Shown here one piece after another: positions 1-64,000 of a DNA stretch of 64,000 bases. Origin of the DNA: Verrucomicrobiales bacterium. Its GTDB lineage: Bacteria > Verrucomicrobiota > Verrucomicrobiia > Verrucomicrobiales > DEV007. The stretch spans positions 124,001-188,000 of the forward strand of contig JARGNG010000002.1 in assembly GCA_029213265.1 (NCBI GenBank), given 5' to 3'. The position numbers and the translations under genes were made by a program. Under the pieces are notes generated by a model that saw nothing but the letters and a program-made list of their open reading frames with translations, searched no databases and was not told where the DNA came from. The first letter of the stretch is position 1. Each line of letters begins with the position of its first letter.

Positions 1-744
1 ATCCCAATACTTCGTCGGAACGACGAAGGGCAGGTGAGGGCGAACGAAGCCCGCCGCGACAAAGAAAGGCTTGTCCTCCTGGGCCATCCTCTTCATTGCA
101 TCGATCGCCTGCATCGCGATCGCACCGTCAATGTGTTCGTGATCCGGAATGTCGACGCTCTCGGTCGCGGTTGCGCGCAGTCGGTCGATCTTCGGTTGCG
201 GCGTGCCTTCGGACTTGAGCCTGGCTTTACATTCCTTGAGCTCCTGCCTCGCTTTGTCAGACCAGAGTTTCGAGTCTTTCGGCCACGAATGAGGTTCACT
301 CCATGAAACATTGTCCGGCCAGGGATTGTGAAAGATCTTCCCGTAGCCGACAGTGTGATACCCGCTTTCCTTGAAATGCCGGGGCAGGGTTACGGCGTCG
401 GGAATGGTGTTGCGAAAGCGCACGTCGAGAGTCCAGACTTTCGTGGAATCGGGACGCAAGCCGGTCAGCAGGCTGACACGCGACGGATTGCAAACGGCAA
501 GCTGACAATGAGCGCTGTCAAATCGCACGCCGCTGGCAGCAAGCCGGTCGATATTTGGCGAGATGGCGACGTCCGATCCGTAGCAGCCCAGTTCGGGGCG
601 AAGATCGTCGATCGCGATAAAAAGAACGTTGGGTTGTTCTGCAGCCTGAAGGAATGTGAGAAACGAAAACAGCAGGAGCAGACAGGGTTGAGTGAGCGAT
701 CCAACCCTGTTGGATGACAATGAACGGGCAGATATTTGTTTCAT
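1..744 (-). CDS. Sulfatase, partial (C-terminus beyond window edge)
   Basis: Secreted sulfatase of the alkaline-phosphatase superfamily, predicted to remove sulfate esters from a glycan outside the cytoplasm. 248 codons are visible from ATG at 744. After a signal peptide come the metal-site pair D46-D47 in a FIAIDDLRPELGCYG block and the formylglycine motif C85-N-P-S-R. The order of motifs resembles iduronate-2-sulfatase-type enzymes, like the gene at 24575-26221. The gene continues past position 1, so the distal metal site is not seen. It starts one base after the stop of the DUF885 gene and is the last visible gene of a five-gene run. Residues 12-21, inside the signal peptide, are encoded by a palindromic repeat found elsewhere in the window. 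Family assignment is secure; the substrate is not known. Confidence 0.93.
   Translation of the reverse strand, partial: MKQISARSLSSNRVGSLTQPCLLLLFSFLTFLQAAEQPNVLFIAIDDLRPELGCYGSDVAISPNIDRLAASGVRFDSAHCQLAVCNPSRVSLLTGLRPDSTKVWTLDVRFRNTIPDAVTLPRHFKESGYHTVGYGKIFHNPWPDNVSWSEPHSWPKDSKLWSDKARQELKECKARLKSEGTPQPKIDRLRATATESVDIPDHEHIDGAIAMQAIDAMKRMAQEDKPFFVAAGFVRPHLPFVVPTKYWD
682..713 (-). repeat. Hairpin repeat copy 1, inside a signal-peptide coding region
   Basis: A perfect 9-bp inverted repeat (ACAGGGTTG / CAACCCTGT, 11-nt loop). On the minus strand this 32-nt block matches the block at 55233-55264 at 25 of 32 positions and shares both arms with the hairpin at 20086-20119. It lies in frame in the sulfatase signal peptide. 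Confidence 0.6.
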
Positions 745-745
745 G

Positions 746-2491
746 TCAGGGAATCGGTTGTTCAAGAAGAAGCGCTTTGACAAACGCGGGTGGCGGAGAG
801 CCGAATGACATCAGTTCGTCGTGGAACCGTTTCAGTTCGAAGTCCTCTCCCCATGCCATTTCGGTAGCCTCACGAATGCCGAGGACTTCGAGATAGCCTG
901 CAAAGTAGGTGGAAAGCTGGACGGACGTCAGGAGCGATCGACGAAATTTACCGGCGGCTTCGCGCTCTTCCTGAAAGGCGTCGTCCACCATGAGTCGCAT
1001 CGCGGTTTCTTCGTCGATTGCATCGAGGTGAATCATTTGATCAAGCAGAGCATTGGTGACTCCCCGCAGATTCCACTTCAAAACGATCAGGCGCATGAGA
1101 AGATCGTCAGGAAGGAATCCTTCCTCGACCATCATTGATTCCGTGTAGACGGCCCACCCTTCGATGAAAGTGCCGGAAGAAAGGACGGACCGAAGTCGAC
1201 TCGAGGTGGCGTTCGAGCGGAGCAGTTGGACGTAGTGACCCGGCATCGCTTCGTGGACGGTCAGATTGTGAAGTGATCGATGATTGTATTCGCGGAGAAA
1301 GGAATCAACCTGCTCGTTGGTCCAGTCTTCCGGAGGAGGCGACACGGCGTAGAATGTTTCTCCTCCTGTTTCGAGCGGACCGGGAGCATCACAATAGGCG
1401 ACCGAAACGCCCCGCCGAAACTCGGGCATAAGAATAATTTCTAGAGGATCGTCCGGAAGAGAAACGAGATCCTTTTCCCTGACGAAATCAGTGGTGATCT
1501 TGAGGGACTGGTAGGCGGATTCGACAACATCCTCCGCTGTCGGGGAATCTTCATAAGCGAATTCAAGACAAGTTCGAATGAGCTCCTTCTTCTCCTCTGC
1601 GGTCGGATTCTCCGGCGCGGTGAAATCGGGATCCCGTTCCACGAGGATGGCGGTTGAAAGCTCATACATTCGCTGATGCAAGGCGGCCATTTCAGCTTCG
1701 GAACGTTTGCGTAGATCCCCGGGCGAAAGGCTGCTGAAGAGATCGAAAGCAAACTTCTCGCGATAGAGTTCTTCACTGAGCCGCGGGGTGCCCTTTGCGG
1801 CGGGGAGTAGTTCTTCTTCGAGCCACTGTTGATGTTCGTCGACGGCGTCGCGAGCGATCTGGATCGCCTCTTCGAGATCGGCTTTCGGTTCCGGGGGCAG
1901 TTCATCGAGATGGGGGACGACGAGCTTATCGAGCAGCGTGAGAATGCCCTTGTTTTGATCGACCGCCGTCTCGGCATGAATGTAGGGCGTCTTCTCTTTC
2001 ACCAGCGACGAACGGGACTGTTCGAAGAAGCGGGGGAATTCCCGACAACGCTTCGCGACCTTGGCCAGTCGATCCTTGAGCGGGGCAAAATCCCGGGAAA
2101 GGAGAAGGTAAAGAGAGTTTCCGGGCGTTCCGATGGAAACGAGAGGATTCCACTCCCATTCGCGGAGGGTTTCGAGCTCCCAGATTGTTTTCTCGAGACG
2201 CTGGCGGAGGAGGGCGAAGTCGACTTGGTTCCCCCGAGTGAGTTGGTCGCGATCAAGGGCGTCGAGTTCCACAAGTCGTTCCCGTGCGGCGTGGAGCTCT
2301 TTCGTGCGAGCCCCGGCATCGACTTCGTCGAGCTTGTCGTCGAACCGATGATCCCCCAGGCCGGTGGCGGTAACCGGGGAGTGTTGCAGCAGATCCTCAA
2401 GAAAACGCCCGGAGATTTCGGAAAATTGTGTGTTCATGTCAGGGGCAGCGTGTGCGGTGCTGATCATTGTGAGAAGAGCTGCCGGCAGCAA
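746..2491 (-). CDS. DUF885 family secreted hydrolase/peptidase-like protein
   Basis: Member of the DUF885 family, zinc-metallopeptidase-like proteins whose hallmark is an HExxPGH motif. Here it is H413-E-A-M-P-G-H419, followed by a GWAVYTE block that supplies a further conserved Glu. The N-terminus is hydrophobic and ends in an Ala-rich cleavage site, so export is likely. The given start is a TTG. In-frame codons upstream, overlapping the end of the M24 gene, encode Arg/Lys residues that would make a more typical signal peptide, so the true start may lie a few codons earlier. It is the fourth gene of a minus-strand run and is tightly linked to the M24 peptidase upstream and the sulfatase downstream. 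A peptidase role is inferred from the motif; the substrate is unknown. Confidence 0.88.
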   Translation of the reverse strand: MLPAALLTMISTAHAAPDMNTQFSEISGRFLEDLLQHSPVTATGLGDHRFDDKLDEVDAGARTKELHAARERLVELDALDRDQLTRGNQVDFALLRQRLEKTIWELETLREWEWNPLVSIGTPGNSLYLLLSRDFAPLKDRLAKVAKRCREFPRFFEQSRSSLVKEKTPYIHAETAVDQNKGILTLLDKLVVPHLDELPPEPKADLEEAIQIARDAVDEHQQWLEEELLPAAKGTPRLSEELYREKFAFDLFSSLSPGDLRKRSEAEMAALHQRMYELSTAILVERDPDFTAPENPTAEEKKELIRTCLEFAYEDSPTAEDVVESAYQSLKITTDFVREKDLVSLPDDPLEIILMPEFRRGVSVAYCDAPGPLETGGETFYAVSPPPEDWTNEQVDSFLREYNHRSLHNLTVHEAMPGHYVQLLRSNATSSRLRSVLSSGTFIEGWAVYTESMMVEEGFLPDDLLMRLIVLKWNLRGVTNALLDQMIHLDAIDEETAMRLMVDDAFQEEREAAGKFRRSLLTSVQLSTYFAGYLEVLGIREATEMAWGEDFELKRFHDELMSFGSPPPAFVKALLLEQPIP

Positions 2492-2507
2492 GCGAACGGT
2501 TGGCTTC

Positions 2508-3659
2508 CTATTTCCAATGCAGTCCTTCAGGAAGGCGGTTGAGATTCTCGATTCCGTCCCCGGTGACTACGACCATGTCTTCGACACGGACCCCGCCGAG
2601 ATCCTTTCGGTAGAGGCCGGGCTCGACGGTAAGGGCATCTCCCTCGAGGAGTTCGATTCCGGTGGCGTCGAGAAGCGGAGGTTCGTGGACTTCCAATCCA
2701 ATTCCATGCCCGGTGCCATGGTGCATCGTACAATAGGAGAGGGGCGCGCTTTCGGGAGGAAAGCCGGTGTGAAATCCCCGGTCCGTGAGTTCCTTCGTGG
2801 TGGCTGCATGGACTTTGGCTCCGGTGACGCCCGGACGAATCGCGGCGCAGCCTGCTGCTTTCGCGGCGCGGACGGCCGTATGCATCTCAGCGATTTCCGG
2901 TGGGATGTCACCATGGACAACGGTTCGTGTGCAGTCGCCGCAGTAGTGTGTTTCCTGACAGGTCGGGAAAATATCGACGATGACCGGTTGGCCTGTGCGC
3001 AACTCGCCATCGCCGTGGTGATGACAGGAGGCTCCCTGTGACCCTCCCGATACGATGTATTTCGGCCCACTGAATCCACGTTGCATGAGGAATGCATTGA
3101 TGGCTGCATGGACGCGCTCTGAAGTGAGAGCGGAACCGTCATGCTGAAGTACGCCGGACGGAGCTGCATCGGCTCGCGCAATCATCTGGCAGGCCATTGC
3201 GATGGCTTCCTCCGTGACGGCTTGCGAAAGGCGCAGCATTTCGATTTCCGCTCCGCTTTTCTGACGTCGTTCGAGGACTCCAAAATCGAGGTCACAGCTG
3301 ACTTCGATTCCTGCTTCCCGAAGGATGTGGGCAAAGGAGAAGGGCAGGGATCGGTCCGCGGTAATTTCAGTGATACCTGATCGGCGCAGGCATTCCGCAG
3401 CCGCCTGAGCCGTTGCGATTTCCCGATCAGCGGAGAGTCCCCCTTCCGGTGCGAAATCTGCGGGTACAGAAATTTGGTCCGCTTGAATTTTCTTTTGAGC
3501 GCGATCCAGTTCCACGTCGCGGACGATGCAGATGGTGCCCTGGTTTTCGATATCGAGATAGACGACGGGGTCTCCTACGGAAAACTGCGTCACGTGAAAC
3601 AAGGAGCTGTTCAGTTGGGGAATGCCGGCGCGGATCGTGGAGCGGGGATTGGATGGCAT
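2508..3659 (-). CDS. M24 family metallopeptidase (Xaa-Pro dipeptidase/aminopeptidase-like)
   Basis: Pita-bread-fold dimetal peptidase of family M24, whose characterised members cleave next to proline or after N-terminal methionine. All five expected metal ligands are visible: D229 (VIVDIFP), D242 (GDCTRTV), H318 (HHGTGHGIG), E346 (TVEPGLY) and E360 (GVRVEDM). The N-terminal 130 residues form the creatinase/prolidase-like domain. No signal peptide is visible, so a cytoplasmic location is likely, unlike its exported neighbours. It lies 30 nt downstream of a DapA-family gene and just upstream of the DUF885 gene. The position suggests use of peptides, perhaps proline-containing ones, released together with sulfated material. 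Whether it is a prolidase or an aminopeptidase cannot be decided from sequence alone. Confidence 0.93.
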   Translation of the reverse strand: MPSNPRSTIRAGIPQLNSSLFHVTQFSVGDPVVYLDIENQGTICIVRDVELDRAQKKIQADQISVPADFAPEGGLSADREIATAQAAAECLRRSGITEITADRSLPFSFAHILREAGIEVSCDLDFGVLERRQKSGAEIEMLRLSQAVTEEAIAMACQMIARADAAPSGVLQHDGSALTSERVHAAINAFLMQRGFSGPKYIVSGGSQGASCHHHGDGELRTGQPVIVDIFPTCQETHYCGDCTRTVVHGDIPPEIAEMHTAVRAAKAAGCAAIRPGVTGAKVHAATTKELTDRGFHTGFPPESAPLSYCTMHHGTGHGIGLEVHEPPLLDATGIELLEGDALTVEPGLYRKDLGGVRVEDMVVVTGDGIENLNRLPEGLHWK

Positions 3660-3689
3660 GACGGAGGAAGAAGTTCAGTGTTTCAAGTC

Positions 3690-4634
3690 TCAGGCACCTT
3701 CCCACCTGTCCCACCACGCGCGAAACTGTTTCCATTGTGCGTGCAGATACTCCCGCTGGCTATCACTCAGCCTGTCGGTCGGATGAAGGTGATGGGTGTA
3801 TTCTGGATGGCCTTCCAGCACCATGAGTTCCTTGTAGTAAAGTACGAGGTCCGGTCCTTCGTCGAAGGTGGAAAGTAGGTGGAGGGCGTCGTCCAGTTCT
3901 CTGGCAAGGCGGGAAGCAACCGGATCGCCTCCGGCTGCGGCGGTGCAAAGCTCGACGAGGCGGAGCACTTCACGCGAGAGCGCATTTCCCACTCCGGTGA
4001 TTGCACCAATGGCGCCGCAGTGGACGAAGCCATGATAGACTTGGGTGTCGACTCCAACCATGAGAGTCAGATCAGGATCGCCGCTCGTGATGTGTTCAGC
4101 GGCGTAACTGAGAGAATCAGCGCCTCCGAATTCTTTGAATCCAACGAGGTTGGAATGGTCGTTTCTCAGATCGAAGAAGAGATCAGCTTTCGTTTCAAAT
4201 CCATAGTAAGGGCTGTTGTAGATCACGGCCGGGAGGTCGCCTCCGGCTTTGAGAATATCGGCGAAGTGCGCGCGCTGGGCCGGGGGAGCGGAACCACGGG
4301 AAAGAACCCGCGGGATCACCATGAGTCCAGCCGCGCCCACTTCTTTCGCATGGGCGGCATGGGCGGAGGCGATGCGGGGATTCTGTGCGCCGGTTCCGAC
4401 GACGACGGGTATTCCCGCCTCGACAAGAGCAGTGACACCTTCCTGCCGTTGCGTGTCTGTCAGGAGAGGCCAGTCACCCATGGAGCCACAGTAGACGACT
4501 CCCCGCATTCCGGCTTCGATGAGTCCGGTCGCGGTGCGAACGAGCGCAGGGAAATCGGGTGTGCCTTTGGCATCGCAGGGAGTCATAAGAGCCGGGATGC
4601 AGCCCTGGAAAATATTCGATTCGGAAGATGACAT
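3690..4634 (-). CDS. Dihydrodipicolinate synthase (DapA) family lyase/aldolase
   Basis: Class I aldolase-type TIM barrel of the DapA/N-acetylneuraminate lyase family. The Schiff-base lysine is K167 in VGFKEFGG, and the catalytic tyrosine is Y139 in IYNSPYY. The pyruvate-binding GTTGE motif of true DapA is replaced by G50-S-M-G-D, which argues for a catabolic paralogue rather than lysine biosynthesis. Length, 314 residues, is normal for the family. It lies 12 nt after the VHL-tailed sulfatase gene and ahead of the M24 peptidase gene. Candidates include sialic-acid or keto-deoxy-sugar lyases and the hydroxyproline-pathway deaminase, which is also a DapA-family enzyme. The peptidase neighbours make the last idea attractive but it is unproven. 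Confidence 0.9.
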   Translation of the reverse strand: MSSSESNIFQGCIPALMTPCDAKGTPDFPALVRTATGLIEAGMRGVVYCGSMGDWPLLTDTQRQEGVTALVEAGIPVVVGTGAQNPRIASAHAAHAKEVGAAGLMVIPRVLSRGSAPPAQRAHFADILKAGGDLPAVIYNSPYYGFETKADLFFDLRNDHSNLVGFKEFGGADSLSYAAEHITSGDPDLTLMVGVDTQVYHGFVHCGAIGAITGVGNALSREVLRLVELCTAAAGGDPVASRLARELDDALHLLSTFDEGPDLVLYYKELMVLEGHPEYTHHLHPTDRLSDSQREYLHAQWKQFRAWWDRWEGA

Positions 4635-4646
4635 GTGAATGGTCGG

Positions 4647-6407
4647 TTAGAGTTTCTTGTCCCTGTGAGCGGGAATCACGGCCTTGGCCTTGCGATCGCC
4701 GACGCGGAAGTGCCCGAGCTCTTCTCCGGATTCCGTATCAGCGATCTTCCAGACGGCGCCGGGGCGCGATTGCTGGGATTTGGACTTTCCGGACGCAATG
4801 ATTCCGTAGGACTTGGGGTTTCCTTTTGCGTCCATCCAGAAAAGCTCGACGGTGGAGGAGCGACGGTTCTGGAAAGTGACGGGAAAGGGATTGCCGTCCG
4901 GTTTTGATGGAGGCGCGACTCCCTTGGCGACGGAATGCCAGCGGAGCGAAGGCAGGGATTTCAAGGAAGCTTCCTTGCGGGACGCGAAGGTCGCCGGTGC
5001 AAGTGCCCGGAGTTCTTTCAGCTTACCTCCGTATTCGGGTTCTTCGGCAAGGTTGGTCCATTCGTAGGGGTCTTTGGTAATCTGATAGAGTTCCTCGTCT
5101 CCTCCGGCGTAGTGAATGTAGCGCCAGTCCCGGGCGCTCAGTCCATAGCTGGCGGGTTCGCCGAGATGGGTGATCGAAACGTGATTCCAATCGGCGTCAG
5201 GATCCGCCAGCAGTGGCACAAGACTCGGGCCGTCGTTGGTGGGTTTCTTCGGAACGCCGGCCAGTTCTGTCAGGGTGGGAAAGATGCTTAACAGATTCAC
5301 CGGCTGGTCGCAGATGGTTCCGGCTTTCGTTCCTTTGGGTAATCCGGGCGCAGCCTTTTCGGGGATTCGGACCATGAGGGGAACGCGGGTTACAGCACGC
5401 CACGCAGTAAATTTCTGCCAGTGTTGCTTTTCGCCGAGGTGCCATCCGTGATCGCTCCAGAGAACGACGATGGTATTGTCCTTGTTCGGGCCGTTCTCCA
5501 GGGAATCGAGAACCCGGCCAAGCATGGCGTCCGCAAAATAGATTGATGCGAGGTAGCCCTGGATTCCTTTCTTCCACTGATCGTGCTCGCGGATGTGGGC
5601 GAAGTAGCGATTCGGTCCCCGCTTTTTCCCGGCGGGAGGAAGGTCGTCGAGGTCATCTTCTTTGTAACCGGGGGGAATTTGAATGTCCTCCAGTGGAAAC
5701 GGCTCGTAGTATTTTGCGGGCACGAACCAGGGCTCGTGCGGGCGGTAGATTCCGCAGGCGAGAAAGAATGGCTGATCGTGTTCCTTCGCGAGTTGTTCGC
5801 CGACCCATTTCGAAACGAGCCAGTCGCCGCCGAATTCTTCATCGGTGGCGTCGAGGGCGGCCCAGTCGGTCTCGACATACTGCCACGGTCCGCCGCGGGG
5901 AAGGTTTACGGGACGTTTGTCAGGGTAGAGCGTCCGGGGGAAAGGGTTTTCCGTTTCCTTTTCAGGGAAGTAGTTGTCCCAGGAGCGGGCGTCGATGAAG
6001 TAATGCAGAAGTTTCCCCGATCCCGTGGCCCGGTATCCATGGTTCCGAAAGTGCTGGGGGAGCAGTTCTGCGTCAGGCAGGATCTCCCGCATGTTTTGTC
6101 CGTTTTCGTACAAACCTGAAGTAGCCGGAGAGAGTCCCGTCATGATGGCGGTGCGCGATGGATTGCAAGCGGCGCCGGGGCAATGGGCGTTCGTGAAAAG
6201 CACCCCGCTGGCCGCGAGACGATCAAGATTCGGGGTAATCGTTTGCGAGTTTCCACCCATGCAGCCGATCCAGTCGTTGAGATCGTCCATGGAAATGAAG
6301 AGGATGTTCGGTTTTCCGGCTTTGTCATCGGCCATCAATGCCTCCTCGAAGAATGCTCCGCCAAAAGCGATCGTGATAGCGAGGAGGTTACGGAAAAAGA
6401 TGTTCAT
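4647..6407 (-). CDS. Sulfatase with C-terminal VHL-beta-like domain
   Basis: Secreted sulfatase, 586 residues, longer than its relatives. The signal peptide is followed by the metal pair D41-D42 (FISMDDLNDW), the formylglycine motif C81-N-P-S-R, and the distal metal motif SDHGWHLG, a pattern close to iduronate-2-sulfatase-like enzymes. After the catalytic module, residues 508-586 match the von Hippel-Lindau beta-domain pattern: V-x-F-x-N-R, a V-x-L-x-W strand, D-x-x-G-x-P-x-x-Y, then G-A-V-W-K-I-A-D. It is the first gene of a run continuing into the DapA-like, M24, DUF885 and second sulfatase genes. It is divergent from the PAS-AraC regulator with an 85-bp shared intergenic region. The tail may bind substrate or partner protein; that is inference. 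Confidence 0.93.
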   Translation of the reverse strand: MNIFFRNLLAITIAFGGAFFEEALMADDKAGKPNILFISMDDLNDWIGCMGGNSQTITPNLDRLAASGVLFTNAHCPGAACNPSRTAIMTGLSPATSGLYENGQNMREILPDAELLPQHFRNHGYRATGSGKLLHYFIDARSWDNYFPEKETENPFPRTLYPDKRPVNLPRGGPWQYVETDWAALDATDEEFGGDWLVSKWVGEQLAKEHDQPFFLACGIYRPHEPWFVPAKYYEPFPLEDIQIPPGYKEDDLDDLPPAGKKRGPNRYFAHIREHDQWKKGIQGYLASIYFADAMLGRVLDSLENGPNKDNTIVVLWSDHGWHLGEKQHWQKFTAWRAVTRVPLMVRIPEKAAPGLPKGTKAGTICDQPVNLLSIFPTLTELAGVPKKPTNDGPSLVPLLADPDADWNHVSITHLGEPASYGLSARDWRYIHYAGGDEELYQITKDPYEWTNLAEEPEYGGKLKELRALAPATFASRKEASLKSLPSLRWHSVAKGVAPPSKPDGNPFPVTFQNRRSSTVELFWMDAKGNPKSYGIIASGKSKSQQSRPGAVWKIADTESGEELGHFRVGDRKAKAVIPAHRDKKL

Positions 6408-6420
6408 GAAGAGATTCCCT

Positions 6421-6485
6421 GAATCAGGAGTGGAAACTGTATCGCGAAAAGGGTTTGTTTGTCTTGACGGAAATCACCCTGATTC
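6421..6485. promoter_or_regulatory. Inverted-repeat operator candidate between sulfatase and PAS-AraC gene
   Basis: GAATCAGG at 6421-6428 and its exact reverse complement CCTGATTC at 6478-6485 flank the short divergent intergenic region. The left copy lies 14 nt from the sulfatase start and the right copy 8 nt from the regulator start. The placement suits binding by the adjacent AraC-type regulator, but no experiment supports it. Confidence 0.35.
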
Positions 6486-6492
6486 GATAAAA

Positions 6493-7251
6493 ATGAGCAC
6501 AGATGCCCCCTCCGATTTGCTTGTCCGCGATGACGGGGCCTTTGTGAACGTGGAGGTCCTTGAGCGGCTTTTTGATGAGGCTCCCGATGTGGCCTTTTTC
6601 ATCAAGGATCAGGAGGGGCGTTATCTTTCCGTGAATCAGTCTCTCGTTGAGCGACATGGATTTTCGCGGAAGGAAGAGATGATAGGAAAGCGTCCGTCTG
6701 ACATTTGTCCGGGGGCATTCGGCGAAGTTCCCACGGAGCAGGATGCCAAAGTGATTTCAACGGGTCGTGCCCTGGTCAATCATCTGGAAATGCAGTGGCT
6801 CCAGCCGCATCGGCCCTGCTGGTGCCTGACCACGAAGCTTCCTTTGCAGAAAGGGACGGCGGTGATTGGGCTGGTTGGTTTTTCCCGGGATCTGAAGGAG
6901 GAGATCCCGGTGGAGGATATACCCGGAGAGTTGGCCCTCGCTCTCGAAAAGTTGGAAAAGCAATGCGGGGAAAAATGGAGCCCTGCAATTTTGGCAAAGG
7001 AAGCGGGCATGACCTCCCCCCGTCTTGCCCGGCTCCTGAAGCGTGTTTTCGGAGTCACATCGTCTCAGTATATTTCGCGAACACGGATCCAGGCGGCGTC
7101 CCGAAGGCTCCGGGAAAGCGACGCCTCGATTGCGATGATTGCACTGGATTGTGGTTTCAGCGATCACAGTGCGTTCACCCGGGCGTTTCGCTCCACGATA
7201 GGACTGGCACCGACGGAGTACCGCGAACAGATGAAAAATTCCGGAGGCTAA
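6493..7251 (+). CDS. PAS domain-containing AraC family transcriptional regulator
   Basis: 252 residues. An N-terminal PAS sensor domain (about residues 20-135) contains the typical block FFIKDQEGRYLSVNQSLVER. A C-terminal AraC/XylS double helix-turn-helix follows (about 155-248), ending with CGFSDHSAFTRAFR and APTEYR. The ATG at 6493 lies in the intergenic region; longer in-frame extensions would run into the divergent sulfatase gene and were rejected. The likely role is sensing a small ligand and controlling the divergent sulfatase-peptidase run. This architecture, PAS plus AraC next to a catabolic operon, is common in Verrucomicrobiota. A short hairpin at 7298-7313 lies downstream and may end its transcript. 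Confidence 0.92.
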   Translation: MSTDAPSDLLVRDDGAFVNVEVLERLFDEAPDVAFFIKDQEGRYLSVNQSLVERHGFSRKEEMIGKRPSDICPGAFGEVPTEQDAKVISTGRALVNHLEMQWLQPHRPCWCLTTKLPLQKGTAVIGLVGFSRDLKEEIPVEDIPGELALALEKLEKQCGEKWSPAILAKEAGMTSPRLARLLKRVFGVTSSQYISRTRIQAASRRLRESDASIAMIALDCGFSDHSAFTRAFRSTIGLAPTEYREQMKNSGG

Positions 7252-7297
7252 GTATTCGGCGGACAATTCAGGGCGCGGCCCTTTTCCCATGCCTGTC

Positions 7298-7313
7298 GAT
7301 CTTTGGGAAGATC
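7298..7313 (+). terminator. Weak hairpin after the PAS-AraC gene
   Basis: GATCTT / AAGATC with a 4-nt loop, followed by an A/T-rich stretch with only a short T run. It could serve as a terminator, but the stem is short. Confidence 0.3.
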
Positions 7314-7408
7314 AAAATTTCAAGAGCCGATCGCTTTTATGGCCAGGCAAGCTCCCTGACTCGTTCCGGCTGGCAGGGAACTGCTTCGGGCAAAACGAAC
7401 CGGATCAC

Positions 7409-7453
7409 AAAAAAGCGACACGGAGGCAGACCCAAGCCGCCTCACGTGTCGCT
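7409..7453 (-). terminator. Rho-independent terminator of the ThuA/cytochrome fusion gene
   Basis: On the minus strand a strong GC-rich stem pairs AGCGACACG-x-GAGGC with GCCTC-CGTGTCGCT (14 bp with one bulged base) and runs directly into six T residues. It starts 20 nt after the stop codon at 7473. This is the clearest intrinsic terminator in the window. Confidence 0.85.
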
Positions 7454-7472
7454 GGAAAGTTCGCAGAGAAAT

Positions 7473-10400
7473 CTATTCTTTGTGTGGATGGATCTTGAGG
7501 ATTTCCTCAGGGCTGTAGAATCCGATTTTTTCTTTCACTTCGGCCCGAACCTTGGCGACCTGCTGCGGAGTAATCGCACTGGATTTGTTGCTCCAGGCAT
7601 TTCGCACGTACGTGAGAACCGAAGCAAGTTCGTCATCTTTCAGAATGTGCTCAAAGGGAGTCATCGGAACGACGCCCGGATATTGGGTGCCCTTCACTTC
7701 GATAGGGCCCATCATTCCTTTGAGAGAGATTTTTATGAGTCGCTCAGGATCGCCATTCACCCACCTGGTTCCGTCAAGCGGAGGAAAGCCGGCGGCGGAG
7801 AGTCCCATTCCATTGGCCTGGTGACAGGTGCCGCAGTGAGCCTCGCGATTGTAGACTTCCGCTCCGGCAATGTAGAGCTTGGCGTCTTTTCCTTTGAGGT
7901 GCTTTGGAGCTTGGATGCGGAGCGTCGTTTCGCCCTGCCCGAGGTTGGATCCGGTGAGCACCGCCCTGGCCGCTTCGAGAGACTGCTTTGAAAAGTCGTC
8001 GACCCCTTTCGCTTCCGCTACCGTAACGACAGCGAGTCCATGATCTCTATCCAGCCAGGAGGCTGCCGTGATCGCCTCGAGGCGAACCCGTCCGTGATCA
8101 TCGTTTGCGGCGGTGAGGAGGAGATCGTTGAAATCATCGACCGCATGCTGGTTGAAGCGGAGCACGCGAACGGCCGCCGAGCGAACCTTGTGATCTTTCG
8201 ATGCGAGCAATCCTTTCAGAAGATCCTGGTCGACTTGATCGTATCCCCAGGATACCCAGAGGGCTTCCAGCTTGTGGTGTTCGTCGTCGGTATTCGCGGC
8301 CCACTTCTTGAGGGCGGGCAGGACTTCCGAAGCATCGCGGCCACGGAGTTCGCGCCGGGTGCGATAACGGGTCCGATACTCAGGCAGAGTCAGGTTGGCA
8401 AAAAGCTCTTCGATCGATGCACCGGCCACCTTCGCAGGCTCAACGAGCGGGCGCGAAGGGTAGGTCACCCGGTAAATGCGGCCGTGCTCGTGGTCACGAA
8501 GAGGATCACGTGCGCTGTGCTGCATGTGTCCGATGAGGGCATTGTGCCAGTCGACGACGTAGAGCGATCCATCGGGTGCGAACTCGAGATCGACCGGACG
8601 GAAGTTGAGATCTTCAGAGACAAAGAGATCCTGACGGTAGGTCAGAGTGAACCCGGTTCCGTCTTCCTCGACCTGGTGCTGCTTGGCTCCGAGGTATCCG
8701 ATCGCATTGTTCAGGATCACATCTCCCTGCACTTCGTCGGGGAAGTGGCGGCTCGAAACGAATTCGATGCCGGAAGTGGGTCGAACTGACTCGGCTGTGA
8801 TGAGGTCAGGTGCTCTCAGGTTGGTGCCATAGACCGGCTTCACAGTTCCCGGAAGCATCCACGAAAGACTCGTTCCGGAGGTGTGAAGGAAAAAATCCTG
8901 ACCGTAGTCGTCATAGGCAACACCCCAGGGATTCGGAATCGTATATTGCGCGTAGCGCATCAGGTGTTTGCGATTGGGGGAGTACCGCTGGAATCCACCA
9001 TTGGTCGCGTGAACCGGCCCATAGGCGGTCTCAACATTGGAGTGGAGGAAGACGCCCTCACCCATGACGATGGCTCCGGAAGGATCCACACAGAAAGCGG
9101 AGATGGCGTGGTGCGTGTCATGGTCATCAAATCCGCTGAGGATGACCTCCTTCGTGTCGTAGTGATCATCGCCGTTGGTGTCCTGCAGAAAGACAAGGCT
9201 ACCACTCTGGGAAACGTAGACGCCGTCGTGGGCGATCTCGAAGCCGATCGGGATGTGGAGATCTCCTGCGAAGATCGTTTCCTTGTCTGCCTTTCCGTCA
9301 TTGTCAGTGTCTTCGAGAATGAGGAGTTTGTCCTCGGGACGGGGGTCACCGATTTTCCAGTGAGGATAGCTCGCCATCGTGGCAACCCAGAGTCGTCCTT
9401 TGTTGTCGAAGGAAAGCTGAACCGGATTGGACAGATTCGGAAACATGCTCTCATCGGCGAAGAGCTCGATCTTGTAGCCCTCGGGCGTCTTGATTTTGGT
9501 TTCGACCACTTTGCCGGGACGATAATCGACCGTTCCGTTTTTCTTGCTCGGAGCGTAGTTCGTTTCGACGGGCGGAAGTTGATAGGTCTTTGCGTCCGCG
9601 GCAGCGATATCAAAGTTTTCCCCTTTAAGCGCAGCCCAGATCGCTTGATCGCGAATGGCATTCATTTCGCGAGTCTTCCTCAACTCGTGCGGGTAGTTTT
9701 CCGGACCGAAGGGATTGTAGCGGCGTCCGTAGACGTGAACTCCATTCGGGATCTTGAAATCATTGTGCCAGAACCAGTTCTTTTCAGTGACAGCCGCATG
9801 AATGCCGGAACGCATGCTGTCATCGACTTTCGCTTTGCCGAAGAGACCGTCTGCCAGTACCGGGGCGAGCTTCTCGTATCCCAGATCCGAAAGAAGAGCC
9901 CCGTCGGTCGTGTATTCTTTTCCGTCTGAAAACCAGGACTTCGAAGGGGAGAAAGCGTCGACGAAGAGGACGCCATTGGCAGATGCAACTTCTTTCGACG
10001 CCTTGGTGTAGAGCGCCAGGTTCTCGTTTGCTTCCTTGCCGTCAGGAGTGCCATACTTCGCGGAGAGGTCCTGCATTGCGGTGGGCGAGATGAGTGCTAC
10101 CTGCGGGGTGGACTTCCCATTGTATTTCTGGCCCTTGGTGTGCTTCAGGAAGGCTTCGAGTTCTTTTTTGTAGCGATCGACATCTTCCGGTCCACGGAAC
10201 GAGGAGTTGAATCCGAAGAATGCGAGAACGGTGTCAGCGCCGAGGCGGGAGAGCCACTGGTCCGGTGTTTCAAAATGTCCCTGAGGCTTGGAGTCAGCCC
10301 GATATTCCAGGGGAACGAGCCCCTTGGCACCCGGAAACGCATATTGATCGACATGGTTGCGGCCGGGATGGGGGCGAAAGCCGGGCGTGTTTCCTTCGTC

Positions 10401-11621
10401 TCCCATGTTGCGGATTGTGAGATCCTTATCAGGAAAACGCAGGTAGAGCTCGGTTTCAAAGTGATTGAAGTGCATCATGCGCGATGCCATGCCCGCACCG
10501 ACAAGAGCGATGGTGTCGCCTTTTTTGATTTTGAGTTTTCCGGGAGCCCTGGCTGCCTGCTTTTTCTTTTTCGGCTCCTGCTTGGGAGGGGATGCCTTTT
10601 CGAATGCGGGTGCGCCGGGAATGAAATCAACTGGTCGAAGCCCGGTCTTGTATCCTTTGAAAGAAAACATCGAAGGATTGTATCCCTCCGGCAGGGTGAC
10701 GTTCTGCTTCGCGGGAACCTCGAGTCCTAGACCCCAGAAGATGCTGTTGAGGACAAGTCGACGGAGATTTTCATCGAGCAGGTCATTCGAGGCTCCCATC
10801 GTTGTGGTGAAAACCTGGTTGGTCTTGCCGCTCTCGTGCTTGTATTCACGAGTCCAGGCGATGGGCTGCATCGGATCGTTCTTGCCTTCGACTCCGGGAG
10901 AATCCGGCTCGAGAGTCGTGGTCACTTCTCCCCGCAGGAGATAGGTGGAAGGTTGCTCAGGATTGGCACCGTAAACGTCAGACGGGACAAAGATCGTTCC
11001 GACTCCGTTGAGAATGGAATGATCTTTGTTCTCTTCCACCACGTGGGAACGGCATCCCTCGACTTTGTGTTTCCCATGGTGGCTGACCCAGGTTTCTCCG
11101 AGTACCTGGCGGCCGAATCCGTTTTTCCATCCGAGTTCCTCCGGTCCGCGCCAGCTGTATTTTTCCCATTTGCTGCCCTTTGGAAAATTAAAGGCGTGAG
11201 TCGATGTCCGTAGGGAGACGAGAGCGACTCCTCGATTGACTGCCTTTTCAAAGTGCTCCATCGCCTTGTCATCCCAGTGGCGGAAGCGAAGGCTCAGGAC
11301 GAGAATGTCGGCTGTGTCGAGCGCCTCCGGATGGCTCAGACTGCCGCCGTTGTCCGGATTCACCGTGCCGTCTTCGTTCAGAGAGAAGAGAACCGAGCAT
11401 TTGAAGCCCTGCTTCGCCAGCATCTGGGCGAGCATGGGGAGAGCCTCCTCGGAGCGATATTCTTCGTCACCGGAGAGAAATACGACATGCTTGCCTTTGC
11501 CGGGACCCTCGGAGCCCTCGAAAACGAGGTGATCCGCATCCGGGGAATTGGCATGAAGAAAAGAGACACTGATCGTGAGTGCCGACAGGATCAGCGTTCG
11601 GAGTGATAAGAGGGGTTTCAT
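7473..11621 (-). CDS. ThuA / SGNH / PVC-type dehydrogenase propeller / cytochrome c fusion protein
   Basis: A 1382-residue exported multidomain protein. In order: a signal peptide; a ThuA-like domain (about 40-335, with GKHVVFLSGDEEYRSEEALP); an SGNH-hydrolase-like domain (about 365-625); a PVC membrane-bound-dehydrogenase beta-propeller (about 715-1080); HEAT-like helices (about 1100-1230); and a C-terminal cytochrome c domain with heme motif C1263-G-T-C-H1267 and a candidate axial Met in PMTP. The ATG at 11621 is preferred over one 39 bases upstream because it gives a clean signal peptide. It is monocistronic, with its own terminator. It probably acts in the periplasm as a heme protein that oxidises carbohydrate-derived substrates; that role is inferred from the family. 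Confidence 0.9.
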   Translation of the reverse strand: MKPLLSLRTLILSALTISVSFLHANSPDADHLVFEGSEGPGKGKHVVFLSGDEEYRSEEALPMLAQMLAKQGFKCSVLFSLNEDGTVNPDNGGSLSHPEALDTADILVLSLRFRHWDDKAMEHFEKAVNRGVALVSLRTSTHAFNFPKGSKWEKYSWRGPEELGWKNGFGRQVLGETWVSHHGKHKVEGCRSHVVEENKDHSILNGVGTIFVPSDVYGANPEQPSTYLLRGEVTTTLEPDSPGVEGKNDPMQPIAWTREYKHESGKTNQVFTTTMGASNDLLDENLRRLVLNSIFWGLGLEVPAKQNVTLPEGYNPSMFSFKGYKTGLRPVDFIPGAPAFEKASPPKQEPKKKKQAARAPGKLKIKKGDTIALVGAGMASRMMHFNHFETELYLRFPDKDLTIRNMGDEGNTPGFRPHPGRNHVDQYAFPGAKGLVPLEYRADSKPQGHFETPDQWLSRLGADTVLAFFGFNSSFRGPEDVDRYKKELEAFLKHTKGQKYNGKSTPQVALISPTAMQDLSAKYGTPDGKEANENLALYTKASKEVASANGVLFVDAFSPSKSWFSDGKEYTTDGALLSDLGYEKLAPVLADGLFGKAKVDDSMRSGIHAAVTEKNWFWHNDFKIPNGVHVYGRRYNPFGPENYPHELRKTREMNAIRDQAIWAALKGENFDIAAADAKTYQLPPVETNYAPSKKNGTVDYRPGKVVETKIKTPEGYKIELFADESMFPNLSNPVQLSFDNKGRLWVATMASYPHWKIGDPRPEDKLLILEDTDNDGKADKETIFAGDLHIPIGFEIAHDGVYVSQSGSLVFLQDTNGDDHYDTKEVILSGFDDHDTHHAISAFCVDPSGAIVMGEGVFLHSNVETAYGPVHATNGGFQRYSPNRKHLMRYAQYTIPNPWGVAYDDYGQDFFLHTSGTSLSWMLPGTVKPVYGTNLRAPDLITAESVRPTSGIEFVSSRHFPDEVQGDVILNNAIGYLGAKQHQVEEDGTGFTLTYRQDLFVSEDLNFRPVDLEFAPDGSLYVVDWHNALIGHMQHSARDPLRDHEHGRIYRVTYPSRPLVEPAKVAGASIEELFANLTLPEYRTRYRTRRELRGRDASEVLPALKKWAANTDDEHHKLEALWVSWGYDQVDQDLLKGLLASKDHKVRSAAVRVLRFNQHAVDDFNDLLLTAANDDHGRVRLEAITAASWLDRDHGLAVVTVAEAKGVDDFSKQSLEAARAVLTGSNLGQGETTLRIQAPKHLKGKDAKLYIAGAEVYNREAHCGTCHQANGMGLSAAGFPPLDGTRWVNGDPERLIKISLKGMMGPIEVKGTQYPGVVPMTPFEHILKDDELASVLTYVRNAWSNKSSAITPQQVAKVRAEVKEKIGFYSPEEILKIHPHKE

Positions 11622-11951
11622 ACAAGTCTGAATAGGGAGTTTCGCGGACCCATTCCGCAAAGAGTCACCAAGCTATGTCGATTGCAGAAAAAATCTTTTA
11701 GAAAAAACAGACTTTTTCGCGCCCTTGTCTTGGCCTGCCGGGAAGGGGGGCGCTGGCTGTGTGGATGAAGAAACTGATGGTCAGTCAGTCTGTTGCTTCG
11801 CTTTCGTGAGCAAAGGAAAAGGATGAATTGCTGAATCGGGGAAAAATAGTCTCTATTTATCGTGAAGGATAGAGCCCATCCTGATTCGCAGGGGATCAGC
11901 GTTTGCCAAGTTCTGTCCGCGGATTGGTATTTCTCCGGAAGAAATTGTGCT
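11622..11951. other. Intergenic region between the fusion gene and the RiPP cluster
   Basis: 330 bases without a gene. It holds an A/T-rich tract upstream of the fusion gene (11690-11715), probably part of its promoter, and a terminator-like hairpin for the RiPP cluster at 11842-11874. No RNA gene or conserved coding frame was seen in the remainder. Confidence 0.6.
11842..11874 (-). terminator. Probable terminator of the RiPP operon
   Basis: On the minus strand CTCTAT and ATAGAG pair across a 12-nt loop, followed by ACTATTTTT. It lies about 78 nt after the radical SAM stop codon. The stem is only 6 bp, so the call is moderate. Confidence 0.45.
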
Positions 11952-13091
11952 CTACACCGCCAATACCGCCTTCTTCCTTAACTCATTCCCATACCGTTCA
12001 GCCTGTGAGAAGACCCGCTTGTAGACTTCACAGTATGGGTCCTTCGAGTCGAGAGTTCCCATTGCCGCATAGGTTCTTACCGGGCACCCTCCGTGACAGA
12101 TGGACAGAAAACGACAGGAGAGGCAGTCCTCATCCTCGACCAATTTCCCGGGCCGCTCGACGAATTTTTGACGGGCCGGGCTCTCACTCAACATTCTCGA
12201 AAGATCCGGCTCACGAAAGATGTTTCCGAAGTAGTAGTCCGGATAACTCGTCACCCAGCAGTCACACTGCGCCACCGTTCCCTTTGCGTCGATGGAGACG
12301 AACTGATTGGAGCAATTTTCTTTCCATATGCAGGGAAGCCGCGCCGGACGACCCGAGAAATGATTGATCAGTGCATCAAAAGGGCCAACCTGAACTCCGT
12401 TTTTATAGCCGTTTTCCATCCATATTTCAAACAGGTCACCGAGGAATTCAGCAAGGGCTCCGCTCTCCAATTGAAACTCCGTTTCCGCCTCATTGGCAGG
12501 CCCTCCGGGGAAGGGGGTATTCACTTGGAAGTCCGTTATTCCGAGCTCCTCAACAAAGTAGCGGTAGAAGGCCTCTGCTCCCGCATCGAGGCTGCCCTGG
12601 TGTAGAACGGCAATCACGCCGACGTGAATCCCGCTTGATCTGACCTCTTCCAGTCTCTCACGCCAGACCTCTGTGTATTTCCCGGCGCTGCCGCTAAACA
12701 ATTTTCGATGGAGATTCGGATAGTCCATCGATGTCCCGAGCGATCCGTCGAACATATCAAATATAATATCGTTCCACGCTTTGGAATATCCGATCAAGTT
12801 GGTCTGCAAATAATGTACGAATTTGAGTCCTCTCCTCGCGGCTGCCTCCTCCATGATGACCTTGGCCTTGCGATACCAATCAGGCCCCATGATGAGAGCC
12901 TCGCCTCCCTGCCAATAGACTTCGCACTCCCCGAAACCCTCCTGTTCCATGTGCGCGAGAACACTTTCAGTGAGGGCAGGAAGCGCCTCCAACGACAATC
13001 GAAGCGGTTCCTTGTATTCGAAACAATATTCGCAGGCCACATTGCACTCCGCCGTAGGAAGAAGAATCACACTGAAAGCTCGATCACTCAT
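11952..13091 (-). CDS. Radical SAM/SPASM peptide maturase (GrrM/OscB-like, predicted cyclophane-forming)
   Basis: A 379-residue radical SAM enzyme predicted to modify the neighbouring Gly-rich precursor. The [4Fe-4S]-SAM cluster motif is C16-N-V-A-C20-E-Y-C23, and WQGGEAL is the GGE motif. A C-terminal SPASM region holds further cysteines, including CDCW and C-L-S-C-R-F-L-S-I-C-H-G-G-C, for auxiliary clusters. The ATG at 13091 is chosen because it places the cluster motif near the N-terminus; the longer frame adds 40 unrelated residues overlapping the upstream gene. It is the last gene of the cluster, 16 nt after the SPASM-like partner. GrrM, XyeB and FxsB enzymes join an aromatic ring to the beta-carbon of a residue two positions on. 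The precursor's six Trp-x-Asn repeats fit that chemistry. A sulfatase-maturase role is less likely given the linked precursor. Confidence 0.85.
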   Translation of the reverse strand: MSDRAFSVILLPTAECNVACEYCFEYKEPLRLSLEALPALTESVLAHMEQEGFGECEVYWQGGEALIMGPDWYRKAKVIMEEAAARRGLKFVHYLQTNLIGYSKAWNDIIFDMFDGSLGTSMDYPNLHRKLFSGSAGKYTEVWRERLEEVRSSGIHVGVIAVLHQGSLDAGAEAFYRYFVEELGITDFQVNTPFPGGPANEAETEFQLESGALAEFLGDLFEIWMENGYKNGVQVGPFDALINHFSGRPARLPCIWKENCSNQFVSIDAKGTVAQCDCWVTSYPDYYFGNIFREPDLSRMLSESPARQKFVERPGKLVEDEDCLSCRFLSICHGGCPVRTYAAMGTLDSKDPYCEVYKRVFSQAERYGNELRKKAVLAV

Positions 13092-13107
13092 ATAAAAAAG
13101 TATGCTG

Positions 13108-13947
13108 TTACACTCCTTCTGGAGATTCCCCGTCACCAAAACCGGCGAGATCCCGTCCCATTTCGTCGGCCGCATCGCCAATGACCGAAAACACTGACTT
13201 AATGCCATCACACGGAAAGGAGGGGTCTGGATGTTTGAAATACCCCCGGCAAAAATCGCGCCATCGGCACTTCACACATTCCGCTTCATCAGCATCCAGT
13301 GTTTCCATGTGCCGCTCGACAAACCTCGGACCACCGGAAGCCAATGGTGACTCAAAAATATCAGGATCAGATTCCGTGACAATCCAAAGGTCGGGCGCGT
13401 TCAACCCACGGGCAAAACCGAACAGGGAATGAAAAAATTCAACAGGAACCTCCACACTCGGATCGTGAAGGAAATAATCCGCTGCTTCTTTTAACTCGGC
13501 GATATTCCCGGAAGTTATTGTCCCGGGAAGCAAGCGAACCGGTACCTGAATCGAAGCTGCGAGACGAAGCGCTTTGAGAAAACCCGGTAAGACCGGGATC
13601 GTAACGCGCACATCACGCACGACCCGTAGGTCCACCAGTCGATAGATCGCTGAATACTCGGTTGCAGGATCAGAGACGATGACATCCAGAGCAACGCCGT
13701 TTCCTTTTCGTGCGGCTGTGGCCCAGACTTCAGGCTCTCCCAGCAGATTCTCCGCCTGTATCCACTGAAGCCCCGGAGCTTCTGCAACTGTCCATCGGCA
13801 AAACTCCAGCGCATTTTGAACAACCAGGACAAACGGATCTTCCCTTCCCTCCACCGCCTCGTCGGCGGAGAGGTAAGGCAGGGGAACCAGTTCCCCCTCA
13901 AAAGGTGGAGTTTCAGAATCGGTAGAATCTACCGACGGTTGATCCAT
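13108..13947 (-). CDS. SPASM-like protein lacking the radical SAM cluster motif (RiPP partner)
   Basis: 279 residues, not matched to a named family with certainty. The C-terminal part has the spacing C224-x2-C227-x5-C233-x12-C246 with FCRGYF and CDG, much like the end of a SPASM domain. No CxxxCxxC radical SAM motif exists; the only other cysteine is C50. The middle (about 85-200) alternates predicted strands and helices, as a partial or degenerate TIM barrel would. The start codon lies inside the precursor gene (19-nt overlap), behind a strong AGGAGG ribosome site made from glycine codons, so the two are translationally coupled. It is probably an inactive homologue that delivers or positions the precursor, or binds an auxiliary cluster. 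This role is inference. Confidence 0.8.
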   Translation of the reverse strand: MDQPSVDSTDSETPPFEGELVPLPYLSADEAVEGREDPFVLVVQNALEFCRWTVAEAPGLQWIQAENLLGEPEVWATAARKGNGVALDVIVSDPATEYSAIYRLVDLRVVRDVRVTIPVLPGFLKALRLAASIQVPVRLLPGTITSGNIAELKEAADYFLHDPSVEVPVEFFHSLFGFARGLNAPDLWIVTESDPDIFESPLASGGPRFVERHMETLDADEAECVKCRWRDFCRGYFKHPDPSFPCDGIKSVFSVIGDAADEMGRDLAGFGDGESPEGV

Positions 13948-14246
13948 CCACCTCCTCCTCGGCGGTTGACCCAGCCACCGCCACCGCGGTTGACCCAGCT
14001 ACCACCACCGCCGCGGCCGTTGACCCATCCACCGCCACGACCGTTGATCCAGCCACCGCCAATGCGGCGATTGAGCCACCCTGCTTGAGCCGTGCCGGGG
14101 CTGGATACCCATGCAGCTCCTCCGACAGCCGCCATCGTTGCGGCTCCCGACCATTTACCGAGACCCGCAAGAAAGTTGCGTCGCTTTTGCATGATGAGCT
14201 CACCGTCTGCAGGCTCGTTTGAGCTATTTTCCAAATCGTCTTTCAT
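13929..14246 (-). CDS. Gly-rich RiPP precursor with Tat leader and six Trp-x-Asn repeats
   Basis: A 105-residue peptide. Residues 1-21 are acidic, and then K21-R22-R23-N-F-L-A-G-L-G begins a Tat-type signal ending at an A-Q-A cleavage site (55/56). The 50-residue remainder consists only of glycine-rich repeats with arginines, with Trp-x-Asn at 57-59, 66-68, 74-76, 84-86, 92-94 and 101-103 (x = Leu, Ile or Val). A start at M19 (14192) with an upstream GGTGAG is possible. This is the organisation of GrrA-type precursors, whose motifs are cross-linked by a linked radical SAM enzyme. Tat export would allow modification in the cytoplasm before secretion. Competing frames over the same DNA are repeat-derived shadows. 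Confidence 0.87.
   Translation of the reverse strand: MKDDLENSSNEPADGELIMQKRRNFLAGLGKWSGAATMAAVGGAAWVSSPGTAQAGWLNRRIGGGWINGRGGGWVNGRGGGGSWVNRGGGGWVNRRGGGGWINRR
13948..13960 (-). promoter_or_regulatory. Shine-Dalgarno site built from precursor glycine codons
   Basis: GAGGAGGAGGTGG directly precedes the ATG at 13947. AGGAGG occurs in two registers, 3 and 6 nt from the start. The same bases encode a Gly-Gly-Gly stretch of the precursor. This decides the start of the SPASM-like gene. Confidence 0.7.
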
Positions 14247-14274
14247 GAGATATAAGGCAGTTCAGATTAGCGAA

Positions 14275-14769
14275 TCAGGCCGTCACCTCTCCTGAAGTGA
14301 GTGTTGAAAAGTGCATAGCCTGAATCTTCCAGGCTCCGCCCTTTTTCGCCACGGTGAGAGAGACATTGAGAGGATAAGCAAACTCTTCTGAATCCAGCTT
14401 TCCTTTCACCGTACCGGAAGTCACCATCCATCCCATATCCGCTCCGAGATTGCCAGTCCGGAAGTTGTAAGAAAAGTCCTGCTCACCCTTGTCAAAGACC
14501 ATGAAGAAGTGCTCATACGCAACCTTCACCTCGTCCGTGCCGGACCACATTTCTCCGGGCCCGGTTCCCATGATAGCAACGTCATCAGCCAGCGTGGCGA
14601 GAACGCCGTCGAGGTCATGACCAGTCATGGCATCGTCGTGCGCCTTGAGCAGCACTTTAACATCTGCCAGTTCCGGATTCGATTCGGCAGGTTTTTGCGC
14701 CTTGGAACTCGTTACGGTCGCGGCAGATAAGCTCGCAACTCCGGCAGCAATCATATTTCTTCGATTCAT
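14275..14769 (-). CDS. NTF2-like (SnoaL/DUF4440-type) exported protein of the RiPP cluster
   Basis: 164 residues. An N-terminal signal with N-R-R-N-M-I-A-A-G resembles a Tat or Sec leader. The body is a cone-shaped NTF2/SnoaL-like fold: a helix with LLKAHDDAMTGHDLDGVLAT, then DDVAIMGTGPGEMWSG and strands ending in WKIQAMHFSTLT. Such domains bind small molecules or act as simple isomerases and hydrolases. The gene lies 28 nt upstream of the precursor gene on the same strand and should be first in the operon. It might accept or process the exported peptide, or only share regulation. Family-level fold assignment is confident; function is unknown. Confidence 0.8.
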   Translation of the reverse strand: MNRRNMIAAGVASLSAATVTSSKAQKPAESNPELADVKVLLKAHDDAMTGHDLDGVLATLADDVAIMGTGPGEMWSGTDEVKVAYEHFFMVFDKGEQDFSYNFRTGNLGADMGWMVTSGTVKGKLDSEEFAYPLNVSLTVAKKGGAWKIQAMHFSTLTSGEVTA

Positions 14770-15517
14770 GGTAGTTTTGTCTGGTTGGTTATCGATTTGA
14801 ACATATCAAAAATTCAGGAAGAAGTCACGGCTATTTGCGTTTCAGATTCCCTGTAAGCGGCACGGCCTGACTTTTTAACTACGCCTTTGTCCAACACCTT
14901 GATTCGGAATTTCCAGCCCGGATAAAGTTTCGTAAATTGTTCTGACCAGCCGCAACAAATTGATCGTAGGCATGTTGTGGCTTGAGCCCCGTCTGGAACC
15001 TGTTCATGATTCAGGTGTTGCCATCCGCATCGTCAAGTAGCAACGCGGTGGCGCTCCTTTACCAGCCCACTCCGATGTCGATTCCGATCCAATCGTGTAG
15101 CCAGAATATTGGGCCGTTCAGTGATGCACTGACGATTCCAAAATCCTTCTTCATCTGGGCGAAGTCGAGGCCTTCGACGAGATCCGGCGGCGCGGTATCC
15201 TTTGACGCGGGGAACTCTTCTCGACCCGCATGGACCGTCGGGGCGGAATCAGAAGTGAATCATTACCCCTGTGAACGGACCAGTAAACGAGGCATCGAAG
15301 AGAAATCCTCCGTCCTCGTAATCGACACCTTTCCAGTCCCGCGAGGGCAAGCATGTTGAAATTCTTGGGGAGAACGTCGCCATCAGAATTGACGTACATT
15401 GATGCCGGCAACGGTTTCTTTAGCCTTCCTGCCTTTTTCAGCTGTTCTTCCGGTCATCATTGACCTGAAAAACCGGTTGTCTTTGCGACAGTTCCCTCGC
15501 TAAGCTCGGCGCGTTCG
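14770..15517. other. Long intergenic region: RiPP operon upstream region plus gene debris
   Basis: 748 bases without an intact gene. It contains the leader of the NTF2-like gene (14770-14813), frame-broken coding-like sequence on the minus strand (14814-15411), and about 100 bases upstream of the CotH protein gene. Open frames on the plus strand look like shadows of the broken minus-strand sequence. Confidence 0.6.
14814..15411 (-). pseudogene. Degenerate, frame-shifted protein remnant
   Basis: Protein-like minus-strand segments occur in order but in different frames. The first begins MPASMYVNSDGDVLPKNF near 15411. The second contains DYEDGGFLFDASFTGPF near 15320. The third contains DFAQMKKDFGIVSASLNGP and WIGIDIGVGW, ending near 15060. 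The last contains KLYPGWKFRIKVLDKGV and ends at 14814. Each has ordinary amino-acid composition, yet stops or shifts separate them. I do not recognise the family. The best reading is a decaying gene, but chance open frames in GC-rich DNA remain possible. Confidence 0.35.
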
Positions 15518-18500
15518 ATGAAATTTCCGGGTCAGCTCATATTGCTCCTGGCTCTGGTGCCGCTCCTGGCACCTGCGGCTCCCCGCATCAGTGAGTTCAT
15601 GGCCCGAAACGACGAAACGATCGCCGATGAGGATGGTGACTTTTCCGACTGGCTCGAAATTCACAATCCCGATGAGGCTCCCTACGATCTGTCAGGCTGC
15701 TTTCTGACCGATAATCCTGATCGCCCGGCCAAGTGGCAGTTTCCGGCAAGCACTCAAATCGCCGCAGACGGTTTTCTGATTGTTTTTGCTTCGGATAAAA
15801 ATCGATCTGTTGCCGGTTCCGAGCTACACACCAGTTTCAAGCTCAGCGGAAATGCAGGAAGTTATATCGCCCTGATGGCACCGGATGGCAGAACAGTTCT
15901 GAGCAACTACACCTACCCGGCGCAGGAGGAGGATATCAGTTTCGGAATCTCCGAGCAGGTCATCCCCGTTCGACTGATCGAAGATTCCGCTCCGGAAATT
16001 CTCGTTCCGCAATCCGCCGGAGAACTTTCAGGAGACTGGTACACGACAAGTTTTCAACCGGGAGGAAATTGGATCAATGGCACGGCCGCAACGGCGGTTG
16101 GCTATGACACGACAGCAGGTCCAGTGCCGCTGAAGAATGTGGCTCTTTCCGGAACAGCGAGTCAGAGCACCTCTATCTCCGCCGGTCCGGCTGATCGCGC
16201 GATTGATGGAAATACCGGCAACTTTTCTCATACGGCGAGTGGTGACAGCAACGCCTGGTGGCAGGTCACGTTTCCGGCGGATGAAGATATTCACGAAGTC
16301 GTTCTCCATAATCGGGACAGTTGTTGCCAGGTGCGCTTTCGCGATCTTACCATTGAGATTCGTGATGCTGGCGGGTCGGTTCTTTACACGTCTCCTCTCC
16401 TCAATCCCGAAAACACTCTCAATGGACCTGAGTCGGTCGAGTGGGATATCACGGCAGACAATGGTGCGCCCGTCACTGGCAGGATTGTCCGCATCCGCCG
16501 CACGCCGGATCCGGATGCGTCGGGGCAGGGAGCTGCGGGAGGAAACTCGGATGCGAATGTCCTTTCCCTGGGGGAGGTCTTCGTGATGGTTCCGGACCCC
16601 GATGCCACCGGCGGGGAAGGGGAAGAGAATCTTGCTCCCGAAGGCATCGCGACCCAGTCTTCCACGAACGGGGGATTCGTGGCGGCGTTGGCGATTGATG
16701 GCGATCTTGCCAATTTCACCCACACTTTCCGAACTGATACGACGCCGGAATGGACGCTGCAGCTTAAAAACCGATCCCTTCTTTCGGAGATCACGATCCA
16801 CAATCGGGACAGTTGTTGCGGTCATCGGTTGCGGGACATCACGGTCGAGATTCTCGATAGCAACGGTTCGACGACCTTTCTCTCCGAACTCCTCAATCCG
16901 GAAAATGTCGACAGCTCTCCCGAGTTGATCAATCTGGACCTCACCGGTCTGACTGGGCATCCCGTCGTGGGACAGACGATAAAAATTCTACGAACTCCGG
17001 ACCTCGATTTTTCCGGTCAGGGTGGGAGTGGATCGCAGGATGACGCCACCGTCATTTCTCTCGGCGAAGTGGTGGTTTCGGGCGAACCCATTTTTGGATT
17101 TTCCACATTCATTAACGATGACATCGAGGCAAAGGCGTTTACAAACAATGCATCCGCTTTCGTGCGAATTCCCTTCGAGCTTAATGATCCGTCCATTTTT
17201 GAAAGGCTGACTTTGCAGGTGCGCTACGACGATGGCTTTATCGCCTACCTGAATGGAACTCCCATTGCCACCCGAAACCTCGCGACCACGCCGGATTGGA
17301 ATACGGCAGCCTCCCTTGATCGAGACAGTGCCGAAGTGTTCCAATTTGAGGAAATTGATATTTCCCCGTTTCTGGGAGGGCTGACTCAGGGAACGAACCT
17401 GCTCGCGATTCAAATGCTCAATTCGAGTGCGGGCGATGCCGAATTTTTTCTCCAGCCCCGGTTGATCACGGAGCAGGAAAGCGTGAACGACAATGTCTTT
17501 CTGAGCACTCCGACGCCCGGTAGTCACAACGATTCGGAATGGTACGTGGATCGTGTGGGCGCAACGCAATTTTCCTCGACACGCGGTTTCTATGACGATC
17601 CGCTTTTTGTCAGTCTCAACTCCCCAACACCCGGGACGCAAATTCGCTTCACGACAGACGGCAACCCGCCAACGGAGACGAGCGGAACGATCTACACGGA
17701 GCCGATTGAAATCACCGGCACGACCGTATTGAGGACGATCGCCTACCGCGATTCCTATCGATCCACCGACATCGCGACCCACACCTACATCTTCCGGGAT
17801 GATGTGATCGCTTCGCCGGTCATGCGTACCAGTGTGACGGAGGATCCTGTCTATGGCCCCCTGATGCGGGATTCGCTTACCGATCTGCCGACGATCTCGC
17901 TCGCCTTCTCCGGTGATATTGACCGCGCCGAGAAGCCTTCCTCTGTCGAACTCATGGGCTTCTCCGGCGGCGACTTTCAGGTCGATGCCGGCCTGTCCCG
18001 GTTCGGCAGCTACGTCACGAATTTTGCAAAGCGAAATATCCGTCTCGCCTTCCGGGAAATCTACGGGGCGAAGAAATTGAAGTATCCGCTGTTTGAGGGG
18101 CACGGCCGTGATCTTCGGCCTGTTGAGGTATTTGATCAACTCGACCTCAGGACCGGTTCGCATGACATGGTTGCCCGTGGGTTCTACATGTCGAATCGAT
18201 TCCTCGATGACACGTTTATCGACATGGGATACATCAATCCGCACGGACGATTTGTTCATATCTACATCAATGGAACCTATTGGGGGATGTATCACCTGCG
18301 TGAACGGTGGAACGCCGACATGCATGCGAACTATCTCGGCGGGGAAAAGGAAGACTACGAAGCGGTCGCCTCCAACCGGGGTGGGGGGGCTTTCTCCAAT
18401 GCGACGCCCTACGACGGCGATGGCTCTGCCTGGGCCAATGTCGTTTCCCTGCGTAGTGACTACGACTCGCTCAAGGACTATCTCAACATGCCGCAGTTCG

Positions 18501-20047
18501 TCGATTTCATGCTGATGCTCATGTCGGGAAACTCGGAGGCCGAGCATCGGGCCGTCAGTCCGGTGGGAGCAGGCAGTGGCTTCGTCTTCTACTACAATGA
18601 CGGGGACGGGTTCACCCGCAACCCTCCCAACCGCACCGGCCACGCCGGGCCGAACAATCTTCTCGCAACTCTGCGGGCCGAGGATCACCCGGACTTCCGT
18701 GTTCTCGTAGCGGACCGAATTCAGAAGCACTACTTCCATGGCGGATTGATGACTCCCGGTCCGGCAACGGAACGTCTCCTCTCGCGAACCACTCAGATCG
18801 AGCGCGCCTTTCTCGCCGAGGCGGCCCGGTGGGACTACCGCAGTCCGTCTTCCTGGGAAACGGCCCGGGACAACTACATCAGCAATATTTTGTCCGACTT
18901 GGACCAGACCGTGATTGCGATGTTTCGAAGTGCCAATCTACTTCCGGCAACGGCTGCTCCCGAGTTTTCGCAACACGGAGGCGAGGTCGCAGCGAACTAC
19001 GCTCTCGGCCTGTCCACCTCCACCGCTGGAACGATCTATTTCACGACGGATGGAAGTGACCCGCGACTCGACGGGGGTGCCGTCGCACCGGGGGCCGTGT
19101 CCTATTCTGCCAATCTGACGCTCACCAAAAACGCATTTGTTCGTGCCAGAACAAAAAATGGAAACGAATGGTCGGGACTCACCGAGGCCTTCTTTACCAT
19201 CACCGGAGTGGATCCGCTCACGGCTGACGACATTGCCATCTCGGAGCTTCATTACAATCCGGGGGAGGCAAGCCGGAACACCGAGTTTCTCGAGATTTTC
19301 AATTGCGGTGATCGGCCTGTGAATCTGCGTAACACCCGTTTCAGCGTCGGCGTTCTCTATGACTTCCCTACGATGCGCGACCTCATCCTGAGTCCGGGCG
19401 AGCGAATCATTCTCGTCACCAGTCTCTATCACATGAACCTCGCCTACGGGCTGGGCCTGCCGGTGGCAGGAATCTATGAGGGAAAGCTCAACAACGATGG
19501 AGAATTGATCCGGTTTGAAAAAACAGACGGCACACCGATCGCGGAGTTTGCCTACGACGATTCGGAGACCTGGCCCACGGCTCCCGATGGGCAGGGCGTC
19601 AGCCTGACGATGATCGCGCCGGAGTTTGATCCGGAAGCCGGCTACCCGCTCCACTGGCGCAGTAGTTCCGTGGCGGGGGGGACTCCCGGCGCCGCCGATA
19701 CCGGGGGGATGACCTTTCCCGGAGGAAATGATGAGGACCTGCTCAACTATGCGTTCGGAAATGACGGAGTGCGCGACCATTCAACCCCGGCCTTCCGTCT
19801 TCTCAACTTCGGCATTTTCGACCACGGCGTCCTCACTTTCCGGGCCAATACGCTCGCCGAAGATTTGATCCCGCACTTTGAGCATTCCGAAAACCTCGTC
19901 GACTGGTTCAGTGGAGACGGCGAGACCGAATTGATTGGAAACGTCGAGAATTCCGATGGCACCAGCCAGCTGACGTTTCGTTCCCTTACGCCGGTGGATA
20001 CGGGCTCGCCGCGGAAGTTCCTGCGGGTGCGGTTTGAGCTGCGGTGA
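15518..20047 (+). CDS. Large secreted CotH / lamin-tail / discoidin-like protein
   Basis: A 1509-residue exported protein. After a signal peptide come a lamin-tail domain (about 22-150, beginning RISEFMARNDE); two discoidin-like modules (about 205-365 and 370-520), each with a near-identical HNRDSCC block; a region resembling chitobiase C-terminal domains (near 690-760); and a CotH kinase-like domain (about 790-1080, with NIRLAFREIYGAKKLKYPLF and YWGMYHLRERW). A second chitobiase-like module with FTTDGSDPR and a second lamin-tail domain (about 1240-1370) follow. CotH proteins in spore formers phosphorylate coat proteins; in PVC bacteria such giants are probably envelope or adhesive proteins. 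ATG at 15518 gives a clean signal peptide. It is convergent with the epimerase gene. Confidence 0.92.
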   Translation: MKFPGQLILLLALVPLLAPAAPRISEFMARNDETIADEDGDFSDWLEIHNPDEAPYDLSGCFLTDNPDRPAKWQFPASTQIAADGFLIVFASDKNRSVAGSELHTSFKLSGNAGSYIALMAPDGRTVLSNYTYPAQEEDISFGISEQVIPVRLIEDSAPEILVPQSAGELSGDWYTTSFQPGGNWINGTAATAVGYDTTAGPVPLKNVALSGTASQSTSISAGPADRAIDGNTGNFSHTASGDSNAWWQVTFPADEDIHEVVLHNRDSCCQVRFRDLTIEIRDAGGSVLYTSPLLNPENTLNGPESVEWDITADNGAPVTGRIVRIRRTPDPDASGQGAAGGNSDANVLSLGEVFVMVPDPDATGGEGEENLAPEGIATQSSTNGGFVAALAIDGDLANFTHTFRTDTTPEWTLQLKNRSLLSEITIHNRDSCCGHRLRDITVEILDSNGSTTFLSELLNPENVDSSPELINLDLTGLTGHPVVGQTIKILRTPDLDFSGQGGSGSQDDATVISLGEVVVSGEPIFGFSTFINDDIEAKAFTNNASAFVRIPFELNDPSIFERLTLQVRYDDGFIAYLNGTPIATRNLATTPDWNTAASLDRDSAEVFQFEEIDISPFLGGLTQGTNLLAIQMLNSSAGDAEFFLQPRLITEQESVNDNVFLSTPTPGSHNDSEWYVDRVGATQFSSTRGFYDDPLFVSLNSPTPGTQIRFTTDGNPPTETSGTIYTEPIEITGTTVLRTIAYRDSYRSTDIATHTYIFRDDVIASPVMRTSVTEDPVYGPLMRDSLTDLPTISLAFSGDIDRAEKPSSVELMGFSGGDFQVDAGLSRFGSYVTNFAKRNIRLAFREIYGAKKLKYPLFEGHGRDLRPVEVFDQLDLRTGSHDMVARGFYMSNRFLDDTFIDMGYINPHGRFVHIYINGTYWGMYHLRERWNADMHANYLGGEKEDYEAVASNRGGGAFSNATPYDGDGSAWANVVSLRSDYDSLKDYLNMPQFVDFMLMLMSGNSEAEHRAVSPVGAGSGFVFYYNDGDGFTRNPPNRTGHAGPNNLLATLRAEDHPDFRVLVADRIQKHYFHGGLMTPGPATERLLSRTTQIERAFLAEAARWDYRSPSSWETARDNYISNILSDLDQTVIAMFRSANLLPATAAPEFSQHGGEVAANYALGLSTSTAGTIYFTTDGSDPRLDGGAVAPGAVSYSANLTLTKNAFVRARTKNGNEWSGLTEAFFTITGVDPLTADDIAISELHYNPGEASRNTEFLEIFNCGDRPVNLRNTRFSVGVLYDFPTMRDLILSPGERIILVTSLYHMNLAYGLGLPVAGIYEGKLNNDGELIRFEKTDGTPIAEFAYDDSETWPTAPDGQGVSLTMIAPEFDPEAGYPLHWRSSSVAGGTPGAADTGGMTFPGGNDEDLLNYAFGNDGVRDHSTPAFRLLNFGIFDHGVLTFRANTLAEDLIPHFEHSENLVDWFSGDGETELIGNVENSDGTSQLTFRSLTPVDTGSPRKFLRVRFELR

Positions 20048-20085
20048 GGAAGGGAGCACATGTCCAAGCTTTTGTCTGCCCCGAC

Positions 20086-20119
20086 CCAACAGGGTCAGGG
20101 TATCGACTCAACCCTGTTG
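20086..20119. terminator. Bidirectional terminator hairpin (repeat copy 2)
   Basis: CAACAGGGT (20087-20095) and ACCCTGTTG (20111-20119) form a perfect 9-bp stem with a 15-nt loop, and GACC/GGTC outside can extend it past a two-base bulge. It lies 39 nt after the CotH gene stop and 13 nt after the convergent epimerase stop. Both arms match the repeat at 682-713. Confidence 0.65.
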
Positions 20120-20132
20120 AAGGTCCCCCGGA

Positions 20133-21032
20133 TTACCCCGCCGCCAGCTTTTCCCGCGCCTGCTCGAGACGCTCGCGGGACTGATTCAATCCGGCGAATC
20201 CTCCGTGTTCGATACCGCAGTAGCCGCGGAAACCGGCATCGAGGACGATCTTCAGCATGCGCTCATAGTCGAGTTGGCTCTGCTTGCCTTCATCATCCCA
20301 GACCGTGTCTTTCACGGAAACACCCTTGGCCCAGGGCATGAGCTTTTCGATCCCGCGATAGGAGTCGTAGCTTTCTCCATCCTTGATTCGGAAGTTGCCG
20401 AAGTCGGGGAGGGTTCCGCAGCGCTCGTTATCGACTTTGGTAATGACTTCAGCGAGCCAGTCGGCGTTGCTGGAGAGGCCTCCGTGGTTTTCGACGATGA
20501 CATTGATTCCCTGGTCCGCTCCGATCGCGGTCAGCCTGGAAAGTCCGTCGCTGGCGAGTTTGACCTGTTCTTCCCAAGTGCCGGAGCTGCCCGCATTGAC
20601 CCGGATGGAGTGGCATCCAAGAATCTTCGCGGCATCGATCCACTTGCGATGATTGTCGACCGTTTGGCTCCGCTTCTTTTCGTCGGGATCGCCGATGTTG
20701 CCCTCGCGGTCGCACATGATGATGAGACTCTTGACTCCGAGATCTGCGGCCCGTTTCTTCATTTCGCCGAGATAGGCCTGGTCCTTCGCCTTATCCATGA
20801 AGAACTGGTTTACATATTCGATGGCGTGGATTCCGTGATCATGAGCCACCTGGGCGAAGTCGAGGTTGTCGACCTTGCCGGATTTCAGTTCAGGATTGAT
20901 CGTCCACTGGGCGAGCGAGATTTTGAAAAGAGGTTCTTTGGCGGATGCGGTGGAAGCCATGGCGAGAGATCCGAGGGTGAGTCCTGAGTGGGCGAGAAAT
21001 CGGCGGCGGGAAGTGGAGGTTGGTATGGTCAT
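20133..21032 (-). CDS. Tat-exported sugar phosphate isomerase/epimerase-like TIM barrel
   Basis: 299 residues of the AP-endonuclease-2 / xylose-isomerase-like barrel family. The start used is ATG 21032; a TTG two codons upstream is the only alternative. The leader S-R-R-R-F-L-A-H-S-G is a Tat motif, so the enzyme is probably folded before export. Conserved barrel acids are seen in NVIVENHGG, TLPDFGNF, GVSVKDTVWDD and CGIEHGG, which fit a metal site. Proteins of this kind in PVC bacteria accompany sugar-acid and ThuA-type catabolism. It is convergent with the CotH gene and divergent from a small hypothetical gene. Substrate unknown. Confidence 0.88.
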   Translation of the reverse strand: MTIPTSTSRRRFLAHSGLTLGSLAMASTASAKEPLFKISLAQWTINPELKSGKVDNLDFAQVAHDHGIHAIEYVNQFFMDKAKDQAYLGEMKKRAADLGVKSLIIMCDREGNIGDPDEKKRSQTVDNHRKWIDAAKILGCHSIRVNAGSSGTWEEQVKLASDGLSRLTAIGADQGINVIVENHGGLSSNADWLAEVITKVDNERCGTLPDFGNFRIKDGESYDSYRGIEKLMPWAKGVSVKDTVWDDEGKQSQLDYERMLKIVLDAGFRGYCGIEHGGFAGLNQSRERLEQAREKLAAG

Positions 21033-21163
21033 GATCAAATGGTGGGATCAATTTCGCAGGTAGAAGCCGACCTGAAAAGGAATCAATCGAAGGAAACGCG
21101 GGCGTTGTCCCGTAGCTGGTTTTTGGAAATCGAAGTTGAGCCGCAGAGGACTCCGCTCTATCG

Positions 21164-21751
21164 ATGGCCATGAGTGAATTGCCGGAAGATGCGTTTCAGC
21201 CTGTGGGTGGAAAATTGGGACAGATGATCTACGAAAACCCGGGGGAGGGGATCGATCTGCACCTTCAGTTTTTTGTTGAGTTGAATTTCAAATCCTTCGA
21301 ATTCGAGGGAGAGGAAATGACGCCGTTGCTCCGGATCAATAATCTGGTCGTTCCGGCCCGCAGTTGGCAGGATCTGGCCGATTCCGAACATACATTTCCC
21401 TATGCGCCGAAGCCAGGGTCGGTCGATGGAGCGATGGTGTTGTTCGGGGAGCAGAATCCGGCCGATGTGATCGCACTCCAGTTCGGTGCCGCCGGGGACG
21501 GAAAGGTCCGGGTCCAGTTCTCGACCGAAGTTGATTTTGAGCTCGAAGCGGACCGGGATGATCTGGAGCAGATCGAGATGGATTTTGATCTGGAACTCGA
21601 AGTGCAGCCGCTCCGTGTTTCGACGAGTCTCGAAAAGCGATGCGACGGCGACAGTGGGGTGATTACCGAAGCGATTGCACCGATGGTCGAGCTTTCCCGC
21701 TATGGGGCGCTGGAAAAGATTCCCGGCGGATTTGCATTCGGGATTGAGTGA
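21164..21751 (+). CDS. Hypothetical protein, acidic, no signal peptide
   Basis: 195 residues, no family recognised and no export signal or membrane segment. The protein is acidic and consists mostly of predicted beta strands, with a repeated style of alternating acidic and hydrophobic residues (FELEADRDDLEQIEMDFDLE, near 125-145). The start is ATGGCCATG, so residue 1 or 3 may be used. It is divergent from the epimerase gene across 131 bases and convergent with the esterase gene, whose stop is 10 bases away. Clean ORF length and codon use similar to neighbours support it being real. Confidence 0.7.
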   Translation: MAMSELPEDAFQPVGGKLGQMIYENPGEGIDLHLQFFVELNFKSFEFEGEEMTPLLRINNLVVPARSWQDLADSEHTFPYAPKPGSVDGAMVLFGEQNPADVIALQFGAAGDGKVRVQFSTEVDFELEADRDDLEQIEMDFDLELEVQPLRVSTSLEKRCDGDSGVITEAIAPMVELSRYGALEKIPGGFAFGIE

Positions 21752-21760
21752 GGAACTCGC

Positions 21761-22459
21761 TTAGTCACTCCGCTTGTGCTCGAGCAACCAGTCGACCACC
21801 GCTTCGCCGGAGAAAGTCCGTGTCCAGACGTCGTGTTGGGCGTCCGGGTGAATGGATAGTTTAACTTCGCCCCCTTTTTTCTGAATCGCTCTCTCCATGC
21901 GGATCGATTCGTCGACCGGGATGACAGGATCCTTTTCTCCATGGATCAGCCAGATCGGGAGGTTTCCCAACCAGCCCGCATAGGGAGTTGGCGCAGCTGC
22001 GCACAGGACAACCATGGCCGCAAAGCGGTCGGGGTTTTCCATGGCGAGGCGATAGGCTCCGTATCCTCCGCGACTCATACCGGCGAGGTAGATGCGATGG
22101 GGATCAAATTCGATTTCGGTTTCCAGCTGATCCAGAAACCTGGCGAGTCGGTCTTCGTCCCAGAACCCCTTGGCATCGGGATTGAGCGGGGAAACGACGA
22201 TCATGGGGTAGTCCCGTCCGTTCTCGATTTCCTTTGGCGGCCCGTGGGTTTTGACCTTTTCCAAGTCGTCACCACTTTCGCCGCCTCCGTGAAGGAAGAG
22301 GAGAAGGGGCGGTGTCGTGTGGGCTTTCTGGGCTTTCGGCTGGTAGAGGAGAAAGTCGACGGTTTCTCCGGTGGGTAAGATGGCTTTCCGATTTTCCTGA
22401 TCAGCGTGAAGGGAGCTCAGGAGGAAAAGAGAGATAGCGATCGTAGCGAAATTTTTCAT
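21761..22459 (-). CDS. Secreted prolyl-oligopeptidase/carboxylesterase-like alpha/beta hydrolase
   Basis: 232 residues with a signal peptide. The catalytic triad is visible: S129 in GMSRGGYG, D177 in HGEKDPVIP, and H209 in DAQHDVWT; the oxyanion HGGG motif is at 57-60. Family S9/phospholipase-carboxylesterase type, often annotated as a poly-hydroxybutyrate-depolymerase-like or feruloyl-type esterase. ATG at 22459 is chosen; the frame extends 20 codons further upstream, but those are encoded by the inverted repeat element at 22494-22585. A role in removing ester groups from glycans would suit the neighbourhood, though it is not shown. Confidence 0.9.
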   Translation of the reverse strand: MKNFATIAISLFLLSSLHADQENRKAILPTGETVDFLLYQPKAQKAHTTPPLLLFLHGGGESGDDLEKVKTHGPPKEIENGRDYPMIVVSPLNPDAKGFWDEDRLARFLDQLETEIEFDPHRIYLAGMSRGGYGAYRLAMENPDRFAAMVVLCAAAPTPYAGWLGNLPIWLIHGEKDPVIPVDESIRMERAIQKKGGEVKLSIHPDAQHDVWTRTFSGEAVVDWLLEHKRSD

Positions 22460-22493
22460 GGGTGCGGAGAAGGCGCAGGAAGGTTGGGAAAGA

Positions 22494-22585
22494 GACAGAG
22501 CGGGAGCTCTGTCCTCCATGGGTCTCCTCTGCGGGACGCCGCTGCAATCAGTTTTTTCCTGGAGGATAGAGCTCCTGCTCTGTCC
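22494..22585. repeat. REPIN-like pair of inverted palindromic units
   Basis: A 24-nt unit at 22494-22517 (GACAGAGCGGGAGCTCTGTC plus CTCC) recurs in opposite orientation at 22561-22584/5 with two substitutions, separated by 43 nt. Each unit is itself nearly palindromic around GAGCTC. It sits in the spacer between the DUF1501 gene and the esterase gene. Two inverted REP-like units form the layout called a REPIN. Confidence 0.6.
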
Positions 22586-22594
22586 TTTTCCGGG

Positions 22595-24085
22595 CTACGC
22601 GAGGACGTCTTTGATGACGTGGCCATGCACGTTGGTGAGGCGCCGTTCAAGGCCGTTGTGGTAGTAACTGAGCCTCTCGTGATCCAGCCCCATGAGGTGG
22701 AGAATCGTCGCATTGAAGTCGTACACCTCGACGGGATCGGCGGCGGTCTTAAAACCGAATTCGTCGCTTTGTCCGTAGCTGAATCCCTTTTTCACTCCGG
22801 CTCCGGCAAGGAAGCAGGTAAAGGCGTCCGGATTGTGATCGCGCCCTGTGCCATTGCCCTGGAGAAATGGCATGCGTCCAAACTCAGTGGCCCAGACGAT
22901 GAGCGTGTTCTCCAGCAGGCCGCGGCGCTTCATGTCCTGAATCAGCGCAGCGGTTGGCTGGTCCATGATTTCGGCCTGCATCGCGTGGGTGTCCTTGATG
23001 TTGGAGTGGGAATCCCAGTTCGTGATTCCGTTTCCTCCGGAGGGATCGCTTCCGTTGAAAAGCTGCACGACGCGAACGCCTTTCTCGATGAGACGACGGG
23101 CAAGGATGCAGTTCTTGGCATACTCGCGTTTCAGTTCCGTTCCGGTGTCGGTTCCGTATTCCTTGTGGATGGATTCGGGCTCCCTGGAGAGGTCCATCAT
23201 GTCCGGGACGGAAGTCTGCATTTCGCCCGCCAGTTCGTAGCTCGCGATCCGGGCGGCGAGATCGGCGTCATTCGGATATTTTTCGAGATGGCCGGCATTA
23301 AGCCGTTTCAGAAGGTCAACGGTTTGCCTGTCATCGGCCGCGGTGAATCCTTCGGGGCGACGGAGATTGGCCGGGGGATTCTTTGCGTTGAAATCGGTTC
23401 CCTGGAAGGCTGCAGGGAGGAATCCGTTTCCGAAGTTGTTCTTCCCGGAGCGGGCGAGGCCACGGGGATCATTGATCGCCACAAAGGCGGGGAGTTCTTC
23501 GCAGGCGGAACCGAGAGCGTAGGTGACCCAGGATCCGAAGGACGGAAAGCCCTCCATCGTGAATCCGGTATTCATAAAGTTCTCGCCTTGCGGATGCGCA
23601 CTCGTCTGCGTATGGAGGGAGTGGATGAAGCAGAAGTCATCGGCCAGTTCTCCCATCTTCGGGAGTAGCTCGGAGGTCATTTTTCCGCTCTGCCCACGGG
23701 GTTTGAAGTCCCAGAATGGCTTTGCGACATTCCCCGGGGGCCCCTCAAAAGTCACGTCGGGAATAAAGGCCGCTTTCTGGCCATGGATTTTTTCCAAAGC
23801 GGGCTTGTAGTCGAAGGTGTCAACGTGGCTGACTGCTCCGGGGCAATAGATTACAAGCACCTGCTTGGCGGCGGAATCAAAGTGGCCTGCCCTTGGGGTG
23901 TAGGGATTGTTCGGATCAATGTCAGGACGGATCGGTAGCTTTCCGCTGAAAGCAGTCGGGTCTTCTTTTGCGGCAAGGAGTTGGGCCAGCCCAAGACCAC
24001 CGAGGGTTCCGGCGGTATTCTTGAGAAAATGACGACGGTCCAGAAGTCGCTGACCAAATAGAGAGATGTTTTCTGCTTCGTTCAT
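22595..24085 (-). CDS. DUF1501 domain-containing exported protein
   Basis: 496 residues of the DUF1501 family, distant relatives of sulfatase/alkaline-phosphatase folds that in PVC bacteria are encoded next to DUF1549-DUF1553 cytochromes. The leader D-R-R-H-F-L-K-N-T is a Tat-type signal, ending near residue 40. Typical blocks are QVLVIYCPGAVSHVDTFDYK, SAHPQGENFMNTGFTMEGFP, and WATEFGRMPFLQGNGTGRDH near the C-terminus. The DUF1553 partner lies upstream at 26261-29005, but a sulfatase gene and a GxxExxY cassette sit in between. Molecular function of the family is not established; co-occurrence suggests periplasmic polysaccharide or heme-linked oxidation. Confidence 0.92.
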   Translation of the reverse strand: MNEAENISLFGQRLLDRRHFLKNTAGTLGGLGLAQLLAAKEDPTAFSGKLPIRPDIDPNNPYTPRAGHFDSAAKQVLVIYCPGAVSHVDTFDYKPALEKIHGQKAAFIPDVTFEGPPGNVAKPFWDFKPRGQSGKMTSELLPKMGELADDFCFIHSLHTQTSAHPQGENFMNTGFTMEGFPSFGSWVTYALGSACEELPAFVAINDPRGLARSGKNNFGNGFLPAAFQGTDFNAKNPPANLRRPEGFTAADDRQTVDLLKRLNAGHLEKYPNDADLAARIASYELAGEMQTSVPDMMDLSREPESIHKEYGTDTGTELKREYAKNCILARRLIEKGVRVVQLFNGSDPSGGNGITNWDSHSNIKDTHAMQAEIMDQPTAALIQDMKRRGLLENTLIVWATEFGRMPFLQGNGTGRDHNPDAFTCFLAGAGVKKGFSYGQSDEFGFKTAADPVEVYDFNATILHLMGLDHERLSYYHNGLERRLTNVHGHVIKDVLA

Positions 24086-24110
24086 GAGATTGAGTTTGGT
24101 TGGTTGGGAT

Positions 24111-24136
24111 CACGCAAAGGCGCAGAGGCGCAAAGG
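24111..24136 (+). repeat. Left inverted repeat arm of GxxExxY cassette
   Basis: 26-bp arm, exact reverse complement of the arm at 24584-24609. It consists of degenerate GCAAAGGC/GCAGAGGC tandem units and lies upstream of the DUF1501 gene start. Confidence 0.8.
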
Positions 24137-24152
24137 GTATGGCTTTTTGGGT

Positions 24153-24536
24153 TCAGTCTTCGATTCCGTTGGCTATTCGATGAGTTCCTTCTTTCATGAG
24201 TTCAGCTCCAAAATTCAGCAGCAGCCCCAGGCGTAGATCCAAAAGTCGTAAGTAGGTAAGCACTTGCTTTTTGTGAACAGGGGTGAGTTTCTCGAGTGAC
24301 TTTAATTCGAGGAGTAGTTTCCCTTCAACGATCATGTCAGCGCGAAAGCTCTCGTCGAGAATGTTTCCATCCCATTCCAGTGGAACGGGAGTTTCTGTCT
24401 CAACCTTCAATCCAGCTTTCCGTAATTCATATGCCAAAACCCTCTGATAGACGCTTTCGAATAAGCCCGGGCCGAGTGAGCGGTGAATGGAAACTGAGGA
24501 GTTCACGACTATTTTTGCTATTTCGTTTTCAGTCAT
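24153..24536 (-). CDS. GxxExxY protein (PD-(D/E)xK nuclease-like)
   Basis: 127 residues, full length for the family. The naming motif is G24-L-F-E27-S-V-Y30, and the nuclease-like core is A-D-M-I-V-E-G-K followed by L-E-L-K. GxxExxY proteins belong to the PD-(D/E)xK superfamily; their cellular role is unknown, but they are often flanked by the same kind of CGCAAAGGCGCAGAGGCG repeats seen here. The gene is more A/T-rich than the sulfatase and DUF1501 genes on either side, consistent with insertion. It has no signal peptide, again unlike its neighbours. Confidence 0.92.
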   Translation of the reverse strand: MTENEIAKIVVNSSVSIHRSLGPGLFESVYQRVLAYELRKAGLKVETETPVPLEWDGNILDESFRADMIVEGKLLLELKSLEKLTPVHKKQVLTYLRLLDLRLGLLLNFGAELMKEGTHRIANGIED

Positions 24537-24574
24537 GGCAACAAAAGATCAGTCTGATCCGGGAAGGCCAACTC

Positions 24575-26221
24575 TCAGTCTTTCCTTTGCGCCTCTGCGC
24601 CTTTGCGTGTGATTTTCAGCACCGTGGCTGACAGCTCTTTGACTACCGCAGGATTGTCTTCCGCTACGTTCACAGTTTCTTTCGGGTCTTTGTCGTGGTC
24701 GAAGAGTTCGACAAAAACGGGGGCTGCCTTCGGATTGCGGGAGTCGAGCCAGGTTACGAAACGGTAGCGGTCAGTCCGGAGGGAGTATCCCATGAGATGG
24801 TTTTCAAACAGGTCCCGGTCCCATTGCTCTCCGTGTTGCTCGATGATTCGTCCTTCGACCTCTTCAATGAGAGGACCGAAGAAGGTTTCTCTCATTTCCG
24901 CGGAGAGTGGGTTGGCGGCCCACTCACGAAGAGCCGGGCTGGGGAACTGGCTCAGAGCGGAGTCTTTCCACTCCTGATCCGGATCCTCGAGGAGAGGCGC
25001 GAAGCTCTTTCCGACGATGTGGTCCGGCTGCGGGATTCCGGCGAGTTCGCAGAGGGTGGGATAAATATCGACCAGCTCAACAAGAGCGTTGGTTCCCTCG
25101 CCTTTTGCTTTCATTTCCGGTGTGGAAATGATCAGGGGAACGCGGGTCGCGATTTCGTAGTTGGTGGCCTTACCCCAGATGCCCATGTCACCGAGATGCC
25201 AGCCGTGGTCTCCCCACACAATGATGATGGTGTCGTCGCTGACACCAGCCTCCTTCAATGCGGCGATCATCTTTCCGATGTTCGCATCGACATAACTAAC
25301 ACTGGCATAATAGGCATGGAGAAGGGTTCGGGAAAGATCGTCCCCCATCGGTCCGATCTTTGGAATGTTGGCGCGAACGCGAAGCTCAAAGGACGGGTGC
25401 AGTCCGATCTGCGCTCCGTTCGAAGGTCCCTCCGTCTGTTCCGGCAAAGCGATCTTCTCACGGTCGTAGAGATCCCAGTATTTCTTCGGGGCGACCCAGT
25501 TGAGGTGAGGGAGCTTGAACCCGAGAGCGAGAAAGAACGGCTTCTCTTTGTTCGTCGCCACCATGTCCTTGAGCGTTGCGATGGCGACTTCGGTATTCCA
25601 TCCGTCGATGTAGGCATGGTCCGGCACGTCGTAGCTTTCGTAGGCAGGGCCGCTTGCGAGACCGCGTTTGGAGGCCTCCCCATATTTTTCGAACATTTCC
25701 TTTTTCTGCTGCATGTGCAGCTCGTGATTCTTCGGATCGGCGAAGGTGTATTTTGGCTTTTTGTAGGGAGTCTTCTTCACTGCCGGCATGCGGCTCCAGG
25801 ACTGAGGGTCATCGCCGGGACGATGAAAAATCTTCCCACTGGAGACGGTCTCGTATCCGTGCGCCATGAAATGCTGAGGCAGGGTGATGACGTCGGGATT
25901 GAGATCCCGAAACTGGACGTAGTTGTGGGTGATTCCGGTCTGGTCGGGGCGAAGTCCGGACAGCAGGCTGGCCCGGGAGGGAGAGCAGATCGCCTCTTGA
26001 CAGTAGGCGCGATCGAAACGCAGTCCTTTCGAAGCCAGCTGATCGAGGTTGGGGGAAAGTACGGCTTCGGAACCGTAGCAACCGAGCTCGGGTCGAAGGT
26101 CATCGATCGCGATGAACAGGATGTTGGGCTTGTCCGCTGCGTTCGAAGTGGAGGCAAGGATGGTGAGAAGGCTCACGCAAAGGAGCCGGGGCACAAAGGG
26201 AAGTTTGGAAAGGTGTTTCAT
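24575..26221 (-). CDS. Sulfatase (iduronate-2-sulfatase-like), C-terminus supplied by a repeat
   Basis: 548-residue secreted sulfatase. After the signal peptide are the metal pair D40-D41 in FIAIDDLRPELGCYG, the formylglycine motif C79-S-P-S-R, and the distal site WGDHGWHLGDMG. Motif spacing matches iduronate-2-sulfatase-like enzymes. The last eleven or so residues (T-R-K-G-A-E-A-Q-R-K-D) are encoded by the right 26-bp arm of the GxxExxY cassette, so the original stop was probably lost or replaced. The catalytic part is intact. It lies 39 nt downstream of the DUF1553 gene in the same direction, probably in one transcript. Confidence 0.94.
   Translation of the reverse strand: MKHLSKLPFVPRLLCVSLLTILASTSNAADKPNILFIAIDDLRPELGCYGSEAVLSPNLDQLASKGLRFDRAYCQEAICSPSRASLLSGLRPDQTGITHNYVQFRDLNPDVITLPQHFMAHGYETVSSGKIFHRPGDDPQSWSRMPAVKKTPYKKPKYTFADPKNHELHMQQKKEMFEKYGEASKRGLASGPAYESYDVPDHAYIDGWNTEVAIATLKDMVATNKEKPFFLALGFKLPHLNWVAPKKYWDLYDREKIALPEQTEGPSNGAQIGLHPSFELRVRANIPKIGPMGDDLSRTLLHAYYASVSYVDANIGKMIAALKEAGVSDDTIIIVWGDHGWHLGDMGIWGKATNYEIATRVPLIISTPEMKAKGEGTNALVELVDIYPTLCELAGIPQPDHIVGKSFAPLLEDPDQEWKDSALSQFPSPALREWAANPLSAEMRETFFGPLIEEVEGRIIEQHGEQWDRDLFENHLMGYSLRTDRYRFVTWLDSRNPKAAPVFVELFDHDKDPKETVNVAEDNPAVVKELSATVLKITRKGAEAQRKD
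24584..24609 (-). repeat. Right inverted repeat arm of GxxExxY cassette, within sulfatase 3' end
   Basis: 26-bp arm, exact reverse complement of 24111-24136. Read on the minus strand it encodes T-R-K-G-A-E-A-Q-R, the tail of the sulfatase. Confidence 0.8.
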
Positions 26222-26260
26222 TGGAAGATGGTTGGACTGGGTGGAGTGCCTACTGCCCGG

Positions 26261-29005
26261 CTATGGCAGGAACGCATATTCGTTCGAGTTAATGAGACTG
26301 CGGCATACGAGAGCGAGGTCGATATCGGCGCAGGCGGTGAGCTCGTCTTCGGTCGGCTTACGGGTCAAAAGAAGTTCAAACGCTCTGCTGATTTGCGCTT
26401 CCCTGTCATCTCCTGCCTCCTTTTTGGCGCGTTCGGCAACGAAGGCGGACTGCTCGACGACGAAATCACTGTTCATCAGGTTGAGCGCTTGAAGGGGGGT
26501 TGTGGAGACGGGCCGTTTTGCCATGACCTGGCCACAATCGGGAAAGTCGAAGGCAGTGAAAATCTTGTCATCAACTCGTCGCATCCGCTCCTGGTAGATC
26601 ATACGACGCCAGGTTTCGGGGCCGTGATTGTTGACCACTTGCCACTGGGCATAGGTCTTTTTCACGTTGTGAATCCGGAAGCTGCGTCCACCGAGTTCAG
26701 AATTCAGTTTCCCGGATGCCTGAAGGACGCCATCGCGAATGACCTCGGCTTCGATCCGCTGGGGAGGATACCTCCAAAAGTAGAATGCTCCGGCATCTTT
26801 CTGGAGTCCTGCTTCGTCAGGCAGGCTGGAACGCTGGAATGCATCGGTCATGACGAGTTGGCGGATCATTGCCTTCATCGACCAGGGGGCTGCCTTGCTT
26901 TGGGTTGGTTCCATGAATTCCGCGGCAAGCCAGTCGAGTAACTCCGGATGGGAAGGCGGGGCTCCGGCGGATCCAAAGTCGCTGGCGGTGGGGACGATTC
27001 CGGAACCAAAAATGTGGTGCCAGATCCGATTCACCATGACGCGGGCCGTAAGAGGGTTCTCCCTGCTTCCAACCCAATCGGCAAACTCCACCCGCCGCTT
27101 CGATTCCGGCGTGGAATTGTCGAGCCCAAGATCACCATTGAGAAGGGAAAAACCGGCGGGCATGACTTCGTCCCGCGGATTCTCCGGGCTGCCGCGGTGG
27201 AGAACCTTGGTGACCTTTGGTTTTTCAAATCGCGCCACAAAGCTGTGTTGCGGGCCCTCTTCCTTGATCTGAGCAATCAGGTTGTGAAGGCGCTCCGAGG
27301 CGGCCTTCATTTCCGGATTTCGTTTCAGCAGTTCTTTGGCCCATCCGGTTTTTCCGACTTCTTTCCAGCTGCCGTCAGGCTGCCGGGCAGAGATCTTGAA
27401 GCCGGAGAAATTGGGGGTAATCTTCGATTCGAGGTAGTCGGTTTCGAAGTAGTATTCGCGGTTGCTGCTGAACCGGAAGCGACTGAGTTCCTTTTCCTCA
27501 GGCAGGTGGATTTCCACCCAGGGTTTTTCTTTGGCTCCTTTGGGAAGACTGGTTCGCCAGGCCATGGTGCCGAATTGCCCGTCATTGGCATTGGTGAGAA
27601 GATTCCCGGGTTTGGTGAACGCGTCATCTGTCACCAGTTTGGTTCCGGACGAGGCGAGGGCGAGATTTTCGCTGTAGTTCTCCGTGCCGTAGACCTGCAA
27701 TTCGTCGATGCCGATGTTGGGGCGATCAAACTCGATTCGGAGCGCCTTCGTTTTTGTCTTCGGGAAAAAGAAATCGTAGAAGCCGCCCCAGTTCTCCTCC
27801 CATTGCCCGACGGTTTTGCTCAGGGCATTCCGCTCTTTGAACATCTTTTTGCGAAGCTCCGTTGCGGATTGCATACGAGGGTGGTCCTCCGCGAATTCCG
27901 GATAGCGCCCCCCGAACTCGACGCCCTGGAACACGGCCGTCATCGAGTAGTAATCCTGAATCGAGATGGGATCGAACTTGTGATTGTGGCAGCGCGCACA
28001 ACTGACCGTCATCCCCAGCATCGAGGCTCCCACGGTTTGCATGATTTCATCCATGCGATCGGCCCGCGCCTGGCGAATCGCGGTCGGCTCCCGCCCCACC
28101 GTGGCGGCAGGGACGTGAGGACCCGCGACCAGGAATCCGGTAGCTTCACCGACACCCATCTGGTCGCCTGCGAGTTGCTCTTTGATGAAGCGGTCATAAG
28201 GGAGGTCTTCATTGAAGGCGCGGATCACATAGTCCCGATAGATCCAGGCGCCTTTGCGATAGAGATTCGCTTCGGAGCCGTTCGTCTCGGCCCAGCGGAT
28301 GACATCGAGCCAATGTTGCGCCCAGCGCTCGCCGAAGTGAGGGGAATTCATCAGTTCGTTGACCAGGGCCCGGTAGGACCCGTCCGCGTCTTTCGCATGA
28401 GCCTCGACAAAAGACTCCACCCTCTCCGGTGTCGGAGGTAACCCTGTTAACACGATGGAGGCGCGTCGGACAAGCGAGCGGGCATCGGCGGGGCCATTCG
28501 CGGGAAGACCCATTTCCTCAAACTTCTGATTGAGAAAGGCATCGACCGGGTTGGCGTTGCCTCCGGGAACTTCGGGGCGCTCGACGGGTTGGAAGGACCA
28601 GAGGTCGGTCGTCTCTTCATGGACTTCGTCCATTTGCCCGGGCCATTCCGCGCCTGCGTTGACCCATTGCTTGAGCAGATCGATATCACTCTCTGGCAGA
28701 GGGTCGCCCTTCGGCGGCATCGCCATTTCCTCGTCGAGATGGGTCACGACCTCCATGAGATAGCTCGCTTCCCAGTCTCCGGGAACAAGAGTGGCAATTC
28801 CGGTGTCGCCACCTTTCAGCATAAGCGCACGCTGGTCGATCCGAAATCCCGACTTCTGTTTGTCCGGTCCGTGACAATCGAGGCAGTTCTCCTCCAGAAT
28901 CGGGAGGATATCGTTCTCAAATTCCACGGCGTGGGTGAACGTGGTAAAGCCCACCAGGGCAGCCAGTCGAAACAGGTTCGGGATAGAAGGAGCAAAGTCT
29001 TTCAT
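26261..29005 (-). CDS. DUF1549/DUF1553 (PSD1-type) cytochrome c protein
   Basis: 914 residues. A signal peptide is followed by a planctomycete-type cytochrome c domain with C41-L-D-C-H45, then DUF1549 (about 150-360) with a second motif CARCHNHKFDP, an inserted discoidin-like region (about 430-540), and a C-terminal DUF1553 domain (about 640-890) with TARVMVNRIWHH and RPVSTTPLQALNLMN. These proteins are typical of PVC bacteria and are thought to work in the periplasm in sugar or polymer oxidation. ATG 29005 is chosen because it starts a signal peptide; a longer in-frame extension covers the promoter-like motif at 29014-29039. A sulfatase gene follows 39 nt downstream. Confidence 0.93.
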   Translation of the reverse strand: MKDFAPSIPNLFRLAALVGFTTFTHAVEFENDILPILEENCLDCHGPDKQKSGFRIDQRALMLKGGDTGIATLVPGDWEASYLMEVVTHLDEEMAMPPKGDPLPESDIDLLKQWVNAGAEWPGQMDEVHEETTDLWSFQPVERPEVPGGNANPVDAFLNQKFEEMGLPANGPADARSLVRRASIVLTGLPPTPERVESFVEAHAKDADGSYRALVNELMNSPHFGERWAQHWLDVIRWAETNGSEANLYRKGAWIYRDYVIRAFNEDLPYDRFIKEQLAGDQMGVGEATGFLVAGPHVPAATVGREPTAIRQARADRMDEIMQTVGASMLGMTVSCARCHNHKFDPISIQDYYSMTAVFQGVEFGGRYPEFAEDHPRMQSATELRKKMFKERNALSKTVGQWEENWGGFYDFFFPKTKTKALRIEFDRPNIGIDELQVYGTENYSENLALASSGTKLVTDDAFTKPGNLLTNANDGQFGTMAWRTSLPKGAKEKPWVEIHLPEEKELSRFRFSSNREYYFETDYLESKITPNFSGFKISARQPDGSWKEVGKTGWAKELLKRNPEMKAASERLHNLIAQIKEEGPQHSFVARFEKPKVTKVLHRGSPENPRDEVMPAGFSLLNGDLGLDNSTPESKRRVEFADWVGSRENPLTARVMVNRIWHHIFGSGIVPTASDFGSAGAPPSHPELLDWLAAEFMEPTQSKAAPWSMKAMIRQLVMTDAFQRSSLPDEAGLQKDAGAFYFWRYPPQRIEAEVIRDGVLQASGKLNSELGGRSFRIHNVKKTYAQWQVVNNHGPETWRRMIYQERMRRVDDKIFTAFDFPDCGQVMAKRPVSTTPLQALNLMNSDFVVEQSAFVAERAKKEAGDDREAQISRAFELLLTRKPTEDELTACADIDLALVCRSLINSNEYAFLP

Positions 29006-29013
29006 TACCTCAA

Positions 29014-29039
29014 CACTACCGGAGCCGGAAAAACCTAAC
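29014..29039 (-). promoter_or_regulatory. GTTAG-N13-CGGYAGTG motif, copy at DUF1553 gene
   Basis: On the minus strand GTTAG, 13 bases, then CGGTAGTG, ending 8 nt before the ATG at 29005. The downstream extension TTGAG is shared with the copy at 51901-51926. Spacing is identical in all three copies in the window. It resembles a two-box ECF promoter. Confidence 0.55.
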
Positions 29040-29100
29040 GAGAAAAATTCGGGATTTGGCAAAATCTTGAAAAAAGTGCTGCCGCTACTATCTTTGCGCC

Positions 29101-30285
29101 GTGAGAACTTCCCCCCTTCGCCCCGTGCTGCCCTTTCTTTCTGCGATCTATGCGGGCTTGCTTCTCAGCGTTTTTTCTCCGGCCAGTTCTCAGGATCCGC
29201 AGCCGTTGACCCGGGACGATTTCGACCTGCTTCACTCCGCGGTGCAACCTGATGCATCGGAATTGTGGCGACAGATTCCATGGGGAATTTCTCTCCTCGA
29301 AGGGCAGCAAAGGGCCGTGGAGGAGGGAAAGCCGATTTTTCTCTGGGCGATGGACGGACATCCCCTCGGATGCACGTGAAACAATGGTGTGCTCGACCGT
29401 GCGTCGACATTCGCTCATCCTGAAATCGTGAAGATGCTGCAGACCGACTTCGTTCCGGTCGCGATCGATCAGGCCTATCAGCGGCGTCAGAAGGACAGGG
29501 AAGGGGAGTTTTATCGGGAGATCGCTCTGCAGGGGCCGCGGCACGATTTCGAAGGATCTACGACCCAGGGATTTTATGCGGCGACGAATTCGGGAACGCT
29601 TCTTTTCTACAACAACAATCGCGATCCGGACAAGCTTGCCGACCTCATGGTGGAGGCACTGGAGAAGGCCGCCTCGGAAAAGAAAAGTGCGGTTCCGATT
29701 TCGATGGAGGCTCCGGATCCTCAATACAACCCGGAGCCGCCGGAAGCGGGGCTCGTCGTGCGGGTGCATTCGAAAATTCTCCATGGCTATCCGGAGACGA
29801 AGGATCGGTGGAAAAAGATTTTCCAGGAGGGAATCGGTCGCGACAACTTCTGGATTACAGGGCCTGAACATGAAGAGCTGGTCTCGGGACGGGTTCCCGC
29901 GACCTTGCAGCGTCGCATGGTCCGGTTTCACTTCGTCGACAATACGCGGGGAGAGCCGCCCATGTGGGAGCCGGGGGAGATTGTCTCTCTCTCGATGGAA
30001 CTCAACGATGGAATTCTGAACGGTGAAGTTGAGTTGAGGACCGCAAAGGGGGATCGCAGCTACTCGGCTCAACTGTATGGCGTGGTCGAAACCAAAGGCG
30101 AAAAGGTGACGCGTTTTGACGTGGTCGCGCGTGGACTTTTTGAAGGTCACGGCGAATACACCAAAGGGCCGCCGCCCGGGAAATTCCCTCTCGCAATTTC
30201 CTTTTCTCTCGCGGACGGCAGTGACATTGCCGATCGCATTCCGCCGCAGGGATCACGCGGTTGGGTGGAGAATTATCTGCAGTAG
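29101..30285 (+). CDS. Thioredoxin-fold exported protein with in-frame UGA (candidate selenoprotein)
   Basis: 394 residues if UGA at 29377-29379 is read as selenocysteine 93. Start is GTG 29101, giving a signal peptide. The segment PIFLWAMDGHPLGCT before the UGA and NNGVLDR after it form the active-site loop of a thioredoxin-like domain, with C91-T-U93 as a CxU redox pair. The frame continues 301 sense codons after the UGA, with normal composition. A hairpin with a GU-bearing loop follows the UGA at the distance expected of a bacterial SECIS. The alternative is a nonsense mutation, in which case the gene is a pseudogene or two fragments. Homologue comparison would settle it. A -35/-10-like pair (TTGAAA, 16 nt, TATCTT) ends at 29094, so the mRNA may be leaderless. 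Confidence 0.72.
29389..29410 (+). promoter_or_regulatory. Bacterial SECIS-like hairpin after UGA
   Basis: TCGAC (29393-29397) pairs with GTCGA (29403-29407) around the 5-nt loop CGTGC; GTG/CAT extends the stem past one bulged C. The loop GU is 20 nt after the UGA, within the spacing reported for bacterial SECIS elements (roughly 16-37 nt). Confidence 0.5.
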
Positions 30286-30300
30286 GGGGAGTTCCCCCTA
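30283..30300. terminator. Convergent hairpin containing both genes' stop codons
   Basis: TAGGGGGA, 2-nt spacer, TCCCCCTA: a perfect 8-bp stem. The first three bases are the stop codon of the plus-strand thioredoxin-like gene, and the last three are the stop of the minus-strand serine hydrolase gene. No long T tract follows on either strand. Confidence 0.5.
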
Positions 30301-31167
30301 CAGGGGATGATAGGTCTTCATTCCGAGATAAGTGAGATTGGACACTTCCCGGATGACATCCGCCCGGCGCGAAATCCACGTCCCGTAGGATCGGGTCCGT
30401 GAAGCGCTGTCGATGATGCCAATGACGATATAGGGATAGCTGCGTCCGTTTTTCCCTCTTGCCACGAGGATGCCCATGTCGCCGCAGCACATCGAGGTGC
30501 TACCGGTTTTGTTGTAGACGCGGGTGCCGGAGGGAACCTGCTTGGCGTCGGTGTAGAGCCGGTCGATCCCGGGCAGGGACATGAGGCGGAGAATTTCGCT
30601 GGAGCTGGGAATTTGCCGTTTCCAGAGTGCCTCAAGAAAGCGGGCGTAGTCCGCCGCGGAGCCCCGATTGCGATAGGTTTTTCCGCCGCTGGGTATGTAC
30701 TCGACAAGGTGAAGTTGCCGGCAGAAAGACGGGTAGTGTCGCTTCAAGAGCGCCTGTGTCGCAGCGGGGCCGCCCGTCTGCTGCATGACCCAGTTCGTCG
30801 AGGTGTTGTTGCTCTTTTGAATCATCAATTCGAGATGACGCCGACTCTTGGATCCGTAGATGATTCGTCCGGCCTGAACCTGGTGGAAGAACGCGAGAGC
30901 GAGATACGGCTTGATCATGCTGGCCGCCTGCATCGACGAATTTTCATTGATCGTGACCAGCTTCTTTCCGGTCGTGAGATCCTGAACGACCCAGGCAGTT
31001 CGTTCATTTCCGCCCAGCACCCCCTGACGGCGCAGGGATTTAATATAGTGTTCCACCTGGCCCTCGAGTGAGCTGTCGATCGCGGCTTCTGCGACCGGAG
31101 AGACGAAGAGCAAGACAAGGAGCGGGATGAAAATGCGGGAAAAGAGCGGTGATTCGGGATTCAACAT
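30298..31167 (-). CDS. Class A beta-lactamase-like serine hydrolase
   Basis: 289 residues with signal peptide. Penicilloyl-serine-transferase motifs are present: S83-M-I-K86 (SxxK), S119-N-N (the SDN box) and K220-T-G. The order and spacing fit PF13354-type class A beta-lactamase relatives, but I cannot place the Glu of the omega loop, so penicillin hydrolysis should not be assumed; a peptidoglycan or peptide hydrolase is equally possible. A sequence with two adjacent cysteines (M-C-C-G-D) follows the KTG motif. It is convergent with the thioredoxin-like gene and ends in the shared hairpin. Upstream to 31291 the DNA is A/T-rich, probably promoter. Confidence 0.88.
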   Translation of the reverse strand: MLNPESPLFSRIFIPLLVLLFVSPVAEAAIDSSLEGQVEHYIKSLRRQGVLGGNERTAWVVQDLTTGKKLVTINENSSMQAASMIKPYLALAFFHQVQAGRIIYGSKSRRHLELMIQKSNNTSTNWVMQQTGGPAATQALLKRHYPSFCRQLHLVEYIPSGGKTYRNRGSAADYARFLEALWKRQIPSSSEILRLMSLPGIDRLYTDAKQVPSGTRVYNKTGSTSMCCGDMGILVARGKNGRSYPYIVIGIIDSASRTRSYGTWISRRADVIREVSNLTYLGMKTYHPL

Positions 31168-31291
31168 GGCGGCTGCGGTTGGCTTCCAATTAGTAAAGAA
31201 TACCTAATAATAAACTTTTTTTAATAAAATTCCCGAAATTTTTTACACTTTTCTACGTCCGGGCGAGAATGGGTTTTCGAAAACAGGGATT

Positions 31292-32977
31292 CTATCTCCG
31301 CTCCGAGCGACTCTGCTCGTAGAGACGGGCGATCTCGGGCGGGCTCAGCGCAACCTGGAAAATGGCCAATTCATCCATGCGGCCGTTCAGGTTGCGAATG
31401 GCCCAGGTCGGGTCTTCGCGAAAAGGCCGGCCCCAGTTGCCGATTTCCGCGTTACCGATGCGAAGCGTCTCAATGAAGAAGCGATCTTCGATTTCCTGGT
31501 GGTGAATTTGCTTTCCGTTCACGTAGTGACAGACCTCCCGATTCATCGGATCAAAAACCGAAGCGAGATGCATCCATTGGCCGCTCATGGAAAGGTCCCA
31601 CATCGGAGGGGAATAGTAGACTCGATGAAAGCCCGCATCGTTCGGTGCCCCCGGATTCGGTTTGCTGTCATCGACCATGACCGAGAGCATCATTTGCCCG
31701 GTGTTCTTGATCTGCCAGTGCGGTTCTCCCGTTTCGTAACCATCGCCCATGAAGAGCGCATTGTACCAGCGATCGAGGCTGTCGATTCGAACCCAGCAGG
31801 CGAAGGTGAAGGCGGGATATTCTCCCGGAATATTGACCCGGACCCGTGATCCGGGACGGCGGAATTCCAATGCCGATTTGAGCTCCGGCCATCGGCCCGC
31901 CACCGGTTCCGCCAAAATGATGGCGCCGTCCAATCCCGGTTTGGGTGGAAGCGTGAGATTGGGAATCAGGGGCGAGTTTCCTTCCTTGTCGAAGGTGTAG
32001 TAGGCGATGAGACGGTCATCCCGAGCCAGGGAATCACGATGTGAGGTCCATCGCTCAAAGTCGGAGCGCTGTTGCTCGACCGCAGCGGAGTCAAACTGGT
32101 CGCGGTTGGGAAAATTGACCTCGCCGGTCTTCACGGCTGCGACCGGCTGATCGGGTAGCAGACCCAGTGCATGGCCCTTCGTCACGAGCTGCTTTTCCCC
32201 GTCCTCATGCCGGACTTCGATTTCGCCGTCGAAGACTTCGACATGTCCTTTGCCATCGCGAACTTTCAGTCCGAACTCGGTGCCGAGATCGATGATTTCG
32301 GTGCTCGGAGCCTGCAGCTTGAATCCTCTCGCGGCAGGCGGCACCTGCATTCTGACAGAGCCTTCCCGGCAGTCGGCTTCCCACGCGGATCGCAGAAGAA
32401 TTTCAGCAGGGCCTTCGACGGTCATGGTCGCGCCAGAGAAAAACTGAATCTCGGCGGTTCCGGAGGCGAGTTGAAAAACTTCCGCTCCGAGAGTGGTGCC
32501 TTCGCGATGCCCCGCCGAATTTTCCGGCCATCTCGCTTCGAAGAGGCGCTCGAGCACGGCAAACCCCTGGGCGGAGGGTTCTTCGGTATCCGTCTGGACA
32601 AAGGATCCGTCATTCCTGGAGGTCCACTGCATCACAATGGTCCCGAGAAGAAATGCGAGGCCGGCAGCGGCGGCGATCGGAACTAACTTCGGAAATCGAA
32701 TGATCTTTCCGGCGGGTGCCGAATCCACGACGGGAGGTGTTTCCTGATCCAGCCACGGACTGGCGGCTCCGCCCGGGGACTCCGCGGCATCGAGGCTTTC
32801 GTTTTGCAGGAAACTGTCGAGAGCAAGATAGCGGCGCATCACTTCGCGCAGAGCCGGGTTTTCCAGCATTCGATCCTGCAGAGAGGCAAAGTCATCCGGT
32901 TCGATGGTTCCGTCGAGGTAGGTGTCGAGCCAGTCCTGCTCTTCCGGGGTGAGGTCGTTGAAACGAGCGGAATTCAT
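31292..32977 (-). CDS. FecR-type anti-sigma regulator with C-terminal LamG domain
   Basis: 561 residues. The N-terminal cytoplasmic part is an anti-sigma-like region (LTPEEQDWLDTYLDG), a single membrane segment lies near 100-120 (LVPIAAAAGLAFLLGTIVMQ), then a FecR domain (about 150-270, with STEIIDLGTEFGLKVRDGKG), and a LamG/concanavalin-like domain (about 330-550). The ATG at 32977 overlaps the sigma factor stop by one base (TGATG), so the pair is translationally coupled; longer frames run inside the sigma gene. It is the usual PVC partner of this class of ECF sigma factor. It probably senses an extracytoplasmic polymer through LamG and controls the sigma factor. Confidence 0.92.
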   Translation of the reverse strand: MNSARFNDLTPEEQDWLDTYLDGTIEPDDFASLQDRMLENPALREVMRRYLALDSFLQNESLDAAESPGGAASPWLDQETPPVVDSAPAGKIIRFPKLVPIAAAAGLAFLLGTIVMQWTSRNDGSFVQTDTEEPSAQGFAVLERLFEARWPENSAGHREGTTLGAEVFQLASGTAEIQFFSGATMTVEGPAEILLRSAWEADCREGSVRMQVPPAARGFKLQAPSTEIIDLGTEFGLKVRDGKGHVEVFDGEIEVRHEDGEKQLVTKGHALGLLPDQPVAAVKTGEVNFPNRDQFDSAAVEQQRSDFERWTSHRDSLARDDRLIAYYTFDKEGNSPLIPNLTLPPKPGLDGAIILAEPVAGRWPELKSALEFRRPGSRVRVNIPGEYPAFTFACWVRIDSLDRWYNALFMGDGYETGEPHWQIKNTGQMMLSVMVDDSKPNPGAPNDAGFHRVYYSPPMWDLSMSGQWMHLASVFDPMNREVCHYVNGKQIHHQEIEDRFFIETLRIGNAEIGNWGRPFREDPTWAIRNLNGRMDELAIFQVALSPPEIARLYEQSRSERR

Positions 32978-33531
32978 CAGGCGGGTTCCTGTGGTTGGGT
33001 TTTTGCCTCCACGCATTCCATGAGCTGACGCCTCAGACGCTTCAGGCGCATGTAGAATGCGGCGGCCGAAGAGCCGGCTTCTTCGGCGAGTTCCTTAACC
33101 TTTACTCCGGGCGTGTAGGCCAGCGTGATCAGCTCCCGCTGCTTCTCCGGCATCGCGAGGAGGCAGGATTCGAGAGCGTCGTGCTCGAGGTTGCGGGAGT
33201 CGAGTTCCTCCATTCCCTCATCGGCCATCAGTTCCAGAACATCTTCCCGAAATACGAGACGATCCCGGGCCATTTTTCGTCGATAGGCAAGCGACTCGAA
33301 ACGGGCGATGACACAGGCCCATTTCATGAAATTTGTATCGGGATCGTATTGATCGAACTTTCGCCAGATTACAATCGCGGTTTGTTGCAAAACTTCATCC
33401 GCGTCGGTGTGGGTTGGTAAAAGGGAGCGGACAAAGCGACGGAGATCCGGCTCATGATGCGTAAACCGGCGCACGAACAACTCATAGTTGCTGTCCTCGG
33501 CGTTCTTGTCGGTTGGGGCGTCGTTCTCCAT
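32977..33531 (-). CDS. ECF-type sigma-70 factor (Rhodopirellula/Verrucomicrobium family)
   Basis: 184 residues. Region 2 contains D-A-D-E-V-L-Q-Q-T-A-I-V-I-W-R-K-F and F-M-K-W-A-C-V-I-A-R-F; region 4 contains M-P-E-K-Q-R-E-L-I-T-L-A-Y followed by V-K-E-L-A-E-E-A-G-S-S-A-A-A-F-Y, the helix-turn-helix binding the -35 box. It is coupled to the FecR-LamG gene. A GTTAG-N13-CGGCAGTG motif lies 13 nt upstream of its ATG, and the same motif lies before a DUF1553 gene and a sulfatase gene. That suggests the factor controls its own transcription and some degradative genes. Confidence 0.93.
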   Translation of the reverse strand: MENDAPTDKNAEDSNYELFVRRFTHHEPDLRRFVRSLLPTHTDADEVLQQTAIVIWRKFDQYDPDTNFMKWACVIARFESLAYRRKMARDRLVFREDVLELMADEGMEELDSRNLEHDALESCLLAMPEKQRELITLAYTPGVKVKELAEEAGSSAAAFYMRLKRLRRQLMECVEAKTQPQEPA

Positions 33532-33544
33532 CTCTCCACAGCAT

Positions 33545-33570
33545 CACTGCCGCCGCTCGAAAAATCTAAC
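33545..33570 (-). promoter_or_regulatory. GTTAG-N13-CGGYAGTG motif, copy at ECF sigma gene
   Basis: On the minus strand GTTAG, 13 bases, CGGCAGTG; 13 nt before ATG 33531. The preceding bases are CT, as in the copy at 51901-51926. Probable autoregulated ECF promoter. Confidence 0.6.
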
Positions 33571-33667
33571 AGGTTTTCCCTCAGGGTTTTCGTATCAGGC
33601 GTTTCCGGTCGAGAAATCTCCGCCCTTTTTCCTTTCACCATGGAGAGAGTTTCGATCCACTGCAGGG

Positions 33668-34342
33668 ATGCATGGCAGCCGCTCCTATCTCCTTCCTCCG
33701 CTGCTCGGATTGTGCCTGGTCGCTTCCGGATGCGAATGGGCGGGTTTTGGAGAGCGGGATCCACGGCAGAAAGTCGCGGGGGAGGTGGATAAGAGGATTG
33801 CCGGCCGACTGAAGCAAAGGGAGCTTGCTGAGCAGGAGGAACCGGAGGGGACAGAAGTGAGCGTGGTCGTGGAAGTCGTCGAATTTCCGACAGCCGAATG
33901 GAGCACGATGCTCTCCTCAGACTCTTCGAGGCAAAACGGTGAGTCTCTCCGGCGTGATGTCCAGATTCTCATCGAGACAGAAGAGGCCCGTCTGAGGGAG
34001 CAGATCGTCCTCCGGGCGAGGCCGGGACGGGAGTCGGTCGTGTCCTCGCTGCGGAAAGGCGGGAATCGTAGCGGGAGCATTCTCAAGTTGGAACCTACGG
34101 ATCTGAATCCACCGATGATATCACTGAATCTGGACCTGCAGGTGTTTGGCCTGACCTCTGGTGATTCCGGCGAAGTGGACGAGGCAATGCAGAGACAACA
34201 GCATCTCGACTTTTCCGCGAGCACCACGACAAGGAGCGGTGACTATACGTTTCTCGGAACGCTGAATTTCGACGGGGAGGAAGATGCTTCTTCAAAGGGA
34301 AACTCGATTCTGCTACTCTTTGTCCGGGCGGACTTCTTCTGA
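33668..34342 (+). CDS. Secretin-like paralogue 1, lipoprotein
   Basis: 224 residues. Signal peptide with lipobox L-V-A-S-G-C gives a predicted lipoprotein. The body repeats the plan of its two downstream neighbours in a shortened form: a strand pair with VSVVVEVVEFPTAEW, then a central acidic region, strand ISLNLDLQVF, and a final strand ILLLFVRADFF. This plan resembles the beta domain of type II/III secretins, but no other secretion genes are present. The start at 33668 is chosen for the lipobox; the frame extends into the region divergent to the sigma gene. It is the first of three tandem paralogues. Confidence 0.75.
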   Translation: MHGSRSYLLPPLLGLCLVASGCEWAGFGERDPRQKVAGEVDKRIAGRLKQRELAEQEEPEGTEVSVVVEVVEFPTAEWSTMLSSDSSRQNGESLRRDVQILIETEEARLREQIVLRARPGRESVVSSLRKGGNRSGSILKLEPTDLNPPMISLNLDLQVFGLTSGDSGEVDEAMQRQQHLDFSASTTTRSGDYTFLGTLNFDGEEDASSKGNSILLLFVRADFF

Positions 34343-34376
34343 AATTCTTCCCGTCGCCTTTGCTTATCAAGACTCT

Positions 34377-35342
34377 ATGAAACCGGCTTCTCTTGTTTTC
34401 CTCTTTTCCTTTGTGATTTTCTGCCTGTCATCCGGCCAGGAGAAATCCGGCGACCTTTTCACCCATGCCTACACGGTTCAGTCGGGATTTCTGTCCGCTC
34501 TCTCGAAAGACGGAAACACAAGAACTCCGATCAAGACCATGCTGATGCAACGTGGTGTCCAGTTTCCCAAGGGGGCGTCGGTCGTTTACAATGCCTCCTC
34601 CGGAACTCTGGTCATGAGAAATACGATGGAGCAACTGGAGCACCTCGAACTTCTCCTCGAAGATTTTCAGGAACAGGGGACGCCCCGGCAGATTCACATT
34701 GTGGTTGAGTTTATCGAAGTAACGGGAGCCCTTTACCATGACTGGATGTTCGAGAACCGGATTACATCCGATGGGACACCGCTTCGAAAGCAGGCTCAGG
34801 ATTGGATCCGATCAGGGGAGGCAACGATTCTCGATACGGCGATCGTGACGGCTCGATCCGGTCAGCGCGCCAAGACCGAATCTGTCAGCAGTGTCCTCTA
34901 TCCGACGGAGCCCGGGGTGCCGGAGATTCCCAACGAAATTTCCCTGGAGGGAGAGGGAACGGAATCCCCGATCGCCCGCAATGTTCCGTCCGCGATTGAG
35001 ACACGAAATGTAGGAACCACGCTTGAGGTGGACCCTGTCCTGGGGGCGGATGATTTTACGATCGATCTCAACCTGGCTCCGGAACTGGTCCGGCAAAACG
35101 GAGTCGTCGATTGGCCGCCGGAGAATGAACTTCCAATCTTCACGGTGTCGATGCCGCGATTCTATACCATGAAAGTCACGACACAGCTTACGACGACCCA
35201 CAACCGCTACCAGTTCATCGGAACCTGCAAGCCGATGAAGCCGGCGGTGGAGGGAAGAAAGAATCCCATCGTTCTGTTGTTTGCCAGGGCCGATATTGCC
35301 ACTCCCGCGATTGTCCCATCGGAGATCGTCACCCCTGAATAA
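34377..35342 (+). CDS. Secretin-like paralogue 2
   Basis: 321 residues with a Sec signal peptide ending near CLSSGQ. The N-terminal part resembles a secretin N-type domain (FPKGASVVYNASSGTLVMRN). The C-terminal half carries secretin-like features: ARSGQRAKTES, ETRNVGTTLEVDPVLG, IDLNLAPELV, YTMKVTTQLTT and a last strand IVLLFARADI. It is about half the length of a true secretin, and no gate or transmembrane lip is obvious. It starts 34 nt after paralogue 1 and ends 21 nt before paralogue 3. Likely an envelope protein. Confidence 0.8.
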   Translation: MKPASLVFLFSFVIFCLSSGQEKSGDLFTHAYTVQSGFLSALSKDGNTRTPIKTMLMQRGVQFPKGASVVYNASSGTLVMRNTMEQLEHLELLLEDFQEQGTPRQIHIVVEFIEVTGALYHDWMFENRITSDGTPLRKQAQDWIRSGEATILDTAIVTARSGQRAKTESVSSVLYPTEPGVPEIPNEISLEGEGTESPIARNVPSAIETRNVGTTLEVDPVLGADDFTIDLNLAPELVRQNGVVDWPPENELPIFTVSMPRFYTMKVTTQLTTTHNRYQFIGTCKPMKPAVEGRKNPIVLLFARADIATPAIVPSEIVTPE

Positions 35343-35363
35343 TCGTTTACCCGGAGTCCAGTT

Positions 35364-36404
35364 ATGAAATTTCATCAAGTCTTTCTCCTTCCTTTCCTGA
35401 TCACTGCCGGAGGCCTGGCTCAGGAAACGTCCGTTGCCCCTTCGCTTGAAACCAAGGTGTATGAGGTATCGGGTCAGTTCGAAGCTGAGGTAGCCAATCG
35501 GCTTCCAAGGTCGGGTGGCAGTCCCGCAGCAATTGATCCCTTCGCCGACGAAGAACCGGTCAAGCCGGCAAAGCGGGACGCCGGGCGAACCTTGCAAGAG
35601 TACTTTGAAGAACTGGGAGTAAAGTTCGGCGAGGGAGCCAGTGCCTCTTTCGATTCAGAATCAGGGCGACTCACCCATACCAATTTGCCCGGTGAGATTG
35701 CTCATGGAGAACAACTTCTCGAAGCCTTTCGCGAGGACGGGGAACGCCAGATAACGATCTACTATGAAATGATTGAGGTTGATCACGCCAAGTTCAGCGA
35801 CTGGCTGTTCAGCAATGTCATGGATTCGGACGGAACGCCGCTGCGGAATGAAGTGCAGAAATGGATCAAAGCAGGAGAAGGGGAGATCATCGAGACAGCG
35901 ACGGTCGTGGCCCGGTCGGGACAGCGGGCCAAGGTCGAGTCGATCGATGAGTTCATTTACCCAACGGAATACAATTCGCCGGAAGTTTCCAATAAGGTGA
36001 CGCTTTCAGACGGCGCGGTGGGTCCGGTGACCGCGGCCAGTCCGACCGCTTTTGAGACCCGGAATCTCGGAACCACGCTGGAGGTGGACCCGGTTCTCTC
36101 CAGTAGCCTGAACTTAGTCGATCTCAATCTGGCCCCGGAAAATGTGAGGCTGGAAAAAATTGATCACTGGCATCACCGCGCGGTCGATCCGCGCTTCAAG
36201 GCCCACACTCCCGTGTTTTACACGATGAAGATCACCACCCAGGTGGTCGCCCGCGACGGGGGCTACGCGTTCCTCGGAACGACCCGCCCGCTTGAGCCGG
36301 CTGACCCGGAGCGCAGTAATCCGATTGTTTTGAACTTTGTCCGCGGCGACGTCGGTTCGACACGCTATTGGAGAGAGGTCGGGCAAAACCCCGGGGCGGA
36401 ATAG
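35364..36404 (+). CDS. Secretin-like paralogue 3
   Basis: 346 residues, Sec signal. Same architecture as paralogue 2 with strong matches: SDWLFSNVMDSDGTPLRNEV, VVARSGQRAKVES, FETRNLGTTLEVDPVL, VDLNLAPENV, FYTMKITTQVVARDGGY, and a last strand IVLNFVRGDV. A short insertion near 50-65 is specific to this copy. ATG 35364 follows a GGAG at suitable distance. The three tandem genes are divergent from the ECF sigma/FecR-LamG pair, which may regulate them. Function unknown. Confidence 0.8.
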   Translation: MKFHQVFLLPFLITAGGLAQETSVAPSLETKVYEVSGQFEAEVANRLPRSGGSPAAIDPFADEEPVKPAKRDAGRTLQEYFEELGVKFGEGASASFDSESGRLTHTNLPGEIAHGEQLLEAFREDGERQITIYYEMIEVDHAKFSDWLFSNVMDSDGTPLRNEVQKWIKAGEGEIIETATVVARSGQRAKVESIDEFIYPTEYNSPEVSNKVTLSDGAVGPVTAASPTAFETRNLGTTLEVDPVLSSSLNLVDLNLAPENVRLEKIDHWHHRAVDPRFKAHTPVFYTMKITTQVVARDGGYAFLGTTRPLEPADPERSNPIVLNFVRGDVGSTRYWREVGQNPGAE

Positions 36405-36426
36405 CAGAACACTTTTTCCGGGCTTC

Positions 36427-37857
36427 CTATCGGGGCATCCGCTTCGCTGCGTCTTCACCCTTTTTCCGGAAGCGATCGAAGCCGTCTTTCTCGAGGAGGG
36501 GATCTTTCGTTTCCTTTCGCCAGTCGAGAAGGGCCTGCTTCAATTCTTCGATCTTTTCGCGGTGGGAGGAATCGTCAATCCGGTTCTCAAATTCGACCGG
36601 GTCCGCTTCGAGATCGTAGAACTCCCATTCCGGTGGATCGGAGTACCGACGAAAGGCTTCCGCAGCAGCGGTGCTCTTGTACTTGTCCTCCTCCGCAAAC
36701 TTTCCGGTGGGATCCCCGTCGACGCGGTTGATCGGTTTCGATTTCCCGGCGAGAAGATTGTGAATCAGCTTGTAGCGATCATCGCGGATCGCCCTGCGCG
36801 GGAAGAATGCCTGCGCGCCGTGGTAGTGAAACTCACCGACGAGGTACCTGCGCCAGTTCTCCGGAGCCTCGCTCATTCTCAGGGCGGGTCGCAGGGACGC
36901 GCCGTGGAACTGCCGGGGAGACTCCATTCCGGCTGCGTCGAGAATGGTGGGAACGATGTCTGCGGCACTGACAAAGGCCTCACTTTCGATCCCCGCCTTT
37001 GCAACGCCGGGCCAGCGCACCAGGAAGGGAACGCGGAGTCCGGCTTCGTAGCAGGTCGTCTTTCCGCGATTGAAAGGAGGGCCGTGGTCTCCGAGAAAGA
37101 CTACGAGAGTGTCCTTTTCCTTTCCGGCCTTCTTCAATTCTGCCAGCAACAAACCGACTCCGGTATCAAGTCGCATCACCGTATTGTAGTAGTTGGAAAC
37201 CCTTCTTCGCGCAATCGGCTCATCGAATCCCTGGAAGTCCCAGCCCGGGACCGTGTCGGGCGGGATCGGATTTTCGGGAATTCCTTTCCAGGTCGGGGGA
37301 AATCCCGAATGTCCATTCTTTTCCTTCCACACGTGGGGGTCGGAGTAGTTGACCATCAGAAAGAAGGGTTTCTCCGTCTCTTCGCTGAGGAACTTGGCAG
37401 CGTTGCCGGCGACGGCTTTCACATCGCGGGTGTCCTGCTTCTTCGGGCGGAAGTCGAAAGGAAAACTGGCATCGGGTGTCACGTGCAGCTTTCCGAGGAT
37501 GCCGGTGCGGTAGCCCGCTTCCTTCAGATAGGCGGGAAGGTTTTTCCCGATCTGTGAGGGGTTCAGTTGGAACCCGGCATTGGCCAGTCCGACCTGCCCG
37601 GTCGTGTGCGGATACAATCCCGAAAACATCGAGGACCGTGACGAACTGCAACTGGCCTGGGTCACGTAGGCGGTTCGAAAGAGAACTCCTTCGGACGCAA
37701 GTTGATCGAGGTGCGGCGTCTGGATGTAGGGATCTCCGTAGCAGGAAAGCTGCAGGCCGAGATCATCGGCGGTGATGAGCAGGACATTCGGCTTTGCGAG
37801 CAGGGACGGTGCCATCGTTCCTGACAAAAGCAGAGAAAGAAGAAATCGAAGTTTCAT
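36427..37857 (-). CDS. Sulfatase (heparan N-sulfatase/sulfamidase-like)
   Basis: 476-residue secreted sulfatase. Metal pair D31-D32 in LLITADDLGLQLSCYG, formylglycine site C70-S-S-S-R, distal site LGDHGPPFNRGK. The order S-C-Y-G-D-P-Y-I-Q-T-P-H and the GDHGPPFxRGK block are typical of sulfamidase-like members of the family. The third motif position is Ser rather than Pro or Ala. It follows the DUF1592-type cytochrome gene by 4 nt and is the last of a three-gene minus-strand run (DUF1552, DUF1592, sulfatase). It is convergent with the secretin-like genes. Confidence 0.93.
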   Translation of the reverse strand: MKLRFLLSLLLSGTMAPSLLAKPNVLLITADDLGLQLSCYGDPYIQTPHLDQLASEGVLFRTAYVTQASCSSSRSSMFSGLYPHTTGQVGLANAGFQLNPSQIGKNLPAYLKEAGYRTGILGKLHVTPDASFPFDFRPKKQDTRDVKAVAGNAAKFLSEETEKPFFLMVNYSDPHVWKEKNGHSGFPPTWKGIPENPIPPDTVPGWDFQGFDEPIARRRVSNYYNTVMRLDTGVGLLLAELKKAGKEKDTLVVFLGDHGPPFNRGKTTCYEAGLRVPFLVRWPGVAKAGIESEAFVSAADIVPTILDAAGMESPRQFHGASLRPALRMSEAPENWRRYLVGEFHYHGAQAFFPRRAIRDDRYKLIHNLLAGKSKPINRVDGDPTGKFAEEDKYKSTAAAEAFRRYSDPPEWEFYDLEADPVEFENRIDDSSHREKIEELKQALLDWRKETKDPLLEKDGFDRFRKKGEDAAKRMPR

Positions 37858-37861
37858 GGAA

Positions 37862-40351
37862 TCAACGGGTGCGGAAAATTTCGCTGGTCATGCATTCGAG
37901 GACGAGCGTTTCCAGGCCGTAGTTGTCCTCCTTGACCCGCTTGAGAATGTCTCCGATCTCGTAGTCATCAACCGGCTCCATATGGCGGCCGGTCGCATAG
38001 GTCAGAATCTGCTTGATGAGGTTCTCGGTGAAAATTTCCCGACGACTCTCAAGGAGGACCTGTTTGAAGGCGGAAAAGTCAGCAAAGGTCTCTCCGGACG
38101 GGAACTCACCGGACGGATCGATCTTCGGGGCGGGGACGCCTTTGCCGGGACTTGGATAGTTGGACCTCCATTGCCCGATCGGATCAAAGGTCTCCAGGCC
38201 GAATCCCAGCGGATCAATCTTCCGGTGGCACTCGGCGCAGTTTTTGTCCGAGGAATGTTTGGCCAGCTTTTCACGAATCGTCGTCGCTCCACGGGTGTCG
38301 GCATCGATGGCCGGGACTTCGTCCGGTGGAGGGGGAGGGGGAATGCCGAGAATGTTTTCGGAGACAAAGACTCCCCGCGTCACCGGCGAGGTTTCCACTC
38401 CGTTGGCACTGACGGTGAGCACACCTGCCATCCCGAGAAGGCCGCCGCGTTGCGGGGTGTTCTTCAAGCTCACTTTTTCAAAACCGTCGGCGAGCCGCAG
38501 TTTTTCCTTTTCCGGGAGTTGGTAGAGCTTCGCCAGTTTCTTGTCGACGAAGGTATAATCGGCATCGAGAAAATCAGTGACGGATCCGTTTTCGTCCAGC
38601 AAATGACGGAAGAAGAGGCGGGCTTCCTGTTTCATGGAAGTGGGGAGGTCCTCCGCATAGAAGGCACGGTTTCTCTCCCGTGGAGGCGGCATTTGCCCGA
38701 GCTCGCGCAGGTTGAGCCAACTGTCGAGAAATCCGTTGATGAATCCGAATGACTCCTCACTGCCGAGAATGCGTTTTGCCTCGGCACGAAGTTTTTCCGG
38801 TTTCGTGAGGGAACCGTCAGCAGCGGCCTGCAGCAGGGCCGGATCGGGTGGGCCGGCGAGCAGGGCATAGGAAAGGCGCGAGGCGAGGTCGTAGGGGCCG
38901 AGCGCTTCGTTTGCTTCGTCGGTGACTTCGCTGAGATACAGAAACGAGGGGGAACAGAGGATCATTTTCACGGTGTCGAGAGCCGCCTGACGCGGCGATG
39001 CCTTTTCTGAAATTCGCTTTTCGTAGGTCTTGCGAATGCGGTCTTTGTCCGCTCCCTCCAGTGGTCGGCGAAAGGCTCGCGCTCCAAATGCGTAGAGTTG
39101 ATCGAGGGCGCGTTTCTCTTTGAATCCGTCCTTTCCGAACACGGCCTGCTCTTCTTTGCCGCCCTTTTCCTCCGGCTGCGGACCTGCGATCTTGATCTCA
39201 CCAATCTTGATGTGGGGAAGGGCTCCCTGCTTGAGGATGTGGGCGCGACCTACTCCTGAGCTGGAAACCTTTCCTTCGAACTCATCCTTGTAGCGCTTGT
39301 TGACCTGGATCACGGAAGCACGGGACTCGTAGGGGCCGTTCGGGAAGATGAAGCGCGGGGTCTGCCCTTTCTCGAGCCAGACGCGGAATTTCTTCCACTC
39401 CGGCTTGTCATCCGGGACGATCGTTTTGGCGAGGATCGGCTCGATCGCCTGGGGGTAGTGAATGTGGCCTTTCGTTACATCACCCGGCACGACGGCGAGC
39501 TGAAACGGTTCGGAGAAATCGATTCCGAAAATGGCGGGATCGTAGTGAGTGTCGCGGTGCTTCGCCTGGACATGGACCTCAATATCGTAGAGTCCTGAAA
39601 CGGGAACGCCTTCCAGGAAATCTTCGATGTGTCCATAGCCACCCTGGCGCGTGTCGGTGTTCGGCTGTTCGTAGAGGGCGAGGAATTCATTCTTGAAGGC
39701 CGACTTGTGAGAGCCGGTCAGCTCTTCGTATTGGACAAAGTTTTTGGTGAAATGCCAGGATTTCGGTTCCATTTTCGGCTTGCCGAGTCTCGATTCGACG
39801 AGGCGGTGAGCGGCCTGGAAATACTGATCGAGAAGGAAGCCGGAAGTGACGAGCGATTCTCCGATCGTATCCATATGATGGCTCGTCTTTTCCTTCGGGA
39901 AATCTGCAGTCAGTCCCAGGGTATCGACTCGCCGACCAAAGAGAATTTCGAGGGTGTTTTCATATTCCCGGTTGGAGAGTCGGCGGATCACGGTGCGGCC
40001 TCCGGTGTTCTTGAAGTTTCCCCGGGCCACGTCGATGCTTTCCCGCAAGGCCCGGACGACGGCAATTCGTTCGTCGTCGTTCGGTTTTGCATCCGCGTCC
40101 TTCGGAGGCATCTCTTTCAGCGTGACCTGGTCGATGATTTCATCGGCGGAAATGAGATCGGCTACCGTTGTGAGAGGCAGGTCGAAGGTCTCGAATTCCC
40201 GTTCGCCTTCCTCTGCGTTCGTGTCATGACACTCCAGGCAGTAGTTGCCGAGAAACTGGAAGACGATCTTCTCGCGGGCGTCCTCTTCCGCGATGGAAAA
40301 GGAAGCCGTCAGCGCGATCAGGATCGCGGGGATGGTCGCGCGTTTCTTCAT
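37862..40351 (-). CDS. DUF1587/1592/1588/1585/1595-type cytochrome c protein
   Basis: 829 residues, exported. An N-terminal cytochrome-like heme motif C-L-E-C-H is followed by DUF1587 (with V-I-R-R-L-S-N-R-E-Y-x-N-T), then DUF1595, DUF1592 (with ALDTVKMILCSPSFLYL and LASRLSYALLAGPPD), DUF1588 (with TPQRGGLLGMAGVLTVSANG and TSPVTRGVFV) and DUF1585 at the end (with QILTYATGRHMEPVDD). A second heme motif, C-A-E-C-H, precedes R-K-I-D-P-L-G-F. Members pair with DUF1552 proteins, as here, where the DUF1552 gene lies 45 nt upstream. Probable periplasmic heme enzyme acting on a polymer; function not established experimentally as far as I know. Confidence 0.92.
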   Translation of the reverse strand: MKKRATIPAILIALTASFSIAEEDAREKIVFQFLGNYCLECHDTNAEEGEREFETFDLPLTTVADLISADEIIDQVTLKEMPPKDADAKPNDDERIAVVRALRESIDVARGNFKNTGGRTVIRRLSNREYENTLEILFGRRVDTLGLTADFPKEKTSHHMDTIGESLVTSGFLLDQYFQAAHRLVESRLGKPKMEPKSWHFTKNFVQYEELTGSHKSAFKNEFLALYEQPNTDTRQGGYGHIEDFLEGVPVSGLYDIEVHVQAKHRDTHYDPAIFGIDFSEPFQLAVVPGDVTKGHIHYPQAIEPILAKTIVPDDKPEWKKFRVWLEKGQTPRFIFPNGPYESRASVIQVNKRYKDEFEGKVSSSGVGRAHILKQGALPHIKIGEIKIAGPQPEEKGGKEEQAVFGKDGFKEKRALDQLYAFGARAFRRPLEGADKDRIRKTYEKRISEKASPRQAALDTVKMILCSPSFLYLSEVTDEANEALGPYDLASRLSYALLAGPPDPALLQAAADGSLTKPEKLRAEAKRILGSEESFGFINGFLDSWLNLRELGQMPPPRERNRAFYAEDLPTSMKQEARLFFRHLLDENGSVTDFLDADYTFVDKKLAKLYQLPEKEKLRLADGFEKVSLKNTPQRGGLLGMAGVLTVSANGVETSPVTRGVFVSENILGIPPPPPPDEVPAIDADTRGATTIREKLAKHSSDKNCAECHRKIDPLGFGLETFDPIGQWRSNYPSPGKGVPAPKIDPSGEFPSGETFADFSAFKQVLLESRREIFTENLIKQILTYATGRHMEPVDDYEIGDILKRVKEDNYGLETLVLECMTSEIFRTR

Positions 40352-40396
40352 TGCCGGATGGCCGGAGAGGATTTCAGAAAGGAAGGGAAAGGCGGG

Positions 40397-41680
40397 TCAG
40401 GCAAAAGTCCCGGTGCTCGTTCCGAACTGCTCTGTCTCCACGCCCATACGCTGCGCAATGTCGACAAAGAGGTTGCAGAGAGGAACCTTGTTGATCCCCT
40501 TGGGCTCTACTTGCTTGAATTCCCCGTGCCCGTAGCCACCTCCCGCAAGAATGATGGGAAGATCGCTGTTCTTGTGAGAAGACCCGTTGCCCATGCCGCT
40601 TCCGAAGAGAACCGATGTGGAATCAAGAAGAGTCCGCTCGCCGTCTTCCATTTGCGAGAGCCGGGTCAGGAATTTCCCGAACTGCTCGATCTGGTAGGTT
40701 TCCAGAGTGATGAGATGGCCGACTGCCTCTTCGTCGTTTCCGTGGTGGGAAAGTCCGTGGTAGGACTTATCGATGCCGAGGTGTTGCGGAAGGAAACAGC
40801 CGCCGATCTCGAGCGTCGCGACCCGGGTCGAGTCGGTCTGCAGCGCGAGGGCGATCAGTTCGTACAGCATCGGAAGGTCTTCGACCGTGTTCTGATTCGC
40901 AGGTTTGTCGAAGGGGGCTTCCGGCTTCGGATGGCTCGTCCAACGCTTGCGAAGTTCGAGCCGCTTCTCCACATCGCGTATTGAAGTGAAGTATTCGTCG
41001 AGCTTGTCTTTGTCCTCGTGGTTGACCCGCTTTGAGAGGCGATTGGCATCGTCGAGCACCGAATCGAGAATCGAAGACTGGAGATGATTTTCCTCTACGC
41101 GCTGCTTCTGGCGTTCTTTTGAGTCGCTCACGAAAAGCTTGTCAAAGAGCTCCGCCGGATTCGTGATCGGCGGCACGCGAACGCCCGATTTCGTCCAGGC
41201 AATCTGACACCCGCCGTGAATGCCGCCCTCGGATCCGACCGTGAGCGAAGGGAACCGGGTCTGCACGCCCACTTCGTCGGCGATAAACTGGTCAATCGTC
41301 ACGTTTCCAAGCGGACGGTTCTGCGCTTCCGAGTTGAGGACGCCGGAAAGGAAGGAATGCACCGCAAAGTGACCACCCTTGATCCCGTGATCGAGCCCGC
41401 GATAGACCGTCATCTGATCGCGATTGGGAAGAAGCGGCTTGAGCAGCGTCGTTTCCCCCCATTCCTTTCCGGGCGTTTCCGGAAAGAAGGACTTCTGCTG
41501 GAAGCCGAGCAGGTTGCCGACGGCAACAAAACGTTTTGCTCCTGTCCCGGCCCCTTTGGCGGCCTGAACCGCTGAGTTGCCGCCTGCGGACTTCGCCATG
41601 AGCGAAGGCAGTCCCGGTAGAGCGAGGGTGGCTCCGACGGTCTGAAGAACAAAACGGCGTCTGTCGATCGGCTTTTGCAT
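40397..41680 (-). CDS. DUF1552 domain-containing exported protein
   Basis: 427 residues. The leader D-R-R-R-F-V-L-Q-T-V-G-A is Tat-like. The body matches DUF1552: KRFVAVGNLLGFQQKSFFPE, HFAVHSFLSGV, IHGGCQIAWTKSGVRVPP, YHGLSHHGNDEEA and GSGMGNGSSHKNSDLPI. It is first in the run with the DUF1592-type cytochrome and a sulfatase. DUF1552 proteins are related to the DUF1501/alkaline-phosphatase fold. Molecular role unknown. The upstream region is shared with the divergent plus-strand sulfatase at 41890. Confidence 0.92.
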   Translation of the reverse strand: MQKPIDRRRFVLQTVGATLALPGLPSLMAKSAGGNSAVQAAKGAGTGAKRFVAVGNLLGFQQKSFFPETPGKEWGETTLLKPLLPNRDQMTVYRGLDHGIKGGHFAVHSFLSGVLNSEAQNRPLGNVTIDQFIADEVGVQTRFPSLTVGSEGGIHGGCQIAWTKSGVRVPPITNPAELFDKLFVSDSKERQKQRVEENHLQSSILDSVLDDANRLSKRVNHEDKDKLDEYFTSIRDVEKRLELRKRWTSHPKPEAPFDKPANQNTVEDLPMLYELIALALQTDSTRVATLEIGGCFLPQHLGIDKSYHGLSHHGNDEEAVGHLITLETYQIEQFGKFLTRLSQMEDGERTLLDSTSVLFGSGMGNGSSHKNSDLPIILAGGGYGHGEFKQVEPKGINKVPLCNLFVDIAQRMGVETEQFGTSTGTFA

Positions 41681-41833
41681 AGGGAAACGTCATGCCGGAG
41701 CGCTGTTTCGCAAGAAGAGTCGGGGTCCGCTTTGACGTGTCATCCGGTTGGCTGGGGAATGCCGCCTTTGATCGAAATGATGGGCGTTTTGGTCAAATTA
41801 TCCCAAAAAAATCAGACCGCTTTCCGCCACCCG

Positions 41834-41864
41834 GCCCTGTTGAGTGGACGACTGAACCCTGTTT
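41834..41864 (+). repeat. Hairpin repeat family, divergent copy 3
   Basis: The right half ACTGAACCCTGTTT matches the right arms of copies at 682-713, 20086-20119 and 55233-55264, but the left half has CCCTGTTGAGT in direct rather than inverted order. It lies 25 nt upstream of the sulfatase ATG at 41890. Confidence 0.35.
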
Positions 41865-41889
41865 GGTAAAGTAGACCCGTTATTTTGCT

Positions 41890-43326
41890 ATGAAGATTTT
41901 CCGTATCTATTTGATTCTCCTCTCCTTTGTCCTGTTGTCCGCGGGCTTCGCCGATGACAGACCCAACGTGGTTTGGATTGTTTCCGATGACCTCGGGCCG
42001 GAACTCGGGTGCTATGGCTATCCCGACGTCGCGACTCCGAACCTGGATCGCCTTGCGAAAGAGGGGACCCGCTTTACCCACGCCTTTTCGACGGCTCCGG
42101 TTTGTTCCTCTTCGCGGACCGCGTTTCAAACGGGCCTGTATCAAACGACCGTGGGGGGACATCATCACAATACGCGGGACAAAAAGCCGCTTCCGGATTT
42201 TGCGACGACGGTGACGGAGGAAATGCAGAAAGCCGGCTACTTTGTGAGCAACGGCCGCGGCGGCAAGGAACCGGAAACCCGACTCGCGAAATCCCATCTC
42301 AACTGGACCTACGACGCCCGCGAGTTTTTCGACGGGAATGACTGGACGCAGCGGGCAAAGGGGCAGCCGTTTTTTGCCCAGGTGCAAATCAAGGAGCCGC
42401 ATCGCGAATTCGTGAAGGCGGAGAAAGAATATCCCAATGCGCCCATTCCTCCCTACTACCCGGAGCATCCCGTAACGACCAGGGACTGGGCGAACTATCT
42501 CGCCAGCATCGAAGTGCTCGACGAGAAGGTCGGCCTGGTGATGGATCGGCTCGATGAGGAAGGGCTCGCTGACAACACGCTCGTTTTGTTCTTCGGCGAC
42601 CACGGGCGTCCTCACGTCCGGGGAAAGCAGTGGCTCTACGATGGAGGTTTGTTAGTGCCTCTCCTCGCGCGCTGGCCGGGGAGTGTGGAGGCGGGCAAGG
42701 TCGACGACCGTCTTGTTTCCCTGATCGACATGATGCCGACAACTCTCGCGGCGGCCGGCGTGAAGGCGCCGGATAACCTCGTCGGGGCGAATCTCTTTGA
42801 TCCGGATTTTTCGGGGCACGAAAAACTTTTCGCGGCACGCGACCGTTGCGGGGATGCGCCCGATCGGATTCGTTCGGTGCGGACACGCGACTTCAAATAC
42901 ATCCGCAACTTCCGCCCGGAGATTCCCTACATGCAGCACAGCGGCTACAAGCGGGCCGGGTATCCTGTCGATACGGTCATGCGAGTCCTTCACGGAGAGG
43001 GGAAATGGACTTCGCCCTTCATGGCAAAGACGCGGCCGAAGGAGGAACTCTATGACCTGAATGCCGACCCGAATGAAATGGAAAATCTCGCCGAGGATCC
43101 TGCACATGAAGAAATTCTCTCGCAGTTGCGCGGTGAAATGGATCAATGGGTCAATGAGACCGGTGACCTCGGAGCGGTCGATGAGTCTCTTTCCGTCGAT
43201 CTTGAGAAGGTCATGGCGGAAAAGTGGAAGACCTACGAAAAGAAGCAGAAGAGCCGTGGTCTCGATCCGAAAGGCTCCGACCGGGTCTACCTGGAATGGT
43301 GGGAGAAGGAGTTGGGGGTTAAGTAA
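41890..43326 (+). CDS. Sulfatase (sulfamidase-like)
   Basis: 478-residue secreted sulfatase. Metal pair D33-D34 in VWIVSDDLGPELGCYG, formylglycine motif C72-S-S-S-R, distal site FGDHGRPHVRGKQWLYDGG. Closely similar in motif order to the sulfatase at 52064-53602, which also has CxxSR and GDHGRxHxRGKQ; the two are probably paralogues. It is first of a plus-strand run: its TAA stop overlaps by one base the ATG of the next gene (TAATG), then an alpha/beta hydrolase and a ThuA-like gene follow. Likely acts on a sulfated amino-sugar or related glycan; inference from family. Confidence 0.94.
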   Translation: MKIFRIYLILLSFVLLSAGFADDRPNVVWIVSDDLGPELGCYGYPDVATPNLDRLAKEGTRFTHAFSTAPVCSSSRTAFQTGLYQTTVGGHHHNTRDKKPLPDFATTVTEEMQKAGYFVSNGRGGKEPETRLAKSHLNWTYDAREFFDGNDWTQRAKGQPFFAQVQIKEPHREFVKAEKEYPNAPIPPYYPEHPVTTRDWANYLASIEVLDEKVGLVMDRLDEEGLADNTLVLFFGDHGRPHVRGKQWLYDGGLLVPLLARWPGSVEAGKVDDRLVSLIDMMPTTLAAAGVKAPDNLVGANLFDPDFSGHEKLFAARDRCGDAPDRIRSVRTRDFKYIRNFRPEIPYMQHSGYKRAGYPVDTVMRVLHGEGKWTSPFMAKTRPKEELYDLNADPNEMENLAEDPAHEEILSQLRGEMDQWVNETGDLGAVDESLSVDLEKVMAEKWKTYEKKQKSRGLDPKGSDRVYLEWWEKELGVK

Positions 43327-44039
43327 TGCCCGCTCTTCGACTGTTTTCCCTGCCGCTTCGATCGGCTCTCCTGTTGCTCTGGTGCGGGCACTGTGGAGGT
43401 GTGAGCGGCGAGGAGGTAGCCGCCTTCACGCAAGGCGATCGTGCCAGGCAAATGGGCCTCCCGCAATCCGTGAGCGAAGCCAGCTTCGCGGAGCTCAAGG
43501 CCCATCCGCCGTTTTCCCGATCCCTTGATCTATCGGAGTCCATCATTCTCACCGGTGTCGCGAGGGTGGGGGGGACGCTGTATGCGACTCTGTTTGAAAA
43601 GGAGAGCGGGGTGACTCGCATTGTTTCCAACACTTCGAATCAGGAAGGTTGGAGACTGGTGCAACTGGGAGGGAATGAATCTGAACTCGAGACGGTGACC
43701 GCTACGGTTTCGATTTCGGGAGGGGAGGTCTTTTCGGTCCGCTACAACCAACAGCAACTTCAGCCCGGCCCGGGTGCCAGTAGAGGTATTCCCGGGGGAT
43801 CGAATTCCGGAGAAAAACCGCCCAAGCCGGAGCGCGACTACCGGGAAGGGGTGTCGGGAGACGGCTTCCGGGGACCGACGCCCCCGGACCTTGTCCGGAA
43901 ACTTTCTTTGCTGAAAGAGGATGATCGAAACCGGATCATTCATGAGATTCGGGTGATCCGTGATAAAGGCGTCAGCAGCGAGGAAAGACAGGTTATCTTC
44001 CGCCGCATGGTCGACCGGGCCGTGCAGCAACGTAGGTGA
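43326..44039 (+). CDS. Secreted hypothetical protein (PVC-specific type)
   Basis: 237 residues with a signal peptide. The central part reads A-H-P-P-F-S-R-S-L-D-L-S-E-S-I-I-L-T-G-V-A, followed by ATLFEKESGVTRIVS and EGWRLVQLGG, a small beta-rich module I have the impression of as recurring in Verrucomicrobiota, with no assigned function. The C-terminal third is Pro/Gly-rich and then charged and helical (LKEDDRNRIIHEIRVIRDKG). Translationally coupled to the upstream sulfatase by a TAATG overlap. It could be a structural or accessory envelope protein. Confidence 0.75.
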   Translation: MPALRLFSLPLRSALLLLWCGHCGGVSGEEVAAFTQGDRARQMGLPQSVSEASFAELKAHPPFSRSLDLSESIILTGVARVGGTLYATLFEKESGVTRIVSNTSNQEGWRLVQLGGNESELETVTATVSISGGEVFSVRYNQQQLQPGPGASRGIPGGSNSGEKPPKPERDYREGVSGDGFRGPTPPDLVRKLSLLKEDDRNRIIHEIRVIRDKGVSSEERQVIFRRMVDRAVQQRR

Positions 44040-44117
44040 AATGGGAGCGACCGAACAGGCACCCTCTCACCGCATCGCGGTCTTGCTGCGTCTCCCGCGA
44101 TCATTCAGATTGGAAGC

Positions 44118-44969
44118 ATGCGATGGCTCCTGTTTCTGCTCCCGGCCTTCTTTGGCTTGTCTCTCCCGGCGGAGGAGAATCCGGTCGTTCCCGGCAAGCG
44201 GAGTGTCATCCGGTTTTCAGAATCTCCCGTCCAGTCTTCGGATCCGGTTCAGGTTCGTTACCGGATCATGGCGGCAGAGAATCCGGGAGACTACGATGTA
44301 ACGAAAGAAGCCTTTGAAATCTTGCTGCCGGAAGACTGGAATCCCCGCGATCCTTATGGATTGTTCATTTGGATCGGTGCGGGAGATTCTCCCCGAATTC
44401 CGAAGGAATGGGACAAGGTGCTTGCGAAGCACCGGTTGATCTATATCGGGGCGCAGAATTCAGGAAACAAACGCAACATCTTCGATCGCATCCGGATGGC
44501 GATCGATGCCAACCACAATTTGCGGCAGCGCTACCGTATCGACGGGCGGCGCGTCTATGTGTCCGGCTTCTCGGGAGGCAGTCGCGTCGCAAGTATGCTC
44601 GGCGTGGCGTGGGGCGATATGTTCAGCGGCACAATCTGCTGTATGGGTGCCAATTTCTACACCGATGTTGCGGCACCGGATGGCAAGGTCTACGGCCTCA
44701 ATTATCTCCCCGGCGAACAATTACTCCCCCTCGTGAAACAGGCTTGTCGCTATTCGCTGATCTCTGCCGAAAATGATTTCAATCTCGCCAACACAAGAGG
44801 CGTCTACAAAAACGGATTCGTGAAGGAGGGCTTTCAGCACGTGCAATTCTTCGAAGTTCCCGGTCTTGGTCACAAAATGCCGCCGGCGGGCTGGCTCGAA
44901 AAGGCGATCCAGTTTGTGGATCAGGGAAAGGAATGGCAGGCTTCGGCAGAAAACCCCAACGTGAAATGA
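44118..44969 (+). CDS. Secreted alpha/beta hydrolase (esterase-like)
   Basis: 283 residues, signal peptide. Nucleophile elbow G-F-S-G-G-S-R near residue 154 and a late histidine in P-G-L-G-H-K-M-P-P near 259 fit a serine esterase of the poly-hydroxybutyrate-depolymerase/feruloyl-esterase-like group. The block R-R-V-Y-V-S-G-F-S-G-G is typical. The acid may be D in ISAENDFN. Its stop overlaps the next gene's start by four bases (ATGA). In a sulfatase run it may deacylate the glycan; that is inference. Confidence 0.85.
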   Translation: MRWLLFLLPAFFGLSLPAEENPVVPGKRSVIRFSESPVQSSDPVQVRYRIMAAENPGDYDVTKEAFEILLPEDWNPRDPYGLFIWIGAGDSPRIPKEWDKVLAKHRLIYIGAQNSGNKRNIFDRIRMAIDANHNLRQRYRIDGRRVYVSGFSGGSRVASMLGVAWGDMFSGTICCMGANFYTDVAAPDGKVYGLNYLPGEQLLPLVKQACRYSLISAENDFNLANTRGVYKNGFVKEGFQHVQFFEVPGLGHKMPPAGWLEKAIQFVDQGKEWQASAENPNVK

Positions 44970-45928
44970 AATACCATCTCCTCTGGCCCGTAATCACCCT
45001 GATCGCTTTCGTTGGAATCCTGCAAGCGGCTGACCGCGGCCGGGGAATCGTCCCGCGTCCCAATGATCCGGTTCCTGAAGGAGAGGTCCGGAAATTTACA
45101 GGCGATTGGGAGGGCGCCAGGCTGAGCCGGGATATTCGCATTCTCTGGCTTTCCGGTCCTGAGGATCACAGAGGTGGCGAGCATGATTACATCCGCATCA
45201 AGGAACTCTTTGTCCCGATGCTGAAGACGATCCCGCGGGTTTCGGTGGACGAAGCCTTTCAATTTCCGACCCGGGAACAGTTTGATCAGGCCGATCTCCT
45301 CATTCAGTATCTCCACCTTCCTGATCTCACGGACGAACAATTTGCGATGTACCGGGCATTTGTGGATCGCGGTGGCGCTGTCGTTTCGATTCACGAATCC
45401 TGCATCATGCGGCCCGTCGATCGCGCGGAAAAACTGGCAGCTTGCATTGGGTGCTCCTGGAAGGGAAACGATACGTCCCAATGGAGCAAATTCTCCCACG
45501 ATCACCCGCTCTTTCTCAAGACAACGCATCCCGCATTCTCCGGCCTGCCCGAATCCCTTCCCCTGAATGATGAGTCCTACTGGAATCTCCTCGCCCGTGA
45601 CAATGTCGAAGTCATCGCCGCGATTGCTCCGGCCGGCAATGCAGCGGGCCGTTCCTTTAACGAGATCCTCAAAAGTGAAGGGGTTCGCGGAGATGCCTTC
45701 TGGACCTACACCTCGGGAAAAGGAAAAGTCTTCGGAACGACGACCGGTCACTACACCTACACCTTCCACGATCCGATGTATCGCCTGCTCCTGATGCGCG
45801 GCATCGCCTGGACGCTCGATGAAAAGCCGGGACCCTTTATGCCTCTTGTTTTTGAAGGCATCACCAATGACAACGGTCTCGTTGGCACAATCGACACGAT
45901 GCTCGATTACGAAAACCGGAAACGTTGA
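44966..45928 (+). CDS. ThuA-like domain protein, exported
   Basis: 320 residues. Signal peptide ends near I-L-Q-A. A ThuA-like flavodoxin-type fold follows: DIRILWLSGPEDHRGGEHDY, a dominated strand-helix pattern with DLLIQYLHLPDL, AVVSIHESCIM, then KGKVFGTTTGHYTYTFHDP. ATG 44966 overlaps the stop of the preceding hydrolase (ATGA). ThuA proteins are named from a trehalose-utilisation locus; enzymatic role is not firmly known, though some related proteins act in sugar-acid or glycosidic-bond processing. It ends the 41890-45928 operon. Confidence 0.85.
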   Translation: MKYHLLWPVITLIAFVGILQAADRGRGIVPRPNDPVPEGEVRKFTGDWEGARLSRDIRILWLSGPEDHRGGEHDYIRIKELFVPMLKTIPRVSVDEAFQFPTREQFDQADLLIQYLHLPDLTDEQFAMYRAFVDRGGAVVSIHESCIMRPVDRAEKLAACIGCSWKGNDTSQWSKFSHDHPLFLKTTHPAFSGLPESLPLNDESYWNLLARDNVEVIAAIAPAGNAAGRSFNEILKSEGVRGDAFWTYTSGKGKVFGTTTGHYTYTFHDPMYRLLLMRGIAWTLDEKPGPFMPLVFEGITNDNGLVGTIDTMLDYENRKR

Positions 45929-46081
45929 ATTGTCTTCGGTTGATTGACCTTCTGTGCTTCCGGATATTTCGGGTGACCCGGCTGCTTCGGCCGATCGCGG
46001 AAGAAAGCGGAAAATTCGTGAAAAATTGATGTGACAAAACCGTTACCTTTGGCAAGGTCGGCCGGATCTCTGATCTTCCCC

Positions 46082-47824
46082 ATGGATACTATTGTCTTCG
46101 TTCTTAAAATTCTCGGCTCTCTGGGAGTCTTTCTCTACGGCATGAAGGTCATGTCGGAGGGCATGCAACGAACGGCTGGCGAGAGAATGCGTCGAATTCT
46201 CGCGACGATGACAGGGAACCGCTTTACCGGGATGCTGACGGGCGTCGCAACGACAGGGATGATTCAATCCTCCTCGGCAACGACCGTGATGGTCGTGAGT
46301 TTCGTCAGTGCCGGGCTGCTCACGCTGACGGAGTCGATCGGTGTGATCATGGGGGCGAATTTGGGAACGACGTTGACGGCCTGGATCATCGCGTTGGTCG
46401 GAAAGTTTTCTTTGGCCCAGTTGGCGCTTCCGATCATAGGGATTGGCTTGCCTCTTTTCTTTGCGGGGAGAAATAAGTGGCGAAGCATGGGGGAGGTCCT
46501 GATCGGATTCGGACTCCTCTTTTACGGTCTTTCCCTTCTCAAGGAGTCAGTTCCGGATCTGAAGTCGATGCTCGCGAGCACGGATCCGGCTTTGAAGGCA
46601 CAGGCAGAGGAAATTCGGGAATTCGTTGCTCAAATCAGCGGAAAAGGCTACTTCTCCATCTTCCTTTTCCTCGGGATTGGTGTTGTTTTGACCCTCGTGG
46701 TGCAATCTTCCTCCGCTGCCATGGCGATCACAGTGACGATTACCCTGCAGGGCTGGATCGGATTTCACGAATCTGCAGCCATTGTTCTGGGCGAAAATAT
46801 CGGGACGACAGTGACCGCCTGGCTTGCCTCGATCGGTGCCAGTGCCGATGCAAAGCGGGCGGCACGGGCGCACTTTGTTTTCAATATTCTCGGGGTGATC
46901 TGGATGCTACTGATCTTCTATCCCTTCACGAGTGGAGTGAGCGCACTGGGGGATATGCTTCCGGACAGTTTCCGGACAGAGAAACACGATTCCGATGTGG
47001 GCTTCAAACTGGCCATATTTCACTCTCTCTTCAACCTCTGTAATATCCTGCTTTTGATTGGTTTTGTGCCGCAGATCGCAAAGTTGGTGACCAAATGGGT
47101 GCGGGATGACAAGGAGGAAAAGCAACCGGGGCTGCAATTCATTTCGCAGTCTCTTCTCGATGTAGGGGAGCTCAATCTTCCCGAGGCAGAGAATGCTACC
47201 AGAGAGCTCGCGGGTATCACTCGCACGATGTTCAACCACTATCTCAACGTCCTGAGTCACCCTGATGAGGATTTGAGTGAAGAGGTGAAGCTCCTGAAAA
47301 ATCTGGAGGACGACGCGGATGGCCTGACCGATGACATTACGGAATATCTTGTTCGTACTTCAGCCGCAGAAATCAGTACGGACAATGCACGGGCCGTGAG
47401 CTCGATGGTGCGAATTGCTTCCGAGTTGGAAGAGATTTCGGACGTAATTTACCGATTGGTTCAGATTACGGCCCGCAAATACCGGAATGACCGGGCTTTC
47501 GGGGAGGAAGCCAGTGCGAATGTTTCTGATTTCGCAAAGACGATTGTCGAGATGATAAAAACCTATGAGCTCGCCCTGGAATCCGGGGGGGCGGACGAGG
47601 AAATATTGAAGCGTGCCGGAGAACTCGAACAAAAGACCGATCGTCTCCGCAAGGCTTACAACAAGGCATCGATGCAGCGGATGGCCTCTGCCGAGAACTC
47701 CGTGAAGACGGAAATGATCACGGTGGAGATTCACAATCAATTTGAGCTGATTGGAAACTACGCGCTCTCGATCGTAAAGTTGGCCTACGGCCTCAGTCAC
47801 GAAGAGGAAGAGCGCGAATCGTAG
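46082..47824 (+). CDS. Na/Pi-cotransporter family protein with PhoU-like tail
   Basis: 580 residues, integral membrane. Two inverted QSSSA motifs, M-I-Q-S-S-S-A-T and V-V-Q-S-S-S-A-A-M, mark the two Na/Pi-cotransport repeats, with glycine-rich hydrophobic segments (GANLGTTLTAW and GENIGTTVTAW). After about residue 350 comes a soluble PhoU-like helical domain with conserved charged residues. This NptA/YjbB type exports or imports phosphate with sodium. The upstream frame extension was rejected because ATG 46082 begins the first membrane helix. It has its own upstream region and is not clearly part of a sulfatase run. Confidence 0.94.
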   Translation: MDTIVFVLKILGSLGVFLYGMKVMSEGMQRTAGERMRRILATMTGNRFTGMLTGVATTGMIQSSSATTVMVVSFVSAGLLTLTESIGVIMGANLGTTLTAWIIALVGKFSLAQLALPIIGIGLPLFFAGRNKWRSMGEVLIGFGLLFYGLSLLKESVPDLKSMLASTDPALKAQAEEIREFVAQISGKGYFSIFLFLGIGVVLTLVVQSSSAAMAITVTITLQGWIGFHESAAIVLGENIGTTVTAWLASIGASADAKRAARAHFVFNILGVIWMLLIFYPFTSGVSALGDMLPDSFRTEKHDSDVGFKLAIFHSLFNLCNILLLIGFVPQIAKLVTKWVRDDKEEKQPGLQFISQSLLDVGELNLPEAENATRELAGITRTMFNHYLNVLSHPDEDLSEEVKLLKNLEDDADGLTDDITEYLVRTSAAEISTDNARAVSSMVRIASELEEISDVIYRLVQITARKYRNDRAFGEEASANVSDFAKTIVEMIKTYELALESGGADEEILKRAGELEQKTDRLRKAYNKASMQRMASAENSVKTEMITVEIHNQFELIGNYALSIVKLAYGLSHEEEERES

Positions 47825-47969
47825 GGGCATCAATGGCTGAGAATAGTTCCTCGCGGCCACGATGCGAACGGATCCGGCCGTGCTTGCTCCGACGAGTGGA
47901 GTATGGCCGGGCGTGATTGTGACGCAAAATCGGGTTGGCAGCCCAGCTTCTCCTGCGGCATCATAGGGC

Positions 47970-48698
47970 ATGATTTTGAATCGAATTGCACTGATTCCCC
48001 TTTCCCTGTTCGCGCTCATCGGAACGGTCACAGCCCAGGAGGAGGAAGGGTCTGCGACCAAGTCCCTTGGCGATCTCTTCAACAAGGTAAAGGATATGAA
48101 GGTGCCCGAGTCGGTCACCAACCTGCCCTCCCAGATCACTGAATTGAAGGAATCCTATCTCGAAACGGCGAAGACCGTGGAGGAACTGCGCAGCGAAGTG
48201 GAAAACCTCCGCCGCGACGTCTACGCACTCAGCAGGGAAAACGAGGAACTGAGAAAGGCGGTTGGAGTAAAAATTAAGGATGACAATCTTGCCGCGCTGC
48301 TCAAGCCCACCGAGATCAGTGCCACCGACCTCGTGACCCGCTATGCCGAAGACTCCGCACTCGCAGATGAACGCTATCGGGACAAATATCTCAAGGTGGT
48401 CGGGTTGGTCGCTGGCTTTGAAGCGGGAACCCAGTCGATCGAGATTCTTCTCCGGGCAGATGGACAGGATTCCAAGGTCCGGTGCTTTGTCCAGACTGGA
48501 GCCGACCTCTTCGTCGATGTCCTTCCCTCCCAGGGGCGCTTAATCAGCCGGAATGACCGTCGAACGCTCCTCACCGTGGGCCAGCCGGTCGCGATCATCG
48601 GAACCTGCCGCGGCGCGGGGCTCAATGTCGAAATTCTCAATGGACGGCTCGACGGGATCGTCGAAAGAGAGATCAAAGAACCTGAGCCGAAAAAGTGA
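47970..48698 (+). CDS. Exported coiled-coil / OB-fold (tRNA_anti-like) protein
   Basis: 242 residues. Signal peptide to about residue 22, then a coiled coil (about 55-100, ELKESYLETAKTVEELRSEV and following heptads), then a C-terminal OB-fold of the tRNA_anti-like type (about 115-230) with ISATDLVTRYAEDSALAD, YLKVVGLVAGFE and GQPVAIIGTCRG. Despite the family name, these exported forms do not bind tRNA as far as known. Role unknown, perhaps envelope adhesion or assembly. It is convergent with the hypothetical gene at 48796. Confidence 0.8.
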   Translation: MILNRIALIPLSLFALIGTVTAQEEEGSATKSLGDLFNKVKDMKVPESVTNLPSQITELKESYLETAKTVEELRSEVENLRRDVYALSRENEELRKAVGVKIKDDNLAALLKPTEISATDLVTRYAEDSALADERYRDKYLKVVGLVAGFEAGTQSIEILLRADGQDSKVRCFVQTGADLFVDVLPSQGRLISRNDRRTLLTVGQPVAIIGTCRGAGLNVEILNGRLDGIVEREIKEPEPKK

Positions 48699-48795
48699 TC
48701 TTTGCAGACCGGAGCTCGCAGGCACCGGGGCTTCCGGGACAGAATCCTGCTCCAGGCCAGAACGATGATTTCGCGATGGGCCTGAGCCGGAAACT

Positions 48796-49308
48796 TCAAT
48801 CATCGAATAGCAGAACTCCGCGTCCCCGGAACCGCTGACGTCCCCGCTCATTGACCTTGAAGGGCTTGTTCATGCGCAGTCGTCCCCGGAATGTGCCAAC
48901 AATGATGAAGCGCCGTTGCACCCTGACGTAAGTGCGCTTCCTTTCGCTGATGTTGTCGTAATCGGTCCCCTCGACGCGGAGGTTGACCCAGGCCGGGTAG
49001 TAGCCCGTGATGTTGGACTCGGCCAACCTGGTGCCGGGCACGCTGGTGAGGGCACCGGAAACAAATACTTTCTCATCGGTCGGGGTTCCCCGGCGATACC
49101 CATCGTAGGAAGAGTAGCGTCCGGTCCGAATTCCGCGATACGTGCCGCCGATGTTCTGGCGGACCTTGTTGTTGTTAATCTTTCCACGGACAGTCAGGTA
49201 AAACGCGCCGCCTTCGGCAGTGTTCTGGATGCCCGGAAAAAGCAAAGCGAAGACTGCACCCACAAAATAGATTGCATGGACTCTGCGAGGAGTTGGGCTT
49301 TTGCTCAT
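48796..49308 (-). CDS. Secreted hypothetical basic beta-rich protein
   Basis: 170 residues; ATG 49308 is preferred over a longer start since it gives a lysine/arginine N-region followed by a hydrophobic segment. The mature part is basic and beta-rich, with many Tyr, Arg and Gly (GGTYRGIRTGRYSSYDGYRR). I recognise no family. It is divergent from the SGNH hydrolase gene. Real-gene support comes from the signal peptide and lack of overlapping better candidates. Confidence 0.65.
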   Translation of the reverse strand: MSKSPTPRRVHAIYFVGAVFALLFPGIQNTAEGGAFYLTVRGKINNNKVRQNIGGTYRGIRTGRYSSYDGYRRGTPTDEKVFVSGALTSVPGTRLAESNITGYYPAWVNLRVEGTDYDNISERKRTYVRVQRRFIIVGTFRGRLRMNKPFKVNERGRQRFRGRGVLLFDD

Positions 49309-49469
49309 GGTGCATTCTTTCGGACATCGAACGATTGTCAATCTCCCAATTGCATGCGGAATGGCGGAGGTCGGGGAGAACGGTGTCATTCGGAAAGTAT
49401 ACCATTTCTTTTCTTCCCCTGCGTTTCCCCTTCCACGGGGGACATAGACAGTCTATTCTGCGACCCGCT

Positions 49470-50303
49470 ATGAAGTCCCGTATCGTTACCCTTTTTTCTT
49501 TCCTCTCGATCCTTTCCATTTTCGCAATCCTTCCCGGCGCGGAGAGCAAGGCCGAACCTACCAATGCCATAGAAGCAGCGGCGAAAAAGGCCGCTGCCGA
49601 AGCGGAAGTGGATTCTCAATACGCGGCTCTCGTCGAAAAACTGCCTGCGGCGGAGCGGGCCTGGGAGGAAGTGTTGCAGTCCGAGCTCGGGAACTTCTAT
49701 CTTCCGATCCACAAGAAGCAAAAGGTACAGGGGCAATCCAATGCGTGGGATTTTGTGCACGACGATCCCAATCTGCCGCGGGTCCTCCTGATCGGGGATT
49801 CCATTTCCCGTGGATACACCCGGGCAGTTCGTCGGGAAATGAAAGGGGAGGCGAACGTTCATCGCGCTCCGGCCAATTGCGGCCCGACTGCGACCGGACT
49901 GAAGAAACTGGATATCTGGCTCGGAAACGGAAAGTGGTCGGTCATTCATTTCAATTTCGGAATTCATGATCGGAAGACTCCGCCGGAGGAGTATCAGGAG
50001 CGTCTCCGGGAAATCGTGACCCGGCTTAAGGCCACCGGTGCCGTCGTGATCTGGGCCAGCACGACGCCCGTTCCTACCGACTGGAAAGAGGGGCCGGAGA
50101 TGGCAGCTGCGATTGCAGAGAAGAATCAGATTGCGGCAAAGGTGATGAAAGAGAACGGGGTCGAGATCAATGATTTGTTCACCTTCATCACCCCGCACCT
50201 TGAGGAGACTCAGAACGCCGGTGATGTCCACTTCGGCTCGAAAGGATACGATCTTCTCGGCGGCCAGGTTGCTGGGGCCATTCGCGAAGTCATCGAGAAA
50301 TGA
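49470..50303 (+). CDS. SGNH/GDSL hydrolase, exported
   Basis: 277 residues. Signal peptide, then a helical Ala/Glu-rich spacer (30-75), then the SGNH fold: G-D-S111 in VLLIGDSISRGY (nucleophile), the block III region FNFGIHD, and a C-terminal D-V-H in GDVHFGSKGYD. SGNH enzymes deacetylate or de-esterify glycans and lipids; here an acyl-glycan esterase is plausible. Start 49470 gives a clean signal peptide. It is convergent with the sulfatase gene at 50328. Confidence 0.9.
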   Translation: MKSRIVTLFSFLSILSIFAILPGAESKAEPTNAIEAAAKKAAAEAEVDSQYAALVEKLPAAERAWEEVLQSELGNFYLPIHKKQKVQGQSNAWDFVHDDPNLPRVLLIGDSISRGYTRAVRREMKGEANVHRAPANCGPTATGLKKLDIWLGNGKWSVIHFNFGIHDRKTPPEEYQERLREIVTRLKATGAVVIWASTTPVPTDWKEGPEMAAAIAEKNQIAAKVMKENGVEINDLFTFITPHLEETQNAGDVHFGSKGYDLLGGQVAGAIREVIEK

Positions 50304-50327
50304 GAAGTCGGGCGACCCCGCCGGCGA

Positions 50328-51860
50328 TCACCTCATCTGAAACGTTTCCTCCCATTTCGGCATCCCGTTTTCAATCCAGCTCTTTAATCCGGCAGCGGTA
50401 TCGTGCCATTGGGGGTCTGTCAGGGTTTTGCTCCACTCTCGGCCGTCATTTACCATTGTCTTGAGGACATCCTTGTTCGCTTTGGCAAGATCTTCTGATT
50501 CATCGAAATCGGAAGTGACGTCGAAGACCTTCCAGGCTCCGAACTGCTTCCGGTAGGCTTTCAAATTGCCGCGCCGAATCGCCACCTCGTTTCCTCTGCC
50601 ATGATGACGAAGCCAGAAGACGGGCTCGTCCGGGCGGGGATCCTTTCCGGCGAGGAAATCGGACCAGATGTTTTTTCCATCGAGCACCTTTCCCGGGGGC
50701 ACGGAGGCACCTGCCAGTCCGGCGAAGGTAGGGTAGAGATCCAGCGCAAGGACGGGATGATCAAAGACTTCGCCGGAGGGCACCTTTCCGGGCCAGTGCA
50801 TAAACATGGGGACTCGAATTCCCCCTTCGAGGGTGGAACCCTTGTCGTCCTGTAAGGGTGCGTTGCTGGCGGCCTGCAGAATTTTCCCGCCGTTGTCGCT
50901 CATGAAAACGATGAGGGTGTTGTCGACAATTGAGTCGGTCGTGTCGCCGTCCCCGTTCGGATCTTCCAGGGCCGTCATGATCTGCTCCATTCCGCGATCA
51001 ACCGCATACATCATCGCGACATAGTTCTGTCGCTTTTCGTAGTCCTGGTAGTTGATCCCGTTTCCAGGATTGGCGGGCTTGTGATCCGGATAGAGATGCT
51101 GGAGATCTTCGGTCTTTCCGTGGAGGGGAGAGTGGGGTGCGTTGTAGGCGAGGTAGAGAAAGAACGGCTTCTCCTTTTCCACCCCCTTTCCGATGAAGTC
51201 GATCGCCTCTTTGGTGAAGGTGTCGGTGATGTAAGCTCCTTCGGGAGAATGGATTTCCTCCCCGTTTCTTTCGAGGAAATACTGATAGTCGTTGATCTTC
51301 GGCTCCACCTTGTCCGTCAGGTAGGGGTAGTATTGGTGTCCACCGCCGACAAATCCGTAAAACTCGTCGAATCCCCGGGTATTGGGATGAAAAGGCTTCG
51401 AGGCACCGACATGCCATTTGCCGATGCAGCCGGTGAAGTAGCCGGATTCCTTCAGGACGGTGCTCATCATCGTCTCGGTCTCGGGCAGTCCCCGGTCGTT
51501 GTAGTCTTCCAGGTTCTTCGCCACGTCCGGGAGATTCTTTTGCCCACCATAACAATGCGGCATCCGCCCGGAGAGCAGAGCCATGCGGCTGGGACCGCAG
51601 AAGGGGTGGGCGACATAGGCCTGCTTAAAGATGGTTCCCTTGCGGGCAAGGGCATCAATGTTTGGAGTGACGACATCCGTTTCGACCCCAAAGAGGTCAG
51701 CATTGAAACCGACATCGGCGTATCCGAGATCGTCGAGGAAGATGAGAAGGATATTGGGCTTCGCCCCGGCGTTTGCCGACGATTGTCCGATTGTGGATTC
51801 GGGAAGAAGGGCCGGAAATCCAAGGAGGGCGGTAAAGGCGGTCAGAAAGCGGAAAATCAT
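50328..51860 (-). CDS. Sulfatase (arylsulfatase A-like)
   Basis: 510-residue secreted sulfatase. Metal pair D43-D44 in LLIFLDDLGYADVGF, formylglycine motif C88-G-P-S-R, distal site M-S-D-N-G-G-K, and substrate-site K in GCIGKWHVG. Of the arylsulfatase/N-acetylgalactosamine-sulfatase-like type rather than the iduronate or sulfamidase types. Upstream it carries the GTTAG-N13-CGGYAGTG motif (51901-51926), 40 nt before the ATG, so it may belong to the ECF regulon. It is divergent from the sulfatase gene at 52064. Confidence 0.94.
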   Translation of the reverse strand: MIFRFLTAFTALLGFPALLPESTIGQSSANAGAKPNILLIFLDDLGYADVGFNADLFGVETDVVTPNIDALARKGTIFKQAYVAHPFCGPSRMALLSGRMPHCYGGQKNLPDVAKNLEDYNDRGLPETETMMSTVLKESGYFTGCIGKWHVGASKPFHPNTRGFDEFYGFVGGGHQYYPYLTDKVEPKINDYQYFLERNGEEIHSPEGAYITDTFTKEAIDFIGKGVEKEKPFFLYLAYNAPHSPLHGKTEDLQHLYPDHKPANPGNGINYQDYEKRQNYVAMMYAVDRGMEQIMTALEDPNGDGDTTDSIVDNTLIVFMSDNGGKILQAASNAPLQDDKGSTLEGGIRVPMFMHWPGKVPSGEVFDHPVLALDLYPTFAGLAGASVPPGKVLDGKNIWSDFLAGKDPRPDEPVFWLRHHGRGNEVAIRRGNLKAYRKQFGAWKVFDVTSDFDESEDLAKANKDVLKTMVNDGREWSKTLTDPQWHDTAAGLKSWIENGMPKWEETFQMR

Positions 51861-51900
51861 TCAGGATGGGTAGTTCAGGATCAAACTGTTCTACTCTCAA

Positions 51901-51926
51901 CACTGCCGGATTCGCTGGAATCTAAC
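51901..51926 (-). promoter_or_regulatory. GTTAG-N13-CGGYAGTG motif, copy at sulfatase gene
   Basis: On the minus strand GTTAG, 13 bases, CGGCAGTG, then TTGAG; preceded by CT as at 33545-33570. It lies 40 nt before ATG 51860. Confidence 0.6.
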
Positions 51927-52063
51927 AGGAGAAATTAGTGGGCCGCGGGCCTGCTTTGCCGGGTGGGAATTCGAATTCCGTTCGATCCAACAGGGAAATT
52001 GCGGCAGGATTGCGTTGAGACGGGAGTAGGCGTCCGTTGAATACTCTGATTTCCTGAATCTCA

Positions 52064-53602
52064 ATGAACCGTCTTTTCTTTTTCGCAATTTCTCTCATCG
52101 GCTGGCTTATCGGTGTTGGAAAAGCGGATGACCGTCCCAACATCTTATGGATCGCGATTGAGGACTGGTCTCCTGATTTGTCCTGCTACGGGACCAGGGG
52201 GCTCGAGACCCCGCATGTCGATCAACTGGCTTCGGAAGGAATCCGATACGAGTGGGCCTTTACCACTTCGCCGGTCTGCTCCACTTCGCGCTCAGCGATG
52301 ATGACCGGGTTTCATCAGAATTACATTGGAGCCAACCAACATCGGGAGCACGACAAGCAGGCGCTTCCCCACGGGATCAAGCCCATTCCCCATCTCATGG
52401 CTGAAGCCGGCTACTACACGGCCCTGATGAGCTACAAGACGGACTGCAACTTTCTGCCGGATTCGAAATCGGATTTGTTCACGGGAAAAGACTGGTCGGA
52501 GAGAAAGGACGGGCAGCCGTTCTTTGCCCGGATCACATTTGGCGGGACACATCGATCCTGGAAGCGTGACTCGAAACGACCAATCGACATCGCCGATGTG
52601 GAGTTACCGCCCTACTACGCCGATACCGAATTTGTTCGTCGCGACTGGGCGAACGGTTTGGAGCAGATGAAACTCGTCGATTGGGAAGTGGGTGCTCTTT
52701 TACAGCGGCTCGAAGACGAAGGGCTGGCGGAGAACACGATCGTTTTTTTCATTGGCGACCATGGGCGCTGCCATATTCGTGGAAAGCAGTTTCTCTACGA
52801 CGGGGGAATACGCATACCCATGATCATGCGTTGGCCGGGGAAAGTGGAACCGGGGCAGGTGAGCGAAGACCTGATCCAATCCATCGATATCTGCGCGACC
52901 GTTCTCGAGGCCGCCGGGGTTGAGGCTCCGGTTCCTTTACACGGGAAGAGTCTGTTCAGTAAAGACGTCAAAGCCCGGAAGTATATTTTTGCCGCCCGCG
53001 ATAAAATGGACGAAACCCACGACGCGATGCGTTCCATCCGGTCCAGGGATCACAAGTTGATCCTGAATCTCATGCCGGAGCGTCCTTACTTGCAATACAA
53101 CCGCTACAAAGAGGGTGCTTATCCCGTCCTCGCGGAGATGAGTATTCTACATTTAAAGGGTGAGCTGACTCCTGCGCAGGCCGCCTTCTTTGCTTCGTCG
53201 AAGCCGGAAATCGAGCTGTTCGATCTGAAGAAGGATCCCTTTGAAGTGAACAACGTTGCTGATGATCCCGGCTACGAGAAAGTGAAAGCGGAACTGCTCG
53301 CCGAGCTGGAGAAATGGCGGGCCGAAGTGATTCAAGATGAGGGCGTCACGGACGAATTTCGAGCCGTCGATCGATTTCCCAAGGCAATGCCGGAAGGCTT
53401 CACAAAGGTCGATGACTGGGTCGTGGCGAATGCGGAGAAGTTTGATTTCAACAAATTCGGTTGGCCGGGCTGGTATCCTACCCGGACCCTCGAAGAGTGG
53501 CAGAAAGCCCGTGGGATGTGGGAAGCCTACGTGATGCGGGGCCCTGAAGAGTCCGTTCCAAGGCCGTCGATCAGCCACTCAAAAAAGAAAAAGAGAAAGT
53601 AA
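52064..53602 (+). CDS. Sulfatase (sulfamidase-like) with E-D metal pair
   Basis: 512-residue secreted sulfatase. The first metal pair is E33-D34 (LWIAIEDWSPDLSCYG) rather than the usual Asp-Asp; the formylglycine motif is C72-S-T-S-R and the distal site IGDHGRCHIRGKQFLYDGG. It is like the sulfatase at 41890-43326. A Lys-rich tail (K-K-K-K-R-K) ends the protein. It is first of a plus-strand run: two sulfatases, ThuA, sulfatase, epimerase, DLH. Catalysis is likely kept since Glu can ligate calcium, but this should be tested. Confidence 0.93.
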   Translation: MNRLFFFAISLIGWLIGVGKADDRPNILWIAIEDWSPDLSCYGTRGLETPHVDQLASEGIRYEWAFTTSPVCSTSRSAMMTGFHQNYIGANQHREHDKQALPHGIKPIPHLMAEAGYYTALMSYKTDCNFLPDSKSDLFTGKDWSERKDGQPFFARITFGGTHRSWKRDSKRPIDIADVELPPYYADTEFVRRDWANGLEQMKLVDWEVGALLQRLEDEGLAENTIVFFIGDHGRCHIRGKQFLYDGGIRIPMIMRWPGKVEPGQVSEDLIQSIDICATVLEAAGVEAPVPLHGKSLFSKDVKARKYIFAARDKMDETHDAMRSIRSRDHKLILNLMPERPYLQYNRYKEGAYPVLAEMSILHLKGELTPAQAAFFASSKPEIELFDLKKDPFEVNNVADDPGYEKVKAELLAELEKWRAEVIQDEGVTDEFRAVDRFPKAMPEGFTKVDDWVVANAEKFDFNKFGWPGWYPTRTLEEWQKARGMWEAYVMRGPEESVPRPSISHSKKKKRK

Positions 53603-53672
53603 GCTCCGTGATGGAAGGGTGAGGGCCCGGCATTCCTTCGAACGACATTCACTTCAAACAACATTCCCGTAT

Positions 53673-55208
53673 ATGAAACTGACTGCGTATTTTCTACTCA
53701 TCGGAGCCTTTCTTGCTTCTGTCGCTTGCAGCGAAGCTGCCGGGCCGCCTAATATCGTCGTGATCATGGCTGACGATTTGGGCTACGCGGATTTGAGCTT
53801 TCTGCCCCAGTCACCTCCTGACATTGACACTCCTGCGATCGACCGGCTCGCGGCCGAAGGGACCTATTTCAGCAATGCCTACGCCACCGCGCCGATTTGC
53901 AGCCCGTCACGATGCGGGATGATCACGGGTCGTTACCAGCAGCGATGGGGCAACTATTGGTATGGTCAGGGCGGTCTGCCGAATGAGGAGACGACTCTGC
54001 CGCAGGTGCTGAATGAACTGGGCTATTCTTCGCACAAAATCGGGAAAACCCACCTCAATGGAGGCCCTGCTGAGCATCCTCTCGATCATGGCTTTCAGGA
54101 TTTCCTGGGCTTCATGCATCATACCTGGGATTACATTCGCCTGAGCGAAAAGGACCTCGCCGCCTACCAAGAGCGGGCGGGCGGGAAGTCTCTCGGTATC
54201 CTCAATGTGGGGCCCCTCGAAAAGGGAAAGGGCGGCAGGGCCTCGTATGAAGAGGGCTTTACTACGGAGATCTTTACCGAAGAAGCCATCAAGAGGATCC
54301 GGGCCGGCCAGGAAAGTGAGAAGCCTTTCTACATTCAACTGGAGCACAATGCGGTTCACATGCCGACCTATGTTGCGGATCCGGATTACGCCCGCGAGGC
54401 GGGCTACGAGCAGCCGGTCTGGGATCGCGAGGCTGCAAAGTGGGAGTTTCCATTTTGGGATCCAAACGAGATGAGCTGGAATGACTGGCACAAGAAGTGG
54501 GGTCATCTCGGCGAGGTCGATTCGCTGGGGCGAAAGCGATATCTCGCCAACCTCGCAGCACTCGATGACAGCGTTGCGAGTATTCTTGCGGCCCTTGAGG
54601 AGACGGGACAGCGCGGGAACACCATTCTTGTTTTTCTGTCCGATAACGGAGGAACCATCAACACCTACTCCAACAACTCGCCGCTTCGTGGCTACAAATA
54701 TATGTTCGGCGAGGGAGGGGTTCGTATTCCGATTATTGTCTCGTGGAAAGGGCAGTTGCCGGAGGGCCAAACGAGGTCGGTACTGACATCCGGGATGGAT
54801 ATTTTCCCCACGGTGGTCGAACTCGCCGGCGGGACTCTCCCCGCGAACCTGGATGGAAAAAGCCTCGTGAAAACGATCCGGAATCCCGAGGTCGATTCCG
54901 TTCACGACTTTCTCTGTTTTTCCGACGGCAAAGGTACCTGGAGTATTCGTCAGGGCGACTGGAAGCTGATTCAGTCCGCCGGCTGGGTTCACAGCAACTA
55001 CGAGCTTGATGAAAATAATCTCGCCCGTTCGGCTCCGGATTACCTTTACCCGGAGGGCTTGGTCCTATTTAACTTGAAAGAGGACATCGGTGAGACACGA
55101 AATCTCGCAGACATTCACCCGGAAAGAGTCGCCGCCCTGAAAGCGAAGTATGAGGCCTGGCGCGGCGAAATGGGGGCTCCCCGTCGTGGTAAGACCAGAA
55201 AGAAGTGA
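53673..55208 (+). CDS. Sulfatase (arylsulfatase A-like)
   Basis: 511-residue sulfatase. The signal region ends L-A-S-V-A-C, so a lipoprotein is possible though the box is imperfect. Metal pair D34-D35 in VVIMADDLGYADLSF, formylglycine motif C76-S-P-S-R, distal site LSDNGGTIN. Start 53673 was preferred over an in-frame upstream start because of the signal sequence. Basic C-terminal tail as in the previous gene. It lies 70 nt downstream of the preceding sulfatase and is followed by the ThuA gene 70 nt later, behind a hairpin repeat. Confidence 0.94.
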   Translation: MKLTAYFLLIGAFLASVACSEAAGPPNIVVIMADDLGYADLSFLPQSPPDIDTPAIDRLAAEGTYFSNAYATAPICSPSRCGMITGRYQQRWGNYWYGQGGLPNEETTLPQVLNELGYSSHKIGKTHLNGGPAEHPLDHGFQDFLGFMHHTWDYIRLSEKDLAAYQERAGGKSLGILNVGPLEKGKGGRASYEEGFTTEIFTEEAIKRIRAGQESEKPFYIQLEHNAVHMPTYVADPDYAREAGYEQPVWDREAAKWEFPFWDPNEMSWNDWHKKWGHLGEVDSLGRKRYLANLAALDDSVASILAALEETGQRGNTILVFLSDNGGTINTYSNNSPLRGYKYMFGEGGVRIPIIVSWKGQLPEGQTRSVLTSGMDIFPTVVELAGGTLPANLDGKSLVKTIRNPEVDSVHDFLCFSDGKGTWSIRQGDWKLIQSAGWVHSNYELDENNLARSAPDYLYPEGLVLFNLKEDIGETRNLADIHPERVAALKAKYEAWRGEMGAPRRGKTRKK

Positions 55209-55232
55209 TCATTTTTTTCTTCGTCTCCTGAC

Positions 55233-55264
55233 TCAAGAGGGTTAGGTCTCACACACAACCCTGT
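55233..55264 (+). repeat. Hairpin repeat family, copy 4
   Basis: 32-nt block with GGGTT/AACCC arms that matches the minus-strand block of 682-713 at 25 of 32 positions. It lies 24 nt after the sulfatase stop and 14 nt before the ThuA start, so it could end one transcript or affect translation of the next gene. Confidence 0.55.
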
Positions 55265-55278
55265 TTAGATACCGATTT

Positions 55279-56340
55279 ATGAAACAACCACTCCTCTCTT
55301 TTTTCGCCGTCCTCGGGATGGCTTTTACTAGTGCCGCCATGGCCAATCCGGTTTGCTACGAAGCGAATCCAGAGAACGCCAAGGGCAAGCATATCGTATT
55401 CATCGCGAGCGACCACGAATACCGTGGAGAAGAAACTTTGCCGGCGATGGCCCGGATTCTGGCGAAACGCCACGGCTTCGATTGCACCGTTCTTTTCGGA
55501 CTCGATGAGAACGGAGAAGTCAAAGCGGGCGAGTCTAATATCCCGGGGCTGGAGGCGCTCGAGAAGGCGGATCTGATGGTGCTTTTCACCCGCTTCCAGG
55601 CTCTCCCTGATGAGCAGATGAAATACATCGATGCCTATCTGAACCGGGGCGGCCCCGTCATGGGGCTCCGAACTTCAACTCATGGATTTAAGTATGGGAA
55701 CAAGGAGAGCGCGTATTCCAAATACGATTTTCAATCCAAGGTTGAAGGATACGAAAAGGGATTCGGTCATCAGGTCCTGGGTCAAACCTGGGTGGGGCAC
55801 TATGGAAAAAATCACCAACAGAGCACTCGAATCACGATCATCCCCGACAAAGCCGGTCATCCCATACTCACAGGCGTGAAAGACATTCACGTGCAGTGCG
55901 GCGGATACAATGCCGAGGCGGCGGACGACTGGAATATCCTGACCATGGCGCAGCCGCTCATGAGCATGGAGTTCGATGGGGAGCCCGATGCGACGAAGCC
56001 GCCCATGGCATCCGAGTGGACGCGTGAATACACCGGGGCAAACGGAACGAAGGGGCGGGTCTTCACCTCCCTCTACGGTGCTTCCGAAGATATCCTGAAT
56101 CCCGGCTATCGGCGGATGTTGATCAATGCGACCTACTGGCTGCTGGGGCTGGAGGATTCCATCAAGGCCGATGCGCCCATTGACTTCGTGGGGCCCTACC
56201 AGCCCAATACCTTTCGCGGGGGAGGCTATGCCCGGGGAGTGAAACCGGAGATGTACAAGGGATTCGAAAGCCCGGTTCCCGCCAACAACAACACGGGCAC
56301 TCCGAAAGCGAAAGGAAAGCCCAAGCCGAAGAAAGGGTAG
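55279..56340 (+). CDS. ThuA-like domain protein, exported
   Basis: 353 residues. Signal peptide, then a ThuA domain with GKHIVFIASDHEYRGEETLP, DLMVLFTRFQALPDEQMKYI, GPVMGLRTSTHGFKY and FGHQVLGQTWVGHYGKNHQ. These blocks parallel the N-terminal ThuA domain of the 1382-residue fusion protein (GKHVVFLSGDEEYRSEEALP, VALVSLRTSTHAFNF), so the two are paralogues. The tail is Lys/Pro-rich and low complexity. It sits between two sulfatases in a plus-strand run, suggesting work on the desulfated product. Confidence 0.88.
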   Translation: MKQPLLSFFAVLGMAFTSAAMANPVCYEANPENAKGKHIVFIASDHEYRGEETLPAMARILAKRHGFDCTVLFGLDENGEVKAGESNIPGLEALEKADLMVLFTRFQALPDEQMKYIDAYLNRGGPVMGLRTSTHGFKYGNKESAYSKYDFQSKVEGYEKGFGHQVLGQTWVGHYGKNHQQSTRITIIPDKAGHPILTGVKDIHVQCGGYNAEAADDWNILTMAQPLMSMEFDGEPDATKPPMASEWTREYTGANGTKGRVFTSLYGASEDILNPGYRRMLINATYWLLGLEDSIKADAPIDFVGPYQPNTFRGGGYARGVKPEMYKGFESPVPANNNTGTPKAKGKPKPKKG

Positions 56341-56390
56341 TGAAGCATCGCTGCCATCACCAGATGGCACGGTTCGCCAACATTCTTATC

Positions 56391-57902
56391 ATGAAGACTC
56401 CCGCTCTCCTTGTCGCCCTGTTTCTGGGAGCTGTAACGGGTTTCGCAAAACAGCCCAACGTCATTCTGATTTTTGCGGATGACCTCGGTCCCGGATTGCT
56501 GGGATGCTACGGGCAGAAGCTGATCAAGACTCCCCACATCGACCGGCTTGCGGAAGAGGGGATGAAGTTTACGAACTACTACGGCGGTGTCTTTTGTGCG
56601 CCGGCGCGTTGGACCCTGCTGACGGGACTGCACGACGGTCGTATCGGAGGATGGGAGCAAAGCTCAGCCGGGCTGCCCATTGCGCGTGACGCCGGGCAGA
56701 TATCGGAGGCTGAGTTCCGGAGCCGATTTGAGAAACTGAAAGCGGGGGCGGTTCCGATTGCTCCGCAGGAGATCTTTCTGGGCCAGGTGGCTCAGGAGGC
56801 TGGCTATGTCACTTCCCAGTTCGGGAAACTCGACCGGGGATTTCTCACCTGGAACGAGCGGGTCAAAAGGTTTGGCTGGGACTATCATGTCGGCTACTAC
56901 GATCATCAGAGGGCACACGGATTTTACCCCCCCTACCTTTGGAGGAACGGAGAGCGCTTTGAACTCCCCGGGAACAGCGATCCCAAGTGCGGGAAAATGA
57001 GCGAGAAAGGGGATGAGCCGGTTGGCTCGGGAGGTGAGACCTATTCGCAGAATGTATTTCTCGAGGAGATTCTCCAGTTCATTCGGAAGCACAAAGAGAA
57101 ACCCTTCTTTCTCTATCATTCAACTCAACTTCCGCACGGGCCGGTTGCGATTCCGGAGTTGCATCCGGATTTCGCCGATCACCCGACGTTTTCGCTCGCC
57201 GAGAAAAAATACGCTTCCATGGTCAAGATGCTCGATGACCATGTCGGCCTGATCATGGCGGAGTTAAAGGAGCAAGGCATCGATGACAACACGGTCGTCC
57301 TGTTTACGTCTGACAACGGTCACGAACTCTACTACGGCCCGAAGCCATCCTATCATCAGCAAAAAATGCCTGATGGCGAAAAGGCGAACTTGACCGACAA
57401 AAAGTGGAGGAGCTCAGAATGTGGTGACGTTTTTGATGGTGCCGGGGGACGGGCGGGGCTGAAGCGTGCCGGTTTCCAGGGTGGGATACAATGCCCCATG
57501 ATCGTCCGCTGGCCGGGGAAAATCGCTCCCGGGACGGAAACGGATTTGCTTAGCGCTCACTATGATTTCATGGCCACCCTGGCGGAACTGGTCGGAGTGG
57601 AGGCGCCTGCAGGAAAAGACGGGATCTCCTATGTGCCGACCCTGCTCGGTCTGTCACAGGACGAGGCCCACGACTTTGTATTCGTGAACAACCGGTTTAA
57701 CCGGATGGGCAGCTCGGCTCTGATTTCCGCCGATGGCTGGAAGCTGATTGAGATCGACCGGAAGAAGAATCAGTTCCAGCTCTACAACATTCGGGAGGAC
57801 AATGAGGAACGTCACGAAATCTGCAGTGCCCATCCCGATCGAGTGGAAGCGCTGAAAGCAATTCTGCTGCAGGAACTCGACTCGGAACGCCCCGATCGGT
57901 AG
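56391..57902 (+). CDS. Sulfatase (arylsulfatase-like, CAPAR)
   Basis: 503-residue secreted sulfatase. Metal pair D30-D31 in LIFADDLGPGLLGCYG, formylglycine motif C69-A-P-A-R, distal site T-S-D-N-G-H-E-L-Y. Start 56391 is chosen for its clean signal peptide; an earlier in-frame start overlaps the ThuA stop. It has a lysine/histidine-bearing block F-L-Y-H-S-T-Q-L-P-H-G-P as in arylsulfatases. Third sulfatase of the 52064-59647 run. Confidence 0.93.
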   Translation: MKTPALLVALFLGAVTGFAKQPNVILIFADDLGPGLLGCYGQKLIKTPHIDRLAEEGMKFTNYYGGVFCAPARWTLLTGLHDGRIGGWEQSSAGLPIARDAGQISEAEFRSRFEKLKAGAVPIAPQEIFLGQVAQEAGYVTSQFGKLDRGFLTWNERVKRFGWDYHVGYYDHQRAHGFYPPYLWRNGERFELPGNSDPKCGKMSEKGDEPVGSGGETYSQNVFLEEILQFIRKHKEKPFFLYHSTQLPHGPVAIPELHPDFADHPTFSLAEKKYASMVKMLDDHVGLIMAELKEQGIDDNTVVLFTSDNGHELYYGPKPSYHQQKMPDGEKANLTDKKWRSSECGDVFDGAGGRAGLKRAGFQGGIQCPMIVRWPGKIAPGTETDLLSAHYDFMATLAELVGVEAPAGKDGISYVPTLLGLSQDEAHDFVFVNNRFNRMGSSALISADGWKLIEIDRKKNQFQLYNIREDNEERHEICSAHPDRVEALKAILLQELDSERPDR

Positions 57903-57948
57903 AAATTTCAGCCCGGCAGGGATCCACCGCCTGTTTCCAACTCCTCTC

Positions 57949-58836
57949 ATGATGATCACCCGACGAAACGCATTTCAATTGCTAGGCGCAACTTCTCTCG
58001 CTCCTTTTCTCCCGGCCTACGGCGAATCGAAGATCAACTTTTCCATTGGGGCCTGCGACTGGTCGATCGGGCACAAGCAGCACATTGATGCGTTTTCGAC
58101 CGCCGGGGAAATCGGACTCGAAGGACTTCAGATCAGCTTCAGCACTCCCGGATCAGAATTTGATCTCCGGGACAAAAAAGTGCGCGAGGACTACTATCGT
58201 CGTGTCGACGAGACCGGGATCAGGATCGCTTCGCTTGGTATGGGGATTCTCAACCAGGAGCCTCTGGCGACCAATCCTGATTCTCTTGAGTGGGTCAGCG
58301 ATGCGATTGACGTCATGGCCGCGATGGAAAAAGAACAGCCTGACAAAGCTACGAAGATCTGTCTGCTCGCCTTTTTTGGCAAAGGGGACATCAACGGCAA
58401 GCCGGAGTTGATGGATGCCGTGACCGAAAAGCTCAAGTCGCTTGCCTCGAAGATGGAGGATCACGGAGTCGTCTTTGGCATCGAGTCGCTCCTCTCTGCC
58501 GACGACCATCTCAAGATCATGGACGGGGTTGGTTCAAAGAATCTGCAGGTCTACTACGACACCGCCAACTCCAACCGGATGGGATACGATATCTACGAAG
58601 AGGTGGTGCAGTTGGGGAACGACCGGATCTGCCAGATTCATTGCAAGGAGAATGGCGCTTTGCTCGGGGAGGGGATCATTGATTTTCCGAAGTTTAAACA
58701 ATCACTCGATCAAATCGGATACGAAGACTGGCTCATCATCGAAGGTGCCATGCCCAAAGGGGCCAAAGTGGTGGAGTCGTATCAGAAAAACCGCACGCTT
58801 CTTGATCATGTGTTTCGAAACGGGAATGCCGATTGA
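57949..58836 (+). CDS. Sugar phosphate isomerase/epimerase-like TIM barrel, Tat leader
   Basis: 295 residues. Leader T-R-R-N-A-F-Q-L-L-G is Tat-like. Barrel acids appear in FGIESLLS, VYYDTANSN, ICQIHCKENG and WLIIEGAMPKG, consistent with the divalent-metal site of xylose-isomerase-like enzymes. It is a distant paralogue of the protein at 20133-21032. It follows a sulfatase by 46 nt and precedes a DLH gene by 31 nt, probably in one operon. Substrate unknown; oxidised or keto sugars are usual for relatives. Confidence 0.88.
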   Translation: MMITRRNAFQLLGATSLAPFLPAYGESKINFSIGACDWSIGHKQHIDAFSTAGEIGLEGLQISFSTPGSEFDLRDKKVREDYYRRVDETGIRIASLGMGILNQEPLATNPDSLEWVSDAIDVMAAMEKEQPDKATKICLLAFFGKGDINGKPELMDAVTEKLKSLASKMEDHGVVFGIESLLSADDHLKIMDGVGSKNLQVYYDTANSNRMGYDIYEEVVQLGNDRICQIHCKENGALLGEGIIDFPKFKQSLDQIGYEDWLIIEGAMPKGAKVVESYQKNRTLLDHVFRNGNAD

Positions 58837-58867
58837 ATCGAAAGTAATCCTGTGAGACGTAGATTCT

Positions 58868-59647
58868 ATGATGAAAGCTCTCTCACTCACTTCCCTTCTT
58901 CTTCTTTTGTTCACATCCACGCTGCAGGCGGAGATTGTCGGTGAGGCGGTTGAATACGAATCTGCCGGCGCGACCTGCGAAGGCTGGCATGCGTTTGATA
59001 ACCGTATCGAAGGGAAGCGCCCCGCTGTTCTGATAGTGCACCAGTGGACGGGCCTGACCGATTACGAAAAGATGCGGGCGGAAATGCTGGCGAAGCTTGG
59101 CTACAATGTCTTCGCCCTCGATATCTACGGGAAAGGAATCCGTCCCCAGCCTCCGGAGTCGGGGAAGATGTCAGGAAAGTTCAAGAGTGACCGGCAACTT
59201 TTCCGGAAGCGTCTCAACGACGGGCTCAAGGTTCTTCAGAGTCTGCCACAGACTGACTCCGGAAAAATCGCTGCGATTGGATACTGCTTCGGCGGAACCG
59301 GTGTTCTCGAGCTGGCCCGGAGCGGAGCGGACATTGAAGCGGTTGTCAGTTTTCACGGGGGGCTCGGAACCCCGACTCCGGAGGATGCCGGGCAGATTCA
59401 GTGTGAAGTCATGGCGCTACACGGAGCGGTGGATCCCTTCGTGCCGGCGGACGAGGTAGCCGGCTTCCATCGGGAAATGCTCGCAGCCAACGTCGCCTAC
59501 ACCTTTACGGCGTATCCGGATGCGGTGCATGCGTTTACCCAGAAGATGGCGGGCGATGATCCCTCGAAAGGGGCCGCCTACCAGGCGGAAGCGGATGCTC
59601 TCTCCTGGGCGGCAATGGCGGAATTTTTCGAGCGAAAGCTCAAGTGA
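58868..59647 (+). CDS. Dienelactone hydrolase family protein, exported
   Basis: 259 residues with Sec signal. Triad: C140 in GYCFGG (thiol nucleophile typical of dienelactone hydrolases), D189 in GAVDPFVP, H221 in DAVHAFT. Length matches the family plus a signal peptide, which is unusual since classical DLH is cytoplasmic. Last gene of the run starting at 52064. It could hydrolyse a lactone or ester from a sugar acid. It is convergent with the alcohol dehydrogenase gene. Confidence 0.92.
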   Translation: MMKALSLTSLLLLLFTSTLQAEIVGEAVEYESAGATCEGWHAFDNRIEGKRPAVLIVHQWTGLTDYEKMRAEMLAKLGYNVFALDIYGKGIRPQPPESGKMSGKFKSDRQLFRKRLNDGLKVLQSLPQTDSGKIAAIGYCFGGTGVLELARSGADIEAVVSFHGGLGTPTPEDAGQIQCEVMALHGAVDPFVPADEVAGFHREMLAANVAYTFTAYPDAVHAFTQKMAGDDPSKGAAYQAEADALSWAAMAEFFERKLK

Positions 59648-59661
59648 GGCCTGAGGCCGGC

Positions 59662-60672
59662 TCACTCGAAGTCGTTTTTCAGGACGATTCGATGAGCAGG
59701 GCTTTCCTCGTGAAGCCGTTTCATTGCCTCGTTCACTTCGGAAAGCGGCATCGTCTCCGTTTCCGGAACAATCTGGTGCCGGGCGGAGAATTCCAGCATC
59801 TTCCCGGCGGTCGATGGGCTGCCGAGAGGCGAGGCGCCGATCGATCTTTGTCCCATGATCAACGGGAAGACCTCGGAGCTCACGTTCGGCGCTGCACCGA
59901 CAAGGTGAAGTTTTCCATTGGGGCGAAGCATCGCGATATACTTCTGCCAATCCAATTCGACGTTCACCGTGACGAGAAGAAAATCGAGACTGTCGATCGC
60001 TTTCTCAAGAGCGCTGTCGTCTTTTGAGTGGATGAAGTGGTGCGCTCCGAGCCGTCTCGCATGCTCCTCTTTGTCCGGGGAGGTGGAAAAGGCGGTGACT
60101 TGGCAGCCCCACTTGTTCAGGAATTGCAGAGCCATGTGACCGAGGCCGCCGATCCCGACCACACCGACCCGGTCGGTTGGCATCACATTGCTGATGACAA
60201 TCGGGCTGAATACAGTAATGCCGCCGCAGAAAAGGGGTCCGACCGAGGCGGGGTCCAGCTCGTCGGGGATGGGCGTTGCCCAGAGACCGTTCGCGCGGAC
60301 GCGCTCCGCGAAGCCGCCGTGACGACCGACGATAGTTTGCTCGTTGTTCGGGCACAGATTTTGATTTCCACTGAGGCACTGTTCACACTTCTGGCAGGAT
60401 TGGCTGTACCATCCGAGGCCGACTCTCTGTCCCACTTCCAGATGAGTGACGAGATCACCTTTCTCAATCACTCTTCCCGCGACCTCGTGGCCGGGAACAA
60501 TCGGGTAGTCGGTCATTCCCCAGTCATTGCTCCACATACTGAGATCGCTGTGGCACAGGCCGCAGTAGTCGACGGCGATTTCAACTTCGTCGGCCCCGAG
60601 TTCTCCGGGATCATATTCGAAGACTTCCAGTTTTCCTTTCGGTTCCGTGGCTGCGTAGGCTCGTATGCTCAT
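59662..60672 (-). CDS. Zinc-dependent alcohol dehydrogenase (YahK/CAD type)
   Basis: 336 residues. Catalytic zinc ligands in D-Y-C-G-L-C-H-S-D and P-G-H-E; structural zinc cysteines in C-Q-K-C-E-Q-C-L-S-G-N-Q-N-L-C; the NAD(P) Rossmann motif is G-V-V-G-I-G-G-L-G-H. No signal peptide. ATG 60672 is preferred to one 87 bases upstream since it starts at the usual N-terminus (SIRAYAA). Family members reduce or oxidise aldehydes/alcohols. Its gene lies 61 nt downstream of a sulfatase gene on the same strand. Confidence 0.94.
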   Translation of the reverse strand: MSIRAYAATEPKGKLEVFEYDPGELGADEVEIAVDYCGLCHSDLSMWSNDWGMTDYPIVPGHEVAGRVIEKGDLVTHLEVGQRVGLGWYSQSCQKCEQCLSGNQNLCPNNEQTIVGRHGGFAERVRANGLWATPIPDELDPASVGPLFCGGITVFSPIVISNVMPTDRVGVVGIGGLGHMALQFLNKWGCQVTAFSTSPDKEEHARRLGAHHFIHSKDDSALEKAIDSLDFLLVTVNVELDWQKYIAMLRPNGKLHLVGAAPNVSSEVFPLIMGQRSIGASPLGSPSTAGKMLEFSARHQIVPETETMPLSEVNEAMKRLHEESPAHRIVLKNDFE

Positions 60673-60733
60673 GCTCCAGGTTACGCTGAAGAAGAGGGTC
60701 GGGATAATGCCAAATTGGAAACTTGAGCCGGGG

Positions 60734-62230
60734 TCACTTGCGCGAACCTTTGGGCACAATGGGTGCCGTCACCTCCTTGTTCTTCCAGTCCTGCCTCACA
60801 TCAGGTGCTCCGGCTTCCACCAGTCGTGTCTCGAGAATTTGCGCCATCTTTTTGACGCGGGACGGCTTTTCCCCGGCGATATCGTTCTGCTCGTAGGGAT
60901 CGGATTTCAGGTCATAGAGTTCGAAGGCGACCTCTGGAAAATAGGATTTCACGAGTTTAAATTTTCCCTCCCGATAGATCGAGACTGCCTTGTCCCCCGT
61001 TTGGGTGGGGCGGGGAAGAGGGTGATGCCAGAAGAACTGCTCTCTTTCGATCGAGCCACCTTTCAACGTCGGAGCCAGGCTGACTCCGTCGACATGATGC
61101 TCCGGGATCAGCGGAATGCCGGCGAGATCCAGGAGGGTCGGAAAGATGTCCGTCCCGATCGCCAAGTCGCCTGATTTTGAGCCGCTCTCGATCACTCCTG
61201 GCCAGGAAACGAGAAAGGGAACGCGGAGGCCGCCTTCGTAGAGGTGCCCCTTTCCGGCGCGATAGGGAAGATTGGAGGTAGCGACCTCTCGATTGCTGTT
61301 CGGACCCCGATTGGAGAGACCGCCGTGATCGGAGGTGAAGAGGAGGACGGTGTCATCTGCGATGTCGAGTTCATCCAGTAGAGCGAGGATGCGCCCTAGA
61401 CTGTCGTCGGTCGTTTTGACCATTGATGCATACACCGGATGATCGCGCCGGGACTTCGAGCTTCCGTCTGCCGTGATGTAGCCGTCTTTCCCTTCCGCGG
61501 GGGGAAGGTTTGGTAACTTCGATTGAAAGTATTCGATTTCCTCGGGCTTCCCTTCGATGGGAGTGTGCACGGCAAAGTGGGAGAGAAAGGCGAAGAAGGG
61601 GCGTTTTTCGGATTGCTTTGCTGCCTTTTGTTCCCGAATCCACGTCTCCGTTTCCCCGGTGAGGCGATCGGTCACGTTTTCTCCGGCTTCCCCCTCCTCA
61701 AGTCCAAGGATAGGGCCTTCCTTGCCGGGTTTTCCTGTCCGCGAATTCAGGTGAAAAGGAAAGAAGTGGCTGCCGACAGCGCCGGCATGACAGCCGCCGA
61801 TGTTGGTCTCGTATCCGCGACCGTGCGGAAATTCCTCCCCGGTCTTCCCGAGGTGCCACTTTCCGAAGAAGGCGGTTGCGTAGCCGGCATCGCGAAATGC
61901 CTCCCCGAGGGTGGGATGGGGTTTCATCGCTGTGCCGGTTGGCGAAGTTTGTGCGGCATCGCGGTAGGGGGATCGTCCGGTTTGAATGGCGAAGCGCGAC
62001 TCGACACAGCGGGGGTGGGCGCAATAGCCGTTCTGAAACGTCATGCCGCGAGCAGCCAGCTCTTCGATATGGGGCGTTTCGTAGAATCCCTTGTCTGCAC
62101 CGGGAAGGGACGTGTCCATGACTCCCATGTCATCTACGAGAAAGACGATGATATTGGGCCGGTCATCGGCGAGGGATGCAGCCGATAAGAGCAAGCCGGA
62201 AAGGAGCAGGAAAAGGGTCGGTTTCAGCAT
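60734..62230 (-). CDS. Sulfatase with atypical C-V-E-S-R formylglycine site
   Basis: 498-residue secreted sulfatase. Metal pair D33-D34 in IVFLVDDMGVMD, distal site T-S-D-H-G-G-L-S-N-R-G, and GKWHLGKTGEE. The modification site reads C75-V-E-S-R: the usual Pro/Ala at the third position is Glu. A second Cys five residues before (C70-A-H-P-R) does not fit alignment as well. The rest of the active site looks intact. FGE recognition may be altered or the enzyme may be of a subgroup with this motif. Divergent from the GH71/99-like gene. Confidence 0.92.
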   Translation of the reverse strand: MLKPTLFLLLSGLLLSAASLADDRPNIIVFLVDDMGVMDTSLPGADKGFYETPHIEELAARGMTFQNGYCAHPRCVESRFAIQTGRSPYRDAAQTSPTGTAMKPHPTLGEAFRDAGYATAFFGKWHLGKTGEEFPHGRGYETNIGGCHAGAVGSHFFPFHLNSRTGKPGKEGPILGLEEGEAGENVTDRLTGETETWIREQKAAKQSEKRPFFAFLSHFAVHTPIEGKPEEIEYFQSKLPNLPPAEGKDGYITADGSSKSRRDHPVYASMVKTTDDSLGRILALLDELDIADDTVLLFTSDHGGLSNRGPNSNREVATSNLPYRAGKGHLYEGGLRVPFLVSWPGVIESGSKSGDLAIGTDIFPTLLDLAGIPLIPEHHVDGVSLAPTLKGGSIEREQFFWHHPLPRPTQTGDKAVSIYREGKFKLVKSYFPEVAFELYDLKSDPYEQNDIAGEKPSRVKKMAQILETRLVEAGAPDVRQDWKNKEVTAPIVPKGSRK

Positions 62231-62376
62231 CGAGAATCATTCCCGCTGTGCCCGTTTTCGTCAACCAGCGGTGTTGTTTCGAGGGAAGTGTGAAAATGGG
62301 TCCTCCTGAGAAGGATTGCTCATCGTGGAAGCGGGTAGACAACAGCCCGCTGATGTGCAAAGTGCACCGTCTGCCC

Positions 62377-63678
62377 ATGCGTTTCCCTTTTTTCCTTTTC
62401 GCCCTTGCTGTCAGTTTCCCGACGATTTCCAGCGCCCAGTCTCCCGTCACCCGGGACGAGGCCTACGCGGTCCTCGCTCCGGCTGCGGCAAGGGAAACTT
62501 CCCCTGCCAATCCTGAGGGCCTCGAGGGCCGGGTCGTGACCGGATACCAGGGATGGTTCCGGGCTGAGGGAGACGGTACCGGGATGAGCTTTCACCACTA
62601 CGGAAAGGGGAGGAAATTTGAGCCGGGACATTGCACGATCGATCTCTGGCCGGATCTGAGCGAGTTTGATGAGGAGGAGAAGTTTCCGACCGCGTTTCGT
62701 CATGCCGACGGGAGCGTGGCCCATGTCTTCAGTTCGCTACATCCGAAGACCGTAAATCGACATTTTCAATGGATGGCGGAATACGGAATCGACGGTGCCT
62801 TCGTGCAACGCTTTGCCACCCATGGCGCGACGGAAAAGCGAAACTGGCAGGGGCTGAAATGGGAAAACGAAAAGCTGCTTCTTTGCCGTGACGCGGCAAT
62901 GAAGAACAAACGGAACTGGATCCTGATGTACGATCTCTCCGGAATCTCGGACGATGATTTTGAACGCCTTGCCGAAGATTGGAAGCACCTTCGTGAGGGG
63001 ATGCAACTCGGTATCGATCCGAACGACTCCGCCTATCTGCACGTGAACGGGAAACCGCTCGTTGCGATCTGGGGCGTTGGTTTTGATGACGACCGGAAAT
63101 ACGGATTGGAAAAGGCCGAGTGGTTTATCCGTCTTCTCAAACACAATCCCGAATGGGGTGGGATGAGCATTATGTTAGGAGTTCCCTACTACTGGCGGGA
63201 ACAGATTCGAGACGCAACGGAGGATCAGAAACTGCATTCCGTCTTAAAGCTGGCCGATGTTCTCAGTCCCTGGTCGGTCGGGCGCTATCGGGGAGAAGAG
63301 GATATGGCGGAAAAGATCCGGGCCATTCAGAGCGCGGATCGCAAATGGGCCGACAAGAACGGGATCCAGATGCTGCCGGTTCTCTACCCGGGTTTCAGTT
63401 GGAAGAATCTATACGGTGAAGAGGAAAAGAGCATTTCCCGCGATGGGGGGCGCTTTCTCTGGAAGCAGTTTCAGGCGACGGCCATGGCCGGAAACGGCAC
63501 CGCCTATCTCGCAATGTTCGACGAAATTGACGAGGGGACTGCAATCTTCAAATGCTCCAACGATCCTCCGGTGGGCGAATCTGTTTTCCAGACCTTCGAG
63601 GGACTGCCTTCTGATCACTATCTCTGGCTCGCCGGAGAAGGACGGCGGCTATTGCGCGGGGAATTGCCAACGAGGTAA
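62377..63678 (+). CDS. Glycoside hydrolase family 71/99-like protein, exported
   Basis: 433 residues, signal peptide. The block VVTGYQGWFRAEGDG, then FQWMAEYGIDGAFVQRF, NWILMYDLSG, PLVAIWGVGFDD and TAYLAMFDEIDEGTAIFK match GH71/99-like barrels, which include endo-alpha-mannanases/mannosidases and alpha-glucanases. The DEIDEG motif near the end carries likely catalytic acids. Start ATG 62377 was preferred to one 24 bases upstream. It is the only clear glycosidase in the window, divergent from a sulfatase, and may cut the polymer desulfated by its neighbours. Confidence 0.88.
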   Translation: MRFPFFLFALAVSFPTISSAQSPVTRDEAYAVLAPAAARETSPANPEGLEGRVVTGYQGWFRAEGDGTGMSFHHYGKGRKFEPGHCTIDLWPDLSEFDEEEKFPTAFRHADGSVAHVFSSLHPKTVNRHFQWMAEYGIDGAFVQRFATHGATEKRNWQGLKWENEKLLLCRDAAMKNKRNWILMYDLSGISDDDFERLAEDWKHLREGMQLGIDPNDSAYLHVNGKPLVAIWGVGFDDDRKYGLEKAEWFIRLLKHNPEWGGMSIMLGVPYYWREQIRDATEDQKLHSVLKLADVLSPWSVGRYRGEEDMAEKIRAIQSADRKWADKNGIQMLPVLYPGFSWKNLYGEEEKSISRDGGRFLWKQFQATAMAGNGTAYLAMFDEIDEGTAIFKCSNDPPVGESVFQTFEGLPSDHYLWLAGEGRRLLRGELPTR

Positions 63679-63746
63679 CGCGAAACCTCAGTTTCCGCGG
63701 CGGGAAGAAGGGGTGAAAAACTCTTCTCGGATCTGAAATTCTCTTT

Positions 63747-64000
63747 ATGTTACGGACTATGTTGAATCGAATTTTTCTGGCCTTTCTCTTCTCTGTTTTC
63801 ACCGGGGCTTTCTCCCTACAGGCGGAGGATCGGCTCGTTCTTGTCGGAGCCTCTTACGGGAAGAATGTTCTCGCGATCTGTGAAGCCAATGGCGACGTGC
63901 TCTGGAAGTTGGATACGGAAGGACCGAAAAAAGGTCACGCGGGGCATCACGATGTTCACCTTCTCTCTGACGGAAATATCCTCTTTCACGATTCCTGGAC
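63747..64000 (+). CDS. Exported PQQ-like beta-propeller protein, partial
   Basis: 84 codons visible; the gene runs off the right edge. Starts ATG 63747 or in-frame ATG 63759. A signal peptide (M-L-N-R-I-F-L-A-F-L-F-S-V-F-T-G) is followed by LVLVGASYGKNVLAICEANG and D-V-L-W-K-L-D-T-E, the blade pattern of PQQ-like beta-propellers. Function cannot be assigned from the fragment. Confidence 0.75.
   Translation, partial: MLRTMLNRIFLAFLFSVFTGAFSLQAEDRLVLVGASYGKNVLAICEANGDVLWKLDTEGPKKGHAGHHDVHLLSDGNILFHDSW

What the first reader, a model, noticed from the sequence alone, without database searches (positions are those of the whole stretch)
11842..14769. A four-gene RiPP cluster predicted to make a Trp-Asn cyclophane (triceptide-like) peptide in a PVC bacterium
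Seen: an NTF2-like gene, a 105-residue Tat-leader precursor whose last 50 residues hold six W-[LIV]-N motifs in Gly/Arg repeats, a SPASM-like protein, and a radical SAM/SPASM enzyme with C16xxxC20xxC23. Known: GrrM/XyeB/FxsB enzymes join an aromatic ring carbon to the beta-carbon of a residue two positions on. Inferred: up to six Trp-to-Asn three-residue cyclophanes, made in the cytoplasm and then exported folded by Tat and cut after A-Q-A. The NTF2-like and SPASM-only partners differ from the simplest precursor-plus-enzyme pairs, so this may be a distinct subtype.
Basis: partly seen in the sequence, partly recalled or inferred. Interest (0 to 1): 0.92.

Follow-up and report, generated by a model that had tools for sequence, protein, structure and literature searches.

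The report
Tat-exported Trp-Asn cyclophane peptide cluster
Four neighbouring genes in a relative of Verrucomicrobium belong to a widespread, unnamed family that probably stitches tryptophan to asparagine many times along a glycine-rich peptide, with the help of a 'dead' sister enzyme, before the peptide is exported through the Tat pathway.

Summary
In detail: four co-directional genes (minus strand, 14769-11952) encode an exported NTF2/SnoaL-like protein, a 105-residue Tat-type precursor whose six core Trp all sit in W-[LIV]-N, a second protein and a radical SAM/SPASM enzyme. Relatives reach far beyond PVC: one scan gave 78 enzyme loci, and in the 63 precursors recovered 426 of 450 core Trp have Asn at +2 (12% expected on shuffling) while +1 is free. 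That is the substrate rule of the triceptides (three-residue cyclophanes). But it is not GrrM/GrrA: the enzyme scores 89 bits against a 310-bit cut-off, the precursor 16.8 against 31. A true GrrM (441 bits) sits elsewhere in the same genome. The 'SPASM-only' protein is a pseudo-radical-SAM enzyme: fold kept, CX3CX2C absent in 40 of 40, one SPASM ligand set kept. It looks obligatory: 17 of 18 chosen genomes carry it, including 13 of 14 from a clade (mostly Competibacteraceae) where it is absent from the enzyme locus; in 6 of 6 of these examined it follows another precursor. Best reading: a two-component, Tat-coupled W-x-N cyclophane RiPP family. The cross-link is inferred, not shown. Verdict: new variant of a known kind.

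The parts
14275..14769 (-). NTF2/SnoaL-like protein (164 aa), exported; first gene of the unit
   Evidence: SnoaL_3 43.1 bits, cut-off 22; 48-69% identical to 9 orthologues of the same order, R3 R4 invariant in 10 of 10
14698..14769 (-). twin-arginine-type signal of the NTF2-like protein (MNRRNMIAAG...)
   Evidence: sequence; RR invariant in the 10 sequences of A4; export route inferred
13929..14246 (-). precursor peptide (105 aa)
14082..14246 (-). leader, residues 1-55, ending A53-Q54-A55
   Evidence: sequence; leaders of relatives align; 57 of 63 relatives have an A/V/S/G-x-A within 9 residues before the first motif; cleavage after AQA inferred
14148..14183 (-). conserved leader motif RRNFLAGLGKWS (twin arginine plus KWS)
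   Evidence: R23, F25, W32, S33 invariant in A7, but 59 of its 60 rows were picked by a pattern that uses this motif
13932..14081 (-). Gly/Arg-rich core, residues 56-105
14070..14078 (-). W57-L-N59
14043..14051 (-). W66-I-N68
14019..14027 (-). W74-V-N76
13989..13997 (-). W84-V-N86
13965..13973 (-). W92-V-N94
13938..13946 (-). W101-I-N103
13108..13947 (-). pseudo-radical-SAM/SPASM partner (279 aa)
13210..13278 (-). C224-C227-C233-C246 of the partner, the retained SPASM ligand set
   Evidence: 39, 40, 40 and 39 of 40 sequences; hhalign pairs the CxxCx5C stretch with C323, C326, C332 of the enzyme
11952..13091 (-). radical SAM/SPASM maturase (379 aa)
13023..13046 (-). C16-x3-C20-x2-C23 of the maturase (AdoMet cluster)
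   Evidence: 38 of 38 sequences
12030..12332 (-). SPASM region of the maturase, C254 to C354
   Evidence: C254, C260, C276, C278, C323, C326, C332, C336, C354 kept in 38 of 38 sequences; part of this is by selection, since relatives were fetched through PCIWKEN or VAQCDCW

Best explanation
The four genes make an exported, multiply cross-linked peptide. The radical SAM/SPASM enzyme cuts AdoMet at its C16/C20/C23 cluster, removes a hydrogen from the beta-carbon of Asn in each W-x-N and joins that carbon to the indole ring of the Trp two residues before, giving up to six three-residue cyclophanes (loss of 2 Da each). It works together with an obligatory pseudo-radical-SAM partner that has lost the AdoMet cluster but keeps the fold and one SPASM [4Fe-4S] ligand set; its likely task is to hold the precursor, probably through the RRxFLxxxGKWS leader. 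The modified precursor leaves folded by the general Tat pathway and is cut after A-x-A by signal peptidase. The NTF2/SnoaL-like protein is exported too and would bind or finish the peptide outside the cytoplasm. Shown: genes, conservation, co-occurrence. Predicted by model: folds. Inferred: the bond, the complex, the leader contact, the export and the role of the NTF2-like protein.
For: W-x-N is the constant of the cores: 426 of 450 Trp with Asn at +2 in 63 precursors from 59 of 78 loci, with 14 different residues at +1. Review read in passages (PMC11002830): OscB joins C7 of Trp to the beta-carbon of Asn or Asp at i+2, XncB C6 of Trp to Arg or Asn; the same +2 Asn and rare +2 Asp (5 of 449) occur here. 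A Nostoc gene annotated as GrrM/OscB in PLSDB has upstream an ORF (annotated hypothetical) with WDN, WND and WGN. Gene order NTF2-precursor-partner-enzyme in 36 of 78 loci, precursor-partner-enzyme in 6 more, one further with a second precursor. Partner and enzyme co-occur: 10 of 386 genomes drawn from the order have the enzyme at E 1e-60 and all 10 have the partner. In 18 genomes chosen through loci, 17 have the partner. Fourteen of these are from the clade where it is absent at the enzyme locus; 13 of the 14 hold it elsewhere, and in 6 of 6 of these examined it directly follows another precursor. Three of the 17 matches (G730, G735, G739) are listed with one stop in the matched span. All 38 enzyme sequences keep the AdoMet and SPASM cysteines (partly by selection). 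TatC is in the genome. No peptidase or transporter was recognised as recurring across lineages in the flanks, which fits housekeeping export and cleavage.
Against: No chemistry has been observed. The enzyme's nearest named profiles are anaerobic sulfatase maturase and DynA, not a triceptide enzyme; by our own profile anSMEcpe (94.8 bits) is closer than the GrrM of the same genome (45.5 bits), and dynobactin's Trp-Asn bond spans i to i+3. 24 of the 450 Trp lack Asn at +2. 15 of 78 enzyme loci show neither precursor nor partner in the fetched stretch; some are cut contigs, nine lie in the no-partner clade and were not followed for precursors elsewhere. One of the 18 genomes (G737) has no partner. 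One genome (G463) has a partner but no enzyme at E 1e-60. The window precursor does not reach NCBIfam's Tat model (11.1 of 16.7 bits), and 6 of 63 precursors lack an A-x-A-like site near the core. Leader binding by the partner has no direct support.
Confidence: 0.66

Rival explanations
1. Same cluster and substrates, but the bond is not a three-residue cyclophane: for example a Trp-Asn bond of another regiochemistry, an epimerisation or a dehydrogenation directed by W-x-N.
For: The enzyme is closer to anaerobic sulfatase maturase (151 bits), DynA (149) and DarE (111) profiles than to GrrM (89); its SPASM CDCW motif differs from the DCxGN of the two GrrM proteins read.
Against: Spacing is fixed at +2 while +1 is free, the pattern known for triceptide substrates; DynA and DarE also make side-chain C-C bonds, so kinship does not speak for another reaction type.
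Confidence: 0.2
2. The pseudo-radical-SAM protein is not part of the modifying machine but a regulator, chaperone or immunity-like factor that is merely linked.
For: It lacks the AdoMet cluster, matches no NCBIfam pseudo-rSAM model, and occurs without the enzyme in one genome (G463).
Against: Found in 13 of 14 genomes of a clade even though it is not at the enzyme locus, beside a precursor each of the six times examined. Pairs of this kind are known: TrnC and TrnD of thuricin CD form a tight complex with only one rSAM activity strictly essential (abstract), and pseudo-rSAMs co-occur with rSAM and precursor in Bacteroidales, without tested function (passages).
Confidence: 0.2
3. A structural Gly/Arg-rich secreted protein with conserved aromatic repeats, not enzymatically modified; the enzyme acts on something else.
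For: Gly 36% and Arg 14% of the cores.
Against: Trp and Asn are locked at +2 while the residue between drifts; a precursor lies near the enzyme in 59 of 78 loci and beside the partner where that sits elsewhere.
Confidence: 0.05
4. Plain member of the GrrM/GrrA (OscB/OscA) family, already described.
For: Weak hit of the core to TIGR04260 (E 0.0075 for the window; 26 of 60 precursors at E up to 0.1).
Against: Precursor 16.8 bits against 31, enzyme 89 against 310; best E of 38 enzymes to GrrM 5e-28; the genome has a separate true GrrM at 441 bits.
Confidence: 0.03

Closest known systems
GrrM/OscB with GrrA/OscA (TIGR04261, TIGR04260), triceptides
   Same: radical SAM/SPASM enzyme next to a precursor with repeated W-x-N; OscB joins Trp C7 to Asn or Asp beta-carbon at i+2 (PMC11002830, passages)
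   Different: window proteins far below the cut-offs; Tat-type leader; pseudo-rSAM partner and NTF2-like protein; the ORF beside Nostoc GrrM shows by eye no signal peptide or twin arginine
Anaerobic sulfatase maturase anSMEcpe (PDB 4k36)
   Different: acts on sulfatases (recalled); cut-off of TIGR03942 not met (151 of 349)
DynA/DarE (dynobactin, darobactin)
   Same: RiPP rSAM/SPASM enzymes that cross-link Trp; profiles at 149 and 111 bits
   Different: cut-offs 450 and 650 not met; dynobactin Trp-Asn spans i, i+3
Pseudo-rSAM proteins of Bacteroidales RiPP clusters (IPR026418) and the TrnC/TrnD pair of thuricin CD
   Same: two radical-SAM-type proteins with a precursor; in thuricin CD a tight complex with only one rSAM activity strictly essential
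   Different: none of 40 partner sequences matched an NCBIfam pseudo-rSAM model at E 0.1; TrnC and TrnD are both active rSAMs; other substrates and chemistry
AmcA/AmcB multiple-cyclophane RiPP (NF041721, NF041718)
   Same: repeated cyclophane motifs by name; one relative's precursor (L063) comes to 37.5 of 40 bits
   Different: window enzyme 73 of 425 bits; window precursor has no hit

Membership tests
GrrM/OscB (TIGR04261) | curated score of at least 310 bits | tested here: not met
   89.1 bits
GrrA/OscA1 (TIGR04260) | curated score of at least 31 bits | tested here: not met
   16.8 bits, C-terminal part of the profile only
XyeB (TIGR04496), FxsB (TIGR04269), YhhB (NF041707), AmcB (NF041718) | curated scores of at least 450, 370, 445 and 425 bits | tested here: not met
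   43.8, 62.2, 61.6 and 73.3 bits
DynA (NF041298), DarE (NF038005), sulfatase maturase (TIGR03942) | curated scores of at least 450, 650 and 349 bits | tested here: not met
   148.5, 110.9 and 151.2 bits
Radical SAM/SPASM enzymes | CX3CX2C and SPASM cysteines | tested here: met
Triceptides (class) | precursor with conserved aromatic-x-N type motifs beside a SPASM rSAM enzyme | tested here: met
Triceptides (class) | cross-link between an aromatic ring carbon and the beta-carbon of residue i+2 | not testable with these tools
   needs mass spectrometry and NMR
Tat substrates | twin-arginine motif, hydrophobic stretch, A-x-A site, TatC in the genome | tested here: met
   RRNFL and AQA by reading, TatC over cut-off
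Tat substrates | NCBIfam TAT_signal_seq (TIGR01409) cut-off of 16.7 bits | tested here: not met
   11.1 bits
Pseudo-radical-SAM/SPASM proteins | radical SAM/SPASM fold without CX3CX2C | tested here: met
NTF2-like/SnoaL | Pfam SnoaL_3 gathering score of 22 | tested here: met
   43.1 bits

The most novel reading that the evidence does not exclude
A previously unnamed, multi-phylum RiPP family in which an active radical SAM enzyme and an obligatory pseudo-radical-SAM partner together install up to 17 Trp-Asn cyclophanes along one Gly-rich polypeptide, which is then exported folded through Tat: a two-component cyclophane maturase coupled to folded-protein export, and in a mostly Competibacteraceae lineage a split system where one enzyme serves precursors at two or more loci while the partner stays with one of them.
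Probability: 0.5. Interest if true: 0.78.

Novelty: new variant of a known kind. Interest (0 to 1): 0.66.

Why it matters
It adds a large, conserved group of likely poly-cyclophane peptides to the triceptides, ties radical SAM peptide chemistry to Tat export, and offers a clear case for asking what a pseudo-radical-SAM partner does. The hit list holds named species that I recall as cultured (Chthoniobacter flavus, Verrucomicrobium sp. BvORR034, Lamprocystis purpurea, Thiorhodococcus), so the question can be put to the bench. The product's biological role is open.

Tried and rejected
Filing under GrrM/GrrA: rejected on curated cut-offs.

'Partner lost where the middle residue changes': one search found no partner at 31 of 78 enzyme loci, 25 of them forming one clade (mostly Competibacteraceae), and the middle residue of W-x-N differs (V/I/A/L in 253 of 263 motifs at loci with the partner, 39 of 164 at loci without). 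I first read this as one loss with a shift in substrate. One search refuted it: 13 of 14 of the genomes searched from that clade carry the partner elsewhere. The middle-residue difference stays, as a lineage trait.

Third gene as 'SPASM-only': rejected after the fold and profile comparisons. Foldseek alone found nothing at E 0.001, so the match rests on VIA-align and hhalign.

A conserved peptidase or transporter: none recognised by reading among the recurrent groups of 545 flanking ORFs. The groups in most loci were the precursors themselves (24 loci), a loose group of two-component sensors and regulators (18 loci, falling apart when half of each protein had to align) and genes confined to the no-partner clade (17 and 9 loci).

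Viral contigs: 13 pattern matches, no relative. Plasmids: six enzymes at 27-28% identity, all in Pseudomonas; the one whose flanks I read, pQBR57, has a pilus-type operon and three radical SAM genes, not this cluster. Phylum sample: 2 of 387 genomes with the partner.

Rows dropped before counts: three weak partner hits (G515, G534, G665; E 4e-4 to 0.01) treated as chance; A7 holds 59 of the 63 precursors plus the window's; A5 and A6 hold 39 and 37 of the fetched relatives plus the window's; the tree has 70 of 78 loci plus the window, fragments left out. Limits: the 78 loci were fetched through two short SPASM peptides, so they are a biased sample; the 63 precursors were picked by a pattern with the leader motif and at least one W-x-N; the 427 of 445 count starts at the first W-x-N/D, the 426 of 450 count does not. 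Several MAG names (Synechococcaceae, Phycisphaerales, Eremiobacterota) sit in foreign clades and may be mis-binned. Of NCBIfam hits to the enzyme only the best 25 of 50 were shown.

Literature: the primary triceptide papers (10.1038/s41557-020-0519-z, 10.1021/jacs.2c00521) and 10.1039/D3NP00030C are not held, so this family may already appear as an unnamed group in the 2022 landscape. Searches listed no title that I could tie to it; several listings were cut (for example 20 of 192).
Full report
What is there. Searches confirm four genes on the minus strand: an NTF2/SnoaL-like protein (14769-14275), a 105-residue precursor (14246-13929), a 279-residue protein (13947-13108) and a radical SAM/SPASM enzyme (13091-11952), separated by 28 nt, a 19-nt overlap and 16 nt. 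The window lies in a genome of 5.87 Mb in 182 contigs. Genome G217, of the same order, has its hit on a contig with the length and position of the Verrucomicrobium sp. BvORR034 hit, so the order is that of Verrucomicrobium. Neighbours on either side are a DUF7133/cytochrome c protein and a lamin-tail/CotH protein, with no evident link.

Precursor. The leader holds RRNFLAGLGKWS and ends in AQA; the core is Gly/Arg-rich with six Trp, all in W-[LIV]-N. Ten precursors of the order, the window's included, align. From the scan of named genomes 63 precursors were recovered from 59 of 78 enzyme loci. Counted from 20 residues after KWS, without using W-x-N to set the start, 426 of 450 Trp have Asn at +2 (95%; shuffled mean 12.4%, maximum 17.3% of 1000); position +1 takes V, I, Y, A, G and others. 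Counted from the first W-x-N/D, 427 of 445 Asn are at Trp +2. Cores carry up to 17 motifs. An A-x-A-like site lies within 9 residues before the first motif in 57 of 63.

Distribution. By record titles and tree labels the 78 loci span Verrucomicrobiota, Acidobacteriota, Thermodesulfobacteriota, Chromatiaceae, Accumulibacter, Methylococcaceae, Competibacteraceae and a few others. Order NTF2-precursor-partner-enzyme: 36 of 78; without a detected NTF2 gene: 6; with a second precursor: 1; partner-enzyme without precursor found: 4 (one with NTF2); enzyme with precursor(s) downstream and no partner: 16; enzyme alone: 15. In draws of 386 genomes of the order, 10 have the enzyme at E 1e-60 and all 10 have the partner; 11 have a strong partner hit and 3 more a weak one.

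Split systems. In the tree of 71 enzymes the loci without partner form one clade of 25 (100/100; mostly Competibacteraceae), plus L078 (cut contig) and L105 (very distant). A search of 18 whole genomes, 14 of this clade and 4 with a linked partner, found the partner in 17 (the miss is G737, and G730, G735 and G739 are listed with one stop in the matched span). In the 16 of these searched for the enzyme each has exactly one at E 1e-40; in the 11 clade genomes with both found, the two lie on different contigs. These are mostly draft assemblies, but in G741 the partner lies 283 kb from the nearer end of an 866-kb contig and the enzyme is on another. In 6 of 6 of the separated partner genes examined (L116, L117, L118, L119, L122, L135) a precursor with the same leader type and W-x-N or W-x-D motifs lies directly upstream. 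So enzyme and partner are inherited together even unlinked, and the partner keeps to a precursor. I take this as the strongest sign that the partner is part of the machine and probably touches the substrate; it is not proof.

Mechanism. The known triceptide enzymes OscB and XncB join Trp C7 or C6 to the beta-carbon of Asn at i+2 (PMC11002830, passages). The same +2 rule, with rare Asp, holds here. I therefore expect Trp-Asn three-residue cyclophanes, 2 Da lost for each. [quoted passage not shown] The Tat-type leader, TatC in the genome and the lack of a recognised recurrent transporter or peptidase fit export after folding; against it, the leader misses the NCBIfam Tat cut-off. The NTF2-like protein has its own export signal (twin arginine in the order; other signal-like starts in some others), so its role is probably outside the cytoplasm.

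Novelty. It works like a triceptide pathway but fails the membership tests of the named triceptide enzyme families available here. Nine searches of the held library listed no title that I could tie to it, but the primary triceptide papers are not held, so an unnamed group in the published landscape cannot be excluded. Verdict: new variant of a known kind, with a two-component maturase and Tat coupling as the new points.

Noticed in passing
L133 (G000:C1:3000-15000), 1288-8388; outside the window, same genome: A second RiPP locus: true GrrM (441 bits, cut-off 310), a precursor-like ORF ending HGWCWRRNYFCNHWRRNCWRNHCH, an MbnB/TglH/ChrH (MNIO) enzyme (240.8 bits), a subtilase and an ABC transporter. 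It looks like a GrrM plus MNIO hybrid with mixed Cys and aromatic-x-N motifs.
   Followed up: partly
L026 (G463), 7320-8144: A partner (pseudo-rSAM) gene with neither enzyme nor precursor beside it, in a genome of the window's genus where no enzyme was found at E 1e-60. Orphan or assembly gap.
   Followed up: partly
L035, L036, L041: A Verrucomicrobiota subgroup whose repeats read W-I-N-R-W-G-P-R-R or similar instead of Gly runs; the W-x-N rule is kept.
   Followed up: no
no-partner clade loci such as L051, L054, L060, L063: Precursors with up to 17 motifs, often W-Y-N, W-G-N or W-H-N; L051 has three precursors in a row.
   Followed up: partly
flanks of 18 loci, for example L080, L084, L085, L096: Two-component sensor or response-regulator genes lie within 6 kb (by reading); may be chance, as such genes are common.
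   Followed up: no
L139 (Pseudomonas plasmid pQBR57), 757-7442: Three consecutive radical SAM genes downstream of pilus-type secretion and prepilin genes.
   Followed up: no
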